Shown piece after piece: positions 1-64,000 of a stretch of 64,000 bases of DNA. Numbering within the stretch: the first letter of the stretch is position 1; every line of letters begins with the position of its first letter. The position numbers and the translations under genes are program-made. The notes beneath the pieces were generated by a model, which was not told the origin of the DNA, searched no databases, and saw only the letters and a program-made list of their open reading frames with translations. The DNA is from Jiangella asiatica (GTDB lineage Bacteria; Actinomycetota; Actinomycetes; Jiangellales; Jiangellaceae): the NCBI RefSeq assembly GCF_004349065.1, contig NZ_SMKZ01000009.1, positions 1 to 64,000 on the forward strand. Reading direction: 5' to 3'.

Positions 1-228
1 GGGGCTGTTCGCCGTGGCGGGGCTGCTGGCGCTGGCGGCGGTCGCGGGGCTGTCGGCGCTGGACGGGCTGTTCGCGCTGTCCGACGCCGACGACGAGGCC
101 GGGGTGCCGGTCACGCCCGCCGGCGCCTCGGTGGCGTTCAGCATCGGAGCGGCCACGGCGGACCCGGCGCCGATGCCGAGTGCTGCCATCGTGCCCACCG
201 CGATCCACGTCCTCTTCTGGAGCTTCAT
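1..228 (-). CDS. Secreted protein, N-terminal part (runs off the window)
   Basis: This reading frame is open to the window edge, so only its first 76 residues are visible. The start is ATG at 228-226, preceded by a strong ribosome binding site (AAGGAGGA on the minus strand, 235-242). The product begins with a classical signal peptide: basic MKLQKR, a hydrophobic stretch, and a likely signal peptidase cut after AGSAVA near residue 27. What follows is low-complexity and rich in Ser, Ala, Thr and Pro, as in exported actinobacterial proteins with a flexible linker before a folded domain. That domain lies outside the window, so no function is assigned. Confidence 0.75.
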   Translation of the reverse strand, partial: MKLQKRTWIAVGTMAALGIGAGSAVAAPMLNATEAPAGVTGTPASSSASDSANSPSSADSPATAASASSPATANSP

Positions 229-293
229 CGTCCGTCCTCCTTGCTTCGGCGCCGACGGTCGGCGCCTGGTGACATATCCAGGTTCGCTGCCGC

Positions 294-312
294 CGATGAG
301 TCGTTCAGGAGA
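294..312. repeat. 19-bp direct repeat, left copy
   Basis: The sequence CGATGAGTCGTTCAGGAGA overlaps the 3' end of the APH-fold kinase gene. A copy with two mismatches lies at 1576-1594, so the pair brackets the gene. This could be a relic of an insertion or a shared binding site. Confidence 0.4.
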
Positions 313-1543
313 GGCGGATGAGAGGTCTCTCGGGTGCGCCGGAGCCGGCCCGCGACGCGGCGTCGAGCCACTGTTCGACCAGGTCGACCCGCTGTGACGT
401 GGCCGTCTCCCAGCCCGGGTCCTGGGCCCGGTACGGCCCGGTGGCCAGCGACAGCACGACGCCGGCGGTGCGCACGCGCAGCTCGGCCGGGTCGACCCGG
501 CGGTCGAACGCCGTCGTCCAGTCGTCCAGGACGGCGCGGGCTCCGGCCGTCGCCGGGAACCGGCCGATGGCGAGGACCGAGAGGTGGGCGAGCAAGCAGG
601 CGAGGTCGTCGGCTCGGCGCCCGGGCCCCATGGTGTCGATGTCCAGGAGCCCGGTCACCGCGCCCTCGGCGACGAAGACCTGCGAGTCGTAGAAGTCACC
701 GTGAGCTGGTTCGTGGACCGACGCCGACGACGACAGCGCCGATGCGATGTCTCGCGCCAGCCCGCGCACGTGCGACTCCAGCGCCGGTGCCGCCGCCGCG
801 ACCACGCCGGCATAGTGCTCGGCATGTGCGGCCCACGGCTGGCGTACGGGCAGCGCGGCGATCTCCGCGGGCAGCCGGTCCAGCAGCGCCGTCAGCTCGT
901 CCGGGTCGCGCAGCGCCGCCCGGCCGCCCGCCAACGCGTCGCGCAGCGGCGTCCCCGTCAGCGGCTCCAGGACGACGAGGCCGTCGTCGCTCCAACCGAG
1001 GCTGCGCGGGACGGCGACCCCGGCGGCGGTGAGCAGCCGGTGCCGCTCGTGGACGTCGGCGACGTGTGCGGGCCGCAGCACCTTGAGGAACAGCCGGCGC
1101 CGTTCGGTGGCGACCTCGACGACGGCGCGCTTGCGGGGCCGGTAGGAGATCACCCGCAGCCGGACGTCGTCGGTGCCCATACCGAGCCCGCGCAGCAGCT
1201 CGGCCACCGACGACGGGAAGCACGCGGCGGGCAGGCCGGGCAGTTCTGGGTCGAACGGGAAGCGCCACACCTGGACGTGCCGGTCGCCGTCGGTGAGGAC
1301 GAGCCCGCCGGCGGGCCGCTGCCGGGAGAGGCTGGCGGCGAGCGTCTCGTCGCTTTCGCCGTCGGCCCACCCGACCCGGACGGAGTACGAGGCCGTCGTC
1401 CGGTCGGCCGGGCGGTGATCGACGTCGCGCAGACTCCAGCGCAGCACCCGGCCGCCGGCCGACTCCAGCGCCGCCTCGAGGATCTCGGTGGCTGCGGCAC
1501 CGGTCAGGAGTGCGAGGTCGGGGTCGGTCGGCGGCACGGGCAC
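305..1543 (-). CDS. APH-family phosphotransferase (aminoglycoside/choline kinase fold)
   Basis: The 412-residue protein has the APH kinase fold in its C-terminal two thirds. Visible features are a nucleotide-binding lysine in LFLKVLR (about K154), the Brenner motif H281-G-D283 that carries the catalytic Asp, and the metal-binding LLDIDTMGPG (about 301-303). The Asn that normally follows the catalytic Asp by five residues is a Gln here (HGDFYDSQ). Members phosphorylate aminoglycosides, choline, sugars or unknown small molecules, and the substrate cannot be read from sequence. The N-terminal ~130 residues are extra compared with short APH enzymes. The start is GTG at 1543; no strong ribosome binding site was found. 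It lies 57 bp downstream of the response regulator gene. Confidence 0.75.
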   Translation of the reverse strand: MPVPPTDPDLALLTGAAATEILEAALESAGGRVLRWSLRDVDHRPADRTTASYSVRVGWADGESDETLAASLSRQRPAGGLVLTDGDRHVQVWRFPFDPELPGLPAACFPSSVAELLRGLGMGTDDVRLRVISYRPRKRAVVEVATERRRLFLKVLRPAHVADVHERHRLLTAAGVAVPRSLGWSDDGLVVLEPLTGTPLRDALAGGRAALRDPDELTALLDRLPAEIAALPVRQPWAAHAEHYAGVVAAAAPALESHVRGLARDIASALSSSASVHEPAHGDFYDSQVFVAEGAVTGLLDIDTMGPGRRADDLACLLAHLSVLAIGRFPATAGARAVLDDWTTAFDRRVDPAELRVRTAGVVLSLATGPYRAQDPGWETATSQRVDLVEQWLDAASRAGSGAPERPLIRLS

Positions 1544-1575
1544 GCCGGCCAGCGTGGACGCCCGGGATGAGCCGT

Positions 1576-1594
1576 CGATGAGCCGTTCATGAGA
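1576..1594. repeat. 19-bp direct repeat, right copy
   Basis: This is CGATGAGCCGTTCATGAGA, the partner of the copy at 294-312 (17 of 19 identical). It lies just upstream of the APH-fold kinase gene and runs into the hairpin at 1589-1604. Confidence 0.4.
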
Positions 1595-1604
1595 ACACTC
1601 TCAT
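1589..1604. promoter_or_regulatory. Perfect inverted repeat between response regulator and APH gene
   Basis: ATGAGA-ACAC-TCTCAT is a perfect 6-4-6 inverted repeat. It overlaps the stop codon of the response regulator gene (1601-1603) and precedes the APH gene by about 46 bp. It could be an operator for the APH gene or a short hairpin. There is no T-run after it, so a classic terminator is unlikely. Confidence 0.4.
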
Positions 1605-2341
1605 CGGGTCCGCGGCTTCACCTGCGCTTCAGCCACTGACCAGCGGTAACGGTGCTCCGGCCGGCCCGCCCCGCCGTATCGCGGCGCCACCGTGGCCCGG
1701 CCGCTGGCGGCCAGGTGCTCCAGGTAGCGGCGGGCGCTGATCCGCGACAGGCCGACCCGCTCGGCCAGTTCGGCTGCGGACAGGTCGCGGCCGGCCTCGG
1801 CCAGCGCCGACGCGACCAGCTGGAGGGTCCGCTCGGACAGGCCCTTCGGCAGTCTCGCGGCGGCTGCGCCCGCCGGCCCGGGCCGCAGCAGCGCGTCGAC
1901 CTGGTCCTGGTCGAGGCCGCCGCCGGCGGCCCGCGCCGCGGTGCGCCGGAACTCCTCGCGCCGGGTCAGGTAGGTGTTCATCCGGTCGGTGAAGACGTCC
2001 AGCGTGAACGGTTTGACCAGGTAGTCGACGACGCCGCCGGCCATCGCCGCGCGGACGGTGCCCAGCTCGCGCGCCGCGGTGATGGCGATGACGTCGACCG
2101 CCGGCGCGGACCGGGCGCGCAGCCGGGTCAGGAACTCGATGCCGGAGATGTCGGGCAGGTAGATGTCGAGCAGCACCAGATCCGGCTCCAGCTCGTCGAC
2201 GGCGCGCAGTGCGTCGGCGCCCAGGTGGACCTCGCCGACGACGGTGAAGCCCGGCACCGCCTCGACGAACCCGCGGTGGATGGCGGCGACCGCGAAGTCG
2301 TCGTCGACGACGAGGGTGCGCACGGGTGGGTGCTGGTTCAT
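1601..2341 (-). CDS. CitB/DcuR-type two-component response regulator
   Basis: The 246-residue protein has a receiver domain (about residues 7-125) with the acidic cluster VVDDD, phosphoacceptor D59 in LLDIYLPD, Thr88 and the conserved K110 in YLVKPFT. The C-terminal helix-turn-helix (about 165-235) includes LSAAELAERVGLSRISARRYLEHL, as in the CitB/DcuR/TctD-like group. These regulators activate uptake genes for citrate, C4-dicarboxylates or tricarboxylates. The gene overlaps the upstream kinase gene by 4 bp (ATGA), so the two are translationally coupled. The divergent tctCBA operon is the obvious target. Confidence 0.9.
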   Translation of the reverse strand: MNQHPPVRTLVVDDDFAVAAIHRGFVEAVPGFTVVGEVHLGADALRAVDELEPDLVLLDIYLPDISGIEFLTRLRARSAPAVDVIAITAARELGTVRAAMAGGVVDYLVKPFTLDVFTDRMNTYLTRREEFRRTAARAAGGGLDQDQVDALLRPGPAGAAAARLPKGLSERTLQLVASALAEAGRDLSAAELAERVGLSRISARRYLEHLAASGRATVAPRYGGAGRPEHRYRWSVAEAQVKPRTR

Positions 2342-3993
2342 CGGCCCTCCGTCAGGTTGGCAGTGGGGCCGGCCGGGCCGGGCGACGCCGTCCCTGCCGC
2401 CTCTGTCCGCGGGCCGGCTCCTCGCAGCACCACCTCGAACTCCGCGCCGCCGAGGCCGCTGTCGCGGACGGCGACATGGCCGTCGCGGCGCTCGACGATG
2501 CGGTGGACCAGGGCCAGCCCGATGCCGCGTCCGGAACCCGGTGCCGCCTTCGAGGTGAACCCGGCGACGAAGATCCGTTCCCGTCGGTCGATCGGCACGC
2601 CGGGGCCGTCGTCGTCGACCAGGACACGGATGGTGCCGTCGTCGTCCTGGTCGACCAACAGCTCGACGGTGCCGCCGTGACCGGTGGCGTCCGCGGCGTT
2701 GTCGACGAGGTTGCCGAGGATGGTGACGAGGTCGTCGCCGTCGTCGTCCAGCCGCGACGCCGGGTCGACGCGGAAGGTGATGCCGCGCTCGCGGCAGCCG
2801 GCGGCCTTGGCCAGCAGCAGCGCGGAGACGGCCGGTGCGGTGACGCCGTCGGCGGCGGTGCGGGTGATGGTGCCGCCGCGGCCCACCCGGTCGATGAACG
2901 AGACGGCGTCGTCGCTGCGGCCCAGCTCCAGCAGCCCGGACACCACGTGCAGGTGGTTGGAGAACTCGTGCGCCTGGGCCCGCAGCGCCTCGGTGAGCGA
3001 GCGGGCGCCGTCCAGCTCACGCAGCGCGTCGTGCAGCTCGGTGCGGTCGCGCAAGGTGAGCACCACGCCGACCGGCCGCCCGTCGGACGTCGCCGCGCGC
3101 CGGTTGACCACCAGCACCCTGACACCGGCCAGCACCAGCTGGTCGCTGATCTCGGCGTCCGCGGTGGCGACGGCGGCCAGCGTCGGCTCCAGGACGTCGC
3201 CGACAGGCCGGCCGGTGACCTCGCCGCGCAGGTCGAGCAGCCGCCGTGCCTCGTCGTTGACCAGCGCGACGTTGCCGCCGGCGTCCAGCGCGACGACACC
3301 CTCCCGGATGCCGTGCAGCATGGCGTCGCGGGTCTCCAGCAGGGTGCCGATCTCGTCCGGTTCGAGCTTGAAGATGCGCCGCCGGACGGTCCGGGTCACC
3401 CAGGCGGCGCCGAGCGTCCCGAGCACCGCGGCCCCGGCCAGCCAGGCCAGCAGGGCGGGGATGTCGTCGAGGAGATCGGCCTGCAGCTCCGACTCCAGGA
3501 TGCCGACCGACACCGTGCCGATGACCTCGTCGCCGGGGCCGAACACCGGCACCTTGACCCGCCACGACTCGCCCAGCGTCCCGGTCTGGGTGCCGACGTA
3601 CATCCGGCCGGACAGCGGCACGCTCGGGTCGGTGGAGACCAGCTCGCCGATGCGGTCGGGGTCCGGGTGCGAGTAGCGGATGCCGGTGTCGTCGGTGACC
3701 ACCACGTACGTGACGTCGGAGGCCTCCCGGATCAGCTCGGCCAGCGGCTGGATGGTGGCCGATGGGTCGGTGTCGTCGTAGGCCTCGAGCACCGACGGCA
3801 GCCGCGCCACGCTCTCGGCCACCGCGATCATCCGGGTCAGGTAGCTGTCGCGGATCTGCCGCGCCTGCAGGTACGCCGCGAGCCCGCCGGCGGACACCAC
3901 TGTGACCAGCACGATGGCCAGCTGCAGCGCGAGCAGCTGGACCCGCAACGACACCGACCGGCGCATGCGCATCAGTGTGCACCCGCCGGCCAT
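2338..3993 (-). CDS. CitA/DcuS-type sensor histidine kinase
   Basis: The 551-residue membrane kinase has an N-terminal transmembrane helix (about 20-42), an extracytoplasmic Cache-like sensor (about 45-185), a second helix (about 187-205), a PAS domain and a kinase core. The phosphoacceptor His sits in RAQAHEFSNHLH near residue 342. The ATP-binding boxes are NLVDNAADA, DDGPGVP and GRGIGLALV. This layout is typical of kinases that sense citrate, fumarate or malate outside the cell. The annotated start is ATG 3993; an internal ATG (MRMRRSVSL, about eight codons later) is equally plausible because neither has a strong ribosome binding site. It is divergent from tctC. Confidence 0.88.
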   Translation of the reverse strand: MAGGCTLMRMRRSVSLRVQLLALQLAIVLVTVVSAGGLAAYLQARQIRDSYLTRMIAVAESVARLPSVLEAYDDTDPSATIQPLAELIREASDVTYVVVTDDTGIRYSHPDPDRIGELVSTDPSVPLSGRMYVGTQTGTLGESWRVKVPVFGPGDEVIGTVSVGILESELQADLLDDIPALLAWLAGAAVLGTLGAAWVTRTVRRRIFKLEPDEIGTLLETRDAMLHGIREGVVALDAGGNVALVNDEARRLLDLRGEVTGRPVGDVLEPTLAAVATADAEISDQLVLAGVRVLVVNRRAATSDGRPVGVVLTLRDRTELHDALRELDGARSLTEALRAQAHEFSNHLHVVSGLLELGRSDDAVSFIDRVGRGGTITRTAADGVTAPAVSALLLAKAAGCRERGITFRVDPASRLDDDGDDLVTILGNLVDNAADATGHGGTVELLVDQDDDGTIRVLVDDDGPGVPIDRRERIFVAGFTSKAAPGSGRGIGLALVHRIVERRDGHVAVRDSGLGGAEFEVVLRGAGPRTEAAGTASPGPAGPTANLTEGR

Positions 3994-4004
3994 CGGTCCG
4001 AAAC

Positions 4005-4040
4005 ACGACCGAAACGATCAATAAGACCGCTACGACCGAA
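4005..4040. promoter_or_regulatory. Direct repeats, candidate response-regulator sites
   Basis: ACGACCGAA occurs at 4005-4013 and again at 4032-4040, 27 bp apart start to start. A related GGTCCGAAA lies just to the left. The repeats sit in the 131-bp gap between the divergent kinase and tctC genes, where the response regulator would be expected to bind. Confidence 0.4.
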
Positions 4041-4124
4041 GAGTTCCGGCCGCCCCGCAGCCGCCCTAGCCTCCAACGTCACCACCCGCCGGATGTGGCG
4101 TGGGTCACGACAGCAGGAGGAGTC

Positions 4125-5141
4125 ATGCGAGGTCTCATCGGCCCGGCCCGGGCCGCCATCGGTGCGACGGCGCTGGTCGCCGCCCTGGCCACGACGCTGA
4201 CGGCGTGCGGCGAGAGCGGCGGGGAGACGGCGTCCGGCTCGGGTCTCGACGGGCTGTCGATCATGGTGCCGGCCGAGCCGGGCGGCGGCTGGGACCAGAC
4301 CGGGCGGGCGGTGCAGAAGGCGCTCGACGACAGCGGCCTGGCCAGCGGCGTCGAGGTGAGCAACGTCGGCGGCGCCGGCGGCACGGTCGGGCTGGCGCAG
4401 CTGGCGAACCAGCGCGGTGGCGACACCACGCTCATGGTCACCGGCCTGGTGATGGTCGGCGCCGTCGAGACCAACCAGTCGCAGGTGCGGCTCGAGGACA
4501 CCACCCCGATCGCGAGGCTGACCTCGGAGGATCTCATCGTGGTCGTGCCGGCGGAATCGCCGTACCAGACCGTCGACGACCTGGTCGACGACATCCTCGC
4601 CAACGGCAAGGACGTCGCGGTGACCGGCGGGTCGGCCGGTGGCGCCGACCACATCCTGGCCGGGCTGCTGCTCAAGGACGCGGGGGTGCCCGCCGAGGAG
4701 CTGAGCGACACGCTCAACTACGTCGCGTACTCCGGCGGCGGCGAGTCGCTGGCCGCACTGCTTGGCAACCAGGTCGACGCCGGTATCTCCGGCATCGCCG
4801 AGTACTCCGAGCAGGTCGCGGCCGGGGAGCTGCGGGCGCTCGCGGTCTCCGGTTCCGAGCCGGTCGAGGGCATCGACGCGCCGACGCTGACCGAGGCGGG
4901 CTACGACGTCGAGCTGACGAACTGGCGCGGCCTGGTCGCTCGGGGCGAGCTCGAGGACGACGACCGTCAGGCCCTGGTCGACCTGGCCACCGACCTGCAC
5001 GAGTCCGAGGAGTGGCAGGCCGAGCTGGAGCGGACCGGCTGGGGTGACGCGTTCCTCGCCGGCGACGAGTTCGGCGAGTTCCTCACCGAGGACATCGCCT
5101 CGGTGCAGAACGTCCTGCGCGACATCGGCCTGGTCCAGTGA
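4125..5141 (+). CDS. tctC: Tripartite tricarboxylate transporter, substrate-binding lipoprotein (TctC/BUG family)
   Basis: The 338-residue protein starts with a lipoprotein signal peptide ending in the lipobox LTAC (Cys near residue 26). The mature part has the BUG-family pattern: MVPAEPGGGWDQTGRAV near the start, then GGAGGTVG, and later VDAGISGIAEY. BUG proteins bind citrate or other carboxylates outside the membrane and deliver them to TctAB. The start at ATG 4125 is fixed by AGGAGG at 4115-4120. It is the first gene of tctC-tctB-tctA and overlaps tctB by 4 bp. Confidence 0.92.
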   Translation: MRGLIGPARAAIGATALVAALATTLTACGESGGETASGSGLDGLSIMVPAEPGGGWDQTGRAVQKALDDSGLASGVEVSNVGGAGGTVGLAQLANQRGGDTTLMVTGLVMVGAVETNQSQVRLEDTTPIARLTSEDLIVVVPAESPYQTVDDLVDDILANGKDVAVTGGSAGGADHILAGLLLKDAGVPAEELSDTLNYVAYSGGGESLAALLGNQVDAGISGIAEYSEQVAAGELRALAVSGSEPVEGIDAPTLTEAGYDVELTNWRGLVARGELEDDDRQALVDLATDLHESEEWQAELERTGWGDAFLAGDEFGEFLTEDIASVQNVLRDIGLVQ

Positions 5142-5674
5142 GCGCTCCGGCGACGACGCCGGACCCGCCGGTCCGGCCGGGCGCGCGGCGGGTCGAGGAG
5201 TACGTGCTCGGTGCGGCGATCGTCGGCCTCGGGGTGTTCGTCCTCGTCGACACAGCCTCGATCGCGGTGCCCGGCTCGGCGAACGCGGTGGGGCCGCGGA
5301 CGTTCCCGTACGTCGTCGGCGCCCTGCTGGTGGCCGCCGGTGCGGCGGTGCTGACCGCCACGGCACTCGGCCGGCTGGGCGAGGCCGAGGACGGCGAGGA
5401 CGTCGACCCGGAGGCGGGCACCGACTGGCGCACCGTAGTCCAGCTGGTGGCGTTCTTCCTGGCGCACGCCTGGCTGGTAGAGCGAGCCGGCTGGCCGCTG
5501 GCGCTGGCCGCGCTGTTCGCCGGCGCCGCCTGGACGCTGGGTGCCAGGCCCTGGTGGCGGCCGGTCCTCATCGGGCTGGCGCTCGGTGTCGTGCTGCAGG
5601 CCGTGTTCGCCACCGGTCTGGGACTGTCGCTGCCGCCAGGGCTCCTGGAGGGGGTGCCGATCCTCGATGACTGA
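5138..5674 (+). CDS. tctB: Tripartite tricarboxylate transporter, small membrane subunit (TctB)
   Basis: The 178-residue membrane protein has about four hydrophobic helices: one near 20-40, a paired helix near 55-75, and two in the C-terminal half. There is a charged loop between the second and third. This fits the TctB family, the small subunit that pairs with TctA in proton- or sodium-coupled carboxylate uptake. The GTG start overlaps the tctC stop (GTGA), and its own end overlaps the tctA start by 8 bp. Sequence conservation in TctB is low, so the call rests on size, topology and position. Confidence 0.87.
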
Positions 5675-7187
5675 CGCCGCCGCGGTGCTGGACGGCTTCG
5701 CGCAGGCCCTCCAGCCGGCCTACCTGCTCTACGCCCTGCTCGGGGTGTTCCTGGGCACCGCCGTCGGGGTGCTGCCGGGCATCGGCCCGGCGATGGCGGT
5801 CGCGCTGCTGCTCCCGCTGACCTACGACCTCGACGTCACCGCCGCGATGATCGTGTTCGCCGGCATCTACTACGGGGGCATGTACGGCGGGTCGACGACG
5901 TCGATCCTGCTGAACACGCCGGGGGAGTCGGCATCGATCGTCACCGCCCTGGAGGGCAACCGGATGGCCAAGACCGGTCGCGGCGCGGCGGCGCTGGCGA
6001 CGGCCGCGGTCGGGTCGTTCGTCGCAGGGACCCTGGGAACGCTGGCGTTGACGCTGGTGGCGCCGGTCGTCGCGGACTGGGCGGTCCAGCTCGGCCCGGC
6101 CGACTACGTGGCGCTCATGGTGGTCGCGTTCGTGACGGTGGGCGCGTTGCTGGGTTCGTCGGTCGCCCGCGGCCTGGCGTCGCTGGCTCTTGGGCTGTTC
6201 GTCGGGCTGATCGGCACCGACACCCTCACCGGCCAGCAGCGGTTCACCTTCGGCGTTCCGCTGCTGGCCGACGGCATCGACGTCGTCGTGGTCGCGGTCG
6301 GTGTGTTCGCCGTCGGCGAGGCGCTCTACGTGGCGTCCCGGCTGCGGCACGGGCCGATCGAGGTGATCCCGGTGCCGCGCGGCTGGCGGTCGTGGATGTC
6401 ACGGTCGGACTGGTCGCGGTCGTGGCGGCCGTGGCTGCGCGGCACCGCCATCGGGTTCCCCGTCGGGACCATCCCGGCCGGCGGTGCCGACGTGTCGACG
6501 TTCCTGTCGTACGCGACGGAGAAGCGCCTGGCCCGGCACAGGCACGAGTTCGGCAAGGGTGCGATCGAAGGCGTCGCCGGACCCGAGGCCGCCAACAACG
6601 CGGCCGCCGCCGGGGTACTGGTGCCGCTGCTGACGCTCGGACTGCCCACGACGGCGACCGCGGCGGTCATGATCGCGGCGTTCCAGACGTACGGCATCCA
6701 GCCCGGGCCGCTGCTCTTCGAGAACCAGCCGGTCCTGGTGTGGACGCTGGTCGCGAGCCTCTACATCGGCAACCTCATGCTGCTGGTGTTCAACCTGCCG
6801 CTGGTCGGGCTGTGGGTGAAGGTGCTGCGGGTCCCGCGCCACTACCTGTACGCGGGCATCCTGTCCTTCGCCGCGCTGGGCAGCTACGCGCTGAACTTCT
6901 CGACCGTCGACCTGGTCCTGCTGCTGGGCATCGGGGTGGTCGGGTTCTTCATGCGCCGGCACGGCTACCCGGTCGCTCCGCTCGTCGTCGGGATGATCCT
7001 GGGGCCGATGGCCGAGGAGCAGGTGCGGCGCACCCTCGCGATCAGCCAGGGCGACCTGACCGCCCTGGTCACCAGCCCGTTCGCGGCGACCGCGTACGGG
7101 CTGCTGGCGGTGCTGCTGGGCCTCGCGCTGTGGGCGCGCAGACGCGAGCGGCAGGCGAGCGCTCGCGAGATGGCGATGAGCGGATAG
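5667..7187 (+). CDS. tctA: Tripartite tricarboxylate transporter, large permease subunit (TctA)
   Basis: The 506-residue protein has about 11-12 membrane helices and the hallmark TctA motifs: [18 protein letters not shown] near residue 30, [20 protein letters not shown] near 65, and the repeat-like [19 protein letters not shown] with [12 protein letters not shown] in the second half. It forms the translocation pore with TctB. ATG 5667 is the chosen start because GGAGGGGG lies at 5647-5654 and the sequence then reads [11 protein letters not shown]. Longer starts in the same frame would lie deep inside tctB. Confidence 0.93.
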
Positions 7188-7240
7188 TCTGGTCCTCTTC
7201 ACGCATCGACCTGGGGCGATACGCCATCTCGAAAGGAGCT

Positions 7241-7324
7241 GTGTCCGCCGTGCGGACGGACGCGTCAAGTCACCTCTTCCACTCACCTGTGCACCGCTGC
7301 GCACCCGCGAGCGAGCGCCCATGA
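7241..7324 (+). CDS. Short upstream ORF coupled to the DUF21/CBS gene
   Basis: A 27-codon frame begins GTG at 7241 just after AAAGGAG (7232-7238) and ends at TGA 7322-7324, which overlaps the ATG of the next gene (ATGA). The peptide reads MSAVRTDASSHLFH and ends HRCAPASERP, with several Pro and His codons. If translated, it would act as a leader that couples ribosome traffic to the downstream gene. The gap between the ribosome binding site and the first GTG is short (2 nt); a second in-frame GTG at 7250 has a longer gap. No family is recognised. Confidence 0.35.
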   Translation: MSAVRTDASSHLFHSPVHRCAPASERP

Positions 7325-8682
7325 GCGCCGCGGCAGCCATTCTCGCGGTCTTCGTCCTCACCTTCGGAACCGCATACTTCGTCGCGCAGGAGTTCGCCTA
7401 CGTCACCGCCGACCGGGTAGAGCTGACCCGGCAGGCCGAGGCCGGCGACAAGCGGGCGGCGTCGGCCGTCCGAGTCATGCGGCGGCTGTCGTTCATGCTG
7501 TCCGCGGCGCAGGTCGGCATCACCGTCACCGGCCTCATCGTCGGCCTGATCGCCGAGCCCGCGTTCGCGCAGGTGGTGCGCCCGGCGCTGGAGTCCGTCG
7601 GGCTGCCCGACGCGGCGGTGCCGGGTGTCTCCGTCGCCGTCGGATTCGTCGTGGCCACCGTCATCCAGATGGTCCTCGGCGAGCTGTTCCCGAAGAACCT
7701 CGCACTGGCCACGCCGGAGCGGCTGGCCAAGCTCCTGGCGTCGTCGACCCACGTCTACCTGGCCGTCAGCGGCCCGGTGGTGCGGTTGTTCGACAACTCC
7801 GCCAACTGGGTGCTGCGCAAGGTCGGCATCGAGCCGGTCCAGGAGCTGCACCACGGTGCCACGCTGGAGGAACTGGGCCACATCATCGGCGAGTCCGAGG
7901 CACAGGGCTCGCTGTCGTCACACCTGTCCGGCATCCTCGCCCGGGCGCTGAGCTTCTCCGACCACACCGCCGGCGAGGCGATGGTGCCGCGACCCGACGT
8001 GCGCGGTGTCAAGGCCACCGACACCGCCGCGGCCGTCATCGAGCTGATCGCGACGTACGGGCACTCCAACTACCCGGTCCGCGGCGAGGGCACCGACGAG
8101 GTGCTCGGCGTGGTGGGTGTGCGCGAGCTCATGTACGTCGCGCCCCAGGATGTCGCCACGACCTCGGTCGGCGACATCGCCCGGCCCGCCCTGCTCGTCC
8201 CGGACAGCCTCCCGCTGCCCGCGCTCGTCGAGCGGATGCAGGACACCGCCGACGAGTTCGCCTGCGTGGTCGACGAGTACGGGGGCCTCGCCGGCATCGT
8301 GACGCTCGAGGACGTCGCCGAGGAGCTCGTGGGCGACATCACCGACGAGACCGACCAGCAGGCCGTGCTGGTCAGCCGCGACGGCGACTGGTGGCGGCTG
8401 GACGCCGGGCTCCGCGTCGACGAAGCAGCCGCCTACACCGGGCTGCCGCTGCCGGAGTCCGACGACTACGACACCGTCGCCGGCCTCATCGTCGCCGCGC
8501 TGGGCCGCTTCGCCGAGCCGGGCGACCGGCTCCTGGTCGGTGCCGCCCGCACCAACGGCAGCGGCGAGACGATCGAGATCGAGGTGGTCTCGGTGGCCCG
8601 GCACGTTCCTGAGATCGTCCGGTTGCGTGAGGTCGACGCCGCCGGCGTGCGGGGTGGCCGGCCGACGGAGGTGCAGCCGTGA
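7321..8682 (+). CDS. CNNM/CorC-type membrane protein (DUF21-CBS-CorC_HlyC)
   Basis: The 453-residue protein has the full domain order of this family: an N-terminal DUF21 membrane domain (about 1-190, with AQEFAYVTADRVEL and the VLGELFPKNLAL motif), a CBS pair (about 205-330, ending ACVVDEYGGLAGIVTLEDVAEELVGDI) and a C-terminal CorC_HlyC domain (about 345-430). Family members are linked to magnesium or sodium export and magnesium resistance. The ATG start overlaps the stop of a short upstream ORF. It overlaps the following paralogue by 4 bp (GTGA), so the two proteins are made together and may form a heterodimer. Confidence 0.9.
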   Translation: MSAAAAILAVFVLTFGTAYFVAQEFAYVTADRVELTRQAEAGDKRAASAVRVMRRLSFMLSAAQVGITVTGLIVGLIAEPAFAQVVRPALESVGLPDAAVPGVSVAVGFVVATVIQMVLGELFPKNLALATPERLAKLLASSTHVYLAVSGPVVRLFDNSANWVLRKVGIEPVQELHHGATLEELGHIIGESEAQGSLSSHLSGILARALSFSDHTAGEAMVPRPDVRGVKATDTAAAVIELIATYGHSNYPVRGEGTDEVLGVVGVRELMYVAPQDVATTSVGDIARPALLVPDSLPLPALVERMQDTADEFACVVDEYGGLAGIVTLEDVAEELVGDITDETDQQAVLVSRDGDWWRLDAGLRVDEAAAYTGLPLPESDDYDTVAGLIVAALGRFAEPGDRLLVGAARTNGSGETIEIEVVSVARHVPEIVRLREVDAAGVRGGRPTEVQP

Positions 8683-9692
8683 GCCCACCCACCGCGATCC
8701 TCGTCACCCTCGCGCTGCTGATCGCCAGCGGCTTCTTCGTCGCCGCCGAGTTCGCCCTCGTCGGCGCCAGGCGGCACCGGCTGGAACAGGCCGCGGCCAC
8801 CGGCAAGCGGGGCGCCCGCGCGGCGCTGAAGGGTGTGCGCGAGCTGTCGCTGATGCTCGCCGGCGCCCAGCTGGGCATCACCATGGTCGTGGTCGGGCTG
8901 GGCATGGTGTCAGAGCCGGCGTTCCACCACCTGCTGGAGCCGCCGCTGACCGCGGTCGGCCTGCCGGACGGGACGGCCGACGTGGTGGCGCTGGCCATCG
9001 CGCTGGCCGGGGTCACGTACCTGCACGTCGTCGTCGGCGAGATGGCGCCGAAGTCGTGGGCCATCGCGCACCCGGAGCGCTCCGCGATGCTGCTGGCTCC
9101 GCCGTTCCGCGCTTACGCGTTCGGAGTGCGCTGGCTGCTGGTCGTGCTCAACGGCCTCACCAACGTGCTGCTGCGGCTGGTGCGGGTGACGCCGCGCGAC
9201 GAGATCGCCACCGTCCGCAACCGCGAGCAGATCCATCAGCTGGTCAGCGAGTCCCGCCGGCTCGGCCTGATCGGTGATGACGACCACGGCCTGCTCACCC
9301 GTGCCCTCGGCGCGCCGGAGCAGCCGGTCCGATCGGTCATGGTGCCGGCGTCCAACATCGTCTGGGTGCCCGCCGACGCCGGCCCGCAGGACGTCATCGA
9401 GGCCGGCCGGCGCAGCGAGCGCACCCGGCTCGTGGTTCGTTCCGGCGACGGCGAGGTGGCCGGCGCGGTGCACGTGCGCGGCGCGCTGATCGCCCGGTCC
9501 ACCGGCGAGACGTGGACGGCGGGCGAGGCCGCGCTGCCGGTGGCGTTCATCTCCGCCGACGCCGACCTCGCCGGCGCCGCCGAGGTGCTGCGCAGCGCGC
9601 GCTCGCAGCTGGGCATCGTCGTCGACGCCGACGGCACCGAGGCCGGGCTGGTCAGCATGGACGACGTCGTCACGGCGGTCCTGGTGTCGTGA
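8679..9692 (+). CDS. DUF21/CBS membrane protein without CorC_HlyC domain
   Basis: The 337-residue paralogue of the upstream gene has the DUF21 membrane domain (GFFVAAEFALVGARRHRLEQ at the start, VVGEMAPKSWAI near 120) and a CBS pair (about 210-335). It ends soon after LVSMDDVVTAVL and so lacks the C-terminal CorC_HlyC domain. The CBS region is less canonical than in its neighbour: the DEYGG segment is replaced by DADGTEAGL. The GTG start overlaps the previous stop. In many actinobacteria two such genes sit in tandem, as here. Confidence 0.88.
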   Translation: MSPPTAILVTLALLIASGFFVAAEFALVGARRHRLEQAAATGKRGARAALKGVRELSLMLAGAQLGITMVVVGLGMVSEPAFHHLLEPPLTAVGLPDGTADVVALAIALAGVTYLHVVVGEMAPKSWAIAHPERSAMLLAPPFRAYAFGVRWLLVVLNGLTNVLLRLVRVTPRDEIATVRNREQIHQLVSESRRLGLIGDDDHGLLTRALGAPEQPVRSVMVPASNIVWVPADAGPQDVIEAGRRSERTRLVVRSGDGEVAGAVHVRGALIARSTGETWTAGEAALPVAFISADADLAGAAEVLRSARSQLGIVVDADGTEAGLVSMDDVVTAVLVS

Positions 9693-9696
9693 GCTG

Positions 9697-10509
9697 ATGG
9701 CGACCGGCTGGATCGCGTTCCTCACCGACTACGGCCGCGCCGACGGGTTCGTCGCCGCGTGCCACGGGGTGATAGCGCGGATCGCGCCAGCCGCCCGGGT
9801 CATCGACATCACCCACGACGTGCCGCCCCAGGACGTCCGCCACGGCGCCGTCGTCCTCGCCGACACCGTGCCGTACCTACCGTCGTCGGTCGTCGTCGGC
9901 GTCGTCGACCCCGGCGTCGGGACGGGGCGCCGGGCGGTCGTCGTCGTTGCCGGGCCGCACGTGCTGGTCGGCCCCGACAACGGGCTGCTGACGTGGGCGG
10001 CCGACGCCTGCGGCGGGGTCATGCGCGCGGCGGAGCTGACCGAGCCGGCGTACCGGCTGGCGACCGGCGCGACGACCTTCGACGGGCGCGACGTGTTCGC
10101 CCCGGCCGCAGCACACCTGGCCGCCGGCGTCGACGTCGCCGCCCTCGGCCCGGACGTGCCGGTGGAGTCGCTGGTCCGGCTGCCGTCCCCGAGGCTGGTG
10201 GTGGGCGACGGGTCGATCGAGGCCGAGGTGCACGCCGTCGACCACTTCGGGACACTGTCGCTGTCGGCCACTGTCGCGGCGCTGGAGCGCGCGGGCCTGG
10301 CGGGGGCGCCGTCGTTGCTGGTGATGGCCGGGTCACGGTCGTGGACCATGCCGCTCGGCCGGTCGTTCGCCGCGGCGCCGCCGGGCTCACCCGTTGCGCT
10401 GGTCGACTCCGCCGGGCGCCTCGCCGTCGCCGTCAACGCCGGTCGTGCCGCAGCCGTTCTGGGGCTCGACGTGGGCGACCGCGTGACAGTCCGCGCCCCT
10501 CGGCTGTAG
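9697..10509 (+). CDS. SAM hydroxide adenosyltransferase (SAM hydrolase, DUF62 family)
   Basis: The 270-residue protein matches the S-adenosyl-L-methionine hydrolase family: FLTDYG near residue 8, the Asp/Arg/His-region residues in DITHDVPPQDV and VVDPGVGTGRRAV, then VGPDNGLLTWA, TFDGRDVFAPAAAHLA and VDHFGTLSLS. Family members split SAM to adenosine and methionine with water; halogenating relatives use chloride or fluoride. Nothing here suggests a halogenase, which usually carries extra loop residues that I cannot confirm by eye. ATG 9697 follows the upstream stop by 4 bp, so it is probably in one operon with the DUF21/CBS genes. Confidence 0.88.
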   Translation: MATGWIAFLTDYGRADGFVAACHGVIARIAPAARVIDITHDVPPQDVRHGAVVLADTVPYLPSSVVVGVVDPGVGTGRRAVVVVAGPHVLVGPDNGLLTWAADACGGVMRAAELTEPAYRLATGATTFDGRDVFAPAAAHLAAGVDVAALGPDVPVESLVRLPSPRLVVGDGSIEAEVHAVDHFGTLSLSATVAALERAGLAGAPSLLVMAGSRSWTMPLGRSFAAAPPGSPVALVDSAGRLAVAVNAGRAAAVLGLDVGDRVTVRAPRL

Positions 10510-10562
10510 CTATCAGGTGGACGGCGGGGTGTGGGCACGGTTCCCGGCCTCGCTGTGCCTCA

Positions 10563-10669
10563 TGATCATCAACGATCGCCGAGATCACGAGGATTGTGTG
10601 TGCCTCACCTGCTTGCAGGCCTGGTGGAGCGCGAGAACACCTAGTGATGTCACGGATCGTTGATGATCA
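10563..10669. repeat. Long imperfect palindrome (second palindromic element type)
   Basis: The ends are a perfect 15-bp inverted repeat: TGATCATCAACGATC at 10563-10577 and its complement at 10655-10669. The inner arms are partly complementary (GAGATCACGAGG against CCTAGTGATGTC). An inner hairpin CCTGC-TT-GCAGG sits at 10608-10619. It fills the 200-bp gap between the convergent SAM hydrolase and small membrane protein genes; nothing else was seen in this gap. It is distinct from the 92-bp elements but shares a TGATCA core near its ends. Confidence 0.6.
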
Positions 10670-10709
10670 CTGGAGGCAAGGCAGGCCCTCCCGGACGGGA
10701 CGGGGTGGT

Positions 10710-11021
10710 TCAGGCGGCGGGACGGGTGTGCTGGCGGCGCCAGGGGTCGGTCTGCCAGTTCCGGGCGTGGACGAGGCCGACGGCGAGCACGCCGAGCGCG
10801 GCCGCGGACCAGCCCGCCTCCGGGTGTTCCGCGACGTCGGCGAAGTACCAGGCCACGCCCGCGATGACCAGCCCGAACCAGCCGATCACGACGTTGATGG
10901 TCGCGCCGTGGCCGAACGGGCTGGGGTTGGTCGTGCGACCGGTGCTGCCCTCCATGTAGTAGGGCAGGCCGTTGCCGGCGAAGAACCCGGCGACGAAGGC
11001 GAGCAGGGTGGTGAGCAGCAT
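10710..11021 (-). CDS. Small membrane protein of unknown function
   Basis: The 103-residue protein has three hydrophobic segments: MLLTTLLAFVAGFFAGNGLPYY at the start, VVIGWFGLVIAGVAWYFADV near 45-65, and GWSAAALGVLAVGLVHA near 72-88. The tail is basic and probably cytoplasmic. ATG 11021 is preceded by GAAAGG at a good distance. It lies 11 bp downstream of the tetR gene on the same strand, so it is likely co-transcribed and repressed with it. I do not recognise a named family. Confidence 0.7.
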   Translation of the reverse strand: MLLTTLLAFVAGFFAGNGLPYYMEGSTGRTTNPSPFGHGATINVVIGWFGLVIAGVAWYFADVAEHPEAGWSAAALGVLAVGLVHARNWQTDPWRRQHTRPAA

Positions 11022-11032
11022 GGTGGCGCCTT

Positions 11033-11650
11033 TCAGCGGTCGGAGCGGTCGGAGCTGTCGGATCGATCGTGACGGTGGACGAGGGGGAGCAGGACGTCGT
11101 CGACGAGGTGGGCAATGACGCCGTCGTCGAGCGACTCGCCGGTGACGAAGACGCGCGAGAAGAGAATCGCCGAGCTGACCTCGGCGAGCAGTTCGTGGTC
11201 GACGGCGCCCGGCGCGTCGCCGCGCTCGCAGGCCCGGCGGAGTACCGGGGCGAAGCTCTCGCGCTTGCCGTCGATCAGTCGCGACCGCACGGCGCGGGCC
11301 AGCTCGGCGTCGTCGCGCATGGCCGTCATCAGGCCCAGGACCAGCTGGGCGCTCTGACCGACGAGGCGGTCGCGCATGTCCTGGAGCACGAGGGTGAGGT
11401 CGGTGCGCAAATCTGCGGTGTCCGGGCCCGAGTCGTGGTCGCCGGCCTGGTCGCGGGTGTGGCGTTCCACCGCCGCCACGACCAGCTCGGCCTTGCCGGA
11501 CCAGCGGCGGTAGATGGTGGCCTTGCTGGCCCGGGCCCGTGCGGCGACGGCGTCCATGCTCATCGCGCCGTAGCCGATTTGGGCCAGCAGCTCCAGGGTG
11601 GCCAGCAGGATGGCGTCCTCCCGGGCCTCGGCCCGTGGTCTCGGCGACAT
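11033..11650 (-). CDS. TetR-family transcriptional regulator
   Basis: The 205-residue protein has an N-terminal TetR helix-turn-helix (about residues 8-60; MSMDAVAARARASKATIYRRW is the recognition part) and a ligand-binding C-terminal domain. The last residues are a run of Arg, Asp and Ser encoded by short tandem repeats (RSDSSDRSDR). ATG 11650 lies 22 bp from a perfect palindrome at 11673-11687, which is probably its operator. It heads a two-gene operon with the small membrane protein and is divergent from the YCII-domain gene, both likely targets. The ligand is unknown. Confidence 0.88.
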   Translation of the reverse strand: MSPRPRAEAREDAILLATLELLAQIGYGAMSMDAVAARARASKATIYRRWSGKAELVVAAVERHTRDQAGDHDSGPDTADLRTDLTLVLQDMRDRLVGQSAQLVLGLMTAMRDDAELARAVRSRLIDGKRESFAPVLRRACERGDAPGAVDHELLAEVSSAILFSRVFVTGESLDDGVIAHLVDDVLLPLVHRHDRSDSSDRSDR

Positions 11651-11672
11651 GGCGTCCCTCGTACGATTCGAA

Positions 11673-11687
11673 ACGAAACGGTTTCGT
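11673..11687. promoter_or_regulatory. TetR operator candidate
   Basis: ACGAAAC-G-GTTTCGT is a perfect 7-1-7 inverted repeat 23 bp upstream of the tetR start. It has the size and symmetry of TetR-family operators and sits in the divergent promoter region. Confidence 0.65.
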
Positions 11688-11811
11688 ACACATTAGCGTT
11701 CGGTCGGAGCGAAGGCAAGACGCGGGATTCGTCCTGGTGCGGATGTCGAGACGGCGCCGTCGGTTCCGACGTATCGGGTGAGAGCTCTCGGCGACGCGGC
11801 GGAGGCACCCC

Positions 11812-12180
11812 GTGAAGTACCTGATCCTGATCTACCACGAAACCGGCGCCCAGCGGCCCCGGCCGAACTGCGACGACCTGCGGCGCGACCGCATCCGGGC
11901 GCACCTCGCGCTCACCGACGACCTGGCCGCCGACGGGGAGATGATCGCGGCCGAGTCGCTGGCCCACCCCTCGCAGGCGCGCCGGGTGCTCGCCTGCGAG
12001 GGCGGCGTGGCCACCATCGACGGCGCGTTCGCCGGCGCGCACGAGCACCTGGCCGGCTTCTACCTGGTCGAATGCGAGACCATGGACCGCGCCGTCGAGC
12101 GCGCCGCCCGCATCCCGGAGGCGGCCGACGGTCTCGTCGAGGTCCGCCCCGTGCTCGCCCGCGGCGGCCTGGAGATGTGA
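11812..12180 (+). CDS. YCII/DGPF-domain protein
   Basis: The 122-residue single-domain protein belongs to the YCII-related family (DGPF group). It starts MKYLILIYHE, has LAADGEMIAAESLAHPSQARRV in the middle, DGAFAGAHEHLAGFYLVE where the family shows DGPFaEaKE-LgGyyv, and ends with ARIPEAADGLVEVRPV. Family members are small ferredoxin-like proteins, often next to ECF sigma factors; here the neighbour is a TetR gene instead. The biochemical role is unknown. The start is GTG 11812 with GGAGG a few bases upstream. Confidence 0.85.
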   Translation: MKYLILIYHETGAQRPRPNCDDLRRDRIRAHLALTDDLAADGEMIAAESLAHPSQARRVLACEGGVATIDGAFAGAHEHLAGFYLVECETMDRAVERAARIPEAADGLVEVRPVLARGGLEM

Positions 12181-12195
12181 CGTCCACGCCGATGC

Positions 12196-13146
12196 TCAGG
12201 TCAGTGCTATCACCCGCTTGCCGCGGGCATGACCGGTCTCGACGGCTCGGTGCGCCACCGCGACGTCCTCCAGCGGGTAGATCCGGTCGACGACGGGGCG
12301 AAGGTCGCCGCGCTCGACGTACCCGGCCAGCACCTCGAGGTCGCTCGCGCGCGCCTTCGTCAGGTGCACCCGAACCCGCGGCCCGGGTAGCAGAGGTGAC
12401 ACCAGTGCGTACGGCACCGCCCGGGTGACGATGGTCGCCATCCGCCCACCGCGGGCGAGCAGCCGGCGGTAGCCGCGGACGCCGGTGCCGTGCGCGTCGA
12501 CGATCACGTCGAACCGCTCGCCGGTGGGTGGGCCGGCAGCGTAGTCGAGGACGTCGACGGCGCCGAGCTCGCGACACAGGTCCGCGCTGCCCGCACCGGC
12601 GACGGCGGTGACCGCGGCGCCCATCGCGTGGGCGAGCTGCACCGCGGCGCTGCCGACGCCGCCGCCGGCCGCGACGATCAGCGCGCGGTCGCCGGCGCGC
12701 AGGCGCACGGTGTCGCGCAGCACCTGCAGCGCCGTCACCCCCACCGTCGGCAGCGCCGCGGCCGCGACGAGGTCGAGGTCGCGCGGTGCCGCGGCGCACC
12801 GGTCCCGCCGCACCGCGACGTACTCGGCCGTGGTGCCGAGCCGGGTGGGCAGCCCGCCGACGTAGGCCCAGACCTGGCTGCCCGCGGGCAGGTCGGTGAC
12901 GTCGTCGCCGGTCAGGATCACCTCGCCGGCCAGGTCGAGGCCCACGCCTTTCGGGAACCGCCAGCCGGTGGCGACCCGCATCGCGCCGGAGCGCATGAGC
13001 GCGTCGCTGGGGTTGACGCTCGCGCCGTGCACCCGGACGAGCACCTCGCGGCGGCCGGGGCGGGGTATGTCGACGGTGTCGATCCGCAGCACGTCCGGGT
13101 CGCCGTAGCGGTGGTACCGGGCGACGCGCATGGCGGTGGATGTCAT
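12196..13146 (-). CDS. NADPH:quinone reductase-like MDR oxidoreductase
   Basis: The 316-residue protein belongs to the medium-chain dehydrogenase/reductase superfamily, quinone oxidoreductase type. It has the N-terminal GroES-like half (VLVRVHGASVNPSDALMRSG, then GLDLAGEV), and a Rossmann half with LIVAAGGGVGSAAVQLAHAMGAAVTAV. The zinc-ligand residues of alcohol dehydrogenases are absent. Such enzymes reduce quinones or enones with NADPH. ATG 13146 is preferred because GGAG lies 8 nt upstream; a GTG at 13155 overlaps the stop of the upstream membrane-protein gene. It is the second gene of that operon, under the control of the TAAGA/TCTTA sites. Confidence 0.85.
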   Translation of the reverse strand: MTSTAMRVARYHRYGDPDVLRIDTVDIPRPGRREVLVRVHGASVNPSDALMRSGAMRVATGWRFPKGVGLDLAGEVILTGDDVTDLPAGSQVWAYVGGLPTRLGTTAEYVAVRRDRCAAAPRDLDLVAAAALPTVGVTALQVLRDTVRLRAGDRALIVAAGGGVGSAAVQLAHAMGAAVTAVAGAGSADLCRELGAVDVLDYAAGPPTGERFDVIVDAHGTGVRGYRRLLARGGRMATIVTRAVPYALVSPLLPGPRVRVHLTKARASDLEVLAGYVERGDLRPVVDRIYPLEDVAVAHRAVETGHARGKRVIALT

Positions 13147-13151
13147 GGCTG

Positions 13152-14201
13152 TCACTCCGCTCCGGCAGTCGAGGGCACCCCGGCCGCGCCGGACCCCGTC
13201 GTCGGGGAGGTCTTCGGAGCGTCGTCAGCGGACACCGCGGCCGCGCGTTGGGCGGCCCGCCGCACGCCGGCCGCGTACAGCAGGATGCCGGCGGTGAGCC
13301 AACCCGCCAGCACCAGCCCTGGGCCGGCGGCGGCGGCGCCGTCGAAGTAGGCGACCGAGCGCAACAGGCTGCCGGTGGCGCCGGGCGGCAGGAACTGGCC
13401 GAGCGTTCCCCAGCCGGCCGGCAGCAGCTCCGGCGCGCTGGCCAGCCCGGACAGCGGGTTGCCGAGCAGGATGAGCGCGATGGCGCCAAGGCCGAGTCCG
13501 GCGTTGCCCAGCGCGGTCCGCAGGCCGAGGATCGCCCAGGCCGCCGCGGAGATGCCGAGCGCCGCGGCTGCTGCCGTCGCCCAGTAGTTCCCGTCGAACG
13601 TGCCGAAGCCGAACTGTATGAGCGCGGTGAGGGCCAGCCCGCCGACGACGGCGAAACCGACGGCGCCGGCGGCCTGCTGGCGCGGCCCGCGGACCGTCAT
13701 GAGCAGCACGACCGCGGCGATCCAGCCGCCGAGGGCGAGCGGCAGCGCGCCGGCCGCGAGCCCGGCGCCCGTGGGGTCGTCGGCGGGAAAGGGCCGGACG
13801 TCCTCGACCGGGATCTCGGTGCCCTCCTCGTCACCGAGCCGGTCGGCGACGGCACGCAGCTGGGTGGCGACGGCGTTGCTGGCGGCGGAGGCGATCAGCA
13901 TCCGCGGCCCGGACTCGCCCAGCACCAGGGCGCCGTAGGCCTCCCGGTCCAGGATCAGCTCGCGGGCGCGTGCGGCGTTCTCGGCCGAGGTGACGGCGTA
14001 ACCGCCGGGCTGTGCCGCCTCGAGTCCGTCGGCGACGTCCTGGACGGCGACCGGGTCGCCCACGACGGCGACCGGAACGTCGTGCGGGCCGGAGTGCAGC
14101 GGTGGCAGGGCGAACGCGGACAGCAGCACCACGACGAGCGCCGCCAGCCCGCCGACGACGACGGTGACCTGGCGCCAGCCGGCCGGTTCCGACTCTGGCA
14201 T
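13152..14201 (-). CDS. Multi-pass membrane protein, ABC-2/YhgE-like
   Basis: The 349-residue protein has one N-terminal helix (about 15-35), an extracytoplasmic domain of about 120 residues, and then about six helices. This layout (one helix, outer domain, helix bundle) resembles ABC-2 type permeases and YhgE/Pip-like proteins, which often accompany MMPL exporters or drug transporters. No ATPase partner is nearby. ATG 14201 is fixed by GGAGG just upstream (minus strand). It is divergent from a tetR gene, with two matching operator-like sites between. Confidence 0.7.
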   Translation of the reverse strand: MPESEPAGWRQVTVVVGGLAALVVVLLSAFALPPLHSGPHDVPVAVVGDPVAVQDVADGLEAAQPGGYAVTSAENAARARELILDREAYGALVLGESGPRMLIASAASNAVATQLRAVADRLGDEEGTEIPVEDVRPFPADDPTGAGLAAGALPLALGGWIAAVVLLMTVRGPRQQAAGAVGFAVVGGLALTALIQFGFGTFDGNYWATAAAAALGISAAAWAILGLRTALGNAGLGLGAIALILLGNPLSGLASAPELLPAGWGTLGQFLPPGATGSLLRSVAYFDGAAAAGPGLVLAGWLTAGILLYAAGVRRAAQRAAAVSADDAPKTSPTTGSGAAGVPSTAGAE

Positions 14202-14215
14202 CGAATCCTCCAAGT

Positions 14216-14282
14216 TAAGAAACGGTGAGTATCTTATTGACACGACGGTAGGATATGGAAATAAGAAACGCAACGTCTCTTA
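14216..14282. promoter_or_regulatory. Two matching TetR-type operators (TAAGA-N11-TCTTA)
   Basis: Two 21-bp sites share the same form, TAAGA-N11-TCTTA: 14216-14236 and 14262-14282. Both begin TAAGAAACG. They flank a TTGACA hexamer (14237-14242) in the divergent promoter region of the membrane-protein operon and the tetR gene. Two sites with equal half-site spacing point to binding by the adjacent TetR protein. Confidence 0.65.
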
Positions 14283-14292
14283 GGGAGGGGTG

Positions 14293-14883
14293 ATGTCGGC
14301 GACACCCACGGTGCGCCGGCGCGGCGAGGCGCTCGAGGCCGCGATCTACGACGCCGTCTGGGCCGAGCTCGCCGAGGTGGGCTACGCCGGCCTCACCATC
14401 GGCGCCGTCGCCGACCGCGCCCGGACCAGCAAGGCCGTCCTGTACCGGCGCTGGCCGGGCCGGGCCGAGCTGGTCTTCGCCGCGCTCGTGCAGCACGTAC
14501 CGAAGGCCGCCGACGTGCCCGACACCGGCGACCTCCGGTCCGACCTGGTCACCTTCCTGCGGTCCATCGCGGCGAACTGGGCGACGCGGAGCATCGACGC
14601 GCTGTGGGGGCTGCTGGCTGAGACGGCCCGCGACCCGGCGCTGGCGGCGCTGGTCCGGTCCGAGCTGGCCGACCAGGTCCGCGAGGGTCCGATGACGGTC
14701 ATGGTCGAGCGGGCCGTGCGGCGCGGCGAGGTCGATCCCGCCGTCGTCTCGCCCCGGATGCTGCGCGTCCCACTGGACCTGGTGCGCAGCGAGCTGTTGC
14801 TGAACGGGGCGATCACCGGCACCGCCGTCGAGGAGATCGTCGACGACGTCTTCCTGCCGCTGGTACGTCCGCGCACCGTGTGA
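14293..14883 (+). CDS. TetR-family transcriptional regulator
   Basis: The 196-residue protein has a TetR helix-turn-helix in residues ~10-60 (LTIGAVADRARTSKAVLYRRW) followed by an all-helical sensor domain that ends VEEIVDDVFLPLVRP, very like the other TetR at 11033-11650. The start is ATG 14293 (a GTG directly before it is also possible) after a GGGAGGGG run. It is divergent from the membrane-protein operon and 91 bp upstream of the MMPL transporter gene on the same strand. It probably represses both through the paired TAAGA/TCTTA sites. Confidence 0.88.
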   Translation: MSATPTVRRRGEALEAAIYDAVWAELAEVGYAGLTIGAVADRARTSKAVLYRRWPGRAELVFAALVQHVPKAADVPDTGDLRSDLVTFLRSIAANWATRSIDALWGLLAETARDPALAALVRSELADQVREGPMTVMVERAVRRGEVDPAVVSPRMLRVPLDLVRSELLLNGAITGTAVEEIVDDVFLPLVRPRTV

Positions 14884-14974
14884 TCTGCGTCGCATCCCGA
14901 GATGCGATGTCACGTCCTCGCGGCGTCGCGGGTCTCGTGTGCGGAACGAGCCCCGCGAGCTGAGGTGGACGGAG

Positions 14975-17221
14975 ATGTTGAGGAGACTGTCAGGCCTGGC
15001 GACCCGGCGGCGGCGGGCGGTGCTGGTGGTCACCGTGCTGCTCGTGCTGGTCGCCGGCGTGGCGAGCAGCACGTTGTTCGGCAAGCTGTCGGCTGGCGGC
15101 TGGGACGACCCCGGCTCGGAGTCCGGCCAGGCCACCGACCTGCTGGAGGACACCTTCGGCCAGTCGCCGCCCAACCTCGCCCTGCTGGTGACCGCCGGCG
15201 ACGGAGTGGACGACCCCGCCGTGTCGGCCGCGGGCGCGGAGCTGGCGCAACGCCTGGCCGACGAGCCGCACGTCCGCGACGTCGTGTCGTACTGGACCGC
15301 CGGGCAGGCGACGCAGCTGCGCAGCGAGGACGGCGAGAAGGCGCTCGTCCTCGCGACGATCACCGGTGACGAGACCGAGGTCAACGAGCGCGTCGGCGGG
15401 CTGGCCGACGACTACGGCGGTTCGCTCGCCGACGGGGTCACCGTCGAGGTGGGCGGCTTCGCGGCGTTCTCGCACGAGCTCACCGAGCAGAGCGAGAAGG
15501 ACGTCGTCACCGGCGAGCTGATCGTCTTCCCGGTCACGCTGATCGCGCTGGTCCTGGTGTTCGGCGGGGTGCTGGCGGCGCTGTTGCCGCTGGCCGTGGC
15601 GGGTGTGACCGCGATGCTGGCGATGGGTCTGTTGTGGGTGCTGGCCGAGATGACCGAGCTGTCGGTGCTGGCGGCCAACGTGGTGACGCTGGCCGGCCTC
15701 GGTCTGGCCATCGACTACAGCCTGCTCATGGTCAACCGGTTCCGCGAGGAGCTGGCGTCCGGCCGCGAGGTGCCCGACGCGATCCGCGCCACCATGGCAT
15801 CGGCGGGCCGGACCGTGGTGTTCGCGTCGCTGACCGTGTGCATCGCGCTGGCCACGCTGACGCTGTTCCCGCTGGGCGCCATGCGCTCGCTCGGCTATGC
15901 CGGCGTGGTGACCGCGCTGCTGGCGGCGGCGGCGTCCCTGGTGGTGCTGCCGGCGCTGTTCGCGGTGCTCGGCAACAAGGTGGCGGCGACGAGGTTCCGC
16001 CGGCGGCCGGCCGGCGACGCCGCGGCCGAGAACGGCTTCTGGCACCGGCTGGCGATGTTCGTGATGCGCCGGCCCATCCCGATCGCGACCGCCGTCATCG
16101 CCGTCCTCATGCTGCTCGGCGCGCCGTTCCTCGGCATGAAGCTGGGCTATCTGGACGAGCGGGTGATGCCGGAGTCGTCGCAGTCGCGGCACGTGGCCAC
16201 CACCATCCGGGAGGAGTTCCCCTCCGGCGAGCAGGAGGCGCTGCAGGTCGTGGCGCCGTCGGCCGTCGCCGAGGCGGAGGCCGGACCGGACCCCGTCGTC
16301 GTCGACGACTACGCCGCGCAGTTGTCCGCCCTGGACAACGTGAGCCGGGTCGACGGACTCACCGGCAGCTACGTCGACGGCGCCCAGGTCGCGCCGGCCG
16401 GGCCGCAGCACGAGCGGTTCGCAGCGGGCGACGCGGTGTACTGGGTGGTCGTGCCCGACCCGGGGACCACCGACCAGACCCGGGACCTGGTGACCGCCGT
16501 CCGGGCCGCCGACGCGCCGTTCGAGACCGTGGTCGGCGGGACCCCGGCGATGGCCGAGGACTCCGACCGTGCGTTGCTGGACCGGCTGCCGCTGGCCCTG
16601 GGCGGGGTCGGGCTGGCGATGGTGGTGCTGCTGTTCCTGCTGACCGGAAGCGTGGTGCTGCCGTTCCTCGCCCTGGTGCTCAGCACGCTGAGCCTGTCCG
16701 CGACGTTCGGCGCGATGGTGTGGATCTTCCAGGACGGCAATCTCTCCGACCTGTTCGGCTTCACCGTCACCGGCACGACCATCTCGACCGTCCCGGTGAT
16801 GCTGTTCGCGCTCGCGTTCGGGCTGGCCATGGACTACCAGGTGTTCATGCTGTCGCGCATCCGCGAGGAGTACGAACGCGGCGCCTCCCCGACGGCCGCC
16901 GTCGCGCTCGGGCTGGAACGGGTCGGGCGCATCGTGACGGCGGCGGCGGTCCTGATCTCGATCGTGTTCCTGGCGTTCCTGATCTCCGACATCACCTACA
17001 TGAAGGCCTTCGGCGTAGGCCTACCGCTGGCCGTGCTGATCGACGCGACGCTGATCCGCGGAGCCCTGCTGCCGGCGGCGATGCGCCTGGGCGGCCGGGC
17101 GACGTGGTGGGCTCCCGGCCCGCTGCGCCGCCTGCACGCCCGCTTCGGCCTGCGCGAGTCGTCAGCGTCGGCCGCCGAGGACCCCGCGTCGACCGGTTCG
17201 GAGCACGCCGCCGTCAAGTGA
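14975..17221 (+). CDS. MMPL-family RND transporter
   Basis: The 748-residue protein has the MmpL architecture: a first membrane helix (about 15-35), a periplasm-side domain, a block of helices, a second outer domain and a second block. The two RND signature segments are GLAIDYSLLMVNRFREE near residue 255 and GLAMDYQVFMLSRIREEY near 620, each with the Asp-Tyr pair implicated in proton coupling. MMPL proteins export lipids, siderophores or drugs. ATG 14975 follows GGACGGAG. The gene lies downstream of the tetR gene, so it may be induced by an exported compound. The next feature is a 92-bp palindromic element. Confidence 0.9.
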   Translation: MLRRLSGLATRRRRAVLVVTVLLVLVAGVASSTLFGKLSAGGWDDPGSESGQATDLLEDTFGQSPPNLALLVTAGDGVDDPAVSAAGAELAQRLADEPHVRDVVSYWTAGQATQLRSEDGEKALVLATITGDETEVNERVGGLADDYGGSLADGVTVEVGGFAAFSHELTEQSEKDVVTGELIVFPVTLIALVLVFGGVLAALLPLAVAGVTAMLAMGLLWVLAEMTELSVLAANVVTLAGLGLAIDYSLLMVNRFREELASGREVPDAIRATMASAGRTVVFASLTVCIALATLTLFPLGAMRSLGYAGVVTALLAAAASLVVLPALFAVLGNKVAATRFRRRPAGDAAAENGFWHRLAMFVMRRPIPIATAVIAVLMLLGAPFLGMKLGYLDERVMPESSQSRHVATTIREEFPSGEQEALQVVAPSAVAEAEAGPDPVVVDDYAAQLSALDNVSRVDGLTGSYVDGAQVAPAGPQHERFAAGDAVYWVVVPDPGTTDQTRDLVTAVRAADAPFETVVGGTPAMAEDSDRALLDRLPLALGGVGLAMVVLLFLLTGSVVLPFLALVLSTLSLSATFGAMVWIFQDGNLSDLFGFTVTGTTISTVPVMLFALAFGLAMDYQVFMLSRIREEYERGASPTAAVALGLERVGRIVTAAAVLISIVFLAFLISDITYMKAFGVGLPLAVLIDATLIRGALLPAAMRLGGRATWWAPGPLRRLHARFGLRESSASAAEDPASTGSEHAAVK

Positions 17222-17250
17222 GCGCTGGTGTGTGATCGCTGCGGCCAGGG

Positions 17251-17342
17251 CGAAATGATCACGTTCAGCAGGATCACCCGAGCCTCACCATGATTGCGAG
17301 CATGGTGAGACACGAGATCTCGTGCTGAACGTGATCATTTCG
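17251..17342. repeat. 92-bp palindromic element, copy 1
   Basis: The element has perfect 20-bp terminal inverted repeats (CGAAATGATCACGTTCAG plus CA, and the complement). Inside are a 14-bp palindrome CACGAGATCTCGTG and a hairpin of CACCATG with CATGGTG. It lies between the convergent MMPL and PheRS-like genes. The reverse complement of this copy matches copy 2 (35208-35299) at 91 of 92 positions. Confidence 0.9.
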
Positions 17343-17377
17343 AGGTCCGGGGCACGGACGGATGCGGCAGAAGTGTG

Positions 17378-18550
17378 TCATTGAGGGGCCGAGGTGCCGG
17401 TGTGGAGGGCGGTGTACACGCGGTCGCGGAGGGCGTTGGCCTCGTCGCTGGTCAGGGTGCGGTCGACGGGGCGGAGGACCAGGCGCAGCAGCACGTTGTC
17501 CTGGCCGGGCCGGATGCCCAGCCGCGCCCGTGCCACCTCCGGCAGGTCCGCGTATGGCGTCGTGGACACCACGGCCACCTCCTCGACGAGGTCGGCGTCG
17601 GCGCCCAGGGCGGAGCGGACCTGGTCGCCCAGGACCTCCGCGTCCGACCCGGCCGGCACCGCCACCGAGATGTCGCGGCGGGCCGGGGGGAGGTCCGACA
17701 CCGGGTGGTACGGCTCCAGGTCGAGCAACTGCCCGGCCACCCGCGGATCGGCCGAGCGCAGGAGGCGGATGTCCGGGACGCCCTTGCGTAGCATCAGCAC
17801 CCGATCCAGCCCCATGCCCAGGGCGAGCCCGCTCCACGACGACGGGTCCAGCCCGCCGGCCGCGAGCACGTGCGGCGCCGCCAGGCCGCACTCGGCGATC
17901 TCGACCGGGCGGCCGTCGCGGATAGCCTCGACCTCGCGGCCGCCGACGGTGTACGGATGCGTCGTCACGTTCCAGCGCCAGTGCGTGCCCGGCAGCATCG
18001 CGCCGACCATTGTCGTCACGAGGTCGTGCAGGTCGTCGTGGTCGAGGCGACGGCCGCCGCGGCGCAGCAACCACAGGTCGAGCTGGTGCGGCGTGCCGGT
18101 GTGGATGCGGTCGATGGAGTCGCGGCGGTGGCAGATGCCGGGCAGTACGAGTAGGACCGGCGATGCTGACGCGCCGCCGCGAAGCGCTCCGTGAGGGGAC
18201 GAAGACGACGCCAGCCGGCGCAGCGCCGGTGGGACCCCGGCCGAGGTGTGGCTGCGCAGCATCGTCGTGTCGCTGACGTAGCGGGTGTACCGGGCGTCGC
18301 GGGAGACCGCGTCGGGCTGGTAGCCGAGGCGGTCGTAGTTGTCCTCGGTGGTGACGATGGGCCGAGACCGGGAGACCAGAACCGTGGCGCCGGTCGACGA
18401 GCCGAGTGCCCAGGCGGCATCCGACACGAGGGTCTGCAGGGCGTGCGGGCCCTGCGCGGGATCGGTGAGGTCGCGGACGGACAGCGCGTCGACCAGGGCG
18501 GCCAACGACAGCGGCTGCGGCCGCGCACTTTCAGCAACGGAGACGGACAT
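17378..18550 (-). CDS. Orphan PheRS-like class II synthetase-fold ligase with C-terminal FDX-ACB domain
   Basis: The 390-residue protein resembles phenylalanyl-tRNA synthetase but is a single short chain. Class II motifs are visible: MLRSHTS (motif 2 start), PGICHRRDSIDRIHTGTPHQLDLW (compare PheS), then EIAECGLAAPHVL and motif 3 GLALGMGLDRVLMLR with the conserved Gly-x-Gly-x-x-Arg. The last ~95 residues (YHPVSDLPPARRDISVAV onward) form an FDX-ACB tRNA-binding domain as at the end of PheT. Subsystem annotations call similar proteins PheS-related mystery ligases. It is not the housekeeping PheST. Substrate is unknown. ATG 18550 follows GAAAGG. A leader ORF and hairpins lie upstream. Confidence 0.8.
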   Translation of the reverse strand: MSVSVAESARPQPLSLAALVDALSVRDLTDPAQGPHALQTLVSDAAWALGSSTGATVLVSRSRPIVTTEDNYDRLGYQPDAVSRDARYTRYVSDTTMLRSHTSAGVPPALRRLASSSSPHGALRGGASASPVLLVLPGICHRRDSIDRIHTGTPHQLDLWLLRRGGRRLDHDDLHDLVTTMVGAMLPGTHWRWNVTTHPYTVGGREVEAIRDGRPVEIAECGLAAPHVLAAGGLDPSSWSGLALGMGLDRVLMLRKGVPDIRLLRSADPRVAGQLLDLEPYHPVSDLPPARRDISVAVPAGSDAEVLGDQVRSALGADADLVEEVAVVSTTPYADLPEVARARLGIRPGQDNVLLRLVLRPVDRTLTSDEANALRDRVYTALHTGTSAPQ

Positions 18551-18592
18551 GACCAGGCCTTTCGCGGGAAGCAACGGAGGTAAGAAGTGGCT

Positions 18593-18689
18593 CCCCCGGC
18601 CGGTCGTCCGCGAAGGGTCAGGCGTGCACACCCTCCGGGCGGCGGACGTTCGCCGACCGGGGGCTGCTAAACCAGCGCTGACCTGGCAT
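18593..18689 (-). promoter_or_regulatory. Leader with alternative hairpins (attenuator candidate)
   Basis: On the minus strand the leader ORF region contains CCGAACGTCCGCC-type stems that can pair locally (CGGCG with CGCCG) or with sequence after the leader stop: CGTCCGC (18642-18648) with GCGGACG (18605-18611), and CCCCCGG (18657-18663) with CCGGGGG (18593-18599). These pairings compete, the pattern expected of a translation-dependent attenuator. No T-run follows. Confidence 0.3.
18618..18689 (-). CDS. Possible leader peptide upstream of the PheRS-like gene
   Basis: ATG 18689 opens a 23-codon frame that ends at TGA 18620-18618, 67 nt before the ligase start. The peptide begins MPGQRWFSSPRS and ends RRPEGVHA. 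It has a Trp-Phe pair but no run of one amino acid, and no obvious ribosome binding site. It starts 11 bp after the end of the SRPBCC gene on the same strand. It is annotated only because it overlaps mutually exclusive hairpins. Confidence 0.25.
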   Translation of the reverse strand: MPGQRWFSSPRSANVRRPEGVHA

Positions 18690-18699
18690 GTGATCGAGA

Positions 18700-19149
18700 C
18701 TATCCGACGGCGAGCTGATCGGCCAGTCTGGACAGGCAGTCGTGCCAGCCCTTGAGGTGGTCGTCGCGCTGCTCCTCGGTGGGGTTGTCGCTGTGGGTGA
18801 GGACGACCTCGGTGCCGCCGTCGACTGACGCGAACGTGACGTGCACGCGGCTGGCCGGAGCGCTCTCGCCGTCCCAGGACCAGATGAAGGCCAGGGTTCG
18901 CGGCGGCCTGATCTCCCCGTAGATCCCGCGGACGCCGATGTTGTGCCCGGCCTGGAGGCCGGTGGTGCGGAACGAGAACCGACCGCCAGGACGCGGGTTC
19001 GTCTCGTAGATCGCGGCGAACGACGGCGGCCAGAACCATCCGGCCAGCCGACGCGGCTCGGTGAACATGGCGAACACGTCGTCTGGGTCGGCGTCGACCA
19101 CCAGGGAAAGTACGGCGGTGGTGGCGTCTGGTGTGGATGACTCGACCAT
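18700..19149 (-). CDS. SRPBCC (AHSA1-like) domain protein
   Basis: The 149-residue protein has the START/Bet v1-like AHSA1 pattern: LVVDADPDDVFAMFTEPRRLAGWFWP at the start, PGGRFSFR in the middle, IRPPRTLAFIWSWDG, and a C-terminal helix GWHDCLSRLADQL. Such proteins have a hydrophobic cavity; some act as co-chaperones or toxin/ligand binders, but most are uncharacterised. It starts 11 bp after the sulfatase stop on the same strand and so is probably co-transcribed with the glycosidase and sulfatase genes. No clear ribosome binding site is seen; there is no alternative start nearby. Confidence 0.85.
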   Translation of the reverse strand: MVESSTPDATTAVLSLVVDADPDDVFAMFTEPRRLAGWFWPPSFAAIYETNPRPGGRFSFRTTGLQAGHNIGVRGIYGEIRPPRTLAFIWSWDGESAPASRVHVTFASVDGGTEVVLTHSDNPTEEQRDDHLKGWHDCLSRLADQLAVG

Positions 19150-19160
19150 AGATGCGCACT

Positions 19161-20618
19161 TTAGGGCATTTGAGCCGAGCCTGACGAGGGTGTGGCCGCG
19201 GGTTCGTCGCCGAGGCCGCGTTGCACCCGGTCCAGTTCGGCGGCGAGCTCGCGCCGAACACCGTCGTACGCGGGGTCGTCGAAGACGCTGGTCAGCTCGG
19301 CCGGATCGGTGTCCAGGTCGAACAGCTCCCACTCCGGTTCGGTACGCATTGACGACGCGCCGGGCAGGCCCAGCCCGTCGCCGTAGTAATGGACGAGCTT
19401 GTGCCGCGCGGTGCGTACGCCGTAGTGCGCCGGCACGTGGTGGCTGGCGTCGAGGTGCTCCCAGTAGCGATAGTAGAGCGACGTCTGCCAGTCGTCCGGC
19501 CGGGTGCCGCGCAGCAGCGGGCGCAGGCTGCGGCCCTGCATGCGCGGGTGCGCCGGTACCTCGGCCAGGTCGAGGAAGGTCTGGGCGAAGTCGACGTTGA
19601 GGGCCAGGGCGTCGGTGGACGTGCCCGGCGCGACCTCGCGCGGGTACCGCACCAGCAGCGGCATCCGCAGCGACTCGTCGTACATGAAGCGCTTGTCGTA
19701 CCAGCCGTGCTCGCCGAGGAAGAAGCCCTGGTCGGAGGCGTAGACGACGACGGTGTCGGCGCTCAGCCCGTGCCCGTCCAGCGCGTCGAGCAGCCGCCCG
19801 GTGTTGTCGTCGATCGAGGCGACGCAGCGCAGGTAGTCCTTGATGTAGCGCTGGTATGCCCATCGGGTGCGCTCGTCGCCTGCCAGATCCGGCGGCAACG
19901 GCGCCTTGAGGTCGCGTTCGGTGAGGTCGCGGCCGATCTGCATGCGCGCCTCGCGGGCGGCACGGGAACGGCCGGCGTAGTCGTCGAACAGCGTCGGTGG
20001 CTCGGGCAGGTCCCTGCCCTCGAACAGGCCGGCATGCGCGGTGTCGGGGTCCCAGCTGCGGTGCGGCGCCTTGTGCCACAACAGCAGGCAGAACGGCCGG
20101 TTCGGGTCGCGCCGGGCGATTCGCTCCAGCGCCAGGTCGGTCAGGACCGTGGTGGTGTAGCCCTCGACGGTGCGCCGGCCGTCCGCGCTGAGCAGCTCGG
20201 GGTTCCAGTACTCGCCCTGGTCCTCCAGGATGTCCCAGCTGTCGAAGCCCTGTGGGTCGTGGCCGCCGCCGTGCCCGAGGTGCCACTTGCCGACCAGCCA
20301 GGTCTGGTACCCGGCGTCGCGCAGCAGCCCCGGGAAGGCCGGCTGGCTCGCGTCGAAGTGCGTGCTCAGCGTGCGCACGCCGTTGACGTGGCTGTAGGTG
20401 CCGGTCAGGATCGAGGCCCGGCTCGGCGCGCACAAGGCGTTGGTGCAGAACGCGGCGTCGAACCGCAGGCCGTCGGTGGCGATGCGGTCGATGTTGGGCG
20501 TGGGCATGAGGGACCGGCCGTACGCGGAGATGGCGTTCGCGGCGTGGTCGTCGGACAGGATCAGCACCAGGTTGGGAGCTGAGTGCGGGGGATGGCTCGG
20601 CGGCGTCGTCATCGCCAC
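19161..20618 (-). CDS. Type I sulfatase, cytoplasmic
   Basis: The 485-residue protein is an arylsulfatase-type enzyme. The catalytic site C63-A-P-S-R67 is the consensus for formylglycine conversion, followed by SILTGTYSH. Metal-binding Asp residues sit in LSDDHAAN (23-24), and GKWHLGH, WHKAPH and ASDQGFFLGEHGWYDKR are the other conserved blocks. No signal peptide is present, so it should act inside the cell. It needs a formylglycine-generating enzyme, none of which is in this window. The GTG start directly abuts the stop of the glycosidase gene (ATG two codons later is possible). Context suggests removal of sulfate from an imported sugar. Confidence 0.88.
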   Translation of the reverse strand: MAMTTPPSHPPHSAPNLVLILSDDHAANAISAYGRSLMPTPNIDRIATDGLRFDAAFCTNALCAPSRASILTGTYSHVNGVRTLSTHFDASQPAFPGLLRDAGYQTWLVGKWHLGHGGGHDPQGFDSWDILEDQGEYWNPELLSADGRRTVEGYTTTVLTDLALERIARRDPNRPFCLLLWHKAPHRSWDPDTAHAGLFEGRDLPEPPTLFDDYAGRSRAAREARMQIGRDLTERDLKAPLPPDLAGDERTRWAYQRYIKDYLRCVASIDDNTGRLLDALDGHGLSADTVVVYASDQGFFLGEHGWYDKRFMYDESLRMPLLVRYPREVAPGTSTDALALNVDFAQTFLDLAEVPAHPRMQGRSLRPLLRGTRPDDWQTSLYYRYWEHLDASHHVPAHYGVRTARHKLVHYYGDGLGLPGASSMRTEPEWELFDLDTDPAELTSVFDDPAYDGVRRELAAELDRVQRGLGDEPAATPSSGSAQMP

Positions 20619-22736
20619 TCAGCCTGCCACGGTGTCGGCCGGATCCGGGAGGCGCACCCGCACGGGCGCGGTCGTGCGCGCCTCCGCCCGGCCATCGGCG
20701 CCGACGGCGACGGCGAGCGGGTGGCCGGCCACCCGCAGCCCGTCGACCCGCAGCGGGAACCAGTCTCTGAACGCCGGGTCCGGCGCCACGGTGAGCGTGC
20801 CGTTCGGGACGTCCGCCGTCAGCCCGACCGCCGTCTGGAGCAGGGTGATCACCGCCGCGGCCGACCATGCCTGCGGCCGGCACGCCGCCGGATAGGCCAG
20901 TACCGGCTCGCCGGCCCGCGCGTCGGTTCCTGCGAACAGCTCGGGCAGCCGGTGGCCGAAATCCGGCGCCGCCCGCAGCAGCCCGTCGGCCAGTACCGCC
21001 GCCACCGACGAGTGCCCGTCGCGGGCCAGCCCTCGCACCGCGATCGCGGTGTCGTGCGGCCAGATGCTGCCGGCGTGGTAGCCCAGCGGGTTGAACCCGG
21101 CCGCGTCCGCGCTCATGGTGCGCAGGCCGTAGCCGGCGTCCAGGTCCGGCCGGCCCAGCCGCTCGGCGACGACGGCGGCCTCGTCGGGCCGGAGCAAGCC
21201 GGTGCCGAGCAGGTGGCCGAGGTTCGACGTGGCGGTGTCGACGGGCGTCTTCGCGCCGTCCAGCGCGATGGCCGGGAACCGGCCTTGCTCGTCGATGACC
21301 CAGAACGCCGCCGCGAACCTGTCGCGCAGCTCGGCGGCCCAGTCGCGCAGCCGCTTCGAGCCCGGCCGGCCGAACGCGTCCAGCAGCGCCGCTCCGGAGA
21401 GGGCCGCCTCGTGCGCGTAGGCCTGCGCCTCGCTCAGCGCGATGGGCGGCTCGGCGATGGACCCGTCGGGGAACTGGATGGAGTCGCCGGAGTCTTTCCA
21501 GCCCTGGTTGGCCAGGCCCGCGCCGGTCTCGTCGACGTACTCGAGGAAGCCGTCGCCGTCGGGGTCGGCCTCCTCGGTGAGCCAGCGCAGCGCCGCCTCG
21601 AGCGGGTCGAGCAGCCCGGCGACGTCACCGTCGTCGAGGCCCCAGCGCCAGGCGTCGTGCAGCAGGCAGACCCACAGCGCGGTGGCGTCGACGGTGCCGA
21701 AGTAGACCGGCGGGAGCCCGGCCGCCACGGCGGACTCGATCCGGACCTCGTGCAGGATCTTGCCCGGCGCCTGCGCGGTGCGCGGGTCGTGTCTGCGGCC
21801 CTGCCGGCGGGCCAGCGTTCGCAGGGTGCCGCGCGCCAGGTCGGTGCCCAGCGGCAGCGACAGCCGAGCCGCCCACAGCGAGTCGCGGCCGAACAGCGTG
21901 AAGAACCACGGGCTGCCGGCAGCGAGAAAGGTGTCGCCCGCAGCGAGCGGGTCGGTGAGGGCGAGCGCGGTGAGGTCGTCGACGCTCTGCCGCGCGAGGC
22001 GGGCGAGGTCGGGCCGGCCGGCGACGGTGACGGTGTCCCAGCCCGGTCCGTCGGCGGGGGCGAACGCGCCGGGGGGCGGCTCGCCGACGAACGCGACGGC
22101 GACGTCGACGGTGACCGTCCAGGATGACCGGGCGGCCAGCTCGACCGTCCACGCCAGCACGACGCCGACGGCCGCGGGCTCCAGCGCACCGCCGGGCGAC
22201 GCCGTGATGTCGACGCGCAGCCCGCCGTCGGACCACGTGACGCCGTCGTCGTGCGCCGTGACCCGCGCGCCGGTGGGGGAGTCGCCGTACTTGATCTGGT
22301 CGGTGGTGGCGAAGTCGGCGGCGAGGTGCAGCCGGACCGTCGCCGCGATCGGCCCCCGGGAGCTGTTCACCAGATGCAGCCGCTCCTGGATGCCGTCGGG
22401 CCTGGCCGTGCGGGTGCGCTCGAGCCGGACCGTGGGGTCGGCGGTCGGGTCGCCGAGGTGGCGCACGATGCCGGTGAACGTCGCGTGCCCGGCCGCGCGC
22501 AGGCCGTGGCCGGCAGGTTCGGGCTCGTGGCCGTCGACGGTGACGCGCAGTTCCGAGAGCACGCGGCGCTCGTGGCACAGCACACCCTGCGCGCCGGCGG
22601 GGCGGATCTGTCCGTCGGCGGCGGAGAGCGCGACGGTCGGCGCGTGCAGGCAGCTGACCAGCTCGTGCAGGAACGGCTGCCGGACCGGGCCGCCTGAGTT
22701 GTAACCCCAGGTGCCGGGGTCGGGTGGAGCTTGCAC
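20619..22736 (-). CDS. Amylo-alpha-1,6-glucosidase-like glycosidase (glycogen debranching N-terminal domain)
   Basis: The 705-residue protein has an N-terminal beta-sandwich domain of the debranching-enzyme type (about 30-230; SAADGQIRPAGAQGVLCHERRV) and a C-terminal (alpha/alpha)6 barrel with WFFTLFGRDSLWAARL, NQGWKDSGDSIQFPDG and NPLGYHAGSIWPHDTAIAV. The Asp in WKDSGDS and acidic residues of the last motif are the likely catalytic site. There is no signal peptide. The substrate could be an oligosaccharide rather than glycogen. GTG 22736 is chosen because GGAAGG lies just upstream; no ATG gives the domain start. It heads the glycosidase-sulfatase-SRPBCC operon and is divergent from the LacI gene. 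Confidence 0.85.
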   Translation of the reverse strand: MQAPPDPGTWGYNSGGPVRQPFLHELVSCLHAPTVALSAADGQIRPAGAQGVLCHERRVLSELRVTVDGHEPEPAGHGLRAAGHATFTGIVRHLGDPTADPTVRLERTRTARPDGIQERLHLVNSSRGPIAATVRLHLAADFATTDQIKYGDSPTGARVTAHDDGVTWSDGGLRVDITASPGGALEPAAVGVVLAWTVELAARSSWTVTVDVAVAFVGEPPPGAFAPADGPGWDTVTVAGRPDLARLARQSVDDLTALALTDPLAAGDTFLAAGSPWFFTLFGRDSLWAARLSLPLGTDLARGTLRTLARRQGRRHDPRTAQAPGKILHEVRIESAVAAGLPPVYFGTVDATALWVCLLHDAWRWGLDDGDVAGLLDPLEAALRWLTEEADPDGDGFLEYVDETGAGLANQGWKDSGDSIQFPDGSIAEPPIALSEAQAYAHEAALSGAALLDAFGRPGSKRLRDWAAELRDRFAAAFWVIDEQGRFPAIALDGAKTPVDTATSNLGHLLGTGLLRPDEAAVVAERLGRPDLDAGYGLRTMSADAAGFNPLGYHAGSIWPHDTAIAVRGLARDGHSSVAAVLADGLLRAAPDFGHRLPELFAGTDARAGEPVLAYPAACRPQAWSAAAVITLLQTAVGLTADVPNGTLTVAPDPAFRDWFPLRVDGLRVAGHPLAVAVGADGRAEARTTAPVRVRLPDPADTVAG

Positions 22737-22756
22737 CGGGTGGTCCTTCCGCGGGC

Positions 22757-22786
22757 TTGACAGAACTGGCGGGTCCGTTCTTAACT
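22757..22786 (+). promoter_or_regulatory. Promoter for the LacI-ABC operon
   Basis: TTGACA at 22757-22762 and TTAACT at 22781-22786 are 18 bp apart, close to a sigma70-type promoter. It points at the lacI gene, whose operators lie just downstream. Confidence 0.45.
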
Positions 22787-22800
22787 CTGAGCAGATCCGA

Positions 22801-22844
22801 TTTGAACGATCAAAACATGCTATCAAACGAATTTGATCGTTCAA
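22801..22844. promoter_or_regulatory. LacI operator pair overlapping the glycosidase promoter
   Basis: TTGAACGATCAAA (22802-22814) and its exact complement TTTGATCGTTCAA (22832-22844) form a 13-bp inverted repeat with a 17-bp spacer. Each arm is itself near-palindromic (TTTGA-N4-TCAAA), the usual LacI half-site plan, and ATCAAA-CGAA-TTTGAT (22822-22837) lies between. On the minus strand TTGAAC, a 16-bp spacer and TAGCAT (-10 at 22822-22817) form a promoter for the glycosidase that the sites would block. Confidence 0.7.
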
Positions 22845-22863
22845 CACGTCAGAGAGGACGTCG

Positions 22864-23904
22864 ATGGGGACACTGGAGAGCGGTGCGACGTTGGAGAGTG
22901 TCGCCGCGGCGGCCGGCGTCTCGCGGCAGACGGTGTCCAACGTCCTCAACGCTCCCGAGCGGGTGGCGCCGCAGACTCGGCAGCGGGTCCAGGAGGCCAT
23001 CGAGTCGCTGCGCTACCGGCCCAACCGCTCGGCCAGGTCCCTGCGCACCCGTACCAGCCGGCTGCTCGGCTACTGCGTCCAGCCGGCGCCCGAGGGCGCC
23101 ATCAACCCGGTGCTCGACCGGTTCGTGCACGCGCTCACCGAGTCCGCGGCCGATCACGGGTTCCACGTGCTGCTGTTCACCGCCCCGCCCGGTGCCGCCG
23201 GATTGGACCGGTACGCGGAGCTGCTGGCCCAGCGGGCCGTCGACGGGTTCGTCCTGTCCGACACGGTGGTCGCCGACCCGCGGCCGGTCTGGCTCACCGA
23301 GCAGGGCGTGCCGTTCGTCGCGTTCGGCCGCAGCTGGTCCGGGCCCGACCACGGCCGGTGGGTCGACGTCGACGGGGCCGCCGGCATCGTCGAGGCGGTC
23401 GAGCACGTGCACGCGCTGGGCCACCGGCGGGTCGCGTTCATCGGCTGGCCGGAGGGCTCCGGCGTCGGCGACGACCGGCTGGCCGGCTACCTCGCCGCCT
23501 GCTCCCGGCTCGGTCTGACCCCGCTCGTCGAACGTGACGAGGGCGGCGTCGAACAGGGGCGGGCGATCGCCGGCGCGCTGCTCGACGACCCCGAGCCACC
23601 CACCGCGTTGGTCTGCGTCAGCGACCTCTCCGCGTACGGGGCGCTGCGCGCGGTGGCCGAGCGCGGGCTACGCCCGGGCGCCGACGTCGCCGTCGTCGGG
23701 TTCGACGACACGCCTGCGGCCCGGCTGCCCGGCGTCGAGCTGACCAGCGTGTCGCAGCCGATCGAGGAGGTCGGCCGCGATGCCGTCCACATGCTGCTCG
23801 GCGCCCTTGGCGTCGTGGAGCCGCCACCGGGCCCGGCCGACCACCGGCTGCTGCGCCCGACGCTCGTCGTCCGGGCGAGCACCGCCATCTCACCGGAGGG
23901 TTGA
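22864..23904 (+). CDS. LacI-family transcriptional regulator
   Basis: The 346-residue protein has the LacI helix-turn-helix (residues ~8-30, ATLESVAAAAGVSRQTVSNVLN), the hinge helix region PNRSARSLRTR, and a periplasmic-binding-protein-like sugar-binding core ending in VAVVGFDDTPAARL and LTSVSQPIEEVG. It should bind an oligosaccharide effector and repress both its own ABC operon and the divergent glycosidase operon through the sites at 22801-22844. It is followed 2 bp later by the solute-binding protein gene. Confidence 0.93.
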   Translation: MGTLESGATLESVAAAAGVSRQTVSNVLNAPERVAPQTRQRVQEAIESLRYRPNRSARSLRTRTSRLLGYCVQPAPEGAINPVLDRFVHALTESAADHGFHVLLFTAPPGAAGLDRYAELLAQRAVDGFVLSDTVVADPRPVWLTEQGVPFVAFGRSWSGPDHGRWVDVDGAAGIVEAVEHVHALGHRRVAFIGWPEGSGVGDDRLAGYLAACSRLGLTPLVERDEGGVEQGRAIAGALLDDPEPPTALVCVSDLSAYGALRAVAERGLRPGADVAVVGFDDTPAARLPGVELTSVSQPIEEVGRDAVHMLLGALGVVEPPPGPADHRLLRPTLVVRASTAISPEG

Positions 23905-23906
23905 TC

Positions 23907-25184
23907 ATGCGTCACTTCGCGCTCACCCACTACCGAGTCCGTGCGCTGACCGCCGCCGTCGCCGCGGCCGCGCTGGTCACCGCCTGCGGCAGCAGCTACG
24001 ACGATGACGACGACGCCGCGGGGGACGGCGACGGCTCGGCGTCGGCCGGCGGCGGCTCGCTGACCGTCATGATCGGCTCGTCCGGCGAGGCCGAGACGCG
24101 CGCCGTCCAGGACGCCACGGCCCGGTTCACCGAGGAGACCGGCACGGAGGTCGAGGTCATCCCGGCGCAGGATCTCGTGCAGCAGCTGCAGCAGGGCCTG
24201 GCCGGCGGCAACCCCCCCGACGCGTTCTACGTCAGCCCGGACCGGTTCCGGATGCTCGCCGAGGGCGGCTCGCTCTACCCGTACGGCGACCGGATCGAGG
24301 ACGTCGACGACTTCTACCCGTCCCTGCGCGACGCGTTCACCTACGAGGACGAGCTCTACTGCGCGCCCAAGGACGGCGGCGTGCACGCCCTGGTGATCGA
24401 CACCGACGCGTGGGCCGCGGCCGGCCTGGCCGAGGCCGACATCCCGCGGACCTGGGACGATCTCGCCCAGGTGGCGCAGACGCTAACCACCGACGGCCGG
24501 GTCGGTCTGGCGTTCACGGGCGACTACAACCCCGTCGGCACGTTCATGCTGGCCGGCGGCGGGTTCTTCCTCAACGACGACCAGACCGAGGTCACCGCGG
24601 ACACGCCGGAGAACCTGGCCACCCTGCGGTACCTCGAGGAGAACCTGGACGCCGGGACATTCGCGTTCGCGCCGACCATCGACGCGGCGTGGGGCGGCGA
24701 GGCGCTCGGCAGCGGCAAGTCGGCGATGACCGTCGAGGGCGCGTGGGTCGTCGGCGCGCTGCAGACCGACTTCCCCGGCCGCAACTGGATGGCCGTGCCC
24801 ATGCCCGACGGGCCGGGCGGCAGCGGCTCGACGGCGTTCACTAACTGCTGGGGCATCGCGGAAGCCAGCGAGAACAAGGACGCCGCCGTCGACCTGGTGA
24901 ACTTCCTGGTCAGCGCAGAGGAGCAGCAGACGTTCGCCGAGGCGTTCGGTCCCATCCCGTCCCGGTCGAGCCTGGCGGGCTGGAACGCCGAGACGTACCC
25001 CGAGAAGGCCGCGTTCGCCGAGGGGTTGGACTCCTCGCGCAGCCAGGTCGCCGTGCCGGGCTTCGAGTCCGTCCTCGCCGACTTCAACACCCAGCTCGAA
25101 GGCATGGCCGCCGGCACCGTCACCCCGGAGCAGGCCCTCCAGGCGCTGCAGACCAACGGCGAAGCCCTCCTCGCGCAGGAGTGA
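23907..25184 (+). CDS. Sugar ABC transporter, substrate-binding lipoprotein
   Basis: The 425-residue protein has a lipoprotein signal peptide with lipobox VTAC, then a Ser/Gly/Asp-rich linker, then a family 1 solute-binding domain (DLVQQLQQGLAGGNPPDAFYVS is the MalE-type start; GKSAMTVEGAWVVGAL is the conserved later block). It delivers a sugar or oligosaccharide to the two permeases encoded next. ATG 23907 is chosen because CGGAGGG lies at 23894-23900; an upstream TTG would overlap the lacI stop. The linker is unusually acidic (five Asp in a row). Confidence 0.92.
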   Translation: MRHFALTHYRVRALTAAVAAAALVTACGSSYDDDDDAAGDGDGSASAGGGSLTVMIGSSGEAETRAVQDATARFTEETGTEVEVIPAQDLVQQLQQGLAGGNPPDAFYVSPDRFRMLAEGGSLYPYGDRIEDVDDFYPSLRDAFTYEDELYCAPKDGGVHALVIDTDAWAAAGLAEADIPRTWDDLAQVAQTLTTDGRVGLAFTGDYNPVGTFMLAGGGFFLNDDQTEVTADTPENLATLRYLEENLDAGTFAFAPTIDAAWGGEALGSGKSAMTVEGAWVVGALQTDFPGRNWMAVPMPDGPGGSGSTAFTNCWGIAEASENKDAAVDLVNFLVSAEEQQTFAEAFGPIPSRSSLAGWNAETYPEKAAFAEGLDSSRSQVAVPGFESVLADFNTQLEGMAAGTVTPEQALQALQTNGEALLAQE

Positions 25185-26281
25185 GCCCGGTGGTCGGGAC
25201 CGACATGACGGCGACGGCGACCCGGGAGCCGTCGGCGCGCGGCCACGGGTCGTCGCGCCGGCGGCGGGTTTCCGGGCACCGCCTCCAGGAACGCCGCGCC
25301 GGCTGGGTGTTCGTCGCGCCGGCTGTCGTGGTCCTCGTGGTGTTCCTGTTCGCGCCGATCGTGATGGCGGCCTGGGTCAGCCTGCTGGACTGGAACGGGC
25401 AGTCCAGCCCGTTCTCCGGCGACGCGGAGTTCGTCGGCCTGGACAACTACCGCAACCTGCTGGTCGACGCCGGCCTGCTGCGCGGCGACTTCATGCTCAG
25501 CGTGCGCAACACGCTCTACTACGTGCTGTTCGGCGTGACCGGGGTGACGGTGCTGTCGTTCGCGCTCGCGACGGCGGTCAACTCGTGGGTGCTGAAGGGG
25601 CGCGGGTACTTCCGCACGATCTTCTACTTCCCGGCCATCACCAGCTCGGTCGCGATCAGCGTGCTGTTTCTCTTCCTGTTCCAGGGCTCCGGCGTGGTCA
25701 ACGTCATGCTGTCGTGGGTCGGGATCGACGGGCCGTCGTGGTTCAACGACCCGCGCGGCGTGCTGCACATCGTGCTGTCGCGGTTCGGCATGGACGCGCC
25801 GCCGTCGTGGCTGGCCGACAACACGCTTGGCGGGCTGAGCCTGTGGCAGTGGGTGTCCGGGCCGTCGGTCGCCATGTGCGCCCTGATCGCGCTGACCATC
25901 TGGGCGTCGTCGGGCACGTTCATGCTCTTCTTCCTGGTCGGGTTGCAGGACATCCCGATCGAGCTGGAGGAGGCGGCGGCCATCGACGGCGCCGGCGCAT
26001 GGCGGCGGTTCCGGCACGTCACGCTGCCGCTGATGCGCCGCAGCGTCGTGCTGGTGATCACGCTGGCGCTGATCAGCAGCTGGCAGGTGTTCGACCAGGT
26101 GTTCATCCTGTCGCAGGGCGCGCCGGCGAAGACAACCCTGACGCCGGCGTACATCTCCTACGTGCGCAGCTTCGGTGACGGCCAGTTCGGCGTCGGCGCG
26201 GCGGTCGCCTTCGTCCTGTTCGCGATCATCATCGTGCTCACGATCGTGCAGCGCTGGATCGGAAGGGAGCGGCGCGCATGA
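25181..26281 (+). CDS. Sugar ABC transporter permease (MalF-like)
   Basis: The 366-residue membrane protein has about six helices, starting with GWVFVAPAVVVLVVFLFAPIVMAAW. The EAA loop EEAAAIDGAGAWRRFRHVTLPLMRRS near 263-290, which docks with the ATPase, is intact. It pairs with the next gene to form the channel. GTG 25181 overlaps the stop of the binding-protein gene (GTGA); an ATG nine codons in is an alternative. The N-terminal 40 residues are basic and cytoplasmic. Confidence 0.93.
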   Translation: MSPVVGTDMTATATREPSARGHGSSRRRRVSGHRLQERRAGWVFVAPAVVVLVVFLFAPIVMAAWVSLLDWNGQSSPFSGDAEFVGLDNYRNLLVDAGLLRGDFMLSVRNTLYYVLFGVTGVTVLSFALATAVNSWVLKGRGYFRTIFYFPAITSSVAISVLFLFLFQGSGVVNVMLSWVGIDGPSWFNDPRGVLHIVLSRFGMDAPPSWLADNTLGGLSLWQWVSGPSVAMCALIALTIWASSGTFMLFFLVGLQDIPIELEEAAAIDGAGAWRRFRHVTLPLMRRSVVLVITLALISSWQVFDQVFILSQGAPAKTTLTPAYISYVRSFGDGQFGVGAAVAFVLFAIIIVLTIVQRWIGRERRA

Positions 26282-27201
26282 GCGCAGTGATGGCGCGGCG
26301 ACGACGGCGACCCGCGGAGTCCGTGCCCGTCGTCCTCACCGACCGGTACTCGCCGCGGTCGCGGAAGGTCCTGGTCCGGGTCGTCGGGTACGGGCTGCTC
26401 GCCGTCGGGACCGTGCTGTACCTCGGGCCCTTCCTGGTGCAGATCGCGACGTCCTTCAAGACCGACGCCGACGCCGTCGCCGACCCGGTGTCGCTGTGGC
26501 CGTCCCCCGTGTCGACGGCGGCGTGGTCGGTCATCGCGGGCTCGAATCCGGCGTTGGACATCCCGGTGCTGCGCTGGCTCGGAAACTCGCTCTTCGTGAC
26601 CGTCTCCGTCACTCTGGGCCGACTGATCATCGACAGCCTGGCCGGCTACGCGCTCGCGCGGCTGCGCTTCCGCGGCCGGGCGATGGTGTTCGCTGGGGTC
26701 GTGGCGGTGCTGGCCGTGCCTGGTGTCGTCCTGCTGATCCCGAAGTTCCTGGTGCTCAACGAGCTGGGGATGTTCGACACCTACGCCGGTATGATCCTGC
26801 CGCTGCTGTGCGACGCGGTGGGCATCCTGCTCATGAAGACCGCCTTCGAGGCCGTCCCGACGGAGCTGGACGAGGCCGCCCGCATCGACGGCGCCGGCGT
26901 GTTCCGGACGTTCTGGAGCGTGGTACTGCCGCTGGTGCGCCCGGCCCTGGTGACGGTGACGATCCTGTCCTTCCAGGGCTCGTGGAACGAGTTCACCCAC
27001 TTCCTGGTGGCGACCTCGGACCCGGACCTGGCGACGCTGAACCTCGGGATTGCCCGGCTGACCGCCGGCGACCTCCAAGGGTCGCAGCAGTTCCCGCTGA
27101 AGCTGGCGCTCGCGACGCTCTCGACCATCCCGATCGCGATCGTCTACGTCTTCTTCTCCCGCTACTTCATGCGCTCCGGCGCCTCCTCCAGCCTGAAGTG
27201 A
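26278..27201 (+). CDS. Sugar ABC transporter permease (MalG-like)
   Basis: The 307-residue permease has six helices and the EAA loop DEAARIDGAGVFRTFWSVVLPLVRPAL near residue 200. It starts with an ATG that overlaps the previous stop (ATGA). No ATP-binding gene follows; many actinobacteria use one shared MsiK-type ATPase for several such importers, so the missing gene is not a defect. The TGA stop at 27199-27201 lies exactly where a truncated 92-bp element begins, so the last codons abut that element. Confidence 0.93.
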   Translation: MSAVMARRRRRPAESVPVVLTDRYSPRSRKVLVRVVGYGLLAVGTVLYLGPFLVQIATSFKTDADAVADPVSLWPSPVSTAAWSVIAGSNPALDIPVLRWLGNSLFVTVSVTLGRLIIDSLAGYALARLRFRGRAMVFAGVVAVLAVPGVVLLIPKFLVLNELGMFDTYAGMILPLLCDAVGILLMKTAFEAVPTELDEAARIDGAGVFRTFWSVVLPLVRPALVTVTILSFQGSWNEFTHFLVATSDPDLATLNLGIARLTAGDLQGSQQFPLKLALATLSTIPIAIVYVFFSRYFMRSGASSSLK

Positions 27202-27262
27202 AATGATCACGTTCAGCACGAAATCCCGTGTCGCACCATGCCTGCGATCCTGGTGATGCGTG
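27199..27262. repeat. 92-bp palindromic element, copy 4 (truncated)
   Basis: About 62 bp match the left two thirds of the element: the left terminal repeat (GAAATGATCACGTTCAGCAC), a decayed inner palindrome CACG..CGTG, and CACCA..TGGTG. The right terminal repeat is missing. Its first bases are part of the stop codon of the MalG-like gene. It resembles copy 3 more than copies 1 and 2 in the right part of the inner loop (GGTGATGC against CGTGATGC). Confidence 0.8.
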
Positions 27263-27310
27263 GAAAACCCTGGTGACGGCCGGACCGGGCGGCTGGAACA
27301 CTTGCCCTCC

Positions 27311-27832
27311 GTGTCCAGCGTCTACCTGATCACCGGCGTCATGGCGGCCGGCAAGTCCACCGTCGCGCAGGCGCTCGCCGAAAGGCTGCCAACGGCGGCG
27401 CACGTGCGCGGCGACGCCTTCCGCAAGGCGATCGTCTCCGGCCGCGCCGAGCCGGTGCCGGGCGACGTGGAGGGCGAGGCCCAACGTCTGCTGCGCTACC
27501 GCATCGCCGCCGGCGTGGCCGACCAGTACGCGGCCGCCGGCATCACCGCCGTCGTGCAGGACGTGATCATCGGACCGGAGCTGGCGGACGTCGTGGAGGT
27601 GGTGCGGACCCGCCCGCTGTACGTCGTCGTCCTCGCGCCGCATCCGGAAGCCGTCGCCGAGCGCGAGGAGGCTCGAGTGAAGACGGGCTACGGCGCCTGG
27701 ACGATCGCGGACCTCGACGGTGCGCTGCGCCACGAGACCCCGCGGATCGGCCTCTGGCTCGACACGTCGAGGATGACGCCGGCGGAGACCGTCGACGCCA
27801 TCCTCGCCGGTCGTGCGGAAGCCGAGGTGTGA
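27311..27832 (+). CDS. P-loop kinase/phosphotransferase (AAA_33, chloramphenicol-phosphotransferase-like)
   Basis: The 173-residue protein has a Walker A motif GVMAAGKST near the start, then VRGDAFRKAIVSGRAE, where an acidic residue may be catalytic, VVQDVIIGPEL as the second strand, and RVKTGYGAWTIADLDGAL. This pattern is that of small kinases that phosphorylate antibiotics or other hydroxylated compounds, or nucleotides. GTG 27311 is chosen since homologous proteins begin two or three residues before the Walker strand; an earlier GTG at 27260 would start inside the truncated palindromic element. The substrate cannot be read. Confidence 0.75.
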   Translation: MSSVYLITGVMAAGKSTVAQALAERLPTAAHVRGDAFRKAIVSGRAEPVPGDVEGEAQRLLRYRIAAGVADQYAAAGITAVVQDVIIGPELADVVEVVRTRPLYVVVLAPHPEAVAEREEARVKTGYGAWTIADLDGALRHETPRIGLWLDTSRMTPAETVDAILAGRAEAEV

Positions 27833-27866
27833 ACAGCCGCGACCCGCCGCCGAGGGCCGCGGTCAC
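27829..27866. terminator. Hairpin between convergent genes
   Basis: GTGA-N4-CCGCG pairs with CGCGG-TCAC (27829-27832, 27837-27841, 27858-27862, 27863-27866). It spans the stops of the convergent kinase and DHFR-like genes and could end both transcripts, although no T-run follows. Confidence 0.35.
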
Positions 27867-28399
27867 GCGACCGGGCCGTACACCTGGTTCACCACTCCCT
27901 TGCTGAAGGCCTCCGACCGCAGCAGCTCGAGCTTGACATCGGCGAGCCCGTCGAACCAGCGGGCGCCCCTGCCGACCACGACGGGGTGCACCATTAGGTG
28001 CAGCTCGTCGAGCAGGCCCGCGGTCAGCAGCGACCGGACGAGGGAGAGGCTGCCGGTGATGCCGAGGTTCTTCCCGCCCTCCTCCTTGAGCGCCTTGATC
28101 CTGGCCATCACGTCCCCGCTGATGATCTCGGTGTTGTTCCAGGTGGCCTCGGTGAGGGTGTTGGTCACTACGTACTTCTTCTGGCCGTTCATGATCTCGG
28201 CGAAGTCGTCGTCGCTGGTCGGCCAGTACGCCGCGAACTCCTCGTACTGACGGCGACCGAGCAGCATCGCGTGGTTGTCGGCCATGAGCGCGCCGACCGC
28301 GGCGCCCATCTCGTCGTCGAACCACTCGAAGTGCCAGGTGTCCGGGGCCTCGGCGACGCCGTCGAGCGAGACGAACAGGCCGGAGATGATCTTTCGCAT
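27863..28399 (-). CDS. Dihydrofolate-reductase-like (RibD C-terminal fold) protein
   Basis: The 178-residue protein belongs to the RibD C-terminal/DHFR-like family (YyaP type): MRKIISGLFVSLDGVAEAPDTWHFEWFDDEM, then LLGRRQYEEFAAYWP, KYVVTNTLTEATWNNTEII, LGITGSLSLVRSLLTAGLLDELHLMVHPVVVGRGARWFDGL. These bind NADPH, but most are uncharacterised. ATG 28399 is fixed by GAGGAG just upstream on the minus strand. It is divergent from the SARP-type regulator gene with 96 bp between, so that regulator may control it. Confidence 0.88.
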   Translation of the reverse strand: MRKIISGLFVSLDGVAEAPDTWHFEWFDDEMGAAVGALMADNHAMLLGRRQYEEFAAYWPTSDDDFAEIMNGQKKYVVTNTLTEATWNNTEIISGDVMARIKALKEEGGKNLGITGSLSLVRSLLTAGLLDELHLMVHPVVVGRGARWFDGLADVKLELLRSEAFSKGVVNQVYGPVA

Positions 28400-28495
28400 G
28401 ATGTGCTCCTCGTGATGTGTGGTGGTGATGTGCCCAGTCTTCCGGGCGGCTTTTCGGTTTCTTTGCGGTCGCCTTGCGGTGGATAGGCTCGGGCC

Positions 28496-31400
28496 ATGCG
28501 TTTCGGCGTGCTGGGGCCGCTGGCCGTGTGGACGGACGACGGCAGGCCCGTCGCCATCCCCGGCCGGAAGGTCAGGGCCCTCCTCGCCGACCTCCTCGTG
28601 CACGACGGACGCGCCGTGGGTGCGGGCACGCTGATCGACGACATTTGGGGCGACTGCCCGCCGCCGACCGCGCAGGCGACGCTGGCGGCGAAGGTGTCCC
28701 AGCTGCGACGCGCGCTGGACGACGCCGAGCCGGGCGGTCGGGAGCTGCTTACGTCGGGCCCGGGCGGCTACGCATTGCGCGCCGCCGCGGACGCGGTGGA
28801 CGCGCGACGGTTCCAGACGCTCATGGCGTCGGCCCGCGCCGCGGAGCCGCACGCAGCGGCGTCACTCCTGACCGAGGCGCTGGACCTGTGGCGAGGCCCG
28901 GCGTACGCCGACATCGTCGACGCGCCGTTCGTCGCGGCGGCGATCGCGCAGCTCGACGAGCTGCGTCTGCTGGCGATCGAGGAGCGGTCGGAGCGCCGCC
29001 TGGACCTCGGCGAGCACGCCGAGCTCGTCGGGGAGCTCACCGCACTCGTCGCGGAGAACCCGTTGCGCGAACGGCTCAGGGCGTGCGCGATGCGCGCTCT
29101 GCATGGCGCCGGCCGTCAGAACGAGGCCCTGGAGACCTACCGTGACCTGCGCGAACGGCTCGCCGACGAGTTGGGTCTGGATCCCGGCCGGGAGCTGGTC
29201 GAGCTGCACGCCGCGATCCTCGCTCGCGATCCGTCCGTCGACCCGCCCGTTCCCCGGACGACGGCCGCCGCCGGCCCGCCGGGGAGCTCGCCCGCCCGGC
29301 CGGGCAACCTGCCCGCGCCACGGACCGGCCTGGTCGGCCGCGACGACGCCGTCGCCGAGGTCCGCGCGCGGCTCGCCGCCGACCGCCTGGTGACGCTGAC
29401 CGGGCCGGGAGGGGTCGGGAAGACCCGGCTCGCGCTCGCCGCGGCGGCCGTCAGCGCTCCTGACTTCGTCGACGGAGCCTGGCTGGTCGAGCTGGTCGGT
29501 CGTCCGGCGGGACCTGACGCGTGCGGCGCGCTCGCCGAGGCGGTGCTTGCCGCGCTCGACGTCCGTGACACCGCGGCCGCGGGCGGCGGCGAGCCGCCCG
29601 TCGAGCGGCTCGCCGCCGCGCTGCGTCATCGCCAGATCCTGCTGCTGCTCGACAACTGCGAACACGTGGTCGACGCCGCCGCCGAGCTGGCCGACCGGCT
29701 GCTGGCCGCCGCGCCCGGCCTCCGCCTACTCGCCACCAGCCGCGAGCCGCTCGCGCTGATCGGCGAGTCGGTGTTCGGCGTGGCGCCGCTCGACGTACCC
29801 GGCACCGACGTGGAGCAGTCGCCCGAGGGGGTGCAACGCAGCGGCGCGGTCCAGCTGTTCGTGACGCGCGCCGCCGCAGCGGCGACCGGGTTCCGGCTCG
29901 ACGCGAGCAATGCCGCCGACGTCGCCGAGCTCTGCCGTCGCCTCGACGGCCTCCCGCTGGCGCTGGAGCTGGCGGCATCCAGGGTGCGGACGCTCGGCGT
30001 GCGTGGCGTGGTCGCCCGGCTCGACGACCGGTTCCGGCTCCTGGCCGCCGGCAACCGCGGTGCGCCGCCGCGCCAGCGGAGCCTTCAGGCGATGCTCGAC
30101 TGGAGCTGGGAGCTCCTGAGCGAGCCGGAACGGACGCTCCTGCGCCGGCTGGCCGTCCATGCCGGGAGCGTCACCGCCGGCTCGGCCGCCGCCGTGGCCG
30201 GTTGCGACGTGGTGGGCGACGACGTGGCGCGTGGCTGGCTGCTCGACCCGGCCGAGGTGCCGGACCTGCTCGCGCGCCTGGTGGACCGGTCGCTCGTCGA
30301 GCTCGTGCCGGAGCCGCCCGACGGGGAGCCGCGGTACCGGCAGCTCGAGTCGGTGGCCGCCTACAGCACCGACAAGCTGCACGCCGCCGGCGAGGCCGCG
30401 GCCCAGCACGACCGGCACGCCGACCACTACCTCGCGATCGCGGAGGATGCTGCCGGCCGGCTGCGCGGACCGCACCAGCAGGCCGTCCTGCGGGAGCTCG
30501 ACGCCGAGTCGGCCAACCTGCGCGCCGCGCTCACCACCGCGTCCGGCGACGCGACGCCGCACCGCGCGTTGCGACTCACCGCGGCACTCGCCTGGTACTG
30601 GGTGCTGCGCGGACGCCTCGGAGAGGCTCGCCGCAGCCTCGACGTCGCGCTCGCCGTGCCGGGCGCCGCCCCCGCCGGCCTACGGGAGCAGGTCGTCGCC
30701 TGGCAGGCGGGCATCGCGATCCTGCAGGGCGACCCGGCAGGGACGCGCCTGCACGCCGACGCCGTCGACGGGCTCGATGCGATCGACGAGCCCGGCGAGC
30801 GCGCGCGGGTCGAGTGGTTCCTCGCCGACTCCGGGGCGCTCGCAAGCGTGTCCGGTGTCGAATCGCTGCTCGAGCGGGCGCTGGCGGCCAGCCGCGGCTG
30901 CGGTGAGCGCTGGGTCGAGGCGGCCGTCCACGTCAGTCGTGCCCGGCAGGCGCACGTCCGGGCCGACATCGCGGCGATCGAACGCGACGCCGCACGGGCG
31001 GGTGAGCTGTTCGAGCTGCTCGGCGACCGGTGGGGACGGCTGCAGGCGAGCCGCTGGCTCGGCGGGCACGCCGAGTTCACCGGCAACCACGGAAGGGCCG
31101 CCGAGCTGCAGGGCGACGCCCTGCGCTGGGCGGAAGAGCTGCACCTCTGGCCCGATGTGAGCACGCAGTGCTCGTGGCTGGGCTGGCTCGCGATGGAGCT
31201 GGGCGACTACGCCCGCGCCCGGTCGCTCGCCGAACGTGGTCTCGCGCTCGCCGTCGAGCAGGGTTTCCGTGATGGCCGGCTGTTCGCGGGCATCCTGCTC
31301 GGCTACACCGCGCGCTGGGACAACCGGCTCGACGACGCCGAACGGCACCTGCGCGCCGTCCTCGACGAAACCCCCGCCGGTGCCGACCCGGAGATGCACG

Positions 31401-31786
31401 TCGGACTCGTCCTGACCGAGCTCGGATACCTCACCGAGCTGCGCGGCGACCCGATCGCCGCCGCGCGGCTGCACGAGGAGGCCTTCGACCTCGCGCTCAA
31501 GCTCGGCGCGCCGCGCGACACAGCATGCGCTCTGGAGGGCCTGGCCAGCGCGCTCGTGGCCGCAGGTGCCCACACCGCGGCCGCCACCCTGCTCGGCGCC
31601 GCGTCCGCCGTGCGCATCGCGGCCGGGATGCCGCAGGCTCCCAACGAGCAACGTGACGCCGCCCGCGTGGGTGCGGCGGTGCTGGCCGCCGTCGGCCCGG
31701 CCGCCTGGACCGCGGCCTTCGAGCAAGGCGCCGCGCTCGAGCCCGACGCCGCGCGCGCCCGCGCCGTTCGCGACCTTCCCGGCTGA
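28496..31786 (+). CDS. AfsR/SARP-type regulator with BTAD, ATPase and TPR domains
   Basis: The 1096-residue protein begins with a winged-helix DNA-binding domain (about 1-95), then a bacterial transcriptional activator domain (BTAD, about 96-240, ending ELGLDPGRELVELHAAILARD). A STAND-type ATPase follows with Walker A TGPGGVGKTRLALAAA near 302 and the Walker B-like LLLLDNCEHVVD near 382. The C-terminal ~500 residues are TPR-like helical repeats. Such proteins activate secondary metabolism or stress genes in response to a small signal. ATG 28496 has a normal spacing to the divergent DHFR-like gene. No biosynthetic cluster is adjacent. Confidence 0.9.
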   Translation: MRFGVLGPLAVWTDDGRPVAIPGRKVRALLADLLVHDGRAVGAGTLIDDIWGDCPPPTAQATLAAKVSQLRRALDDAEPGGRELLTSGPGGYALRAAADAVDARRFQTLMASARAAEPHAAASLLTEALDLWRGPAYADIVDAPFVAAAIAQLDELRLLAIEERSERRLDLGEHAELVGELTALVAENPLRERLRACAMRALHGAGRQNEALETYRDLRERLADELGLDPGRELVELHAAILARDPSVDPPVPRTTAAAGPPGSSPARPGNLPAPRTGLVGRDDAVAEVRARLAADRLVTLTGPGGVGKTRLALAAAAVSAPDFVDGAWLVELVGRPAGPDACGALAEAVLAALDVRDTAAAGGGEPPVERLAAALRHRQILLLLDNCEHVVDAAAELADRLLAAAPGLRLLATSREPLALIGESVFGVAPLDVPGTDVEQSPEGVQRSGAVQLFVTRAAAAATGFRLDASNAADVAELCRRLDGLPLALELAASRVRTLGVRGVVARLDDRFRLLAAGNRGAPPRQRSLQAMLDWSWELLSEPERTLLRRLAVHAGSVTAGSAAAVAGCDVVGDDVARGWLLDPAEVPDLLARLVDRSLVELVPEPPDGEPRYRQLESVAAYSTDKLHAAGEAAAQHDRHADHYLAIAEDAAGRLRGPHQQAVLRELDAESANLRAALTTASGDATPHRALRLTAALAWYWVLRGRLGEARRSLDVALAVPGAAPAGLREQVVAWQAGIAILQGDPAGTRLHADAVDGLDAIDEPGERARVEWFLADSGALASVSGVESLLERALAASRGCGERWVEAAVHVSRARQAHVRADIAAIERDAARAGELFELLGDRWGRLQASRWLGGHAEFTGNHGRAAELQGDALRWAEELHLWPDVSTQCSWLGWLAMELGDYARARSLAERGLALAVEQGFRDGRLFAGILLGYTARWDNRLDDAERHLRAVLDETPAGADPEMHVGLVLTELGYLTELRGDPIAAARLHEEAFDLALKLGAPRDTACALEGLASALVAAGAHTAAATLLGAASAVRIAAGMPQAPNEQRDAARVGAAVLAAVGPAAWTAAFEQGAALEPDAARARAVRDLPG

Positions 31787-31838
31787 CGGCCCGAACGGTC
31801 GTGTGGCGTCAGCGCACCGACAGCACGGGGCACCAACG

Positions 31839-34814
31839 TCAGCCGACGGCGGGATCGGCGAGCAGACCGCGCTGGTAGGCGACGGAGACGGCCTCGGTGC
31901 GGCTGGCGGCGCCGAGCTTGGTCATGACCCGCGACAGATGCACGCTGACCGTTTTCTCGCTGATGAACAGCTCTTCGCCGACCTTGCGGTTGGTGTAGCC
32001 GCGCGCCACCAGCTCGAGCACGGACTGCTCCCGCGGCGTCAGCAGCCCGGCGACCGGGAGCGCCGCGCCGGCCAGTGCCAGGTTGGCGCGCCGGGCCAGC
32101 TCGCGGACGGCGTCGGCCAGCGGCACCGCGCCGAGCCGCTCCGCGACGTCGAGCGCGGCGGCCAGCTCGGCCGTGGCTGCGTCGCGGTCGCCGGTGACCA
32201 GCACTTCGGCGAGCCGCCACCGCGCCAGCGCCACGTGGTAGACCTCGCCGTAACCGAACGCCTCGACCACGTCGCGCCACGGCTGCGGATCGGCGGAGCC
32301 GGTGAGCCGCGCCTCCTCGGCGCGCAGCCGGACCAGCCACGCGCGGCCCTCGGGCCCCAGGGAGTCCGCACGCGGGATGCCGCGCTCGGCGGTGGTGCGG
32401 CCGTACTCGGCGAGCCGGGTGCCGGCCTCGACTGCGCGTGCCTCGGCGTCGGCGTCGCCGGTGGCGCGGGCCTGCCGGGCCGCGTCGGCCTGCGCGCCGA
32501 GGCCGAGCGCGGCCAGCCGGATGCCGCCGAGCGGCCAGCCGCTGGTGGACTCCTTGCGCATGGAGTCCAACGCCTCGTCGATCAGCGCGACCGCTGGGTC
32601 GGGCCGGCCCCGCCAGGAGGCCATCTCGGCACCGGCGATGCCGGCCAGCTGGGCGATCTGGGTGTCGCGGTGCCATTCCGGCCGCAGCCTGACCAGGTCG
32701 CGCTCGGCCTCGCCGAACCGGCCGCGGCCGACGTTGATGATGGCGGCCGACGCGGCCAGCAGCGCGGTGATGGTGTCGGAGACCCGCTCGCCTGGCGGGC
32801 TGGCCGCGGTCAACGCATCGTCCCAGCTGCCGCGGGCGTAGTGCACCATGGCCCGCATCCAGCGCAGCTCGAGCCCGTAGGTGCTCCAGGTCAGGCCGAG
32901 GGCGCTGGCGCGTTCCGCTCCGGCGTCGGCGATCTCGGCGGCGAGGTCGAGCAGACCCTGCTCGTACCGCGTCGTGACCAGGTTGAACGCGGCGCGCTGC
33001 TCGACCAGCGGCGCCCCGGCGCGCACGGCGATGCGCCGGGCCTCCTCGAACTGTTCGCAGGCTCGTTCGATGCCGCCCCTGCGCAGATCGGTGAAGGCGA
33101 GCGAGACCAGGGCGTCGGCCTCGGCGGCGGCGGTGCCGGAGGTGCGTGCGTCCTCGACGGCGCGGGTGGCGAGCTCGCGCGAGACGTCGTCGTCGACCGC
33201 CCACGACGTGCGCGCTTGCAGCGCCAGCACCCAGGAGCTGACCGAACTGGGTGGCGCGTCGGCCACCAGCTGCCAGGCCTCGTCGATGGTCCGCCGGGCC
33301 TCGTCCCACCGGCCGTTGGCCAGCAGCGTCTCGGTGAGCTGACGACGGACGTCGGCGCGGGTGGACGGATCGGACCCGCGGTCGGCGACGACGACGGCGG
33401 CCTGCGCGTAGGCGAGCGAGCGCTCCGGGTGCCCGGCGGCCGCGGCGACGTACGACGCCTTGCGGGTCAGCGACAGCTCGTCGACGCCCGCGCGCGCCGC
33501 CGGGTTGTCGACAGCGGGCCACAGCTCGAGTGCCTGCTCGACGTGCGCCAGCTCGGCCGCCAGCGCCCCGACGCGCATGGCGTCGTCGGCAGCCCGGACC
33601 GACGCGGCCAGCGCGGTAGGGAGGTCGTTGCTGCGCAGGCTGTGGTACGCGAGCGCGCCGGCGAGCTCGTCCTGCTGCAGCTCGACGATGCGCCGGGCGT
33701 ACGCGGCATGTAGCCGGACCCGCTCGCCTGGCAGGAGGTCGGCGTAGACGGCCTCGCGCAGCAGCGCGTGCCGGAACGTGTAGCCGTCCTTGTCGTCGGT
33801 GACGAGGATGTGGTGCTGCAGCGCCTCACGCAGCGCGGCGTCCAGGACGCCGTCGTCGAGGTCGACGACGGCGCGGACCGCGGCGTGGGTGACGTGCCGG
33901 CGGCCGGTGACGGAGATGGCGCCGACGACGCGCTGAGCCGCCGGGCTCAACGTCTCGACCCGGGACATCAGGACGTCGGCCAGCGCCGGCGGGATGCCGC
34001 CCGGCGTGGAGGCGCTGGCGGCGACCAGCTCCTCGGCGAAGAACGCGTTGCCCTCCGAGCGGGCCGCGACGTCGGCGAGCACGGCCGGGTCGATGCCGCC
34101 GTCGGCGAGGGTCACGACGAACGCCAGCGTGTCGGCCGCCGTGAACGGCGCGAGCTCGAGCCGCTCGACCGACGGCAGCCGGACCAGCTCGGCCAGCAGT
34201 AGGCGCAGTGGGTGCTGCCGATGGAGGTCGTCGGAGCGGTACGTGCCCACGACCAGCAGCCGCTGGTCGGCCAGCCGGGACAACAGGAACGAGAGCAGGT
34301 CGCGGCTGGACGCGTCGCTCCAGTGGAGGTCTTCCAGCCCCAGGACGAGCGGGGCGTCGTCGGCCAGCTCGGCCAGGACGTTGAGGATGGCGTCGAACAG
34401 CTGCAGCTGGCCGAAGTTGGTCTCGTCGGCGCTGGCGGAGACGGTGGCGCCGCCGCGGCCGATCAGGCTGGTCAGCGCGGGCCGGTCGGTGACGAGATCG
34501 TCCCGCTCGAGGCGCAGCTGCTCGATGATCTCCTTGAACGGCAGGTACGGCAGCCCCGCCTCGCCGACGCTCAGGCACCGCCCGACGAGCACCCGCGCGC
34601 CGCCCGCCGTGGCGTCGGCGACGAACTCGGCGAGCAGCCGGCTCTTGCCGACTCCGGCGTCGCCGGCGATGAGCACGGTGCCGGCGGACCCGCCGCGGGC
34701 GCGATCCAGCGCCGCACGCAGCTGAGCAAGCTCAGCGCCGCGGGCGATGAAGGGGACTCCGGTACCGAGCCGAGGCACGATACCGATGCTCGCATACGGC
34801 ACCGACAGCGTCAT
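31839..34814 (-). CDS. LuxR-family regulator with STAND ATPase (LAL/MalT type)
   Basis: The 991-residue protein has an N-terminal ATPase domain with Walker A AGDAGVGKSRLLAEF near residue 50-60 and LVLGLEDLHWSD as Walker B, a long helical-repeat middle region, and a C-terminal LuxR helix-turn-helix (LTPREQSVLELVARGYTNRK, then EELFISEKTVSVHLSRVMTKLG) in the last 65 residues. This is the large ATP-binding LuxR class. The start is uncertain: ATG 34814 is preferred, GTG 34841 is possible, and neither has a strong ribosome binding site. It ends 52 bp from the end of the SARP-type regulator, which is transcribed towards it. Confidence 0.88.
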   Translation of the reverse strand: MTLSVPYASIGIVPRLGTGVPFIARGAELAQLRAALDRARGGSAGTVLIAGDAGVGKSRLLAEFVADATAGGARVLVGRCLSVGEAGLPYLPFKEIIEQLRLERDDLVTDRPALTSLIGRGGATVSASADETNFGQLQLFDAILNVLAELADDAPLVLGLEDLHWSDASSRDLLSFLLSRLADQRLLVVGTYRSDDLHRQHPLRLLLAELVRLPSVERLELAPFTAADTLAFVVTLADGGIDPAVLADVAARSEGNAFFAEELVAASASTPGGIPPALADVLMSRVETLSPAAQRVVGAISVTGRRHVTHAAVRAVVDLDDGVLDAALREALQHHILVTDDKDGYTFRHALLREAVYADLLPGERVRLHAAYARRIVELQQDELAGALAYHSLRSNDLPTALAASVRAADDAMRVGALAAELAHVEQALELWPAVDNPAARAGVDELSLTRKASYVAAAAGHPERSLAYAQAAVVVADRGSDPSTRADVRRQLTETLLANGRWDEARRTIDEAWQLVADAPPSSVSSWVLALQARTSWAVDDDVSRELATRAVEDARTSGTAAAEADALVSLAFTDLRRGGIERACEQFEEARRIAVRAGAPLVEQRAAFNLVTTRYEQGLLDLAAEIADAGAERASALGLTWSTYGLELRWMRAMVHYARGSWDDALTAASPPGERVSDTITALLAASAAIINVGRGRFGEAERDLVRLRPEWHRDTQIAQLAGIAGAEMASWRGRPDPAVALIDEALDSMRKESTSGWPLGGIRLAALGLGAQADAARQARATGDADAEARAVEAGTRLAEYGRTTAERGIPRADSLGPEGRAWLVRLRAEEARLTGSADPQPWRDVVEAFGYGEVYHVALARWRLAEVLVTGDRDAATAELAAALDVAERLGAVPLADAVRELARRANLALAGAALPVAGLLTPREQSVLELVARGYTNRKVGEELFISEKTVSVHLSRVMTKLGAASRTEAVSVAYQRGLLADPAVG

Positions 34815-34845
34815 CGCGCCGGGCGGGACCGAGGCCGCCACCGGG

Positions 34846-35058
34846 TCAGCCCGCGTGGGACGGCGCCGGCGCGCCCGGCTGTCCTACCGTCGCACTCGGC
34901 CGTCGCGCCGTCCGGCCCGGGCGCGTGACGATCCGGACCGCTCGGCGCACTGCTCTACGGGCACGTCCGGTTCGGTGGACGGTGCGGTCGGCCGTGCGGC
35001 GCACCGACTGGCGGCGGTAGGCGATCTCGGCCTCGATGCCCTGCATCGTGTAGTTCAC
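34846..35058 (-). CDS. Small basic protein
   Basis: The 70-residue protein starts GTG 35058 after a strong AGGAGGA (35062-35068 on the minus strand), which makes it a convincing gene despite its size. It reads MNYTMQGIEAEIAYRRQSVRR and continues with many Arg residues (about 17), ending in a Pro/Ala-rich tail. No domain is recognised. Short actinobacterial proteins of this type, with an acidic-basic helix and Arg-rich tail, are common and unstudied. It lies just upstream of the LuxR-type gene on the same strand and may be in one operon with it. Confidence 0.65.
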   Translation of the reverse strand: MNYTMQGIEAEIAYRRQSVRRTADRTVHRTGRARRAVRRAVRIVTRPGRTARRPSATVGQPGAPAPSHAG

Positions 35059-35151
35059 GGTGTCCTCCTCGAACGATCTCGTCGTTGTCGAGATTCGTCC
35101 TGAGGCCGGCACCGGCACATCGGACGTTCACGTGGGTCCGTGGCGCCGTGT

Positions 35152-35182
35152 CCCTTACGCCGAGCTGAGCCGGAGGTAAGGG
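35152..35182. other. Inverted repeat
   Basis: CCCTTAC (35152-35158) pairs with GTAAGGG (35176-35182), with a few additional inner pairs. It lies between the small basic protein gene and a 92-bp element. It could be an operator for the small gene or a stem of a terminator. The 230-bp gap otherwise holds only the element and a GAGGATT..GTGCCTC fragment related to the 10563 palindrome. Confidence 0.35.
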
Positions 35183-35207
35183 GCCGCCACGAGGATTCTG
35201 CGTGCCT

Positions 35208-35299
35208 CGAAATGATCACGTTCAGCACGAGATCTCGTGTCACACCATGCTCGCAATCATGGTGAGGCTCGGGTGATCCTGCTGAACGTGATCATTTCG
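35208..35299. repeat. 92-bp palindromic element, copy 2
   Basis: It has perfect 20-bp terminal inverted repeats, a central CACGAGATCTCGTG palindrome, and a CACCATG/CATGGTG hairpin. The self-complementarity extends 3 bp beyond the element (CCT/AGG). Relative to copy 1 it is inverted. Its right end contains the TGA stop (35294-35292) of the PfkB gene, whose last codons read TCC TCG AAA. Confidence 0.92.
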
Positions 35300-36257
35300 A
35301 GGAGACGCGGGCGGTGAGCGCGGAGGCGGTCGGGGGGTCGGCGCCAGGGCGCTCGCAGGTCATGGCCGCGACGAGCGCCGCGCGGTCCAGGATCGCTCGC
35401 AGCGGTGCGTCCGCCAGCGTGGCGAGCCGGTCTCTCGCGGCGCCGCCGAGCAGGCCGTCCAGGCGCAGCGAGTCGACCAGGCCGGCCGTGAACGCGTCGC
35501 CGGCGCCGACGGTGTCGGCCACCTCCACCTCGGGGGTGGGCACGTCGACGGTGGTCCCGCCGCTGGTCACGCCGATCGCGCCGGCGGCACCACGGGTGAC
35601 GACGACGAGTGCCGGCCCGCGCCGCGCCCAGTCGGCGGCCAGCGAGGCGACGGGCAGCTCCGGCGCCAGCCAGGCGAGGTCCTCGTCGCTCACCTTGACG
35701 ACGTCGGCCAGCGCGACCAGCTCGTTCCACTGCCGGCGCACGACGTCGTGTGGTGCGAGCAGCGACGGTCGGAGGTTGGGGTCGAGCACGACGCTCACGG
35801 CGCCGCGCGAGCGCTCCCGCCGGATCAGCTCGACCAGTGCGGCGGCGCCGGGCTCGCGCGCGACCGCGATCGACCCGGTGACCAGCGCCAGCGTCTCAGC
35901 CGGCAGCGACGCCGGCAGCTCGTCGGGCCGCCAGCCCCAGTCCGCCGTGCCCTCGGCGTAGAAGTCGTAGGCGGCGCGGCCCTCGCCGTCCAGCGAGACG
36001 ACGGCGAGCGTCGTCAGGTCCGCGGTGTCCACGGCGTGGTCGAGGCCGACGCCGTTGGCGACCAGGTGGTCGCGCACCACCTGCCCGAACGCGCCCGTCC
36101 CGAGCCTCGCGAGCAGCTGCGTCGGTGCGCCGAGGCGGGCCAGCCCGACGGCGACGTTGGCCGGCGAACCGCCCGGGACGGCCCGGTAGCGGCCGTCGGG
36201 GTCGGCGACGAGGTCGACGAGGGCCTCGCCCGAGACGATGATCTGCGCGGTAAACAC
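35292..36257 (-). CDS. PfkB-family carbohydrate kinase
   Basis: The 321-residue protein is a ribokinase/fructokinase-type enzyme. The N-terminal signature GGSPANVAVGLARLG (near residue 30-45) and the C-terminal signature DTVGAGDAFTAGL with the catalytic Asp (near 250) are intact. It phosphorylates a sugar such as fructose; TADWGW in the lid region is reminiscent of fructokinases. GTG 36257 is the preferred start; GTG 36263 is two codons earlier. There is no good ribosome binding site, so leaderless translation is possible. The stop codon is provided by a 92-bp palindromic element. Confidence 0.88.
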   Translation of the reverse strand: MFTAQIIVSGEALVDLVADPDGRYRAVPGGSPANVAVGLARLGAPTQLLARLGTGAFGQVVRDHLVANGVGLDHAVDTADLTTLAVVSLDGEGRAAYDFYAEGTADWGWRPDELPASLPAETLALVTGSIAVAREPGAAALVELIRRERSRGAVSVVLDPNLRPSLLAPHDVVRRQWNELVALADVVKVSDEDLAWLAPELPVASLAADWARRGPALVVVTRGAAGAIGVTSGGTTVDVPTPEVEVADTVGAGDAFTAGLVDSLRLDGLLGGAARDRLATLADAPLRAILDRAALVAAMTCERPGADPPTASALTARVSSK

Positions 36258-36352
36258 GCGCACACCGTAACTGTCGGGATGTCGCCCACCCTCGGTGACC
36301 GGCAGCGGAATCATCTACGGTGGGTCTGCTCACATTCGGCAGAAGGGTCACC

Positions 36353-37786
36353 GTGGTCAGCGTTCCGAGCATCTCGTACTCGATCACCGTCCGGCTGGAG
36401 GTCCCGGCGGGTGGCTCTGCCGTGAGCCAGCTCACCGCTGCCGTCGAGAAGGCCGGCGGCCTCGTGACCGCCCTCGACGTCACCGCGTCCGGCGCCGACC
36501 GCATCCAGGTCGACGTCACCTGCGCCGCGACGTCGTCAGCACACGCCGGCGAGCTGGTGACCGCGCTGCGTTCGGTGCCCGGCGTGACGATCGGAAAGGT
36601 CAGCGACCGGACGTTCCTGGTCCACCTCGGTGGCAAGATCGAGGTGACGTCGAAGGTCCCCATCCGCAACCGTGACGACCTCTCGCTCATCTACACGCCC
36701 GGCGTGGCGCGCGTCTCGCAGGCACTGGTGGACAACCCCGACGACGCCCGCCGGCTGACCATCAAGCGCAACACGGTCGCCGTCGTCACCGACGGCTCGG
36801 CCGTGCTCGGCCTCGGCAACATCGGCGCCACCGCGGCCCTGCCGGTCATGGAGGGCAAGGCGGCGCTGTTCAAGCGGTTCGGCGACATCGACGCGTTCCC
36901 GATCTGCCTCGACACCCAGGACGTCGACGAGATCATCCGCACCGTGCAGCACATCGCGCCGGTGTTCGCGGGCATCAACCTCGAGGACATCTCCGCGCCG
37001 CGGTGCTTCGAGATCGAGGCCAGGCTGCGTGAGCTGCTCGACATCCCGGTCTTCCACGACGACCAGCACGGCACCGCCATCGTCGTGCTCGCGGCCCTGC
37101 ACAACGCTCTCAAGGTGGTCGGCAAGGACATCGGGTCGATCCGGGTAGCCATGTCCGGCGCCGGCGCCGCGGGCCACGCCATCGCGCAGCTGCTGGTGGC
37201 CGCGGGCGTGAACGACATCGTCGCCGCCGACATCAACGGCGTCATCCACCCCGACCGGGCCGACCTGACCGGCGTGCCCACCTGGTACCTCGAGCACTGC
37301 AACCCACGCGGCGTCACCGGCGACCTCCGCGACGCGGTCGCCGGCGCCGACGTCTTCATCGGCGTCTCCGCGCCCAACGTGCTCACTGCCGCCGACGTCG
37401 CCAGCATGGCCGACCGCGCCATCGTGTTCGCGCTGGCCAACCCCGAGCCCGAGATCGACCCGCGTGCCGCGGGCGAGTACGCGGCCGTCGTCGCCACCGG
37501 GCGAAGCGACTACCCGAACCAGATCAACAACGTGCTGGCGTTCCCCGGCGTCTTCCGCGGGCTGCTCGACGCACACAGCCGGTCGGTGACGCCGGAGATG
37601 ATGACCGCCGCCGCGGCGGCGCTCGCGGACACGGTGAAGGACGACGAGCTCAACCCGTCGTACATCGTGCCCAGCGTCTTCCACTCCGGCGTGGCCGAGG
37701 CGGTCGCGGCCGCCGTGCGGGGCAGCGTGGAGAGCATCCGCCGAACCGCGGAGGAGACCGGCGAGTTCCCGGCCATCCCTGTGTGA
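36353..37786 (+). CDS. NAD(P)-dependent malic enzyme with N-terminal ACT domain
   Basis: The 477-residue protein has an ACT domain (about 1-90; SITVRLEVPAGGSAVSQLTAAVEKAGG) fused to malic enzyme. Malic enzyme motifs are SLIYTPGVARVSQAL (Tyr acid/base), IKRNTVAVVTDGSAVLGLGNIG, FAGINLEDISAPRCFEIE and the metal-binding VFHDDQHGTAIVVLAAL. It oxidises malate to pyruvate and CO2, giving NAD(P)H. The ACT domain suggests allosteric control by a small molecule, perhaps an amino acid. GTG 36353 is fixed by AGAAGGG at 36341-36347. It is divergent from the PfkB gene. Confidence 0.93.
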   Translation: MVSVPSISYSITVRLEVPAGGSAVSQLTAAVEKAGGLVTALDVTASGADRIQVDVTCAATSSAHAGELVTALRSVPGVTIGKVSDRTFLVHLGGKIEVTSKVPIRNRDDLSLIYTPGVARVSQALVDNPDDARRLTIKRNTVAVVTDGSAVLGLGNIGATAALPVMEGKAALFKRFGDIDAFPICLDTQDVDEIIRTVQHIAPVFAGINLEDISAPRCFEIEARLRELLDIPVFHDDQHGTAIVVLAALHNALKVVGKDIGSIRVAMSGAGAAGHAIAQLLVAAGVNDIVAADINGVIHPDRADLTGVPTWYLEHCNPRGVTGDLRDAVAGADVFIGVSAPNVLTAADVASMADRAIVFALANPEPEIDPRAAGEYAAVVATGRSDYPNQINNVLAFPGVFRGLLDAHSRSVTPEMMTAAAAALADTVKDDELNPSYIVPSVFHSGVAEAVAAAVRGSVESIRRTAEETGEFPAIPV

Positions 37787-37820
37787 TGCGGGCCCGAACG
37801 GGCACGATGGAGCTGTGGGC

Positions 37821-38375
37821 ATGAATCGCTCGTTGACCGGGCAGCTCCTGGTGGCCGCGCCAACGTTGCGCGGTTCGACCTTCGACCGGGCCGTCGTGCT
37901 CATGCTTTCCCACGACGGCGACGGCGCGCTCGGCGTCATGGTCAACCGGCCCACCGACGTCCTCGTGGGCGACGTCCTGCCCGCGTGGATGCCCGTGGTG
38001 TCCGAGCCGGGGGTCGTGTTCCAGGGCGGACCCGTGAGCCTGGACAGCGCGCTCGGGCTCGTCGCCGTCCACGGCAGCGACGAGCCGCTCGGCGTGCGGC
38101 GGGTGCGCGGCCGCCTCGGCGTCGTCGACCTGGACACGCCCGCCGAGATCATCGAGCCCGCCGTCAGCGCGATGCGGGTGTTCGCCGGGTACGCCGGCTG
38201 GGCGCCGGACCAGCTCGAGGGCGAGATCGACGAGGGCTCGTGGTTCGTCGTGGACGCCGAGCCGACCGACGCGTTCCGTACCGACGCCGAGGACCTGTGG
38301 GCGATGGTGCTGCGCCGGCAGGGCGGGCAGCTGGCGCTGATGGCGTCGTTCCCGGCGGACCCGTCGCTGAACTAG
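37821..38375 (+). CDS. UPF0301 (AlgH/YqgE) family protein
   Basis: The 184-residue protein matches UPF0301: LTGQLLVAAPTLRGSTFDRAVVLMLSHDGDGALGVMVNRP at the start, QGGPV in the middle, and RVFAGYAGWAPDQLEGEIDEGSWFVVDA near residue 120-145. Members are conserved and mostly uncharacterised; links to alginate regulation (AlgH) come from Pseudomonas. ATG 37821 is preferred as GGAG lies 8 nt upstream; a GTG two codons earlier is possible. It follows the malic enzyme gene by 34 bp in the same direction. Confidence 0.9.
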   Translation: MNRSLTGQLLVAAPTLRGSTFDRAVVLMLSHDGDGALGVMVNRPTDVLVGDVLPAWMPVVSEPGVVFQGGPVSLDSALGLVAVHGSDEPLGVRRVRGRLGVVDLDTPAEIIEPAVSAMRVFAGYAGWAPDQLEGEIDEGSWFVVDAEPTDAFRTDAEDLWAMVLRRQGGQLALMASFPADPSLN

Positions 38376-38438
38376 CGCCCGCTCTGGACCTCGTCGGGGT
38401 GCAGCCATCCAGGATCAGAACGCCATAGCTCCGGGCGG

Positions 38439-39236
38439 TCAGCGGAACCAGTCGGAGAGTGCCCGCGCGAGGTCGGCGTCGTCGAGGCCGTGCCAGCCGC
38501 CGGGGACGGCGCGGTGCTCGCCGCGGGGGAGCCGGTCGGCGACGTCGAGCGAGGTCGAGCGCAGGTAGTCGTCGCTGCCGGTGCTGGTGATGACGAGAGT
38601 GGGGGTCCGCACGCCGCCGAGCAGCTCCGACGTCATCGACTCCATCGTGGCGAAGTCGTAGAGGTAGGTGTGCGCCAACGCCTCGAGGCCCGGCCAGGCC
38701 GGGTGGTCACGCAGCTGCTTGACGAACTCCTCCGGCACGCCGATGCCACGGTTGACGAACTCGACGACGGCACCGCGCTCGCCGGCGTCCAGGAGGCGGC
38801 GCACCTCAGCGATGAATGGCTCGTCGGCGGGCTCGTCGACGGCGAATGGCGGCTCCAGCAGCGCTAGCATCCGGATCGGCAGCCCCGCCGCCGCGGCGCG
38901 CAGGGCCACGGCCGCGCCGGAAGAGAAGCCGTAGACGTACGCCTGGCCGCCGGCGAGCTCGATGACGGCGGCGAGATCGTCGACCTCGCGCTGAGGCGCG
39001 TAGGGGAGGGTGTCGCCGCTGTCGCCCCGGCCGCGCCGGTCGTAGGTGAAGACGGTGAACCGTTGCGCCAGTGGCTCGACCGCGCCCGTCATCGGGCGCA
39101 TCCCGTGGAAGGCACCGGCCGGATCGATCATGATCAGCGCGGGATGGGTGTCGCCCGGCGTCTCGGCTGTGCTGGTGACGGCCGTGCTGGTGACGGCGAT
39201 GAGGGTGCCGTCGGCTGAGTGGGTCGTGAGGTTCAC
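38439..39236 (-). CDS. Alpha/beta hydrolase
   Basis: The 265-residue protein has the alpha/beta hydrolase pattern: DPAGAFHGMRPM near the oxyanion region, TYDRRGRGDSG, the nucleophile elbow G103-F-S105-S-G, and a late His in GGWHGLDD; an Asp in STGSDDYLR completes the triad. The substrate is unknown. The N-terminus contains a duplicated VTSTA (two 15-bp direct repeats in the DNA at 39169-39198). GTG 39236 follows AGGCAGGA. It is divergent from the TetR gene and bears two operator-like sites upstream, so it is probably repressed by that TetR. Confidence 0.85.
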   Translation of the reverse strand: MNLTTHSADGTLIAVTSTAVTSTAETPGDTHPALIMIDPAGAFHGMRPMTGAVEPLAQRFTVFTYDRRGRGDSGDTLPYAPQREVDDLAAVIELAGGQAYVYGFSSGAAVALRAAAAGLPIRMLALLEPPFAVDEPADEPFIAEVRRLLDAGERGAVVEFVNRGIGVPEEFVKQLRDHPAWPGLEALAHTYLYDFATMESMTSELLGGVRTPTLVITSTGSDDYLRSTSLDVADRLPRGEHRAVPGGWHGLDDADLARALSDWFR

Positions 39237-39302
39237 GGGTCCTGCCTTCGCGGTGTCGACGGCGCGGCCGATGGGTGGTCGCGGTGATCGGTCAGACTTG
39301 AT

Positions 39303-39346
39303 ACTGAACTGTTCAGTACTATCGCTGGTGTACTGTACAGTTCAGT
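39303..39346. promoter_or_regulatory. Two TetR operators in the divergent hydrolase/tetR promoter
   Basis: ACTGAAC-T-GTTCAGT (39303-39317) is a perfect 7-1-7 palindrome. ACTGTAC-A-GTTCAGT (39332-39346) is the same site with one mismatch. They lie 29 bp apart, the second directly next to the tetR start codon. Confidence 0.75.
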
Positions 39347-39348
39347 TC

Positions 39349-39999
39349 ATGACGAGGGCAAGAGGTCGCGGCGCGCCGAAGGAACCACTGATCCTGGACG
39401 CCGCGCGGGAGGTCTTCCTGCGCCGCGGGTTCGGGTCGGCCGGCGTGGACGAGATGGCCGCCGTCGCCGGGATCTCGAAGGTGACGCTCTACAAGTACTT
39501 CTCCAGCAAGGAGCAGCTTTTCCTGGCGGTCATCCTGCGCGACATCGAGGCAGCCGAGCGGATGTCCGACGACCACCTCGACGCGCTGGCCACGACGACG
39601 GACCTGGACGCCGACCTGCGGGGACTCGCCCGGGAGTTCGTCACCACCGTGACGGAGCCAGAGCTGCTGCGGATGCGGCGGATCGTCGCGGCCGAGGCGG
39701 AGCGGTTTCCCGAGCTCGCCCGGGCCTGGGACGAGCGGGCCCGCGTCCGGGGCCAGCAGACTCTGACCCGGCTGTTCGAGGCGCTGGCACAGCGCGGGTG
39801 GCTGGCCGGCGACATGCGCGTCGCGGCCGAGCAGTTCCTCTGGCTCCTGCTCGGTGCACCCTTCAACGTCGCGCTGTTCGATCCCGCCCGTGGCCGGTTC
39901 GACGACGACGAGCTGTATGCACACGCCGATGCCGCGGTCCGGACCATCCTGGCCGCGTACGGGCGCCACGGGCCCCGGCAAAAGCCGTCGCGCGGCTGA
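39349..39999 (+). CDS. TetR-family transcriptional regulator
   Basis: The 216-residue protein has a TetR helix-turn-helix (about 15-60; VDEMAAVAGISKVTLYKYFSSKEQLF) and a C-terminal helical domain with MRRIVAAEAERFPELARAWDE, as in AefR-like TetRs. ATG 39349 comes only three bases after the second operator, which leaves no room for a normal ribosome binding site; bound repressor would cover the start. It controls itself and the divergent hydrolase. The operators are a close match to each other, so autoregulation is likely. Confidence 0.9.
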   Translation: MTRARGRGAPKEPLILDAAREVFLRRGFGSAGVDEMAAVAGISKVTLYKYFSSKEQLFLAVILRDIEAAERMSDDHLDALATTTDLDADLRGLAREFVTTVTEPELLRMRRIVAAEAERFPELARAWDERARVRGQQTLTRLFEALAQRGWLAGDMRVAAEQFLWLLLGAPFNVALFDPARGRFDDDELYAHADAAVRTILAAYGRHGPRQKPSRG

Positions 40000-40061
40000 T
40001 CGGACGCCGCGCGAGATCGGTAGCATGATCGCCCGGCAAGCGGGCGAGCGCTGGAGGGCCG

Positions 40062-43000
40062 ATGGAACCGTTGACGACGGGCGTGCTGACCAACGTCGCT
40101 TCGCAGATCGTCACGGCCGGTGCCGGCCGGATCTGGCGCTCGTTGCGCAGCGGCCGCGACTCGCGGGAGCTGCGCGACGTGGTGGAGCGGACGCTGACCC
40201 GGGCCGTTCGCGACGCCAGGCCGGTGGATGCCGGGACGGGCACCGTGGACGAGGCCGCGTGGTGGGACGCCGTGGCCGACGACCTCGGCAAGGTTTTCCG
40301 CGGCGACGCCGCGCGCGTCCTCGTCGGTGCGCTGGACGGGCTCGACGACGAGCTGGCCCGGCGCGAGGTCGAGGCGCGGCTGCGGTCGGCCCTCGACGAG
40401 GCCGGATACGACCTGGACCAGCTGCGCAACGTCATCGACGTCGACCACTTCCTGCGCATCCTGCCCGACGTCCTGGCCGACGAGGTCATCCGCTCAGCGC
40501 CGTCGCTGCAGGACCGCCTGACCATGAAGATGCTGGCGATGCTGATCGCCAACACCCGCACGGACCGGCTGCCCGAGCCGACGCCGCAGCAGCTGCGCGC
40601 CGACGTGGAGCGGCTGCTGCACGACATCGAGCTGGAGACCGAGCGGCGCGACCGGCTGCCGCGCTACCTGCCCGACGACTTCGACGTGGGCCGGGTCAAC
40701 CGCCCGGTGCAGGTGCGAAACCCGGTGCGCCGCGCTGGTGCCGAGGACGGCGCGAGCACCGGCCGCGCCGGACGTGCCGTCGACGTCGATTCGTTCTCGA
40801 GCACGCCGATAGGCCGGGCCAGCCGCGCCGAGGCCGCGCGCATGTATCAGCAGCCTGGAGATCAGGTCGACGGGCCGACGATGTCGTGGCAGGTCCTGTT
40901 GCGCCAGCATCCGCGAGTGGTGGTGCTCGGCGACCCAGGGATGGGCAAGTCGTGGCTCATCCGCACCGAGGCGCATCGGCTCGCGGGGATCGCGCGCCGC
41001 AAGCTCGTGGCGGCCACGACGGCGGAGGACGTGACGATCCCGCTCACCGCGCGCTGTGACGAGCTGGCCGGCGCCGACGGCGACACCTTGGGCGAGGCGC
41101 TGGCGCGGATCGTGGCTCGCCGGCACGGCCTGGCCCCGAGCACGACGGTGTGGCTGGCCGGCCAGGTGGATGCCGGGCGGTCCGCGGTGCTGCTGGACGC
41201 GTGGGACGAGCTGCCCGGCGCGGAGGAGGAGAACCGGATACGAGACCTGCTCGCCGGCTTGCCCGCGCCGAGTGAGCAGCGGACCGAGGAACTGCCGGCC
41301 GGGCCGCCCGGCGGCACCCGTGACCTGACCGATGAGAGCGGCGAGGAAGCATGGCCCGGCGGCACCGCGTCGAGCGGCAAGCCTGGCAGCCACCCGGACG
41401 GCATAACGGACTCGGCGCCGGGCACCGATGGGCGCGGTCCGGCGATCTGCGTGATCACCAGCCGGATCGCCGGCTACAGCGGGCCACCGCTGCCCAGGCC
41501 GGTGGCGGAGGTGGAGCTGCGGCCGTTCGCAGCGGGCGACGTCGACGCGACGGTGGCCGCGTGGAACCTCGACAGCGAGGCGGAGGCCCGCCTGCGTGCC
41601 GCCCTGCGCCAGCCAGCAGCCGCCGGGATGGCCCGCAACCCGCTGCTGTTGTCCCTGCTGTGCGCGGCAGCCCGGGCGGAGGAGTCGCTGCCGACGGTGC
41701 GCTGGCAGCTGTTGGACCGGATCGTGCGCGGCTTCCTGACCGTCAACCGGCGGCAGCCAGCGATGGGCGCCAGCCGCAAGCACGAAGAGGTCGAGAAGTA
41801 CCTGCGGCTCAGCGGCGCGATCGCGCTGCACTTCGCCACCCGCCGCGGCGGCTGGAGCGACGCGATGCCGGTGGACCAGATAGTCGACGTGCTCGTCGGC
41901 AGGCCGGAGCTGGCCGCGTTGGGCCAGGACCCGCATGCCGTCATCGACTCGCTTGCCCGGGTGGCCGGGCTGCTCACACCGGTGGGCAGCCAGGCCGACG
42001 GGCGCGACGCACCGTACCGCTTCGTGCACCGGACCGTCGCGGAGTACCTCGTCGCCCGTGAGGTGGCCCGGCTCGCCGCGTCCGGCGACGGGGTGCGGCC
42101 GGACCCTGGACCCGGCCATGGCGGCGGCAGCGGTGACTGGCTCGACCTGGTGCGCCGGCACCTGTGGTTCGACCCGGACTGGTACGAGGTGATCCCGATG
42201 CTCGGTGGTCAGCTCGAGGACCCGGTGCCGCTGCTCGACCATCTGCTCGAGCTGGCGGACGACCCGTTCCACCTCGGCCTGCGCACCGCCGCGAGGATCG
42301 TGGCCGAGCGACCCGACCCGACGGCGCCGCGGGCCGGCGCTCAGATCGAGCGGATGATCGACCGGTTGGTGTCGCTGTACGAGATCAGGGCGTTCCGGAA
42401 CGGTGTCAGGGAGGCGCTCAGCCGGTTGACTCCACGCGTCACGGCGGCGGCGCTGGCGCCGGTGTTCGAGCGGCTGGAGGACGATCGCAGGATCGGTGCC
42501 GGCGACCTGATCGGCGTTCTGGCCGGGGCCGTGGACCGGGACGAGGTGCGGCGCGTCCTGTTGAGAATGGCCGGCGACGAGAGCAGGTCGCCCCAGGCGA
42601 TCCGGGCACTCGCCGGTGCCGTCGGACACCCCGAGGTCCGGGAGGCGCTGCTGCGTCGGCTCGCGGACGGGCGTGAGTTCGTCCGCGCGGCGGCCGCGGA
42701 GTCCTTGACCGGCGCCGTCGACCAGCCCGAGGTCAGAGCGGCGTTGATCGAGCTCTTGGGTGCGCGGGACGAGGAGGCCGGACAGGCCGCGATCGAGGCT
42801 CTGGGCGGTCATCTCGACCGGCCCGACGTGCGGCAGGCATTCGTCGGACTTCTGGAGACGCACCCTGACGACTTCGTGCGGACTCAGGCGCTGCGCGCCC
42901 TGGCGCCGGCCACGCATCACGACGACGTTCGGGCCGCGCTCGTTCGGAAGATGAAGAGCGGAGACCGCAGCGACCGGCTGCTCCGCCGCGCAGCCCAGAC

Positions 43001-44177
43001 GCTGTCCGTCGTCGTGGAGCACGACGACGTGCGGGACGTGCTCGTGTACCTGATGGGCCACGCACCGGACGCCCGCCTGCGCGACGAGGCCGGGTACGCG
43101 CTGCATGCGCTCCGGGACCACGAGGACGTCCGTGAGCCGTACGCTCGCTGGTCCGCCGGACGGCGAGTGGCCGACCCGGACCAGGGAGGTGACCTCAGTG
43201 CGTTCCAGCCGGTCCTGGAAATACTCGATCGTCACGAGCGGACTGACGTCCGGCGGTTCGCGATCCGGCTGTTGGCGAACTCGGTCGAGCCGGCCGCGGT
43301 GCGCCAGGTGTTCCGGCATGTACTCACGGTCGAACAGGACCTGGGCGTGGCCGCCGTGGCCGCGATGGCGCTGGCCGGTCGGCTCGAACCACTTCCGGCC
43401 GTGCTGCGCGCCGTCGACCCACGGCGCCTGTGGGACCCGGATGGGCCCGACCTGATGAGCGGCCACTCCGGCGTGACGGCCGAGCCCGACCTCCGCGACG
43501 CGTTCGTTCCCCTGGTGTGCGACGACGCGGCCGGTCCGCGGGAACGCGTGCAGCACGTGGTGCTCGGGCAGTTGGAGCGCCACCTGGACCGGGCTGACGC
43601 CCGTGCGACGCTCATCGAGCTGCTCAGCTGCGAGATCGCCGACCTGCGTGCGTCTGCCGCGCGCGCCCTCGCCGCCGTCGCGGCGCACGAGGAGGTGCGG
43701 CGGGCGTTGGTACGACGGCTGACGGAGGAGCCGGACCGGGAGGTCCTGGAAATCGTGGCGCGGGCAATCACCGGCGCGGAGCACGTCGAGACCCGGCCGC
43801 AGCTGATGGAGCTGCTGACGCAGCACCCGAAGGAGTCGGTGCGATCGGCTGCGGTGCAGGCCCTCGGCTGGTCGCTGGACATCCCGGAGATGTGCCGACT
43901 GGTCCTGGATCAGCTCACCCGCTCGGACCTGATGGTGGCGCTGCAGGCGAACCATGCGGTGCGCAGCACAGGCAACCTGCCCTACGGCCGTCTCGGCCAG
44001 CGCCTCCAGACCGTGTGCGAGGAGCTCGCGGACGCGTCGATCATGACGAAGGTGGCGGTCTGCGAGCCGCTGGAGGAGTTGGCCGCACGTGCGTACCGGC
44101 ACGTCGCCGCGGACCGGCGGGCCGGCATCCTGCGCGTGTTCGCCATGGTGACGCGCGCCGCCGACGTCGCGTCGTAG
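40062..44177 (+). CDS. NACHT ATPase with C-terminal HEAT repeats
   Basis: The 1371-residue protein has three parts. Residues ~1-270 are a helical N-terminal domain. Next is a NACHT/STAND ATPase: Walker A GDPGMGKSWL (near 290), Walker B LLLDAWDELPG (near 376) with the NACHT-type double acidic end, and sensor 1 CVITSRIAGY (near 462). An unusual low-complexity insertion (about 395-455, Gly/Glu/Ser/Pro-rich) splits Walker B from sensor 1. About 830-1330 is a long HEAT-like array with repeats such as RALAGAVGHPEVREALLRRLAD. NACHT proteins act in signalling and, in many bacteria, in phage defence. No attached effector domain is recognised. ATG 40062 follows GGAGGG. Confidence 0.85.
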   Translation: MEPLTTGVLTNVASQIVTAGAGRIWRSLRSGRDSRELRDVVERTLTRAVRDARPVDAGTGTVDEAAWWDAVADDLGKVFRGDAARVLVGALDGLDDELARREVEARLRSALDEAGYDLDQLRNVIDVDHFLRILPDVLADEVIRSAPSLQDRLTMKMLAMLIANTRTDRLPEPTPQQLRADVERLLHDIELETERRDRLPRYLPDDFDVGRVNRPVQVRNPVRRAGAEDGASTGRAGRAVDVDSFSSTPIGRASRAEAARMYQQPGDQVDGPTMSWQVLLRQHPRVVVLGDPGMGKSWLIRTEAHRLAGIARRKLVAATTAEDVTIPLTARCDELAGADGDTLGEALARIVARRHGLAPSTTVWLAGQVDAGRSAVLLDAWDELPGAEEENRIRDLLAGLPAPSEQRTEELPAGPPGGTRDLTDESGEEAWPGGTASSGKPGSHPDGITDSAPGTDGRGPAICVITSRIAGYSGPPLPRPVAEVELRPFAAGDVDATVAAWNLDSEAEARLRAALRQPAAAGMARNPLLLSLLCAAARAEESLPTVRWQLLDRIVRGFLTVNRRQPAMGASRKHEEVEKYLRLSGAIALHFATRRGGWSDAMPVDQIVDVLVGRPELAALGQDPHAVIDSLARVAGLLTPVGSQADGRDAPYRFVHRTVAEYLVAREVARLAASGDGVRPDPGPGHGGGSGDWLDLVRRHLWFDPDWYEVIPMLGGQLEDPVPLLDHLLELADDPFHLGLRTAARIVAERPDPTAPRAGAQIERMIDRLVSLYEIRAFRNGVREALSRLTPRVTAAALAPVFERLEDDRRIGAGDLIGVLAGAVDRDEVRRVLLRMAGDESRSPQAIRALAGAVGHPEVREALLRRLADGREFVRAAAAESLTGAVDQPEVRAALIELLGARDEEAGQAAIEALGGHLDRPDVRQAFVGLLETHPDDFVRTQALRALAPATHHDDVRAALVRKMKSGDRSDRLLRRAAQTLSVVVEHDDVRDVLVYLMGHAPDARLRDEAGYALHALRDHEDVREPYARWSAGRRVADPDQGGDLSAFQPVLEILDRHERTDVRRFAIRLLANSVEPAAVRQVFRHVLTVEQDLGVAAVAAMALAGRLEPLPAVLRAVDPRRLWDPDGPDLMSGHSGVTAEPDLRDAFVPLVCDDAAGPRERVQHVVLGQLERHLDRADARATLIELLSCEIADLRASAARALAAVAAHEEVRRALVRRLTEEPDREVLEIVARAITGAEHVETRPQLMELLTQHPKESVRSAAVQALGWSLDIPEMCRLVLDQLTRSDLMVALQANHAVRSTGNLPYGRLGQRLQTVCEELADASIMTKVAVCEPLEELAARAYRHVAADRRAGILRVFAMVTRAADVAS

Positions 44178-44200
44178 TGCGGGGCTGCCGGGCCCGACCT

Positions 44201-44497
44201 TCACGGCCGGCCGATCGGCTCGAGAACCGCGACGAGCTGCCCGCCGGCGGCGCCTGGTGGCGCGTCGCGACCGAGTGGCGTGGGCGCACTGGTGTGCGCC
44301 ACCCGCCAGCGCAGCCCGCCGGCGGTGAGCGCGTTGCCGGGCGCGTACCACTGGGTGGTCTCGGTGCCGTCGGGGTCGTCGACGCCCAGGCAGACCAGGG
44401 GTGGGTCGACCCCCAGGACGCTGACCCAGGAGTTGCCGACCGGGTTCGGGTAGCCGGTCCTGATCTGGACCGGACGGTGGCGGGGTTCAGTTGTCAT
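44201..44497 (-). CDS. Small protein of unknown function (DUF6406-like), partner of the calpain-like gene
   Basis: The 98-residue protein reads MTTEPRHRPVQIRTGYPNPVGN and continues with a beta-rich core, WVSVLGVDPPLVCLGVDDP and WYAPGNALTAGGLRWRVA. This resembles DUF6406-type small proteins, but only by eye. ATG 44497 lies inside the end of the calpain-like gene, an 11-bp overlap, so the two are translationally coupled; a GTG at 44506 is an alternative start. Its tight coupling suggests a partner or inhibitor of the protease. Confidence 0.6.
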   Translation of the reverse strand: MTTEPRHRPVQIRTGYPNPVGNSWVSVLGVDPPLVCLGVDDPDGTETTQWYAPGNALTAGGLRWRVAHTSAPTPLGRDAPPGAAGGQLVAVLEPIGRP

Positions 44498-45668
44498 CGA
44501 GCTCACACCAATCGATCCGGCAGAACAGCGTGCGGAACACGTCGAGGGGGAGCGGCCGGGGATGTCGGAGGCCCCACGGGTTGTGCAGGATGACCAGGCC
44601 GTCGACGACTCCGGTGACGGCGTAGGCGTGCCCGTCCTGCGCCAGGCCGTACCGCAGCGCGACCCGGGCAGCGGATGCGCGGCCGTCGAGGCGCCAGCTG
44701 CAGGCGACGGCGGGTGCGCCCGAGCCGAGCAGGCCGGTGAGGAGGTCGTCGTCGGCGCGGGCGATCGCCAGCATGTAGCTGGGCTGGCCGGTCAGCCATT
44801 GGAGCGCCTCGGCCGGGTAGCCGCCCTCGCCGAGCTTCGGGTAGCCGCCGCCGTAGACGGCGTATGCCTTCTCCACGTAGGACACCAGCGTGCTCCCGTC
44901 GGGCGAGCGGGCGTACGCCAAACCGCCGCCGTCGCCGTCGACCGGCAGCGTGGATCGCAGCCGGTATCCGCGGCCGGGGACGTCGACGACCACGAGGTCG
45001 CCCTCCGCCCGGGCCAGCCGGGTCAGCAGACCCGGCGCCCGATCGGCCAGCGTGCACATGGCCGCGATGACGTGACAGTCGCTGATGCGCCCCTGCCTGG
45101 GCGTGTCGATGGCGACGACGGCCGGTGGGGTGAGCGGGACGCGCGCATACCCGGCGCCGTCGGTGAGCTCCGGCTCCCGCGCCAGCCCTGGCGGCGGGCC
45201 GCCAGGATGTACCTGCGGGCGGGCGGGCACCCGTTGCCTGGGCGGGGGCGGCGGTCCAGGTGGTCGGCGGCCGGATCGGCCGCCGAGGACGGTCGGTGGT
45301 GCGGCCGCCGCATCGGGATCCCGCGGATGCTGGACCCGGCGCAGGCGCTCGACCTCGGCCGCGATGGAGTCGCCCACCTGGACGGCGGCTGCCTCGAGGT
45401 CGGCGGCCAGGCGGCGGCCGGCCTCGCTCAGCCCGTCCGCGAGCCATCCGGGCGCACCGAGCAGCGCCACCGGCCGGGCGTCCGCCGCGGCGATGCGGAA
45501 CTGCCGCCGCACCTCGTCGCGCAGTGCGCCCAGGTCGGCGATGGCGGCGGCCACCGGCCGCGCCCCGGCGACGGGTGCTGTGCCGTCAGCACTCGCGTGG
45601 TCATGTGTGCTCTCGGCCGACCGCGCGGCGTCGTGCCCGCCGCGGTCCGCCTCACCCGGGGCCGGCAC
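44487..45668 (-). CDS. Calpain-like cysteine protease (family C2)
   Basis: The 393-residue protein has a C-terminal calpain domain. The catalytic triad is visible: Cys198 in QGRISDC198HVIAAM (oxyanion Gln192), His347 in DGHAYAVTG and Asn363 in LHNPWG. The intervening block VSYVEKAYAVYGGGYPKLGEGGYPAEALQWLTG is diagnostic for calpains. Residue 199 is His where calpains have Trp. Residues ~40-110 are a helical N-terminal region, then a Pro/Gly-rich linker (~118-165). No signal peptide is seen, and no calcium-binding EF-hand. GTG 45668 is the longest in-frame start; the true start could be further downstream. It faces the NACHT gene. Confidence 0.85.
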   Translation of the reverse strand: MPAPGEADRGGHDAARSAESTHDHASADGTAPVAGARPVAAAIADLGALRDEVRRQFRIAAADARPVALLGAPGWLADGLSEAGRRLAADLEAAAVQVGDSIAAEVERLRRVQHPRDPDAAAAPPTVLGGRSGRRPPGPPPPPRQRVPARPQVHPGGPPPGLAREPELTDGAGYARVPLTPPAVVAIDTPRQGRISDCHVIAAMCTLADRAPGLLTRLARAEGDLVVVDVPGRGYRLRSTLPVDGDGGGLAYARSPDGSTLVSYVEKAYAVYGGGYPKLGEGGYPAEALQWLTGQPSYMLAIARADDDLLTGLLGSGAPAVACSWRLDGRASAARVALRYGLAQDGHAYAVTGVVDGLVILHNPWGLRHPRPLPLDVFRTLFCRIDWCELDDN

Positions 45669-45742
45669 GGGACACCGTCGTCATCGTTGTGGCTCTCACA
45701 CCCCCTATGGGTGGAACGAACGACGCCGGTGTGACAGGCGAC

Positions 45743-46000
45743 TCAGCCTTCGTTGTCGCCGGGCTTCATCGAGGCCCAGATCTCCTTGCACTGCGGGCAG
45801 ACCGGGTACTTCTGCGGATCGCGGCTGGGCACCCAGACCTTGCCGCACAGGGCGATGACCGGGGTGCCGTTGATCATGGCCTCGGTCAGCTTGTCCTTCG
45901 GCACGTAGTGCGAGAAGCGTTCGTGGTCGCCGTCGCCGCTGCTGGGCCTGGTGCGGCGGTCCTCGATGGTCTCGGTGCCGGGGGTCAGCTGGGTGCTCAC
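45743..46000 (-). CDS. DUF3039 protein (zinc-ribbon-like)
   Basis: The 85-residue protein matches the actinobacterial DUF3039 family: HERFSHYVPKDKLTEAMINGTPVIALCGKVWVPSRDPQKYPVCPQCKEIWASM. Cysteines at LCGK and CPQC could bind zinc. The function is unknown. It is divergent from an MFS gene, and a DEAD/DEAH helicase gene follows that one; from memory this neighbourhood recurs in actinobacteria. Confidence 0.88.
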   Translation of the reverse strand: MSTQLTPGTETIEDRRTRPSSGDGDHERFSHYVPKDKLTEAMINGTPVIALCGKVWVPSRDPQKYPVCPQCKEIWASMKPGDNEG

Positions 46001-46052
46001 GGCTCCCAGTGTACGGACGCCCGGCAGCGGCGGCCCGTGTGTGGAGCGTCGC

Positions 46053-46058
46053 TATGAT
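46053..46058 (+). promoter_or_regulatory. -10 hexamer for a leaderless MFS transcript
   Basis: TATGAT at 46053-46058 sits 6 nt upstream of the GTG at 46065. That spacing puts the transcription start at or next to the start codon, as in leaderless actinobacterial genes. No ribosome binding site is present. Confidence 0.5.
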
Positions 46059-46064
46059 TCGCTC

Positions 46065-47450
46065 GTGACACCGGAGCCGGGACGAGCCATCGCGCAGGGG
46101 GTTCTCGGGCCGGCTCATCGGCGGTTGTCCATCGGCATCGTGTCGACGGTGGTGTTCATCGCCTTCGAGTCGATGGCGGTGGCCACGGCGATGCCCACCG
46201 CCGTCCCGGAGCTGGACGGCCTGGAGCTGTACGCCTTCGCGTTCTCCAGCTTCTTCACCACGAGCCTGTTCGCCATGGTCGTCTCCGGCGAGTTGTGCGA
46301 CCGGCGCGGCCCACGGCTGCCGCTGGTCCTCGGCACTGCGTCGTTCACGGTGGGGCTGCTGCTGGCCGGTTCGGCGCAGTCGATGCTGCCGTTCCTGGCC
46401 GGCCGGGCGACCCAGGGGCTGGGTGGGGGCCTGGTCATCGTCGCCCTGTACGTGGTCGTGGGCCGGGCATACCCGGAGGCCATGCGCCCCAAGATCTTCG
46501 CGGCCATGTCGGCCGCGTGGGTGGTGCCGTCCATCGTCGGCCCGCTGGTGGCCGGGGTGCTCACCGACGAGCTGTCGTGGCGGTGGGTGTTCCTGGGCAT
46601 CGCGCCGCTGGTGCTCGTCCCGGTGCTGCTCGCGCTGCCGTCGGCGCGCGCCGTGGACGGCCCACCGCCCGGCGGGGCGGCCCCGCGAGCCGGCCGCAAG
46701 CGGTACGCGCTGGCGACGGCGGTCGGCATGGGCCTGCTCCAATACGCCGGCAGCCGGGCGGATCTCATCGCGCTGGGCGTGGCCGCGGTGGCGCTGGTGC
46801 TGCTGGCGTTCAGCGTGCCGAAGCTGCTGCCGCCCGGGACGATCGTGCTGCGCCGCGGGCTGCCCACCGTCGTGGCGATGCGGGGCATCCTGGCCGGCGC
46901 GTTCTTCGGCACCGAGGCATTCCTGCCGCTGCTGCTGGTCTCCGAGCGCGGGCTGTCGTCGACACTCGCCGGGCTCTCGCTGACCGGCGGCGCGCTGGGC
47001 TGGGCCAGCGGCTCCTGGTACCAGGGCCGGACGAAGACCGTCGCGCCGCGATACCTGCTGGTGCGTGTCGGCTGCCTGCTGGTCGGGGGCGCCATCTGCG
47101 CCGTCTCGCTGGCGCTGATCCCGTCGGTCCCGGTCGCCGTCGTCATGCTGGCGTGGACGGTCGGCGCGTTCGGCATGGGGATGTCCATGGCGAGCGTGAG
47201 CGTGCTGCTGTTCCAGCTCTCACCGGTCGGCGAGCACGGCGCCAACTCCGCTGCGCTGCAGGTCAGCGATGCCTTGTTTTCAGCGACGTTCGTGGGGCTG
47301 GCCGGGACGATCTTCGGCTCCGGGCACGGCGAGACCGCTGCGCCCACCGGCGTCGCCGACTGGATCTATCTGGTGATCCTGGCCGTCATGGTGGGGCTGG
47401 CGCTGGTGGGTGCCTGGGCCGCCGGGCGGGTCCGGGTCACGACGGCGTGA
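46065..47450 (+). CDS. MFS transporter
   Basis: The 461-residue protein has about 12-14 membrane helices. The first is IGIVSTVVFIAFESMAVATAMPTAVPEL, as in DHA2-type drug transporters, followed by the A-motif-like GELCDRRGPRLPLVLGTASF and RATQGLGGGLVIVALYVVVGRAYPE. It likely exports a small molecule by proton exchange. The start is GTG 46065, the first in-frame codon after a -10 hexamer; longer starts would overlap the divergent DUF3039 gene. The helicase gene follows about 140 bp later on the same strand. Confidence 0.88.
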   Translation: MTPEPGRAIAQGVLGPAHRRLSIGIVSTVVFIAFESMAVATAMPTAVPELDGLELYAFAFSSFFTTSLFAMVVSGELCDRRGPRLPLVLGTASFTVGLLLAGSAQSMLPFLAGRATQGLGGGLVIVALYVVVGRAYPEAMRPKIFAAMSAAWVVPSIVGPLVAGVLTDELSWRWVFLGIAPLVLVPVLLALPSARAVDGPPPGGAAPRAGRKRYALATAVGMGLLQYAGSRADLIALGVAAVALVLLAFSVPKLLPPGTIVLRRGLPTVVAMRGILAGAFFGTEAFLPLLLVSERGLSSTLAGLSLTGGALGWASGSWYQGRTKTVAPRYLLVRVGCLLVGGAICAVSLALIPSVPVAVVMLAWTVGAFGMGMSMASVSVLLFQLSPVGEHGANSAALQVSDALFSATFVGLAGTIFGSGHGETAAPTGVADWIYLVILAVMVGLALVGAWAAGRVRVTTA

Positions 47451-47592
47451 GGCGTGCGCGTCCTGCCCCGAGCTGTCGGTGCGGCCGGTTAGGCTCGTGG
47501 CGATGCCCGGGCCGCCGGTCGGTGCCGGGCATCGGCTCGCGCGGGCAGCGTCGCCGCCGGGCCGGCCAGGACGTCGACGTCACGGGAGATGT

Positions 47593-49365
47593 GTGAGCAC
47601 TTCGGCCGCTGAGCACCTGCCTCCTGCCTATCCCGATCGTGCCCCGTGGGGAACCGCGGGGCGCTTGCGCGCCTGGCAGGCGGCGGCGCTCGAGGACTAC
47701 CTCACCCGGGACCCGCGCGACTACCTCGCAGTCGCCACCCCGGGTGCGGGGAAGACGACGTTCGCGCTGCGTATCGCCGCGGAGCTGCTGGCACGCAAGG
47801 CGATCCACCAGCTGACGATCGTGGCTCCCACCGAGCACCTGAAGCGGCAGTGGGCCGAGGCCGCGGACAAGGTCGGCATCACCGTCGACCCCATGTTCAC
47901 CGGCCGCAAAGCCCGGACCAGCCGCGACTACACCGGCGTCGCGGTCACCTACGCCGGCGTCGCGGCGCACCCCATGCTGCACCGCGCCCGGTGCGAGAAC
48001 CGGCGCACCCTCGTCATCCTCGACGAGGTGCACCACGCCGGCGACTCCCTGTCGTGGGGCGAGGCCGCCCGCGAGGCGTTCGAGCCGGCCGCCCGCCGGC
48101 TGGCCCTCACCGGCACGCCGTTCCGCTCCGACATCAACCCCATCCCGTTCGTCACGTACGCGCCGGACGACCGCGGTGTGCCGCGCAGCGTCGCCGACCA
48201 CTCCTACGGCTACGCCGAGGCGCTCGAGGACGGCGTGGTCCGCCCGGTGCTGTTCCTGGCGTACTCCGGCGAGATGCGCTGGCGCACCCGCGCCGGCGAC
48301 GAGGTCGCCGCACGCCTGGGCGAACCGCTGACGAAGGACATCACCGCGCAGGCCTGGCGCACCGCGCTGGACCCGCACGGCGACTGGATCCCGTCGGTCC
48401 TGCAGGCCGCCGACACCCGGCTCACCGAGGTGCGCCGGCACGTCCCGGATGCCGGTGGCCTCGTCATCGCCACCGACCAGGAGTCCGCACGGGCGTACGC
48501 CGCCCTGCTCAAACGCGTGTGCGGCGAGCCGCCCACCGTCGTCCTCTCCGACGAGCCCAAGGCGTCGAAGAAAATCGCCGCGTTCTCCGAGGGTGACGAC
48601 CGCTGGATGGTCGCCGTCCGCATGGTCTCCGAGGGCGTCGACGTGCCCCGGCTCGCCGTCGGCGTCTACGCCACGGCCACCCAGACACCGCTGTTCTTCG
48701 CCCAGGCCGTCGGCCGGTTCGTCCGGGTCCGCAAGCGCGGCGAGACCGCGTCCATCTTCCTCCCGACGGTGCCGTCGCTGCTGTCGTACGCCGGGGAGAT
48801 GGAGACGTCGCGCGACCACGTGCTGGGCAAGCCGCCCGGCGCCGACGACGACCCGCTGGCGGCGGAGGAGGCGCTGATCGCCGCCGCCCAGCACGAGGAG
48901 ACCGGCACCGACGAGCTCGGCCCGTTCGAGGCGCTCGGCTCCGAAGCCTCGTTCGACCGGGTCCTGTACGACGGCGGCGAGTTCGGCACCCAGGCCCAGG
49001 CCGGGTCCGCGGAGGAGGCCGACTACCTCGGCATCCCCGGTCTGCTGGAGCCGGACCAAGTTGCCGCGCTGCTGCGACGGCGGCAGGCCGAGCAGCAGGC
49101 GGCCCGCGCGGCGGCCACCTCCGAGGACGGTTCAGCTGAGGAGGACCAGCCCCGCGACCCCGCCGTCTACGAGCAGATCTCGCTGTTGCGTCGCGAGCTC
49201 AACGGACTGGTGGGCGCCTGGCACCACCGCACCGGCAAGCCGCACGGCGTCATCCACACCGAGCTGCGCAAGGCCTGCGGCGGCCCGCCGGCCGCGCTGG
49301 CCACGGCGGCGGAAATCCAGGAGCGCATCGACACCATCCGCACCTGGGCCCTCGCCCGCGGCTAG
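47593..49365 (+). CDS. DEAD/DEAH-box helicase
   Basis: The 590-residue protein is a superfamily 2 helicase. Q-motif-like RAWQAAALEDYL leads to Walker A TPGAGKTTFAL, motif II ILDEVHHAGD, motif III ALTGTPFRSD, and later VSEGVDVPRLAVGVYATA and AVGRFVRVRKRGE (motifs V and VI). The C-terminus carries a region of acidic/Gln-rich coils and ends with a helical segment. It may act on nucleic acids in repair or RNA turnover. GTG 47593 is chosen since GGGAG lies 5-9 nt before. It follows the MFS gene and is near DUF3039, a pairing seen in other actinobacteria. Confidence 0.9.
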   Translation: MSTSAAEHLPPAYPDRAPWGTAGRLRAWQAAALEDYLTRDPRDYLAVATPGAGKTTFALRIAAELLARKAIHQLTIVAPTEHLKRQWAEAADKVGITVDPMFTGRKARTSRDYTGVAVTYAGVAAHPMLHRARCENRRTLVILDEVHHAGDSLSWGEAAREAFEPAARRLALTGTPFRSDINPIPFVTYAPDDRGVPRSVADHSYGYAEALEDGVVRPVLFLAYSGEMRWRTRAGDEVAARLGEPLTKDITAQAWRTALDPHGDWIPSVLQAADTRLTEVRRHVPDAGGLVIATDQESARAYAALLKRVCGEPPTVVLSDEPKASKKIAAFSEGDDRWMVAVRMVSEGVDVPRLAVGVYATATQTPLFFAQAVGRFVRVRKRGETASIFLPTVPSLLSYAGEMETSRDHVLGKPPGADDDPLAAEEALIAAAQHEETGTDELGPFEALGSEASFDRVLYDGGEFGTQAQAGSAEEADYLGIPGLLEPDQVAALLRRRQAEQQAARAAATSEDGSAEEDQPRDPAVYEQISLLRRELNGLVGAWHHRTGKPHGVIHTELRKACGGPPAALATAAEIQERIDTIRTWALARG

Positions 49366-49409
49366 CTCCGCTCGCCGCTCGCAACGCTGTCCGCCGGCGA
49401 CACCGCGGG

Positions 49410-49976
49410 CTAGTCGTGCGTCGCCAGGTGATCCACCGAGGCGATCTCCACCACGGACAGGCCGTCCAGGACCGTCAGGGCGCAGGACGGCACACCGTCG
49501 GTCAGCAGCCGGGTGGGTAGCTGGTCGTCGCCGACCAGGGTCCGCAACAGGTCCACCGTCACCCCGCCGTGCGTCACGACGGCGACGCCGCCGGCCAGGC
49601 CCAGGTGGTCGACGAGAAACCCGCGCAGCCGATCTCCGGCCCGCCGGGACGAGTCGCCGTCGCGCGGGACATGGTCGCGGTCGCCGGTGGCGGTCGCCCA
49701 GTCGGCCAGGAACGCCGCGAGCGGGCGGGAGCCGTCCCAGTTCATCCGCTCACGCAGCCGCGGGTCCACCTGGACGCGCATCGAGGTGGCGGCGGCCACG
49801 GCCTCGGCGGTCTCGCGGGCCCGGCAGAATGGACTGCTGTAGCAGGCCGTCAGCTCCGCGTTGTGCCGCAGCCAACGCCCGGTACGAGCGGCCTGCGCGC
49901 GACCCAGCTCGGTGAGCCCCGGGTCGCCGGGCGTGCGCTGCTTGTCGCCGTGTTGCACGAGGTAGAACGTGGGCAC
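49410..49976 (-). CDS. Histidine phosphatase family protein
   Basis: The 188-residue protein has the phosphoglycerate-mutase-like fold. The catalytic His sits in LVQHG (H9), where the family has RHG, so the usual Arg is a Gln. The second half has SSPFCRARETAEAVA and VVTHGGVTVDLL, which carry the remaining Arg and His of the active site. Substrates range from sugar phosphates to phosphoproteins. The start is GTG 49976, 10 bp after the subtilase gene on the same strand. The Gln for Arg change may affect phosphate binding. Confidence 0.85.
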   Translation of the reverse strand: MPTFYLVQHGDKQRTPGDPGLTELGRAQAARTGRWLRHNAELTACYSSPFCRARETAEAVAAATSMRVQVDPRLRERMNWDGSRPLAAFLADWATATGDRDHVPRDGDSSRRAGDRLRGFLVDHLGLAGGVAVVTHGGVTVDLLRTLVGDDQLPTRLLTDGVPSCALTVLDGLSVVEIASVDHLATHD

Positions 49977-49986
49977 GCGCGAGCCT

Positions 49987-52308
49987 TCAGTCCGTGCTGA
50001 CGGTGATCGACACGTCGGGGTCGCCGGCGGCGGTGGTCTCCTGGTCGCTGCCGTCGAGGGCCACGGGGACGTCGAGGGTGAGCGGCGTGGCGGCGATCAG
50101 CTGCTCGTGGGCCTGCTCCACCGCCGCGTAGTGCTCGCCGACGAACGGCTCCACCTCGGGCCAGGGCCGCCAGCCCACGCTGTGCAGGTACGCCTCCTCG
50201 TCGAACCGCTCGTTGAGATCGGCACACCGGTCCAGGTCGTCACTATGGATCGTGACCGGCGGCAGCTCGCCAGGCTCGTCCATCGTCGCCCCGATGCCGA
50301 GGGAGAAGCCCAGCTCGACCTGGGGCGATTCGCCGTCGCCGCCGGTGTCGGAGACCAGCGCGGCCTCCACGGTGACGGGGATGTCCCAGCGGTACATCCG
50401 GCCGGCGGCTGAGGTGAAGCTGGGCACGATGGTGCACATCTCCCAGTGCACGCTGAGGTACCCCTCGTGCTCGCCTGCCCAGCGTGGCCGCGGCTGCATC
50501 CATCCGGTGGCCGACGCCGAGCCGTCGTCGTGCAGGAAGATCAGCCCGGCGATCTCGCCGAACTCGTACCCGTCCTGCCCGTACTCCGGGTTGTCGTACG
50601 CATAGTCCCGGGTGATGGAGGTGAGCGAGATGCCCTCGGTCATGGAGAGTTCGTCGACCGCCTCGATGTACGGCACGATCTCGTGGGACTCGTCGAAGCT
50701 GAGCTCGACCCTGTACGGGTAGACGGCGGCGAGGTCTTCGCCCTCGGGCGGCTCGAACTCGTCGGTCTCGATGATCCCGGCGCTGACCAACGCCGCGTAC
50801 ACGCTCAGCTGACCGTCGGCGCGGCGCCACTGCGGCAGCATCTCCCGGATCGCCTCAGGGCTGAGATCGGGCCGCTCCGCGAGGACGACCGCGATCAGGC
50901 CGCTGACCAGTGGCGCGGCGAACGACGTCCCGTCGGCCAGTGCGTAGCTGCCGCCGGCGTCGGCGATGAACAGGTCGACACCCGGGGCCAGCAGGTCGAC
51001 GTCGGGACGGTTCGGCGTGCATTCCCAGACCTCGCGCGACGGCTCGTAGGCGCCGACGGAGACGACGGTCTCCAGCACCGCGGGCCACAGCTCCTCGTCC
51101 GGCGTTCCGTCGCAGCTCTCCGCCCCGCCGTTGTTGCCGGCACCGGCGACCACGACGACGCCGTTCTCCTCGGCGTAGTCGGTCGCGGCCTTCAGCCCGG
51201 TCGGGCAGCTCGTGATCACCAGGAATGAGCTGCACCCGAGCACCTGCGAGACGTTGATGATGTCGGCACCGGCGTCGACGGCGTGGACGATCGCCTCGTG
51301 CAGGTCGTCCTCCCTCGATTCGCCCATGTTGATCGGGTAGACCGTGGCGCCGGGGGCGATGCCCGGGACGGCGCCGGCCGGCTGGCCGACCATGAGCGAG
51401 GCCACCCCCGTCGCGTGCACGCCGGGATCGACGAGCCCGTCGCCGTCGCCTCCGACGTGGTAGCCGTCCTCGACCGCACCGGCGAGCGAGGGGTGGCTCG
51501 CGTCGACGCCGCTCTGCTCGATGGTCGCGATCACGACGCCGTCCCCGGGCGGGTCGCCGGGCAGCTGGTCGTACCCCATCTCCTCGACTTGCCAGGTCCC
51601 GCGTGCCAGGTATTCGTCGTAGAGGTCGCCCTCGTCCTCGCCGTCGCCGCCGCCGTCGCCGGTCGCGTCGGCCGGCAGGTTCAGGCTCGCCGAGATGACG
51701 CCGGTGCCTGGCTGCTGCGCCTCCTCAATGACGCGCTGCGCCTCCTCCAGCGACTCGACCGGCACGACCTCCGTCAGGGGCGGCGCGTCGGGGTCGTACG
51801 GCGCGTCCTCGTCGAGGTTCCAGCCGTAGACGAGCAGGACCTCGAGGTTCTGCTCGTCGATCTCGGCCGGCTCGGAGTCGGGTTCGGGCAGGTCGACGGC
51901 GACGGTGGCCGGCTCGGAGTAGGTGCCGTCCTCCGTCACCGCGCTCACCGTGGTCTCGCCGTCGAGATCCAGCCCACCGGCCATCAGGCTGAGCGAGCAC
52001 GTGCCCTCGGCGCAGATGTCCGCCGGCACGTCGGTCCCGCTCGCGCTGACGTCCTCCCCGTCCTCGCCCCCGGAGCCGGACGCCGAGCTGATCCGGTACG
52101 CGACGGCGCCGTCCACCGCCTCCCACTCCAGCCGCGGCACGCCGTCGACCACCTCGGCGGTCACGGACGGGACCGCGATCGACGGGTCCGGCCCGGGCGG
52201 GTCGTCGCGGTCGTCGCCGTCGTCGCCGGTGCACGCGGCCAGCACGATCACCGCCGCGGCCACGAAGGCCGCCCGGCAGCGGATGGGTTGGATATCGGAC
52301 AGGTTCAC
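49987..52308 (-). CDS. Subtilase (S8) lipoprotein with Glu at the catalytic Asp position
   Basis: The 773-residue protein has a lipoprotein signal (lipobox LAAC, Cys26), a fibronectin-like N-terminal region (about 45-130), and a subtilase domain. His298 (GVHATGVASL), Asn in AGAGNNGG and Ser462 (ADGTSFAAP) are canonical, but the catalytic Asp block reads IATIEQSGVDASHP, with Glu264 in place of Asp and one extra residue. It could be a variant active enzyme or a pseudo-protease that binds peptides. The C-terminal ~230 residues are beta-rich and unknown. GTG 52308 follows GGGGAG. Confidence 0.85.
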   Translation of the reverse strand: MNLSDIQPIRCRAAFVAAAVIVLAACTGDDGDDRDDPPGPDPSIAVPSVTAEVVDGVPRLEWEAVDGAVAYRISSASGSGGEDGEDVSASGTDVPADICAEGTCSLSLMAGGLDLDGETTVSAVTEDGTYSEPATVAVDLPEPDSEPAEIDEQNLEVLLVYGWNLDEDAPYDPDAPPLTEVVPVESLEEAQRVIEEAQQPGTGVISASLNLPADATGDGGGDGEDEGDLYDEYLARGTWQVEEMGYDQLPGDPPGDGVVIATIEQSGVDASHPSLAGAVEDGYHVGGDGDGLVDPGVHATGVASLMVGQPAGAVPGIAPGATVYPINMGESREDDLHEAIVHAVDAGADIINVSQVLGCSSFLVITSCPTGLKAATDYAEENGVVVVAGAGNNGGAESCDGTPDEELWPAVLETVVSVGAYEPSREVWECTPNRPDVDLLAPGVDLFIADAGGSYALADGTSFAAPLVSGLIAVVLAERPDLSPEAIREMLPQWRRADGQLSVYAALVSAGIIETDEFEPPEGEDLAAVYPYRVELSFDESHEIVPYIEAVDELSMTEGISLTSITRDYAYDNPEYGQDGYEFGEIAGLIFLHDDGSASATGWMQPRPRWAGEHEGYLSVHWEMCTIVPSFTSAAGRMYRWDIPVTVEAALVSDTGGDGESPQVELGFSLGIGATMDEPGELPPVTIHSDDLDRCADLNERFDEEAYLHSVGWRPWPEVEPFVGEHYAAVEQAHEQLIAATPLTLDVPVALDGSDQETTAAGDPDVSITVSTD

Positions 52309-52398
52309 CGCAGACTCCCCTGGCAGAACGAACGCGTCACGAGGGTATCGAGGCAACCTGAGAAGGATCGCACCGCCTGTGCGAACCCCTCGGGAGAC

Positions 52399-52418
52399 GG
52401 CGCCGGCTGCACGGCGCC
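52399..52418. other. GC-rich hairpin
   Basis: GGCGCCG-GCTGCA-CGGCGCC is a perfect 7-6-7 inverted repeat in the 244-bp gap between the divergent subtilase and transketolase genes. It may be a terminator-like or operator element; its role is unclear. Confidence 0.35.
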
Positions 52419-52480
52419 TCGCCTATCGCCCGCGATCCAAGCCATCGCAATCCCGCTCAGTGGACGCAATGCCCATCTGG

Positions 52481-52495
52481 TGATAAATTTATATC
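52481..52495. promoter_or_regulatory. AT-rich operator candidate upstream of the split transketolase
   Basis: GATAAATTTATATC includes the perfect 10-bp palindrome ATAAATTTAT (52483-52492). It is by far the most AT-rich tract in the region and lies 60 bp upstream of the transketolase start. Its form resembles GntR-type operators; the regulator is not identified. Confidence 0.45.
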
Positions 52496-52552
52496 GTGCC
52501 GGGTGCCGCATCATCCGGCCGCGAGCCCTGCACAACCGACCGAAGGGCATCC

Positions 52553-53473
52553 ATGCCAGCCAAGCGCACGGACGTGTCGCATCGGACCCTCCGCGAGCTC
52601 GCCGACCACGGACGCTGGCTCGCCGTCAGCACCGTCACGCAGAGCAAGGCCGGCCACATCGGCGGTCCGCTCTCGGCCATGGACCTGCTGGTCACGCTGT
52701 TCTTCGACGAGCTGCGCATCCGCCCGGAGGAGCCGGACTGGCCCGAGCGCGACCGCTTCATCCTGTCCAAAGGCCACTCGGCCATCGGGCTCTACGCCGT
52801 CATGGCGCTGCGCGGCTACTTCCCCGTCGAGGAGGTCGCGACGTTCGACAAGGGCGACTCGCGGCTGCAAGGGCACCCGGACATGACTCGGCTGCCCGGT
52901 CTGGACGCGTCCACCGGCTCCCTGGGTCAGGGGCTCTCCGTCGGCCTCGGCATGGCGCTCGGCGCTCGCCTGGCCGGCCGTGACCCGCGCACCTGGGTGC
53001 TGCTGGGCGACGGCGAGGTGCAGGAGGGCATGGTATGGGAGGCGGTGCACACCGCCGCGCGCTACCGCCTGGGCAACCTCATCGCCGTCGTCGACTGCAA
53101 CGGACTGCAGCAGTACGGCTGGCCGGCCGGCACCGACGACCGCGGCGACCGGCGCGACCCGTGGGCGGGCATCGCGCTCGGGCCGGTGTTCGACGCGTTC
53201 GGCTGGCGGGTGCACGAGTTCGACGGACACGACTACGACGCCATCGGCGCTGCCTTCGCGTTCGCGCGCGACGGCGCCGCGGGCCAGCGGCCAACTGTCC
53301 TGCTGGCCCGGACGACGAAGGGCCGCGGGCTCTCCTTCGCGGAGGGCCGGCACGTCTGGCACACCGGCAACGCCACGCCCGATCAGCTGGCGCGGGCCCG
53401 CACCGAGCTCGGCATCGACGACAGCATCGACGACAGCATCCGCGAAGGCATCGACGACGGGGGCGCGGCGTGA
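52553..53473 (+). CDS. Transketolase, N-terminal (thiamine diphosphate-binding) subunit
   Basis: The 306-residue protein is the N-terminal half of a split transketolase. SKGHSAIGLYAVMALRGYF, LPGLDASTGSLGQGLSVGLGMALG and the thiamine-binding GDGEVQEGMVWEAVHTAARYRLGNLIAVVDCN are present. It needs the next gene product to form the complete enzyme, which moves two-carbon units between sugar phosphates. The tail has two IDDS repeats and is Asp-rich. ATG 52553 follows GAAGGG. The AT-rich site at 52481-52495 lies upstream. Confidence 0.9.
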   Translation: MPAKRTDVSHRTLRELADHGRWLAVSTVTQSKAGHIGGPLSAMDLLVTLFFDELRIRPEEPDWPERDRFILSKGHSAIGLYAVMALRGYFPVEEVATFDKGDSRLQGHPDMTRLPGLDASTGSLGQGLSVGLGMALGARLAGRDPRTWVLLGDGEVQEGMVWEAVHTAARYRLGNLIAVVDCNGLQQYGWPAGTDDRGDRRDPWAGIALGPVFDAFGWRVHEFDGHDYDAIGAAFAFARDGAAGQRPTVLLARTTKGRGLSFAEGRHVWHTGNATPDQLARARTELGIDDSIDDSIREGIDDGGAA

Positions 53474-54399
53474 AGGCCATGCGTGAGGTGTGGGGGCGCA
53501 CCCTGACCGAGGTCGGGCAGACCGACCCGCGGGTGGTCCTGCTCGACGGCGACCTCGCCAACTCCACCAAGGCCGACATCTTCGCAGAGGGCCTGCCGGA
53601 CCGGTTCCTCCAGCTGGGCATCGCCGAGCAGAACCTCGTCGGCACCGCCGCCGGCCTGTCCACCATGGGCTACGTCCCGTGGCTCTCGTCGTTCACGGTC
53701 TTCTTCACCCATCGTGCGCTCGACCCGATCCGCATGCTGGTGGCGCAGACCGGCGCCAATGTCAAGATCGCCGCCGCGTATTCGGGCCTGCTCACCGGGC
53801 TGACCGGCAAGACCCACCAGGACGTGCAGGACCTCGCGATCATGCGAGCCATGCCCGGCATGGTGGTGCTGGCGCCCGGCGACGCGGCCGAGTGTGCCGC
53901 GATGGTGCGGTGGGCCACCGACCACGACGGCCCCGTCTACCTGCGGCTGGCCCGCGATCCGGCACCGGAGCTCGGCATGGTGCCGGCCGACGACTACACC
54001 GACGGCGCCGTGCACGTGGTGCGGCCGGGCCGGCGGGTGGTGCTGGTGTCGACCGGTGTCCAGACGGTGCGCGTCCTGGAGGCGGCCGACCTGCTGGCGG
54101 CGTCGGGCGTCGATGCCGGCGTCGTGCACGTGCCGTGTCTCAAGCCGCTGGACGACCGTCGGCTGCTGGACGCGGTGGGTGCCGCGTCGCTGGTGGTCAC
54201 GGTCGAGGAGCACACCGTGCTGGGCGGTCTCGGCGGGCTGGTGGCCGAGGTGCTCGGCGAGCACGGCACGGGCGCCCGCGTCCACCGCGTCGGCCTGCGT
54301 GACGTGTGGGGCGAGTCCGCGCCGAACGACTTCCTGCTGGACCGGTACGGCCTGTCCGGTCCGCGGGTGGCCGAGGCGGTCCGCGCCGCGCTGGCCTGA
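53470..54399 (+). CDS. Transketolase, C-terminal subunit
   Basis: The 309-residue protein is the C-terminal half of a split transketolase: VWGRTLTEVGQTDPRVVLLDGDLANSTK, RFLQLGIAEQNLVGTAAGLSTMGYVPWLSSFTVFF (with the Glu that activates thiamine), KTHQDVQDLAIMRAMPGMVVLAPGD and the C-terminal GLRDVWGESAPNDFLLDRYGLSG. GTG 53470 overlaps the previous stop (GTGA), so the subunits are made together; ATG 53479 is an alternative. Split transketolases are used in the pentose pathway and in specialised sugar routes such as apiose degradation. Copy 3 of the palindromic element follows. Confidence 0.9.
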   Translation: MKAMREVWGRTLTEVGQTDPRVVLLDGDLANSTKADIFAEGLPDRFLQLGIAEQNLVGTAAGLSTMGYVPWLSSFTVFFTHRALDPIRMLVAQTGANVKIAAAYSGLLTGLTGKTHQDVQDLAIMRAMPGMVVLAPGDAAECAAMVRWATDHDGPVYLRLARDPAPELGMVPADDYTDGAVHVVRPGRRVVLVSTGVQTVRVLEAADLLAASGVDAGVVHVPCLKPLDDRRLLDAVGAASLVVTVEEHTVLGGLGGLVAEVLGEHGTGARVHRVGLRDVWGESAPNDFLLDRYGLSGPRVAEAVRAALA

Positions 54400-54451
54400 T
54401 CGCCCCGATGCCCGGCGCAACCCCCGCTTCACGCTGCGGCGGCGGAGTCCC

Positions 54452-54543
54452 CGAAATGATCACGTTCAGCAGGATCACCCGTGCATCACGAGGCTCGCAA
54501 CCATGGTGCGACACGAGATTTCGTGCTGAACGTGATCATTTCG
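54452..54543. repeat. 92-bp palindromic element, copy 3
   Basis: The 20-bp terminal repeats are perfect and extend 5 bp into the flanks (GTCCC/GGGAC). The inner part has diverged: the central palindrome is CACGA-GATT-TCGTG, and the inner hairpin is altered on both sides. It is in the same orientation as copy 1. It lies between the convergent transketolase and CoA transferase genes. Confidence 0.9.
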
Positions 54544-54616
54544 GGGACAGCATCTGCGTTCCTGGCGAAGCGGGCGCGCTCATACTCAACTGTGGTCGTT
54601 CGCGAGCCCTCGGGGG

Positions 54617-55840
54617 TCACTCCTCCTTGGTCTCGGCGACGACGCCGTCGGCCAGCAGGGCCGCGATCCGTTCCTCGGGGTGACCGAGGGCGCGCAGGAT
54701 CTCCCGGGTGTGTCCGCCGAACGTCGGAGGGACGCTGCGCGTCGGCGCCCGCTGGCCGTCCCACTGGATGGGCAGCGCGACGTCCTGGTAGCCGTCGATC
54801 TCCTGGTGCTCGACGGCGCGCAGCATCCGCAGGTGCTCGACCTGCGGATCGACCACCACCTCGTCGACGGTGCGGATCGGCGCGCACGGGACGCCGGCCT
54901 CCTGCAGCAAGCTCACCCAGTGCGCCGGCGGCGCGGTCCGGAACGTCTCGCTGAGCGCCTCCACCAGCGCGAACCGGTTGCGCACGCGGTTCGGGTTGCC
55001 CTCGAAGCGCGGGTCGTCGAGCAGGTCGGTGCGGCCGATGGCGTGGCACATCTTGGACCACAGGACGTCGTTGCCCGCGGCGACCATGACGTACCCGTCG
55101 GAGGTGGGGAACGCCTCGTACGGCGCGTTCATCGAGGTGCCCGAGCCGTGCGGGCCGGGGACCTGTCCGGTGCCGAGGTAGGCCATGATCTGGTACGGGA
55201 TCCAGGCGACGGCGGTCTCGAGCAGCGACGTCTGCACGAGCTGTCCTTCGCCGGTCCGCTCGCGGTTCATGAGCGCGCTGAGCACGGCGATGGCGCCCCA
55301 CAGGCCGGTGCCCATGTCGTTGATCGACGTCCCGACGCGGATCGGCGGCCGTGGCGGCGCGCCCGGCTCCGGCCGTTCGCCGGTGAGGCTCATGAGCCCG
55401 GCGAACGCCTGGATCAGCGGGTCGTACCCGGGCAGCCGGGCCAGCGGGCCGGTGTCGCCGAACGCCGTCATCGACAGGTAGATCAGCCGCGGGTTGATCC
55501 GCCGCGCGGCCTCCCAGCCGAAGCCCAGCGCGTCCAGCGCCCCGGAGCGCAGGTTGTGCGCGAGCACGTCGGCGGTGCCGATCAGCTCGGTGAAGATCTC
55601 CTTGCCGGCGGGGGAACGAAGGTCCAGCGCGATGCTGCGCTTGTTGCGGTTGAGGGCCAGGAACGTGCAGCCGTAGTCGCCCCAGGCCGGTGGCGACCAC
55701 GACCGGGCGTCGTCGCCGCCGACCGGCTTCTCCACCTTGATCACGTCGGCGCCGAGGTCGGCGAGGATCATGGTGCAGAAGGGTCCGGCGGCGCTCTGGG
55801 TGACGTCGACGACGCGGAGACCACTCAAGGGCCCGTTCAT
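54617..55840 (-). CDS. CaiB/BaiF-family CoA transferase
   Basis: The 407-residue protein belongs to class III CoA transferases: GLRVVDVTQSAAGPFCTMILADLGADVIKVEKP at the start, LNRNKRSIALDLRSPAGKEIF, and the catalytic Asp175 in SINDMGTG. It moves CoA between carboxylic acids, activating a substrate for degradation. ATG 55840 is fixed by AGGAGGA. Its promoter region carries a GTCC-N7-GGAC site shared with the MaoC/CMD genes. Together with the neighbouring TTT transporter and MaoC hydratase it suggests breakdown of an imported carboxylate as a CoA ester. Confidence 0.9.
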   Translation of the reverse strand: MNGPLSGLRVVDVTQSAAGPFCTMILADLGADVIKVEKPVGGDDARSWSPPAWGDYGCTFLALNRNKRSIALDLRSPAGKEIFTELIGTADVLAHNLRSGALDALGFGWEAARRINPRLIYLSMTAFGDTGPLARLPGYDPLIQAFAGLMSLTGERPEPGAPPRPPIRVGTSINDMGTGLWGAIAVLSALMNRERTGEGQLVQTSLLETAVAWIPYQIMAYLGTGQVPGPHGSGTSMNAPYEAFPTSDGYVMVAAGNDVLWSKMCHAIGRTDLLDDPRFEGNPNRVRNRFALVEALSETFRTAPPAHWVSLLQEAGVPCAPIRTVDEVVVDPQVEHLRMLRAVEHQEIDGYQDVALPIQWDGQRAPTRSVPPTFGGHTREILRALGHPEERIAALLADGVVAETKEE

Positions 55841-55898
55841 GATCGTTCCTCCTGGATCGGCGCCTGACCCTGAGGTAGTCTCGTCAAGTAGACAAGAC

Positions 55899-55913
55899 GT
55901 CCACTGGGCGGAC
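55899..55913. promoter_or_regulatory. GTCC-N7-GGAC operator-like site
   Basis: GTCC-ACTGGGC-GGAC is a perfect inverted repeat in the gap between the divergent CoA transferase and 55939 genes. Equal sites lie at 60384-60398 and 60431-60445. Confidence 0.55.
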
Positions 55914-55938
55914 GGCTTGGGTCGGTCGGGGAGAGGCG

Positions 55939-56271
55939 ATGACGCGACAGCGACGGGCCGGACTGCTGCTGGTGATGATGGAGCCCGAGCCTGGTCACGA
56001 GAACGATCTCAACCGCTGGTACGACGAGGAGCACCTCGCCGAGCGGCTGGCGGTGCCCGGCATCACCAGCGCCCGGCGGTTCCGGGCGCTCCAGGGCGGG
56101 CCGAGGTATCTCGCGCTCTACGACCTGGACGGGCCGGACGTGGTGGCGAGCCCGGCCTACTTGGAGCGCAAGCGCCACCCGACGCCGTGGACCCGCCGGG
56201 TCGAGGCGCACGTGACGATCGTCCGCAACGTCTATGTGGAGATCACCGCGGTGCCGGCGGGCGAGGGCTGA
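55939..56271 (+). CDS. Dimeric alpha/beta-barrel (ferredoxin-like) protein, DUF4286-like
   Basis: The 110-residue protein has the family pattern GLLLVMMEPEPGHENDLNRWYDEEHLAERLAVPGITSARRFRAL, GPRYLALYDLDGPDVV and RNVYVEI. This is a ferredoxin-like fold that often binds small ligands or acts as an isomerase-like enzyme. A paralogue lies directly opposite (56280-56624). ATG 55939 follows GGGGAG. It is divergent from the CoA transferase gene and may share its GTCC-N7-GGAC operator. Confidence 0.8.
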   Translation: MTRQRRAGLLLVMMEPEPGHENDLNRWYDEEHLAERLAVPGITSARRFRALQGGPRYLALYDLDGPDVVASPAYLERKRHPTPWTRRVEAHVTIVRNVYVEITAVPAGEG

Positions 56272-56279
56272 GCGCACCG

Positions 56280-56624
56280 TCACGGGCGCTGTGCCACGGG
56301 TGGCTCGGGCGCCGGCGGCGGGGTGATCTCCACGTAGACGTTGCGCAGCGACGAGACGAAGTGCCGGCTGATCCGCGTCGTCCACGTGCTGGGCGGCTCG
56401 ATCCGCTTGTACGCCTCGTCCTCCAGCACCGCCGCGCTCTCCAGCTCGTAGATGGCCAGGTACTTCGGCGAGCCCTCGACGGCGACGAAGCGACGGGCGT
56501 TCAGGAACCCGGCGCAGTGCAGGCGCTCGGGCAGGTGCTCCTCGTCGTACCAGCGGTTGAACTCCTCCTCGTGCTCGGGCTCGATGTCGATCATCACGAG
56601 CAGCAGGCCGCGTGCCTCGGTCAC
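56280..56624 (-). CDS. Dimeric alpha/beta-barrel protein, paralogue of 55939-56271
   Basis: The 114-residue protein is clearly related to its convergent neighbour: RGLLLVMIDIEPEHEEEFNRWYDEEHLPERLHCAGFLNARRF, PKYLAIYELE and RNVYVEI. Shared fixed positions are the WYDEEHL and RF residues. GTG 56624 follows GAGGAGA. It lies just downstream of tctA on the same strand, so it may be the last gene of the second TTT operon. Two copies may act on related substrates or form a heterodimer. Confidence 0.8.
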   Translation of the reverse strand: MTEARGLLLVMIDIEPEHEEEFNRWYDEEHLPERLHCAGFLNARRFVAVEGSPKYLAIYELESAAVLEDEAYKRIEPPSTWTTRISRHFVSSLRNVYVEITPPPAPEPPVAQRP

Positions 56625-56664
56625 CAGCGTCTCCTCACTCCGTCGAAACCGCGTCGGTCGTCGC

Positions 56665-58179
56665 TCAGTCGTCGATCAGTTGTCGCTCGGCACCGGAGCG
56701 CGGGCCGCGCAGCCGGGCCACGATCGTCGGCACCAGCAGGATCGCCACGGACAGCGCGAGCAGCGCCAGGGCGATCGGGCGGTGCAGGAAGATGCCGAAG
56801 TCGCCGCTGCCCATCGACGAGGTCTGGTTCAGCGACTGCTCCAGCATCGGCCCCAGGATCAGGCCGAGGATCACCGGTGCCGGTGGGAAGTCGTAGCGCT
56901 TGAGGAAGTAGCCGACGAGCGCGGCGCCGACGGCCACCCAGGCGCCCCACATCCGGTTCTCCAGCGCGTACGCGCCGAGCAGGCTCGCGGAGAGGATGAC
57001 GGGGTAGAGCACGGCGTAGCGGACCCGCAGCATCGACGCGAAGATCGGCGCCATCGGCAGGTTGAGGATCAGCAGCAGCACGTTGCCGACGTAGAACGAG
57101 GCCATCAGGCCCCACACCAGGTCCGGCTCCTTGTCCATCAGCAGCGGGCCGGGCTGGATGCCGAACAGCAGGAACGCGCCGAGCAGCACGGCCGTCGTCC
57201 CCGAGCCCGGGATGCCGAGCGTCAGCGTCGGGACGAACGCGCCGTTGACCGCGGCGTTGTTGGCCGCCTCCGGTCCGGCGACGCCTTCGATGGCGCCCTT
57301 GCCGAACTCGTGCTTGCGCTTGGACACCCGCTTCTCGACGTCGTAGGTCACGAACGAGGCGATCGTCGCCCCGGCACCGGGCAGTGTGCCGAGGAAGAAC
57401 CCGAGCACGGTGCCGCGGCCGATGGGCGCCCGCGAGCGGTGCAGGTCGTCGCGGGTGAGCAGCAGGTCGCGGAAGCGCGCCCGGATCGGGTCCGCCGGCG
57501 TCGCGCGCGCCTGCGACATCACCTCCGCGATGGCGAACAGGCCGATCACGACCGGAACGAACTGGATGCCGCCGAGCACTTCGACGCTGCCGAACGTGAA
57601 CCGCTGCACGGCGGTCTGTGGGTCGAAGCCGATGGTGGCCACGGCGACACCCAGCGCGCCCATGGCCAGGCCTTTGAGCATCTGGATGCCGCGGGACAGC
57701 CCGACGACGCCGACCAGGCCCACCACCACGAGGCCCACCATCTCCGGCGGCCCGAAGTCGACCGCGATGCCGGCGAAGACCGGCGCGAGCGCCATCAGCA
57801 GCACGATGGTCAGCGTGCCGGCGACGAACGAGGCGATCGCCGCGATGGCCAGCGCCTGTCCGGCCCGGCCCTGCCGCGCCATCTGGTAGCCGTCGAACGT
57901 GCTCACGACGGTGGACGCCTCGCCGGGTGACGACACCAGGACGGAGCTGATGGTGCCGCCGTACTGGGTGCCGTAGTACAGGCCGGCGAGCATGATGAGC
58001 GCGGTCACCGGCTCCAGCCCGAGAGTCAGCGGCATGAGCAGCGCGACGCCGGTGGCCGAGCCGAGTCCCGGCAGCAGCCCGATGACGGTGCCGAGGATGA
58101 CTCCGACGGCGCAGAACAGCAGGTTGTGCAGCGACAGCGCGGTCTGGAAGCCGCCGATCACGGGGTCGAGCGCGTCCAC
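56665..58179 (-). CDS. tctA: Tripartite tricarboxylate transporter, large permease subunit (TctA), second system
   Basis: The 504-residue protein has the TctA motifs [22 protein letters not shown] near 35, [20 protein letters not shown] near 68 and [19 protein letters not shown] with [12 protein letters not shown] in the second half. It shares the same architecture as the TctA at 5667-7187 but is clearly diverged. It forms the membrane channel with TctB (58181-58690). The GTG start lies 1 bp after the tctB stop, and GGAGG precedes it. The operon order is tctC, tctB, tctA. Confidence 0.93.
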
Positions 58180-58180
58180 G

Positions 58181-58690
58181 TCAGCCTCCCAGCAGGACGC
58201 CGACGGGTAGCGGGACGGCCAGCAGCCGGATGAAGATCAGCCACGAAAGGACGAGGATGGCGAGGGTCGCCGCGGCCGCCACCCACACCCGCAGCCTCTC
58301 CACCAGGAGCATCAGCGCGAACGACATCGCGCCCAGCGCCAGCAGCAGGCCGATGAACGCAGTGGCGAGGAGTACGGCGACAACGCTGCCGAAGACGACC
58401 CACGGCCGGGCGGCGCGATCCGCCGCCGCATCCCCGCCGGCGGCCCCCGGCGACGGCGAACCGTCCGGCGACGGCGACGGCGACCGACCTGCCGCCGCGA
58501 CGGGTGCGACCCCGGCGACGGCCAGCGCCGCGCCGAGGCCGACCAGCGCGAGCCCGGCCAGCAGGGGCATGAGGCCCGGGCCCATGCGCCCGTCGTGGAC
58601 GACGCCGTAGCGCTGGCCGCCGACGCAGAACCCGATGCCGAGCGCGCCCAGCACCAGCCCGGGCAGCCGGGCCTCGACCGTCGTCCTCAT
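58181..58690 (-). CDS. tctB: Tripartite tricarboxylate transporter, small membrane subunit (TctB), second system
   Basis: The 169-residue protein has four hydrophobic stretches: one at the start (GLVLGALGIGFCVGGQRYGV), a second near 38-60, and two at 100-165. A Pro/Ser/Gly-rich loop of about 30 residues (SPSPSPDGSPSPG) separates them. Its size and position match TctB. The ATG overlaps the tctC stop by 4 bp. The call relies on context more than on sequence similarity. Confidence 0.87.
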   Translation of the reverse strand: MRTTVEARLPGLVLGALGIGFCVGGQRYGVVHDGRMGPGLMPLLAGLALVGLGAALAVAGVAPVAAAGRSPSPSPDGSPSPGAAGGDAAADRAARPWVVFGSVVAVLLATAFIGLLLALGAMSFALMLLVERLRVWVAAAATLAILVLSWLIFIRLLAVPLPVGVLLGG

Positions 58691-59697
58691 CGGCCGAGCA
58701 CTTCCCGGATCAGCGCCTCCTGGTCGGCCAGGTACTGCTCGAAGTCGTCGCCGCGCTGGAAGGCCGGCAGGGCGAGCGAGGTCTCGAGGTACTCCTCGTA
58801 CGCGGGGGTCTCGGTCCACTGCTCCAGGCAGTCGGCGTAGAACGTGACGGCCTCCTCCGGCATGCCCGGCGGGCCGATGAGCCCGCGCCACTGGCCGAAG
58901 GTGACGTCGAAGCCCTGCTCGACGGCGGTGGGCACGGGCGCCATCGGGCCGTCCTGGTAGCGCTCCTCGGCGAAGACCGCGAGGGCCCGGGCGGTGCCGG
59001 CCTCGACCTGACCGACGATGTCGCCGGCGCCGCCGAGGACCGCGTCGACGTCGTTGCCGAGGATGGCCGCCGTCGTCTCGCCGCCGTTGTTGAACACGAC
59101 GGACTCGAACTCGATTCCGGCCTGCTCCTCGAGCAGTCCGCGGATGATGTTGTCCGGGCCGGACACGCCGACCACGCCGACGGTGACCTTGCGGGTCTTC
59201 GCCTCGTCGACGAGGTCCTGCAGCGACGTGATCGGTGATGCGGCCGGCACCACCAGGCTGACGGTGTCGTTGGCGATCCGGGCGATCGGGGTGTAGTTCT
59301 CCCACGTGAAGGGGGTGTCGACGAACAGCGGCAGCGTGGTGAGCTCGGTGGTGGACGCCATGATCATGTCGCTCTTGCCCTGCTGCTGCATAAAGTACGT
59401 GTAGCCGACCACGCCGCTGCCGCCCTCGCGGTACTCGACGTTGCCGGTGACGCCGTCGGCGCACTGCTCGATGCCGGCGAGCATGGCGCGCGCGACCTTG
59501 TCGGTGCCGCCGCCGGCTCCGAACGCCGCGACCATCGTGAGCGGGCCCTGGGGCGTCCAGTCCGAGCTCTCGGAGGCGTCGTCACCGCCCCCGTCGCCGG
59601 AGATGCCCTCGACGCCGCAACTGGTGATCGCGAGGACGGATGTCAGCAGGAACGCCATCCCGGCTCTCAGCCGGAGACTCGGCCGATGCGTCGTCAT
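58687..59697 (-). CDS. tctC: Tripartite tricarboxylate transporter, substrate-binding lipoprotein (TctC), second system
   Basis: The 336-residue protein starts with a lipoprotein signal ending ITSC (Cys near 27), then an acidic linker. The BUG-type core shows PLTMVAAFGAGGGTDKVARAM, REGGSGVVGYTYFMQQ, GVSGPDNIIRGLLEEQAGIEFE and FNNGGETTAAILGNDVDAVLGG. It captures a carboxylate for TctAB. AAGGAG precedes the ATG. Sequence differences from the first TctC suggest a different substrate. There is no two-component system next to this operon. Confidence 0.92.
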   Translation of the reverse strand: MTTHRPSLRLRAGMAFLLTSVLAITSCGVEGISGDGGGDDASESSDWTPQGPLTMVAAFGAGGGTDKVARAMLAGIEQCADGVTGNVEYREGGSGVVGYTYFMQQQGKSDMIMASTTELTTLPLFVDTPFTWENYTPIARIANDTVSLVVPAASPITSLQDLVDEAKTRKVTVGVVGVSGPDNIIRGLLEEQAGIEFESVVFNNGGETTAAILGNDVDAVLGGAGDIVGQVEAGTARALAVFAEERYQDGPMAPVPTAVEQGFDVTFGQWRGLIGPPGMPEEAVTFYADCLEQWTETPAYEEYLETSLALPAFQRGDDFEQYLADQEALIREVLGR

Positions 59698-59781
59698 TGA
59701 CCCACTCCTTGTCTGGACGGTGCGGTGCTCACTCGGTGCTCAGCGGACGTCTTGTTCCTCTCGTGAGCTGTACGGCCGAGC

Positions 59782-60312
59782 TCAGCGCCCGGGCGTCGGC
59801 GCGCCCGGCACAGGGGCGCCGTCGGCGGCGGGCTTGAAGCGGGGGGAGCCCTCGCGGGTGTAGATCATCGCGGCCCGCCTGTAGGTGATGACGGTGGTGT
59901 CGTCCTGCTTGTAGCCCCGCGTGCTGACCTCGACGATCCCGGCGTAGGGGCGGCTCTTGGACGGCCGCTTGCCGATGATCGTCGACTCGGCGAAGAGCGT
60001 GTCGCCGACGAAGACCGGTGCCGGCAGGCGGACCTCGTCGAAGCCCAGGTTGGCCACGGCGTTCTCGCTGATGTCGGCGACGGTGAGGCCGTTGATGATC
60101 GCGAGGGTGAGGCCGCTGTTGAACAGGTAGGTGCCGAACTCGGTCTTCTTCGAGTACTCGATGTTGATGTGGTTCATGTTGGTGTTGCAGGTCAGCAACG
60201 TGAACCAGATGTTCTCGGCCTCGGTGACCGTGCGGCCGACCGGGTGCTTGTGCACGTCGCCGACCTCGAAGTCCTCGAAGAAGTTCCCGACCCATCCGTA
60301 CTTGACGCTCAT
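59782..60312 (-). CDS. MaoC-like enoyl-CoA hydratase (mesaconyl-CoA-hydratase-like group)
   Basis: The 176-residue hotdog-fold protein shows GNFFEDFEVGDVHKHPVGRTVTEAENIWFTLLT, the active-site segment N43-T-N45-M-N-H48, FNSGLTLAIINGLTV, VRLPAPVFVGDTLFAES and RPYAGIVEVSTRGYKQD. Asn43 replaces the Asp of the general MaoC motif; from memory this is normal in the subgroup that includes mesaconyl-CoA hydratase. It should hydrate an enoyl-CoA made by the CoA transferase. Its promoter region carries three GTCC/GGAC sites. It is divergent from the CMD gene. Confidence 0.87.
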   Translation of the reverse strand: MSVKYGWVGNFFEDFEVGDVHKHPVGRTVTEAENIWFTLLTCNTNMNHINIEYSKKTEFGTYLFNSGLTLAIINGLTVADISENAVANLGFDEVRLPAPVFVGDTLFAESTIIGKRPSKSRPYAGIVEVSTRGYKQDDTTVITYRRAAMIYTREGSPRFKPAADGAPVPGAPTPGR

Positions 60313-60362
60313 CGCCTGATCCCGTCCCTCGACTCGGCCGAACGCTCACGTAACGCGGCAAT

Positions 60363-60445
60363 GTCCTGCTGAATGGACAGACAGTCCAGCACGCGGACAA
60401 CGTCGATGTCCAGAGTTTTGCAAGATCAATGTCCGTGCGATGGAC
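60363..60445. promoter_or_regulatory. Cluster of GTCC/GGAC operator-like sites
   Basis: Two perfect GTCC-N7-GGAC sites lie at 60384-60398 and 60431-60445. A third, GTCC-N8-GGAC, is at 60363-60378. The first four bases before each of the outer sites are CAAT. The 204-bp gap between the divergent MaoC and CMD genes holds nothing else of note. Confidence 0.6.
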
Positions 60446-60515
60446 TATCTGCCCGTTCTACGGGATCATCGGGCGAGGTGAGTCGAGGGGGTTCCCCGAC
60501 CGAGAGGGAGAGTCG

Positions 60516-61085
60516 ATGGCGCGCGTCCCGTACCTGTCCGAAGCGGACCTGGCCCCGGCCGACCGGGACATGATGGCCCGGCCGATCAACCTGTTCCGGG
60601 CGCTGGCCAACTCGCCCGGCGGCATGCGCCGGCACTACGAGTTCGGCGAGTGGATCCGCTGGGAGTGCGAGCTGGACCCCCGGCTGCGCGAGCTGGCGAT
60701 CCTGCACGTCGGCTACCTCACGGCCAACGCCTACGAGTTCAGTCACCACGTCGAGATCGGACGGCGCTTCGGCGTCACCGACGCCGACGTCGACGGACTG
60801 GCACGCTTCGCCGCCGGTGAGCCGAGCGGCCTGAGCGAGCTGGAGGACCTCGTGCTCGCGGCCGCCCGCGAGCTGACCGAGGACGCCGGCCTCGCACCGT
60901 CCACGTGGGCGGCGCTGTGCGAGCGGCTGCCGGCCCCGAGGGTCACGGAGCTGGTCATCGTCGTCGCCTTCTACAACTACGTGGTGCGCGTGCTGAGCGG
61001 CCTGGACATCGACGTGGAGGACGAGTACCTGCCGTACCTCGACCGGTTCCCGCTGCCGGACACCCGGTCCGGCGCGCCGAGCTGA
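60516..61085 (+). CDS. Carboxymuconolactone decarboxylase (CMD)/AhpD-like protein
   Basis: The 189-residue protein has the CMD-family core RLRELAILHVGYLTANAYEFSHHVEIGRRFGV near residue 60-90. The AhpD thiol motif CxxC is absent, so it is not a peroxidase partner of that kind; Glu and His residues of the core could form the active site. Many such proteins are encoded in catabolic clusters for aromatic or lactone compounds. ATG 60516 follows GAGAGGGAG. The divergent promoter region is shared with the MaoC gene. Confidence 0.85.
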   Translation: MARVPYLSEADLAPADRDMMARPINLFRALANSPGGMRRHYEFGEWIRWECELDPRLRELAILHVGYLTANAYEFSHHVEIGRRFGVTDADVDGLARFAAGEPSGLSELEDLVLAAARELTEDAGLAPSTWAALCERLPAPRVTELVIVVAFYNYVVRVLSGLDIDVEDEYLPYLDRFPLPDTRSGAPS

Positions 61086-61092
61086 CGCGCGC

Positions 61093-62268
61093 GTGAGCGG
61101 CCGCCGCGCGCTCGCGCTCGCGCTCCTGTCCACCGGCTACGGCGGCATGCCGGTCTGGCTCGCAGCCGGCTTCGCGCCGCAGCTCACCGCCGAGCTCGGG
61201 TTCGACGACGTCGGGCTCGGCGCGGCGGTCGGGCTGTACTTCGCCTTCTCCGCCCTCATCGCGGTACCCGCCGGCCGCCTGGTCGAGCGGGTCGGCTGGA
61301 CCACCGGGGTCTGCCTGACCACGGGGATGAGCGCCGCCGGGCTGGCCGGCATCGTGGTGTTCGCCGACTCCTGGGCGACGCTCGCCTGCTGTCTGCTGGT
61401 CGGCGCGTTGGCGAACGGCACCTCGCAGCCGGCGGCCAACCTGGGCATCGCCAGTGTCATCCCGCTGCGCCGGCAGGGCATGGCCTTCGGCGTCAAACAG
61501 GCGGCGATGCCGGCGACGACGCTGCTCGTCGGCCTCGCGCTGCCGGTGTTCGACGGCGGGAGCTGGCGGGGCGCGTTCGCCGTCGCCGCCGGCGTCGCGG
61601 TCCTCGTGTGCCTCTGGGCGCTGACGCTGACGACGGCGCAGCGGCGCGCCCGGCCGTACCCTGCGCCGGACGACCTCCCGGCCGCGGCGCGGCCCGGCCG
61701 GCGCCGCCCGATGCGGCCGGTGGTGGTGCTGGCGGCGGCGGCAACCCTGGCGGTCGCGGCCGCCACCAGCCTGGGCGGGTTCTTCGTCGTGTTCGGCGTG
61801 GACCGAGGACTGACGCCGGCGCAGGCGGGGCACCTGCTCGCCCTCTGCAGCGTCGTCGGCGTGACGTCGCGGCTGCTCGTCGGCTACCTCGCCGACCGGC
61901 GCGGACGCCGGCACCTGGTGTCGGTGGCGGCGATGATGGTCGCCGGCTCCGGCGGCCTGGCGTTGCTGGCACTCGACGCCGGCATCGGGCCGCTGGTGCT
62001 CGGCGGTCTGCTCGGGTTCGGCTTGGGGTGGTCGTGGAACGGCCTGTTCGCGTTCGCCGTCGTGCTCAACAGCCAGGGGTCGCCGGCGCTGGCCACCGGC
62101 ATCGTGCAGGCCGGCATGGGCACCGGCGCCGCGGCCGGGCCGCTGGCCTTCGGCCTGGCGATCGAGGCGTGGTCGTACTCCGTGGCGTGGCTCGGGACGG
62201 CGGTGCTGCTGCTGGCCGCGGCCGCCGCCGTCGTCGTCGCACGACGGATGATCGCCCGGCACCGCTGA
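61093..62268 (+). CDS. MFS transporter
   Basis: The 391-residue protein has 12 membrane helices. The A-motif region reads GRLVERVGWTTGVCLTTG after helix 2, and GYLADRRGRRHLVSVAAMM after helix 8. KQAAMPATTLLVGLALPVFDG is in the middle. It could export or import a metabolite of the catabolic cluster; the family resembles CynX/NimT-like or oxalate/formate antiporters. The GTG start lies 7 bp after the CMD stop, so they are in one operon. Confidence 0.88.
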   Translation: MSGRRALALALLSTGYGGMPVWLAAGFAPQLTAELGFDDVGLGAAVGLYFAFSALIAVPAGRLVERVGWTTGVCLTTGMSAAGLAGIVVFADSWATLACCLLVGALANGTSQPAANLGIASVIPLRRQGMAFGVKQAAMPATTLLVGLALPVFDGGSWRGAFAVAAGVAVLVCLWALTLTTAQRRARPYPAPDDLPAAARPGRRRPMRPVVVLAAAATLAVAAATSLGGFFVVFGVDRGLTPAQAGHLLALCSVVGVTSRLLVGYLADRRGRRHLVSVAAMMVAGSGGLALLALDAGIGPLVLGGLLGFGLGWSWNGLFAFAVVLNSQGSPALATGIVQAGMGTGAAAGPLAFGLAIEAWSYSVAWLGTAVLLLAAAAAVVVARRMIARHR

Positions 62269-62278
62269 GCCGCGGGCG

Positions 62279-63052
62279 TCATGGCAGCGAGCGCAGGAAG
62301 TCCCCCAGGAGCGGCACGAACAGGTCCGGGCGCTCCAGCGGCCCCATGTGCGGGGCGCCGGGCATGATGTGCAGGCGGGCGCCGGGGATCGCGTCGGCCA
62401 ACTCCCGCGACATCGCCGGTGGGGTGGCGACGTCCGCGTCGCCGGTCGTGACCAGCGTCGGCACCCGCACCGAGCGCAGCCGGTCGAACGTGTTGTGCTC
62501 GGCGATGGCCCGGAACGTGGCCGCCCAGCCGCCGACGTCGTCGGCCAGCAGGCGCTCCCGGACCCGCGTCACCATCGGCGCGTCCATGAAGCCGGCGGTG
62601 AACCAGCGGTCGATCGCCGCAACGGTGACGGCCGCCATGCCGCCGCGCTCCGCCGTCGTAGCCCGGCCGAGGAAGATCTCACGCTCGGCCGGGGAGGTGG
62701 TGCACGACGTGCCGGACAGCACGAGTGAGCGCACGTCGCCGGGATGGTCCAGCACGAGGGCCTGCGCGACGAGCCCGCCGAAGGACTGGCCGACCAGGTG
62801 CACCGGCCCGACGCGAAGCGAGTCCAGCAGCAGGTGGACGTCGTCGGCGATGTCGGACATGCGCCACGGCGACCCGGTGTGCGGCGAGCGGCCGTGCCCG
62901 CGCAGGTCCACCCGGACCACGCGGTACTCCGGGGCCAGCGCTCCGGCGACGGCCTCCCAGAACGTCAGGTCCAGCCCGACCGAGTGCAGCAGCAGGACCG
63001 GCTCGCCGTCGCCGTCGACCCGGTGGTGCAGGGTGCGGTCAGGCTGGGACAT
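62279..63052 (-). CDS. Alpha/beta hydrolase (PcaD-like)
   Basis: The 257-residue protein has the triad pattern of the PcaD/BphD group: LLHSVGLDLTFWEAVAGAL, DLRGHGRSPHT, the nucleophile elbow GQS90FGG, Asp in TTGDADVAT and His in APHMGP. It could cleave an enol lactone or ester. The ATG 63052 overlaps the stop of the upstream cyclase by 14 bp, which implies translational coupling. It is convergent with the MFS gene. Confidence 0.87.
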   Translation of the reverse strand: MSQPDRTLHHRVDGDGEPVLLLHSVGLDLTFWEAVAGALAPEYRVVRVDLRGHGRSPHTGSPWRMSDIADDVHLLLDSLRVGPVHLVGQSFGGLVAQALVLDHPGDVRSLVLSGTSCTTSPAEREIFLGRATTAERGGMAAVTVAAIDRWFTAGFMDAPMVTRVRERLLADDVGGWAATFRAIAEHNTFDRLRSVRVPTLVTTGDADVATPPAMSRELADAIPGARLHIMPGAPHMGPLERPDLFVPLLGDFLRSLP

Positions 63053-63692
63053 CGAGCACCATCCGGACGTGGCCGGCGTCTCCGCCCCGGACGATCAGCG
63101 GGAACGCGCTCACGTGCACCCGCCTCCCGGCCGCGGGCGCCAGGCTGGCCAGGTTCTCGGCGATGAGGATCTCGCGACCCAGCAGGGTGTGGTGCACCGG
63201 GAAGCCGAACCCCTCCGGGCGGCGCGGCAGCGGCAGATCCGGTGTCACGACGTCGACGCCGACCAGCCCGACGCCGCGCTCCACCAGCCACTCGGCGAGG
63301 TCCGGGTGCAGGCTGGGGTGGTCGTGGTAGTCGTCGGTGCCGAACTTGGCCGCCCAGCCGGTGTCCAGCAGCAGCATGTCGCCGTCCCGGAGCTCCGGCC
63401 CGCCGTCCAGGACGTCCTGGACGCCGATGGTCTCGCCCGGCGCGCGCCGCACGGAGACCACCACGCCCGGGCCTGTGAAGCGCTCCAGCGGAATCTGGTC
63501 GATCGTCTTCGCGCCCGGCAGCACGTGCGACGGCGCGTCGATGTGCGTGCCGGCGTGTGACGGGATGGTCAGCTGCGTGACCTCGACCGGCTCGCCGTCG
63601 GCCAGCCGGCGCAGCGGCGTGATCGACACGTCGGGCAGGGTCAGCGCCTTCGGCATGCCGCCGTACAGCGGCTGGGTCACGTCGACGAGCAT
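63039..63692 (-). CDS. Cyclase family protein (kynurenine formamidase-like)
   Basis: The 217-residue protein has the metal-binding signature H46-A-G-T-H50-I-D52-A-P-S-H56 and GVGLVGVDVVTPDLP and TLLGREILIAENLASL. The family includes kynurenine formamidase and other amide/lactone hydrolases that use zinc or manganese. It is cytoplasmic. AAGGAG lies about 10 nt before ATG 63692. It overlaps the downstream hydrolase gene. Confidence 0.88.
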   Translation of the reverse strand: MLVDVTQPLYGGMPKALTLPDVSITPLRRLADGEPVEVTQLTIPSHAGTHIDAPSHVLPGAKTIDQIPLERFTGPGVVVSVRRAPGETIGVQDVLDGGPELRDGDMLLLDTGWAAKFGTDDYHDHPSLHPDLAEWLVERGVGLVGVDVVTPDLPLPRRPEGFGFPVHHTLLGREILIAENLASLAPAAGRRVHVSAFPLIVRGGDAGHVRMVLDVPA

Positions 63693-63754
63693 CGGTGCCG
63701 GCTCCTTGCGGTGAGAGGGACGGGGACGGGGGCGCGGCCAGGTCTCAGCCTGTC

Positions 63755-64000
63755 TCAGCCGACCCGGGCCAGGTGTTCCATGACGGTCGCGCGGAACGCC
63801 GCTGGTTCCTCCAGCATGGCCAGGTGCGGCCCGTCGACCTGGACCAGCCGCGCGTCCGGCAGCCCGGCGGCCAGCGCGGCCACCACGTCCGGCGGCGTCG
63901 ACACGTCGTACCGGCCGGCCACGCAGGTGGTCGGCACGGTGATCTCGGCCAGCCGATCGGTGACGTCGTGGCCGGCGAGGGCCCGCCAGACGGCGGCGAG
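63755..64000 (-). CDS. Alpha/beta hydrolase, C-terminal part (runs off the window)
   Basis: The frame is open to the right edge: LAAVWRALAGHDVTDRLAEI precedes VPTTCVAGRYDVSTPPDVV. Only the last 81 residues are visible. They carry the triad Asp (GRYD) and His (GPHLAMLEEP) of an alpha/beta hydrolase. The nucleophile half lies outside the window. It is upstream of the cyclase gene on the same strand, 63 bp away, so may be in one operon. Confidence 0.82.
   Translation of the reverse strand, partial: LAAVWRALAGHDVTDRLAEITVPTTCVAGRYDVSTPPDVVAALAAGLPDARLVQVDGPHLAMLEEPAAFRATVMEHLARVG

Follow-up and report, generated by a model that had tools for sequence, protein, structure and literature searches.

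Why would a bacterium with an ordinary PheS-PheT keep a further PheRS-like gene apart from pheST, and what could its product do? The question is raised by a stretch of 64,000 nt from the Jiangella asiatica genome (contig NZ_SMKZ01000009.1, positions 1 to 64,000; hereafter the window). Here an open reading frame on the minus strand (17378..18550), with an ATG start and no internal stops, encodes a single-chain PheRS-like ligase of 390 aa. The protein scores 500.2 bits (cut-off 300) on the NCBIfam model NF051887, "PheS-related mystery ligase SrmL", matching positions 1-349 of 349. The family is therefore already named and remains unexplained, since the model title gives no function. What is new here is the leader upstream of srmL, its link to pheST, the links to tRNA-Phe, and the phage and plasmid copies. 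A literature search, with most subscription journals outside its scope, found among the papers listed no publication on SrmL or on an orphan, second or single-chain bacterial PheRS.

Architecture and pocket of SrmL

SrmL combines in one chain a PheS-type class II catalytic core (residues 67-274; 17729..18352, minus strand), detected by Pfam tRNA-synt_2d (PF01409) at 89.3 bits (cut-off 19.8), and an FDX-ACB anticodon-binding-type domain (residues 285-384; 17399..17698, minus strand). The Pfam FDX-ACB model (PF03147) alone stays below its cut-off, at 26.8 against 31.1 bits, and the domain is assigned with the help of a structural match. An AlphaFold2 model of SrmL, made with 58 homologues (mean pLDDT 92.9, pTM 0.90), had human mitochondrial PheRS entries as its top solved structures, over the whole chain and with Z of about 36 (340-344 residues aligned, rmsd 2.4-2.9, 26% identity). 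The match spans model residues 7-388 (344 aligned), C-terminal domain included, and the two domains are predicted to be arranged as in the mitochondrial enzyme. Bacterial PheS chains were matched over the core only, at Z of 22-27. Pyrrolysyl-tRNA synthetase was a poorer fold match (Z about 21). The initial annotation, made from the sequence alone, had read the 390-residue chain as a PheS-type core joined to a PheT-type C-terminal domain, as in mitochondrial PheRS, and Pfam and the whole-chain structural match support both points.

By model score, the window protein falls short of every PheRS family cut-off, with 108.9 bits on TIGR00469 (mitochondrial PheRS, cut-off 258.35) and 72.9 bits on TIGR00468 (PheS, cut-off 237.45). 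Special kinship with mitochondrial PheRS was not indicated by a tree in which the human enzyme lies nearer to PheS (2.9) than to SrmL (3.9); this tree is uninformative, being unrooted, with one human fragment and no pheS from L127-L130.

Active-site residues were read from an alignment of 58 SrmL sequences, all of which match NF051887 at E up to 0.001; L104, L120, L121 and L124 (too short), L126, L112 and several near-duplicates were excluded. The arginines at the motif 2 and motif 3 places, R142 and R250, are invariant, as are D144, T201 and A243 (58/58 each), while Q156 is present in 57/58 sequences, S103 in 56/58 and H101 in 55/58. At the two outer positions of the FPF loop, H and Y stand in 58/58 SrmL, where PheS has F and F in 26/26 readable sequences (7 of the 33 PheS were unreadable and left out); in the window protein the loop is H198-P199-Y200 (17951..17959, minus strand). 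Other pocket positions have changed from the PheS residue as well: E to D158 (57/58), G to E220 (58/58) and L to W160 (58/58). In the alignment, P154 is nearly invariant in SrmL at the place where PheRS has a Phe preceding the motif 2 H-Q. The earlier statement that class II motifs are retained thus holds, and the comparison of Phe-pocket residues that the annotation had proposed came out divided: the class II residues are kept, and FPF and some positions near it are not.

The meaning of these changes can be gauged from solved enzymes, as far as the accessible portions of the two sources go. In bacterial PheRS, the FPF loop stacks on the substrate ring (PMC8555319, PMC12447630), and in Thermus PheRS the Phe before the motif 2 H-Q stacks on the adenine (PMC8555319). 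In the eukaryotic cytosolic enzyme, the FPF positions are taken by Asn and Tyr, of which the Tyr contacts and anchors Phe (PMC12447630). Because that enzyme still uses Phe, the H-P-Y loop is compatible with Phe and does not exclude it as the substrate.

SrmL is a second gene in this genome. An ordinary pheS is found on another contig (C97, 331 bits). The gene after it, of 835 aa, is taken for pheT on its position and sequence, without an HMM test in this genome. Among the other SrmL genomes that could be searched, pheT is present in 49/49 (47 over cut-off, 2 as split pieces), and no pheT was seen by eye among the genes neighbouring srmL in the window. It had been claimed that srmL lies apart from pheST, which is correct, and that a lack of pheST elsewhere would make SrmL the essential PheRS. 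The latter condition is excluded, because pheS is present in this genome and pheT in every other SrmL genome searched.

The Phe-codon leader

Upstream of srmL, on the same minus strand as all window features given in this section, lies a leader ORF of 23 codons plus stop, MPGQRWFSSPRSANVRRPEGVHA (18618..18689), which is conserved in relatives, as is its Phe codon TTT (18669..18671). The initial annotation makes no mention of this leader. The conserved element precedes srmL in relatives, and the peptide usually reads R/S-F-x-x-P-R/G. A strict form of this motif was found at 53/71 srmL genes and 0/467 control genes, and a slightly looser one at 55/71 and 2/467, respectively. A widened motif, set after the variants had been seen, matches 72/72 loci; with L126 rejected by eye, a Phe-codon leader is present in 71/72. 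The leader of L116 is of a different, Phe-rich type (...FTFGFFPTGK). The leader Phe codon is TTT in 64/71 cases and TTC in 7/71. Where the neighbouring genes offer at least 20 Phe codons (63 loci), the leader has TTT in 56, against 121/4883 (2.5%) in those neighbouring genes.

A -10-like TAGTCT (18697..18702) stands 7 nt before the ATG of the window leader. TANNNT occurs just before the start of 56/71 leaders, compared with 54/3550 control ATG/GTG codons. From the position of TAGTCT we infer that the window transcript probably begins at the ATG and is thus leaderless. Leader ORFs of Streptomyces lividans are often leaderless, according to the available part of PMC8079986.

A covariance model (R1), built solely from 38 srmL leaders, matches the window at 18552..18680 with E 3.2e-13, and the genome holds no other match up to E 0.1; the window leader is itself among the 38. 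Within the element, arm A (CCCCCGGTCGG, 18653..18663), which lies in the leader ORF after the Phe codon, pairs with the downstream arm D (CCGGCCGGGGG, 18593..18603). Over the 38 aligned leaders, 94.7% of the A:D cells pair, and two-sided changes are seen in 6 of the 11 pairs, where shuffles gave an expectation of 2.3 (0/500). The A:B pairing inside the leader holds in 91.8% of cells, with weaker covariation than A:D. Segment C (18608..18617), which follows the leader stop codon, is complementary, with one mismatch in the window, to the ribosome-binding region of srmL (CCGCGAAAGG, 18558..18567). The C:SD duplex has a mean of -17.1 kcal/mol with the locus's own partner and -13.1 with foreign partners, and the own duplex beats the foreign median in 64/70 loci. 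In 52 less redundant loci, own pairing beats foreign in 46 for C:SD, 43 for A:D, 39 for A:B and 34 for B:C, while six control pairings reach 23-32; B:C thus barely exceeds the controls. Taken as candidates for mutually exclusive structures, the A:D and C:SD pairings are supported, A:B is supported in part and B:C only weakly. In this comparison of loci, pairings of segment B were judged by ranks alone, not by mean energies. The window leader by itself folds no better than its shuffles (z -1.35). No known RNA family could be assigned to the leader, since the two weak Rfam matches in window positions 17000-19500 both lie off it and far below their cut-offs.

The same kind of leader is not confined to srmL. 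R1 finds it in 17/17 SrmL genomes, one of which has a second copy lacking srmL and two a further weak match; the matches L156 and L157 (E 0.08 and 0.10) were left unclassified. In the Actinopolyspora biskrensis genome, a second leader element without srmL behind it lies at L155:1501-1619. Across 148 genomes of the class, R1 returned 11 leaders in the window's family, one chance-like match and one leader directly before a housekeeping pheST; it missed an SrmL genome with a diverged leader (G028). When 40 genomes of the genus with the pheST leader were searched, all 7 places at E < 0.01, in 6 genomes, were directly upstream of pheS-pheT as judged by eye (L168, L198, L199, L200, L201, L202 and L206); VNHSQRFLRPGPARCPGARRSA is one example of their leaders. 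Another four places in the 40 genomes, with weaker matches, were not before pheS. The weak R1 matches L169, L203, L204, L205 and L207, none of them before pheS, were set aside. Because a model trained on srmL leaders alone finds leaders of pheST, the element can be taken to serve PheRS genes. It is not general before pheST, since only one genus shows it clearly: an ORF search covering 31 pheS loci, a few of which had little flanking sequence, gave a clear leader only in L168, and the pheST of the window genome has none by the same search.

How the leader would act is less clear. Intrinsic terminators were found in five copies, namely the chromosomal MAG loci L108, L111 and L115, the Azotobacter plasmid and a phage. 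Classical 1:2, 2:3 and 3:4 segments can be made out by eye in L111 and L115. Folding simulations under three models do not show that a stall at the Phe codon switches srmL on, and three cases point in the opposite direction. In the first model, the ribosome-binding site of srmL is not released in the 71 leaders when a ribosome is positioned on the Phe codon: the mean unpaired value is 0.35 when stalled, 0.42 with the ribosome at the stop and 0.33 when free, and the site is more unpaired at the stop than in the stall in 37/71, with the reverse in 13/71. The second model gives a small shift in the expected direction, with 7.7 C:SD pairs at the Phe codon, 9.6 with B masked and 7.0 free. In the third, the terminator becomes more favoured on a stall in three copies, namely L111, L209 and L115, the latter two only at the longer ribosome lengths; in L108 it becomes less so (0.6 vs 0.8), and in the phage nothing changes. 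The sign of regulation is therefore unestablished, because folding fails to free the ribosome-binding site and, at most of the ribosome lengths used, favours the terminator in L209, L111 and L115. Any sign given below is inferred from analogy and from the leader use shared with pheST, where negative feedback is expected.

Distribution and linked tRNA genes

Within the window's family, SrmL is over cut-off in 21/22 genomes, the one miss being 81% complete; outside it, only 1/77 other relatives searched has the protein over cut-off. In 396 sampled Actinomycetota genomes, the cut-off was passed by the window's genome and one other, with a third just under, and among 297 genomes of the order of a Clostridiales MAG that carries srmL, only that MAG passed. 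A scan of 84,980 species genomes yielded 72 srmL loci; distant SrmL will have been missed, because two exact peptide patterns were used. The loci belong to Jiangella, Phytoactinopolyspora, Pseudonocardia, Geodermatophilus, Nocardia, Arthrobacter and others, with isolated cases in delta- and gammaproteobacterial, melainabacterial and clostridial MAGs. SrmL is carried by bacteria of several phyla, and R142, R250, Q156, H101 and S103 are kept down to 44% identity. Short or interrupted srmL frames occur in 5/72 loci (L104, L120, L121, L124 and L126), four of which keep the leader; these frames may reflect decay or assembly error.

Full srmL copies, both with the leader, are also present on two plasmids. 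The one in Glutamicibacter nicotianae lies beside a Cmx chloramphenicol efflux gene, and no resistance genes were found within 5 kb of the one in Azotobacter chroococcum. On a Corynebacterium diphtheriae plasmid (L211:2501-3124), a partial srmL match covering query residues 178-385 has erm(X) on one side and tet(65) on the other. In phages, SrmL was found in a record of 634,780 bases and in four IMG/VR viral contigs of 415-578 kb, with 416-443 bits on the family model; a further viral scan with the phage SrmL protein as query confirmed no relatives. Two IMG/VR contigs of 533 and 536 kb encode single-chain PheRS of the mitochondrial type (L216:3872-4936 and L217:3863-4906) with the motif FPFT and TIGR00469 scores of 385.7 and 345.8 bits (cut-off 258.35). 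On the SrmL model these two proteins reach 244 and 216, which is short of the cut-off.

In three places, tRNA-Phe genes adjoin srmL. The Clostridiales MAG has a tRNA-Phe(gaa) gene directly before the Phe-rich leader and srmL, and another tRNA-Phe, 86% identical over the match, in a tRNA array. By eye, the differences between the srmL-linked tRNA (L116:5718-5793) and the ordinary one lie mainly in the acceptor and T arms, and the anticodon arm is preserved. On the huge-phage contig L213, tRNA-Phe flanks srmL on both sides, and on L215 it lies just upstream with a tRNA-Val between. No tRNA-Phe was seen in the stretch examined of the other 3/5 phage copies (L210, L212 and L214), or near srmL in 54/55 bacterial loci scanned. 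In L212, 8 nt separate srmL from a preceding HisRS-like gene, and a SerRS-like gene and tRNA genes lie nearby (gene names assigned by eye). The huge phage LR745206 has a leader peptide, MNTNTTFNFFFSHKMV, followed by an intrinsic terminator; the other 4/5 SrmL-type phage copies have no clear leader.

Possible functions and known systems

The genes around srmL give little help in assigning a function. Outside the family, the gene caller called srmL in 48/59 loci and missed it in 11. In the 48, no gene keeps a set position beside srmL except among close relatives, and the widest cluster is a generic ABC ATPase (11 loci). In the stretches examined of 21 Jiangellaceae loci, the recurring genes are a CorC-type pair (19 loci), a DUF62-type gene (18) and an AfsR-like gene (14), all named by eye. 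A ValRS-like gene (cluster c22, by eye) lies a few genes downstream of srmL, past the CorC-type pair, in L046, L051, L052, L053 and L054, all of one related genus. In the window, positions 19161-27201 hold a sulfatase, a glycogen-debranching-type enzyme, a LacI regulator and a sugar ABC transporter block, again named by eye. The initial annotation had accordingly placed the gene in a carbohydrate locus, which describes the window correctly and carries no functional weight, since the arrangement is incidental and lineage-specific. The idea that SrmL belongs to this carbohydrate and sulfatase locus and serves its pathway could draw on the same-genus loci, where a sulfatase adjoins srmL in 8/12 and the glycosidase, LacI and ABC block in 11/12. 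It is scarcely tenable, however, as these genes are missing from all 9 loci of the family's other genera, where srmL is retained, and the lack of fixed neighbours farther afield speaks against it too.

The reading that we consider likely, with considerable room for doubt, is that SrmL serves as an auxiliary PheRS in a single chain, kept beside PheS-PheT: it would act on tRNA-Phe, be controlled through the supply of Phe-tRNA and perhaps tolerate inhibitors. Its PheS-type core and FDX-ACB domain would charge tRNA-Phe alongside the essential enzyme, where both catalysis and Phe as the amino acid are inferences. Progress of the ribosome over the leader Phe codon would set srmL output according to charged tRNA-Phe, if the leader regulates at all, which is likewise inferred: a ribosome held at this codon would leave an RNA structure unlike that left by one reaching the stop. 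Output would most likely rise when charging fails, as with other auxiliary synthetases, a sign that is assumed and that the folding results partly contradict. A spare or inhibitor-tolerant enzyme would also fit the patchy, solo, partly plasmid- and phage-borne distribution. The initial annotation had left two options, charging of a tRNA or activation of an amino acid for another product. We favour the former, itself inferred, because the leader has a Phe codon and some copies adjoin tRNA-Phe genes. A role in resistance is no more than a guess, based on the patchy, mobile distribution and on what surrounds one full plasmid copy and one plasmid fragment.

The same leader and tRNA-Phe neighbours point to a tRNA and not to an amino acid, which leaves room for SrmL to bind tRNA-Phe and charge it with something else, e.g. 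a polar or modified aromatic amino acid, so that Phe codons are read differently or another reaction is supplied with the charged tRNA at times of Phe-tRNA shortage. The pocket, remodelled in like manner across the family at H198, Y200, D158, E220 and W160, would agree with this. We nevertheless hold it to be unlikely, given the conservation of T201, A243 and Q156 and the cytosolic PheRS that uses Phe with Asn and Tyr at the FPF positions (PMC12447630, accessible part). Departure from tRNA altogether is harder to reconcile with the data. Many aminoacyl-tRNA-synthetase paralogues have left translation, and proteins of the EpmA/PoxA type activate amino acids without charging tRNA. A solo gene such as srmL could likewise activate an amino acid for a small molecule or a protein modification, without tRNA charging in vivo. 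But SrmL keeps the FDX-ACB domain, placed in the predicted structure as in mitochondrial PheRS; its leader is of the kind found before pheST in one genus; tRNA-Phe genes and phage tRNA-synthetase clusters accompany some copies; and conserved biosynthetic neighbours were not found, all of which makes this possibility improbable. Even more doubtful is an inactive sensor or inhibitor that binds uncharged tRNA-Phe and regulates something. The changed pocket would allow it, as would P154 in place of the Phe that stacks on adenine in Thermus PheRS (PMC8555319, available part), but R142, R250, Q156, H101 and S103 are kept across several phyla at identities down to 44%, and no partner gene is conserved.

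The auxiliary-PheRS reading offers a testable function for a family listed as a mystery ligase in a main annotation library. Beyond this, we put forward only tentatively that SrmL is one more form that PheRS takes in nature, in bacteria and huge phages: a single chain outside mitochondria, with a remodelled pocket and a Phe-codon-leader switch. As a resistance or rescue gene, it would travel by itself, on chromosomes, plasmids and phages alike, and counter some unknown natural attack on PheRS or Phe-tRNA. If the auxiliary-PheRS reading is right, monomeric PheRS would not be confined to mitochondria, a Phe attenuator would be common to pheST and the spare enzyme in some actinobacteria, and SrmL might point to an undiscovered natural PheRS inhibitor. 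A small PheRS of this sort, sometimes beside its own tRNA-Phe gene, would also be of interest for engineering tRNA charging.

Several known systems can be compared with SrmL. The accessible part of PMC3275996 describes three forms of PheRS, of which the monomeric one is mitochondrial and a chimera in which the catalytic module of alpha is joined to B8. SrmL resembles this enzyme (human FARS2) in having one chain of catalytic module and FDX-ACB/B8, matched at Z 36, and differs in its TIGR00469 score below cut-off, in HPY instead of FPF, and in being bacterial and phage-borne. Actinobacterial leader-peptide attenuators of trp, leuS, ilv and cys genes (Seliverstov 2005, seen in part) share with the srmL leader a short leader ORF and, as far as the partly supported pairings of the srmL leader go, competing RNA structures; in the available portions of Seliverstov 2005 and PMC8079986, no Phe leader of Actinobacteria was found, nor any pheS in the latter. 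Bacterial PheS-PheT (TIGR00468, TIGR00472) shares with SrmL a homologous core with the motif 2 and 3 arginines and, in one genus, a leader of the same kind. In contrast to PheS, SrmL scores under the TIGR00468 cut-off and has no adjoining beta subunit, and its length and domain matches imply that it has no room for the N-terminal coiled coil or the editing module. The auxiliary indolmycin-resistant TrpRS of S. coelicolor, taken here as the precedent, differs from SrmL in its amino acid and its enzyme class, and no inhibitor is known for SrmL; it is also a second synthetase, and it is reportedly controlled by ribosome-mediated attenuation, the kind of control suggested here for srmL.
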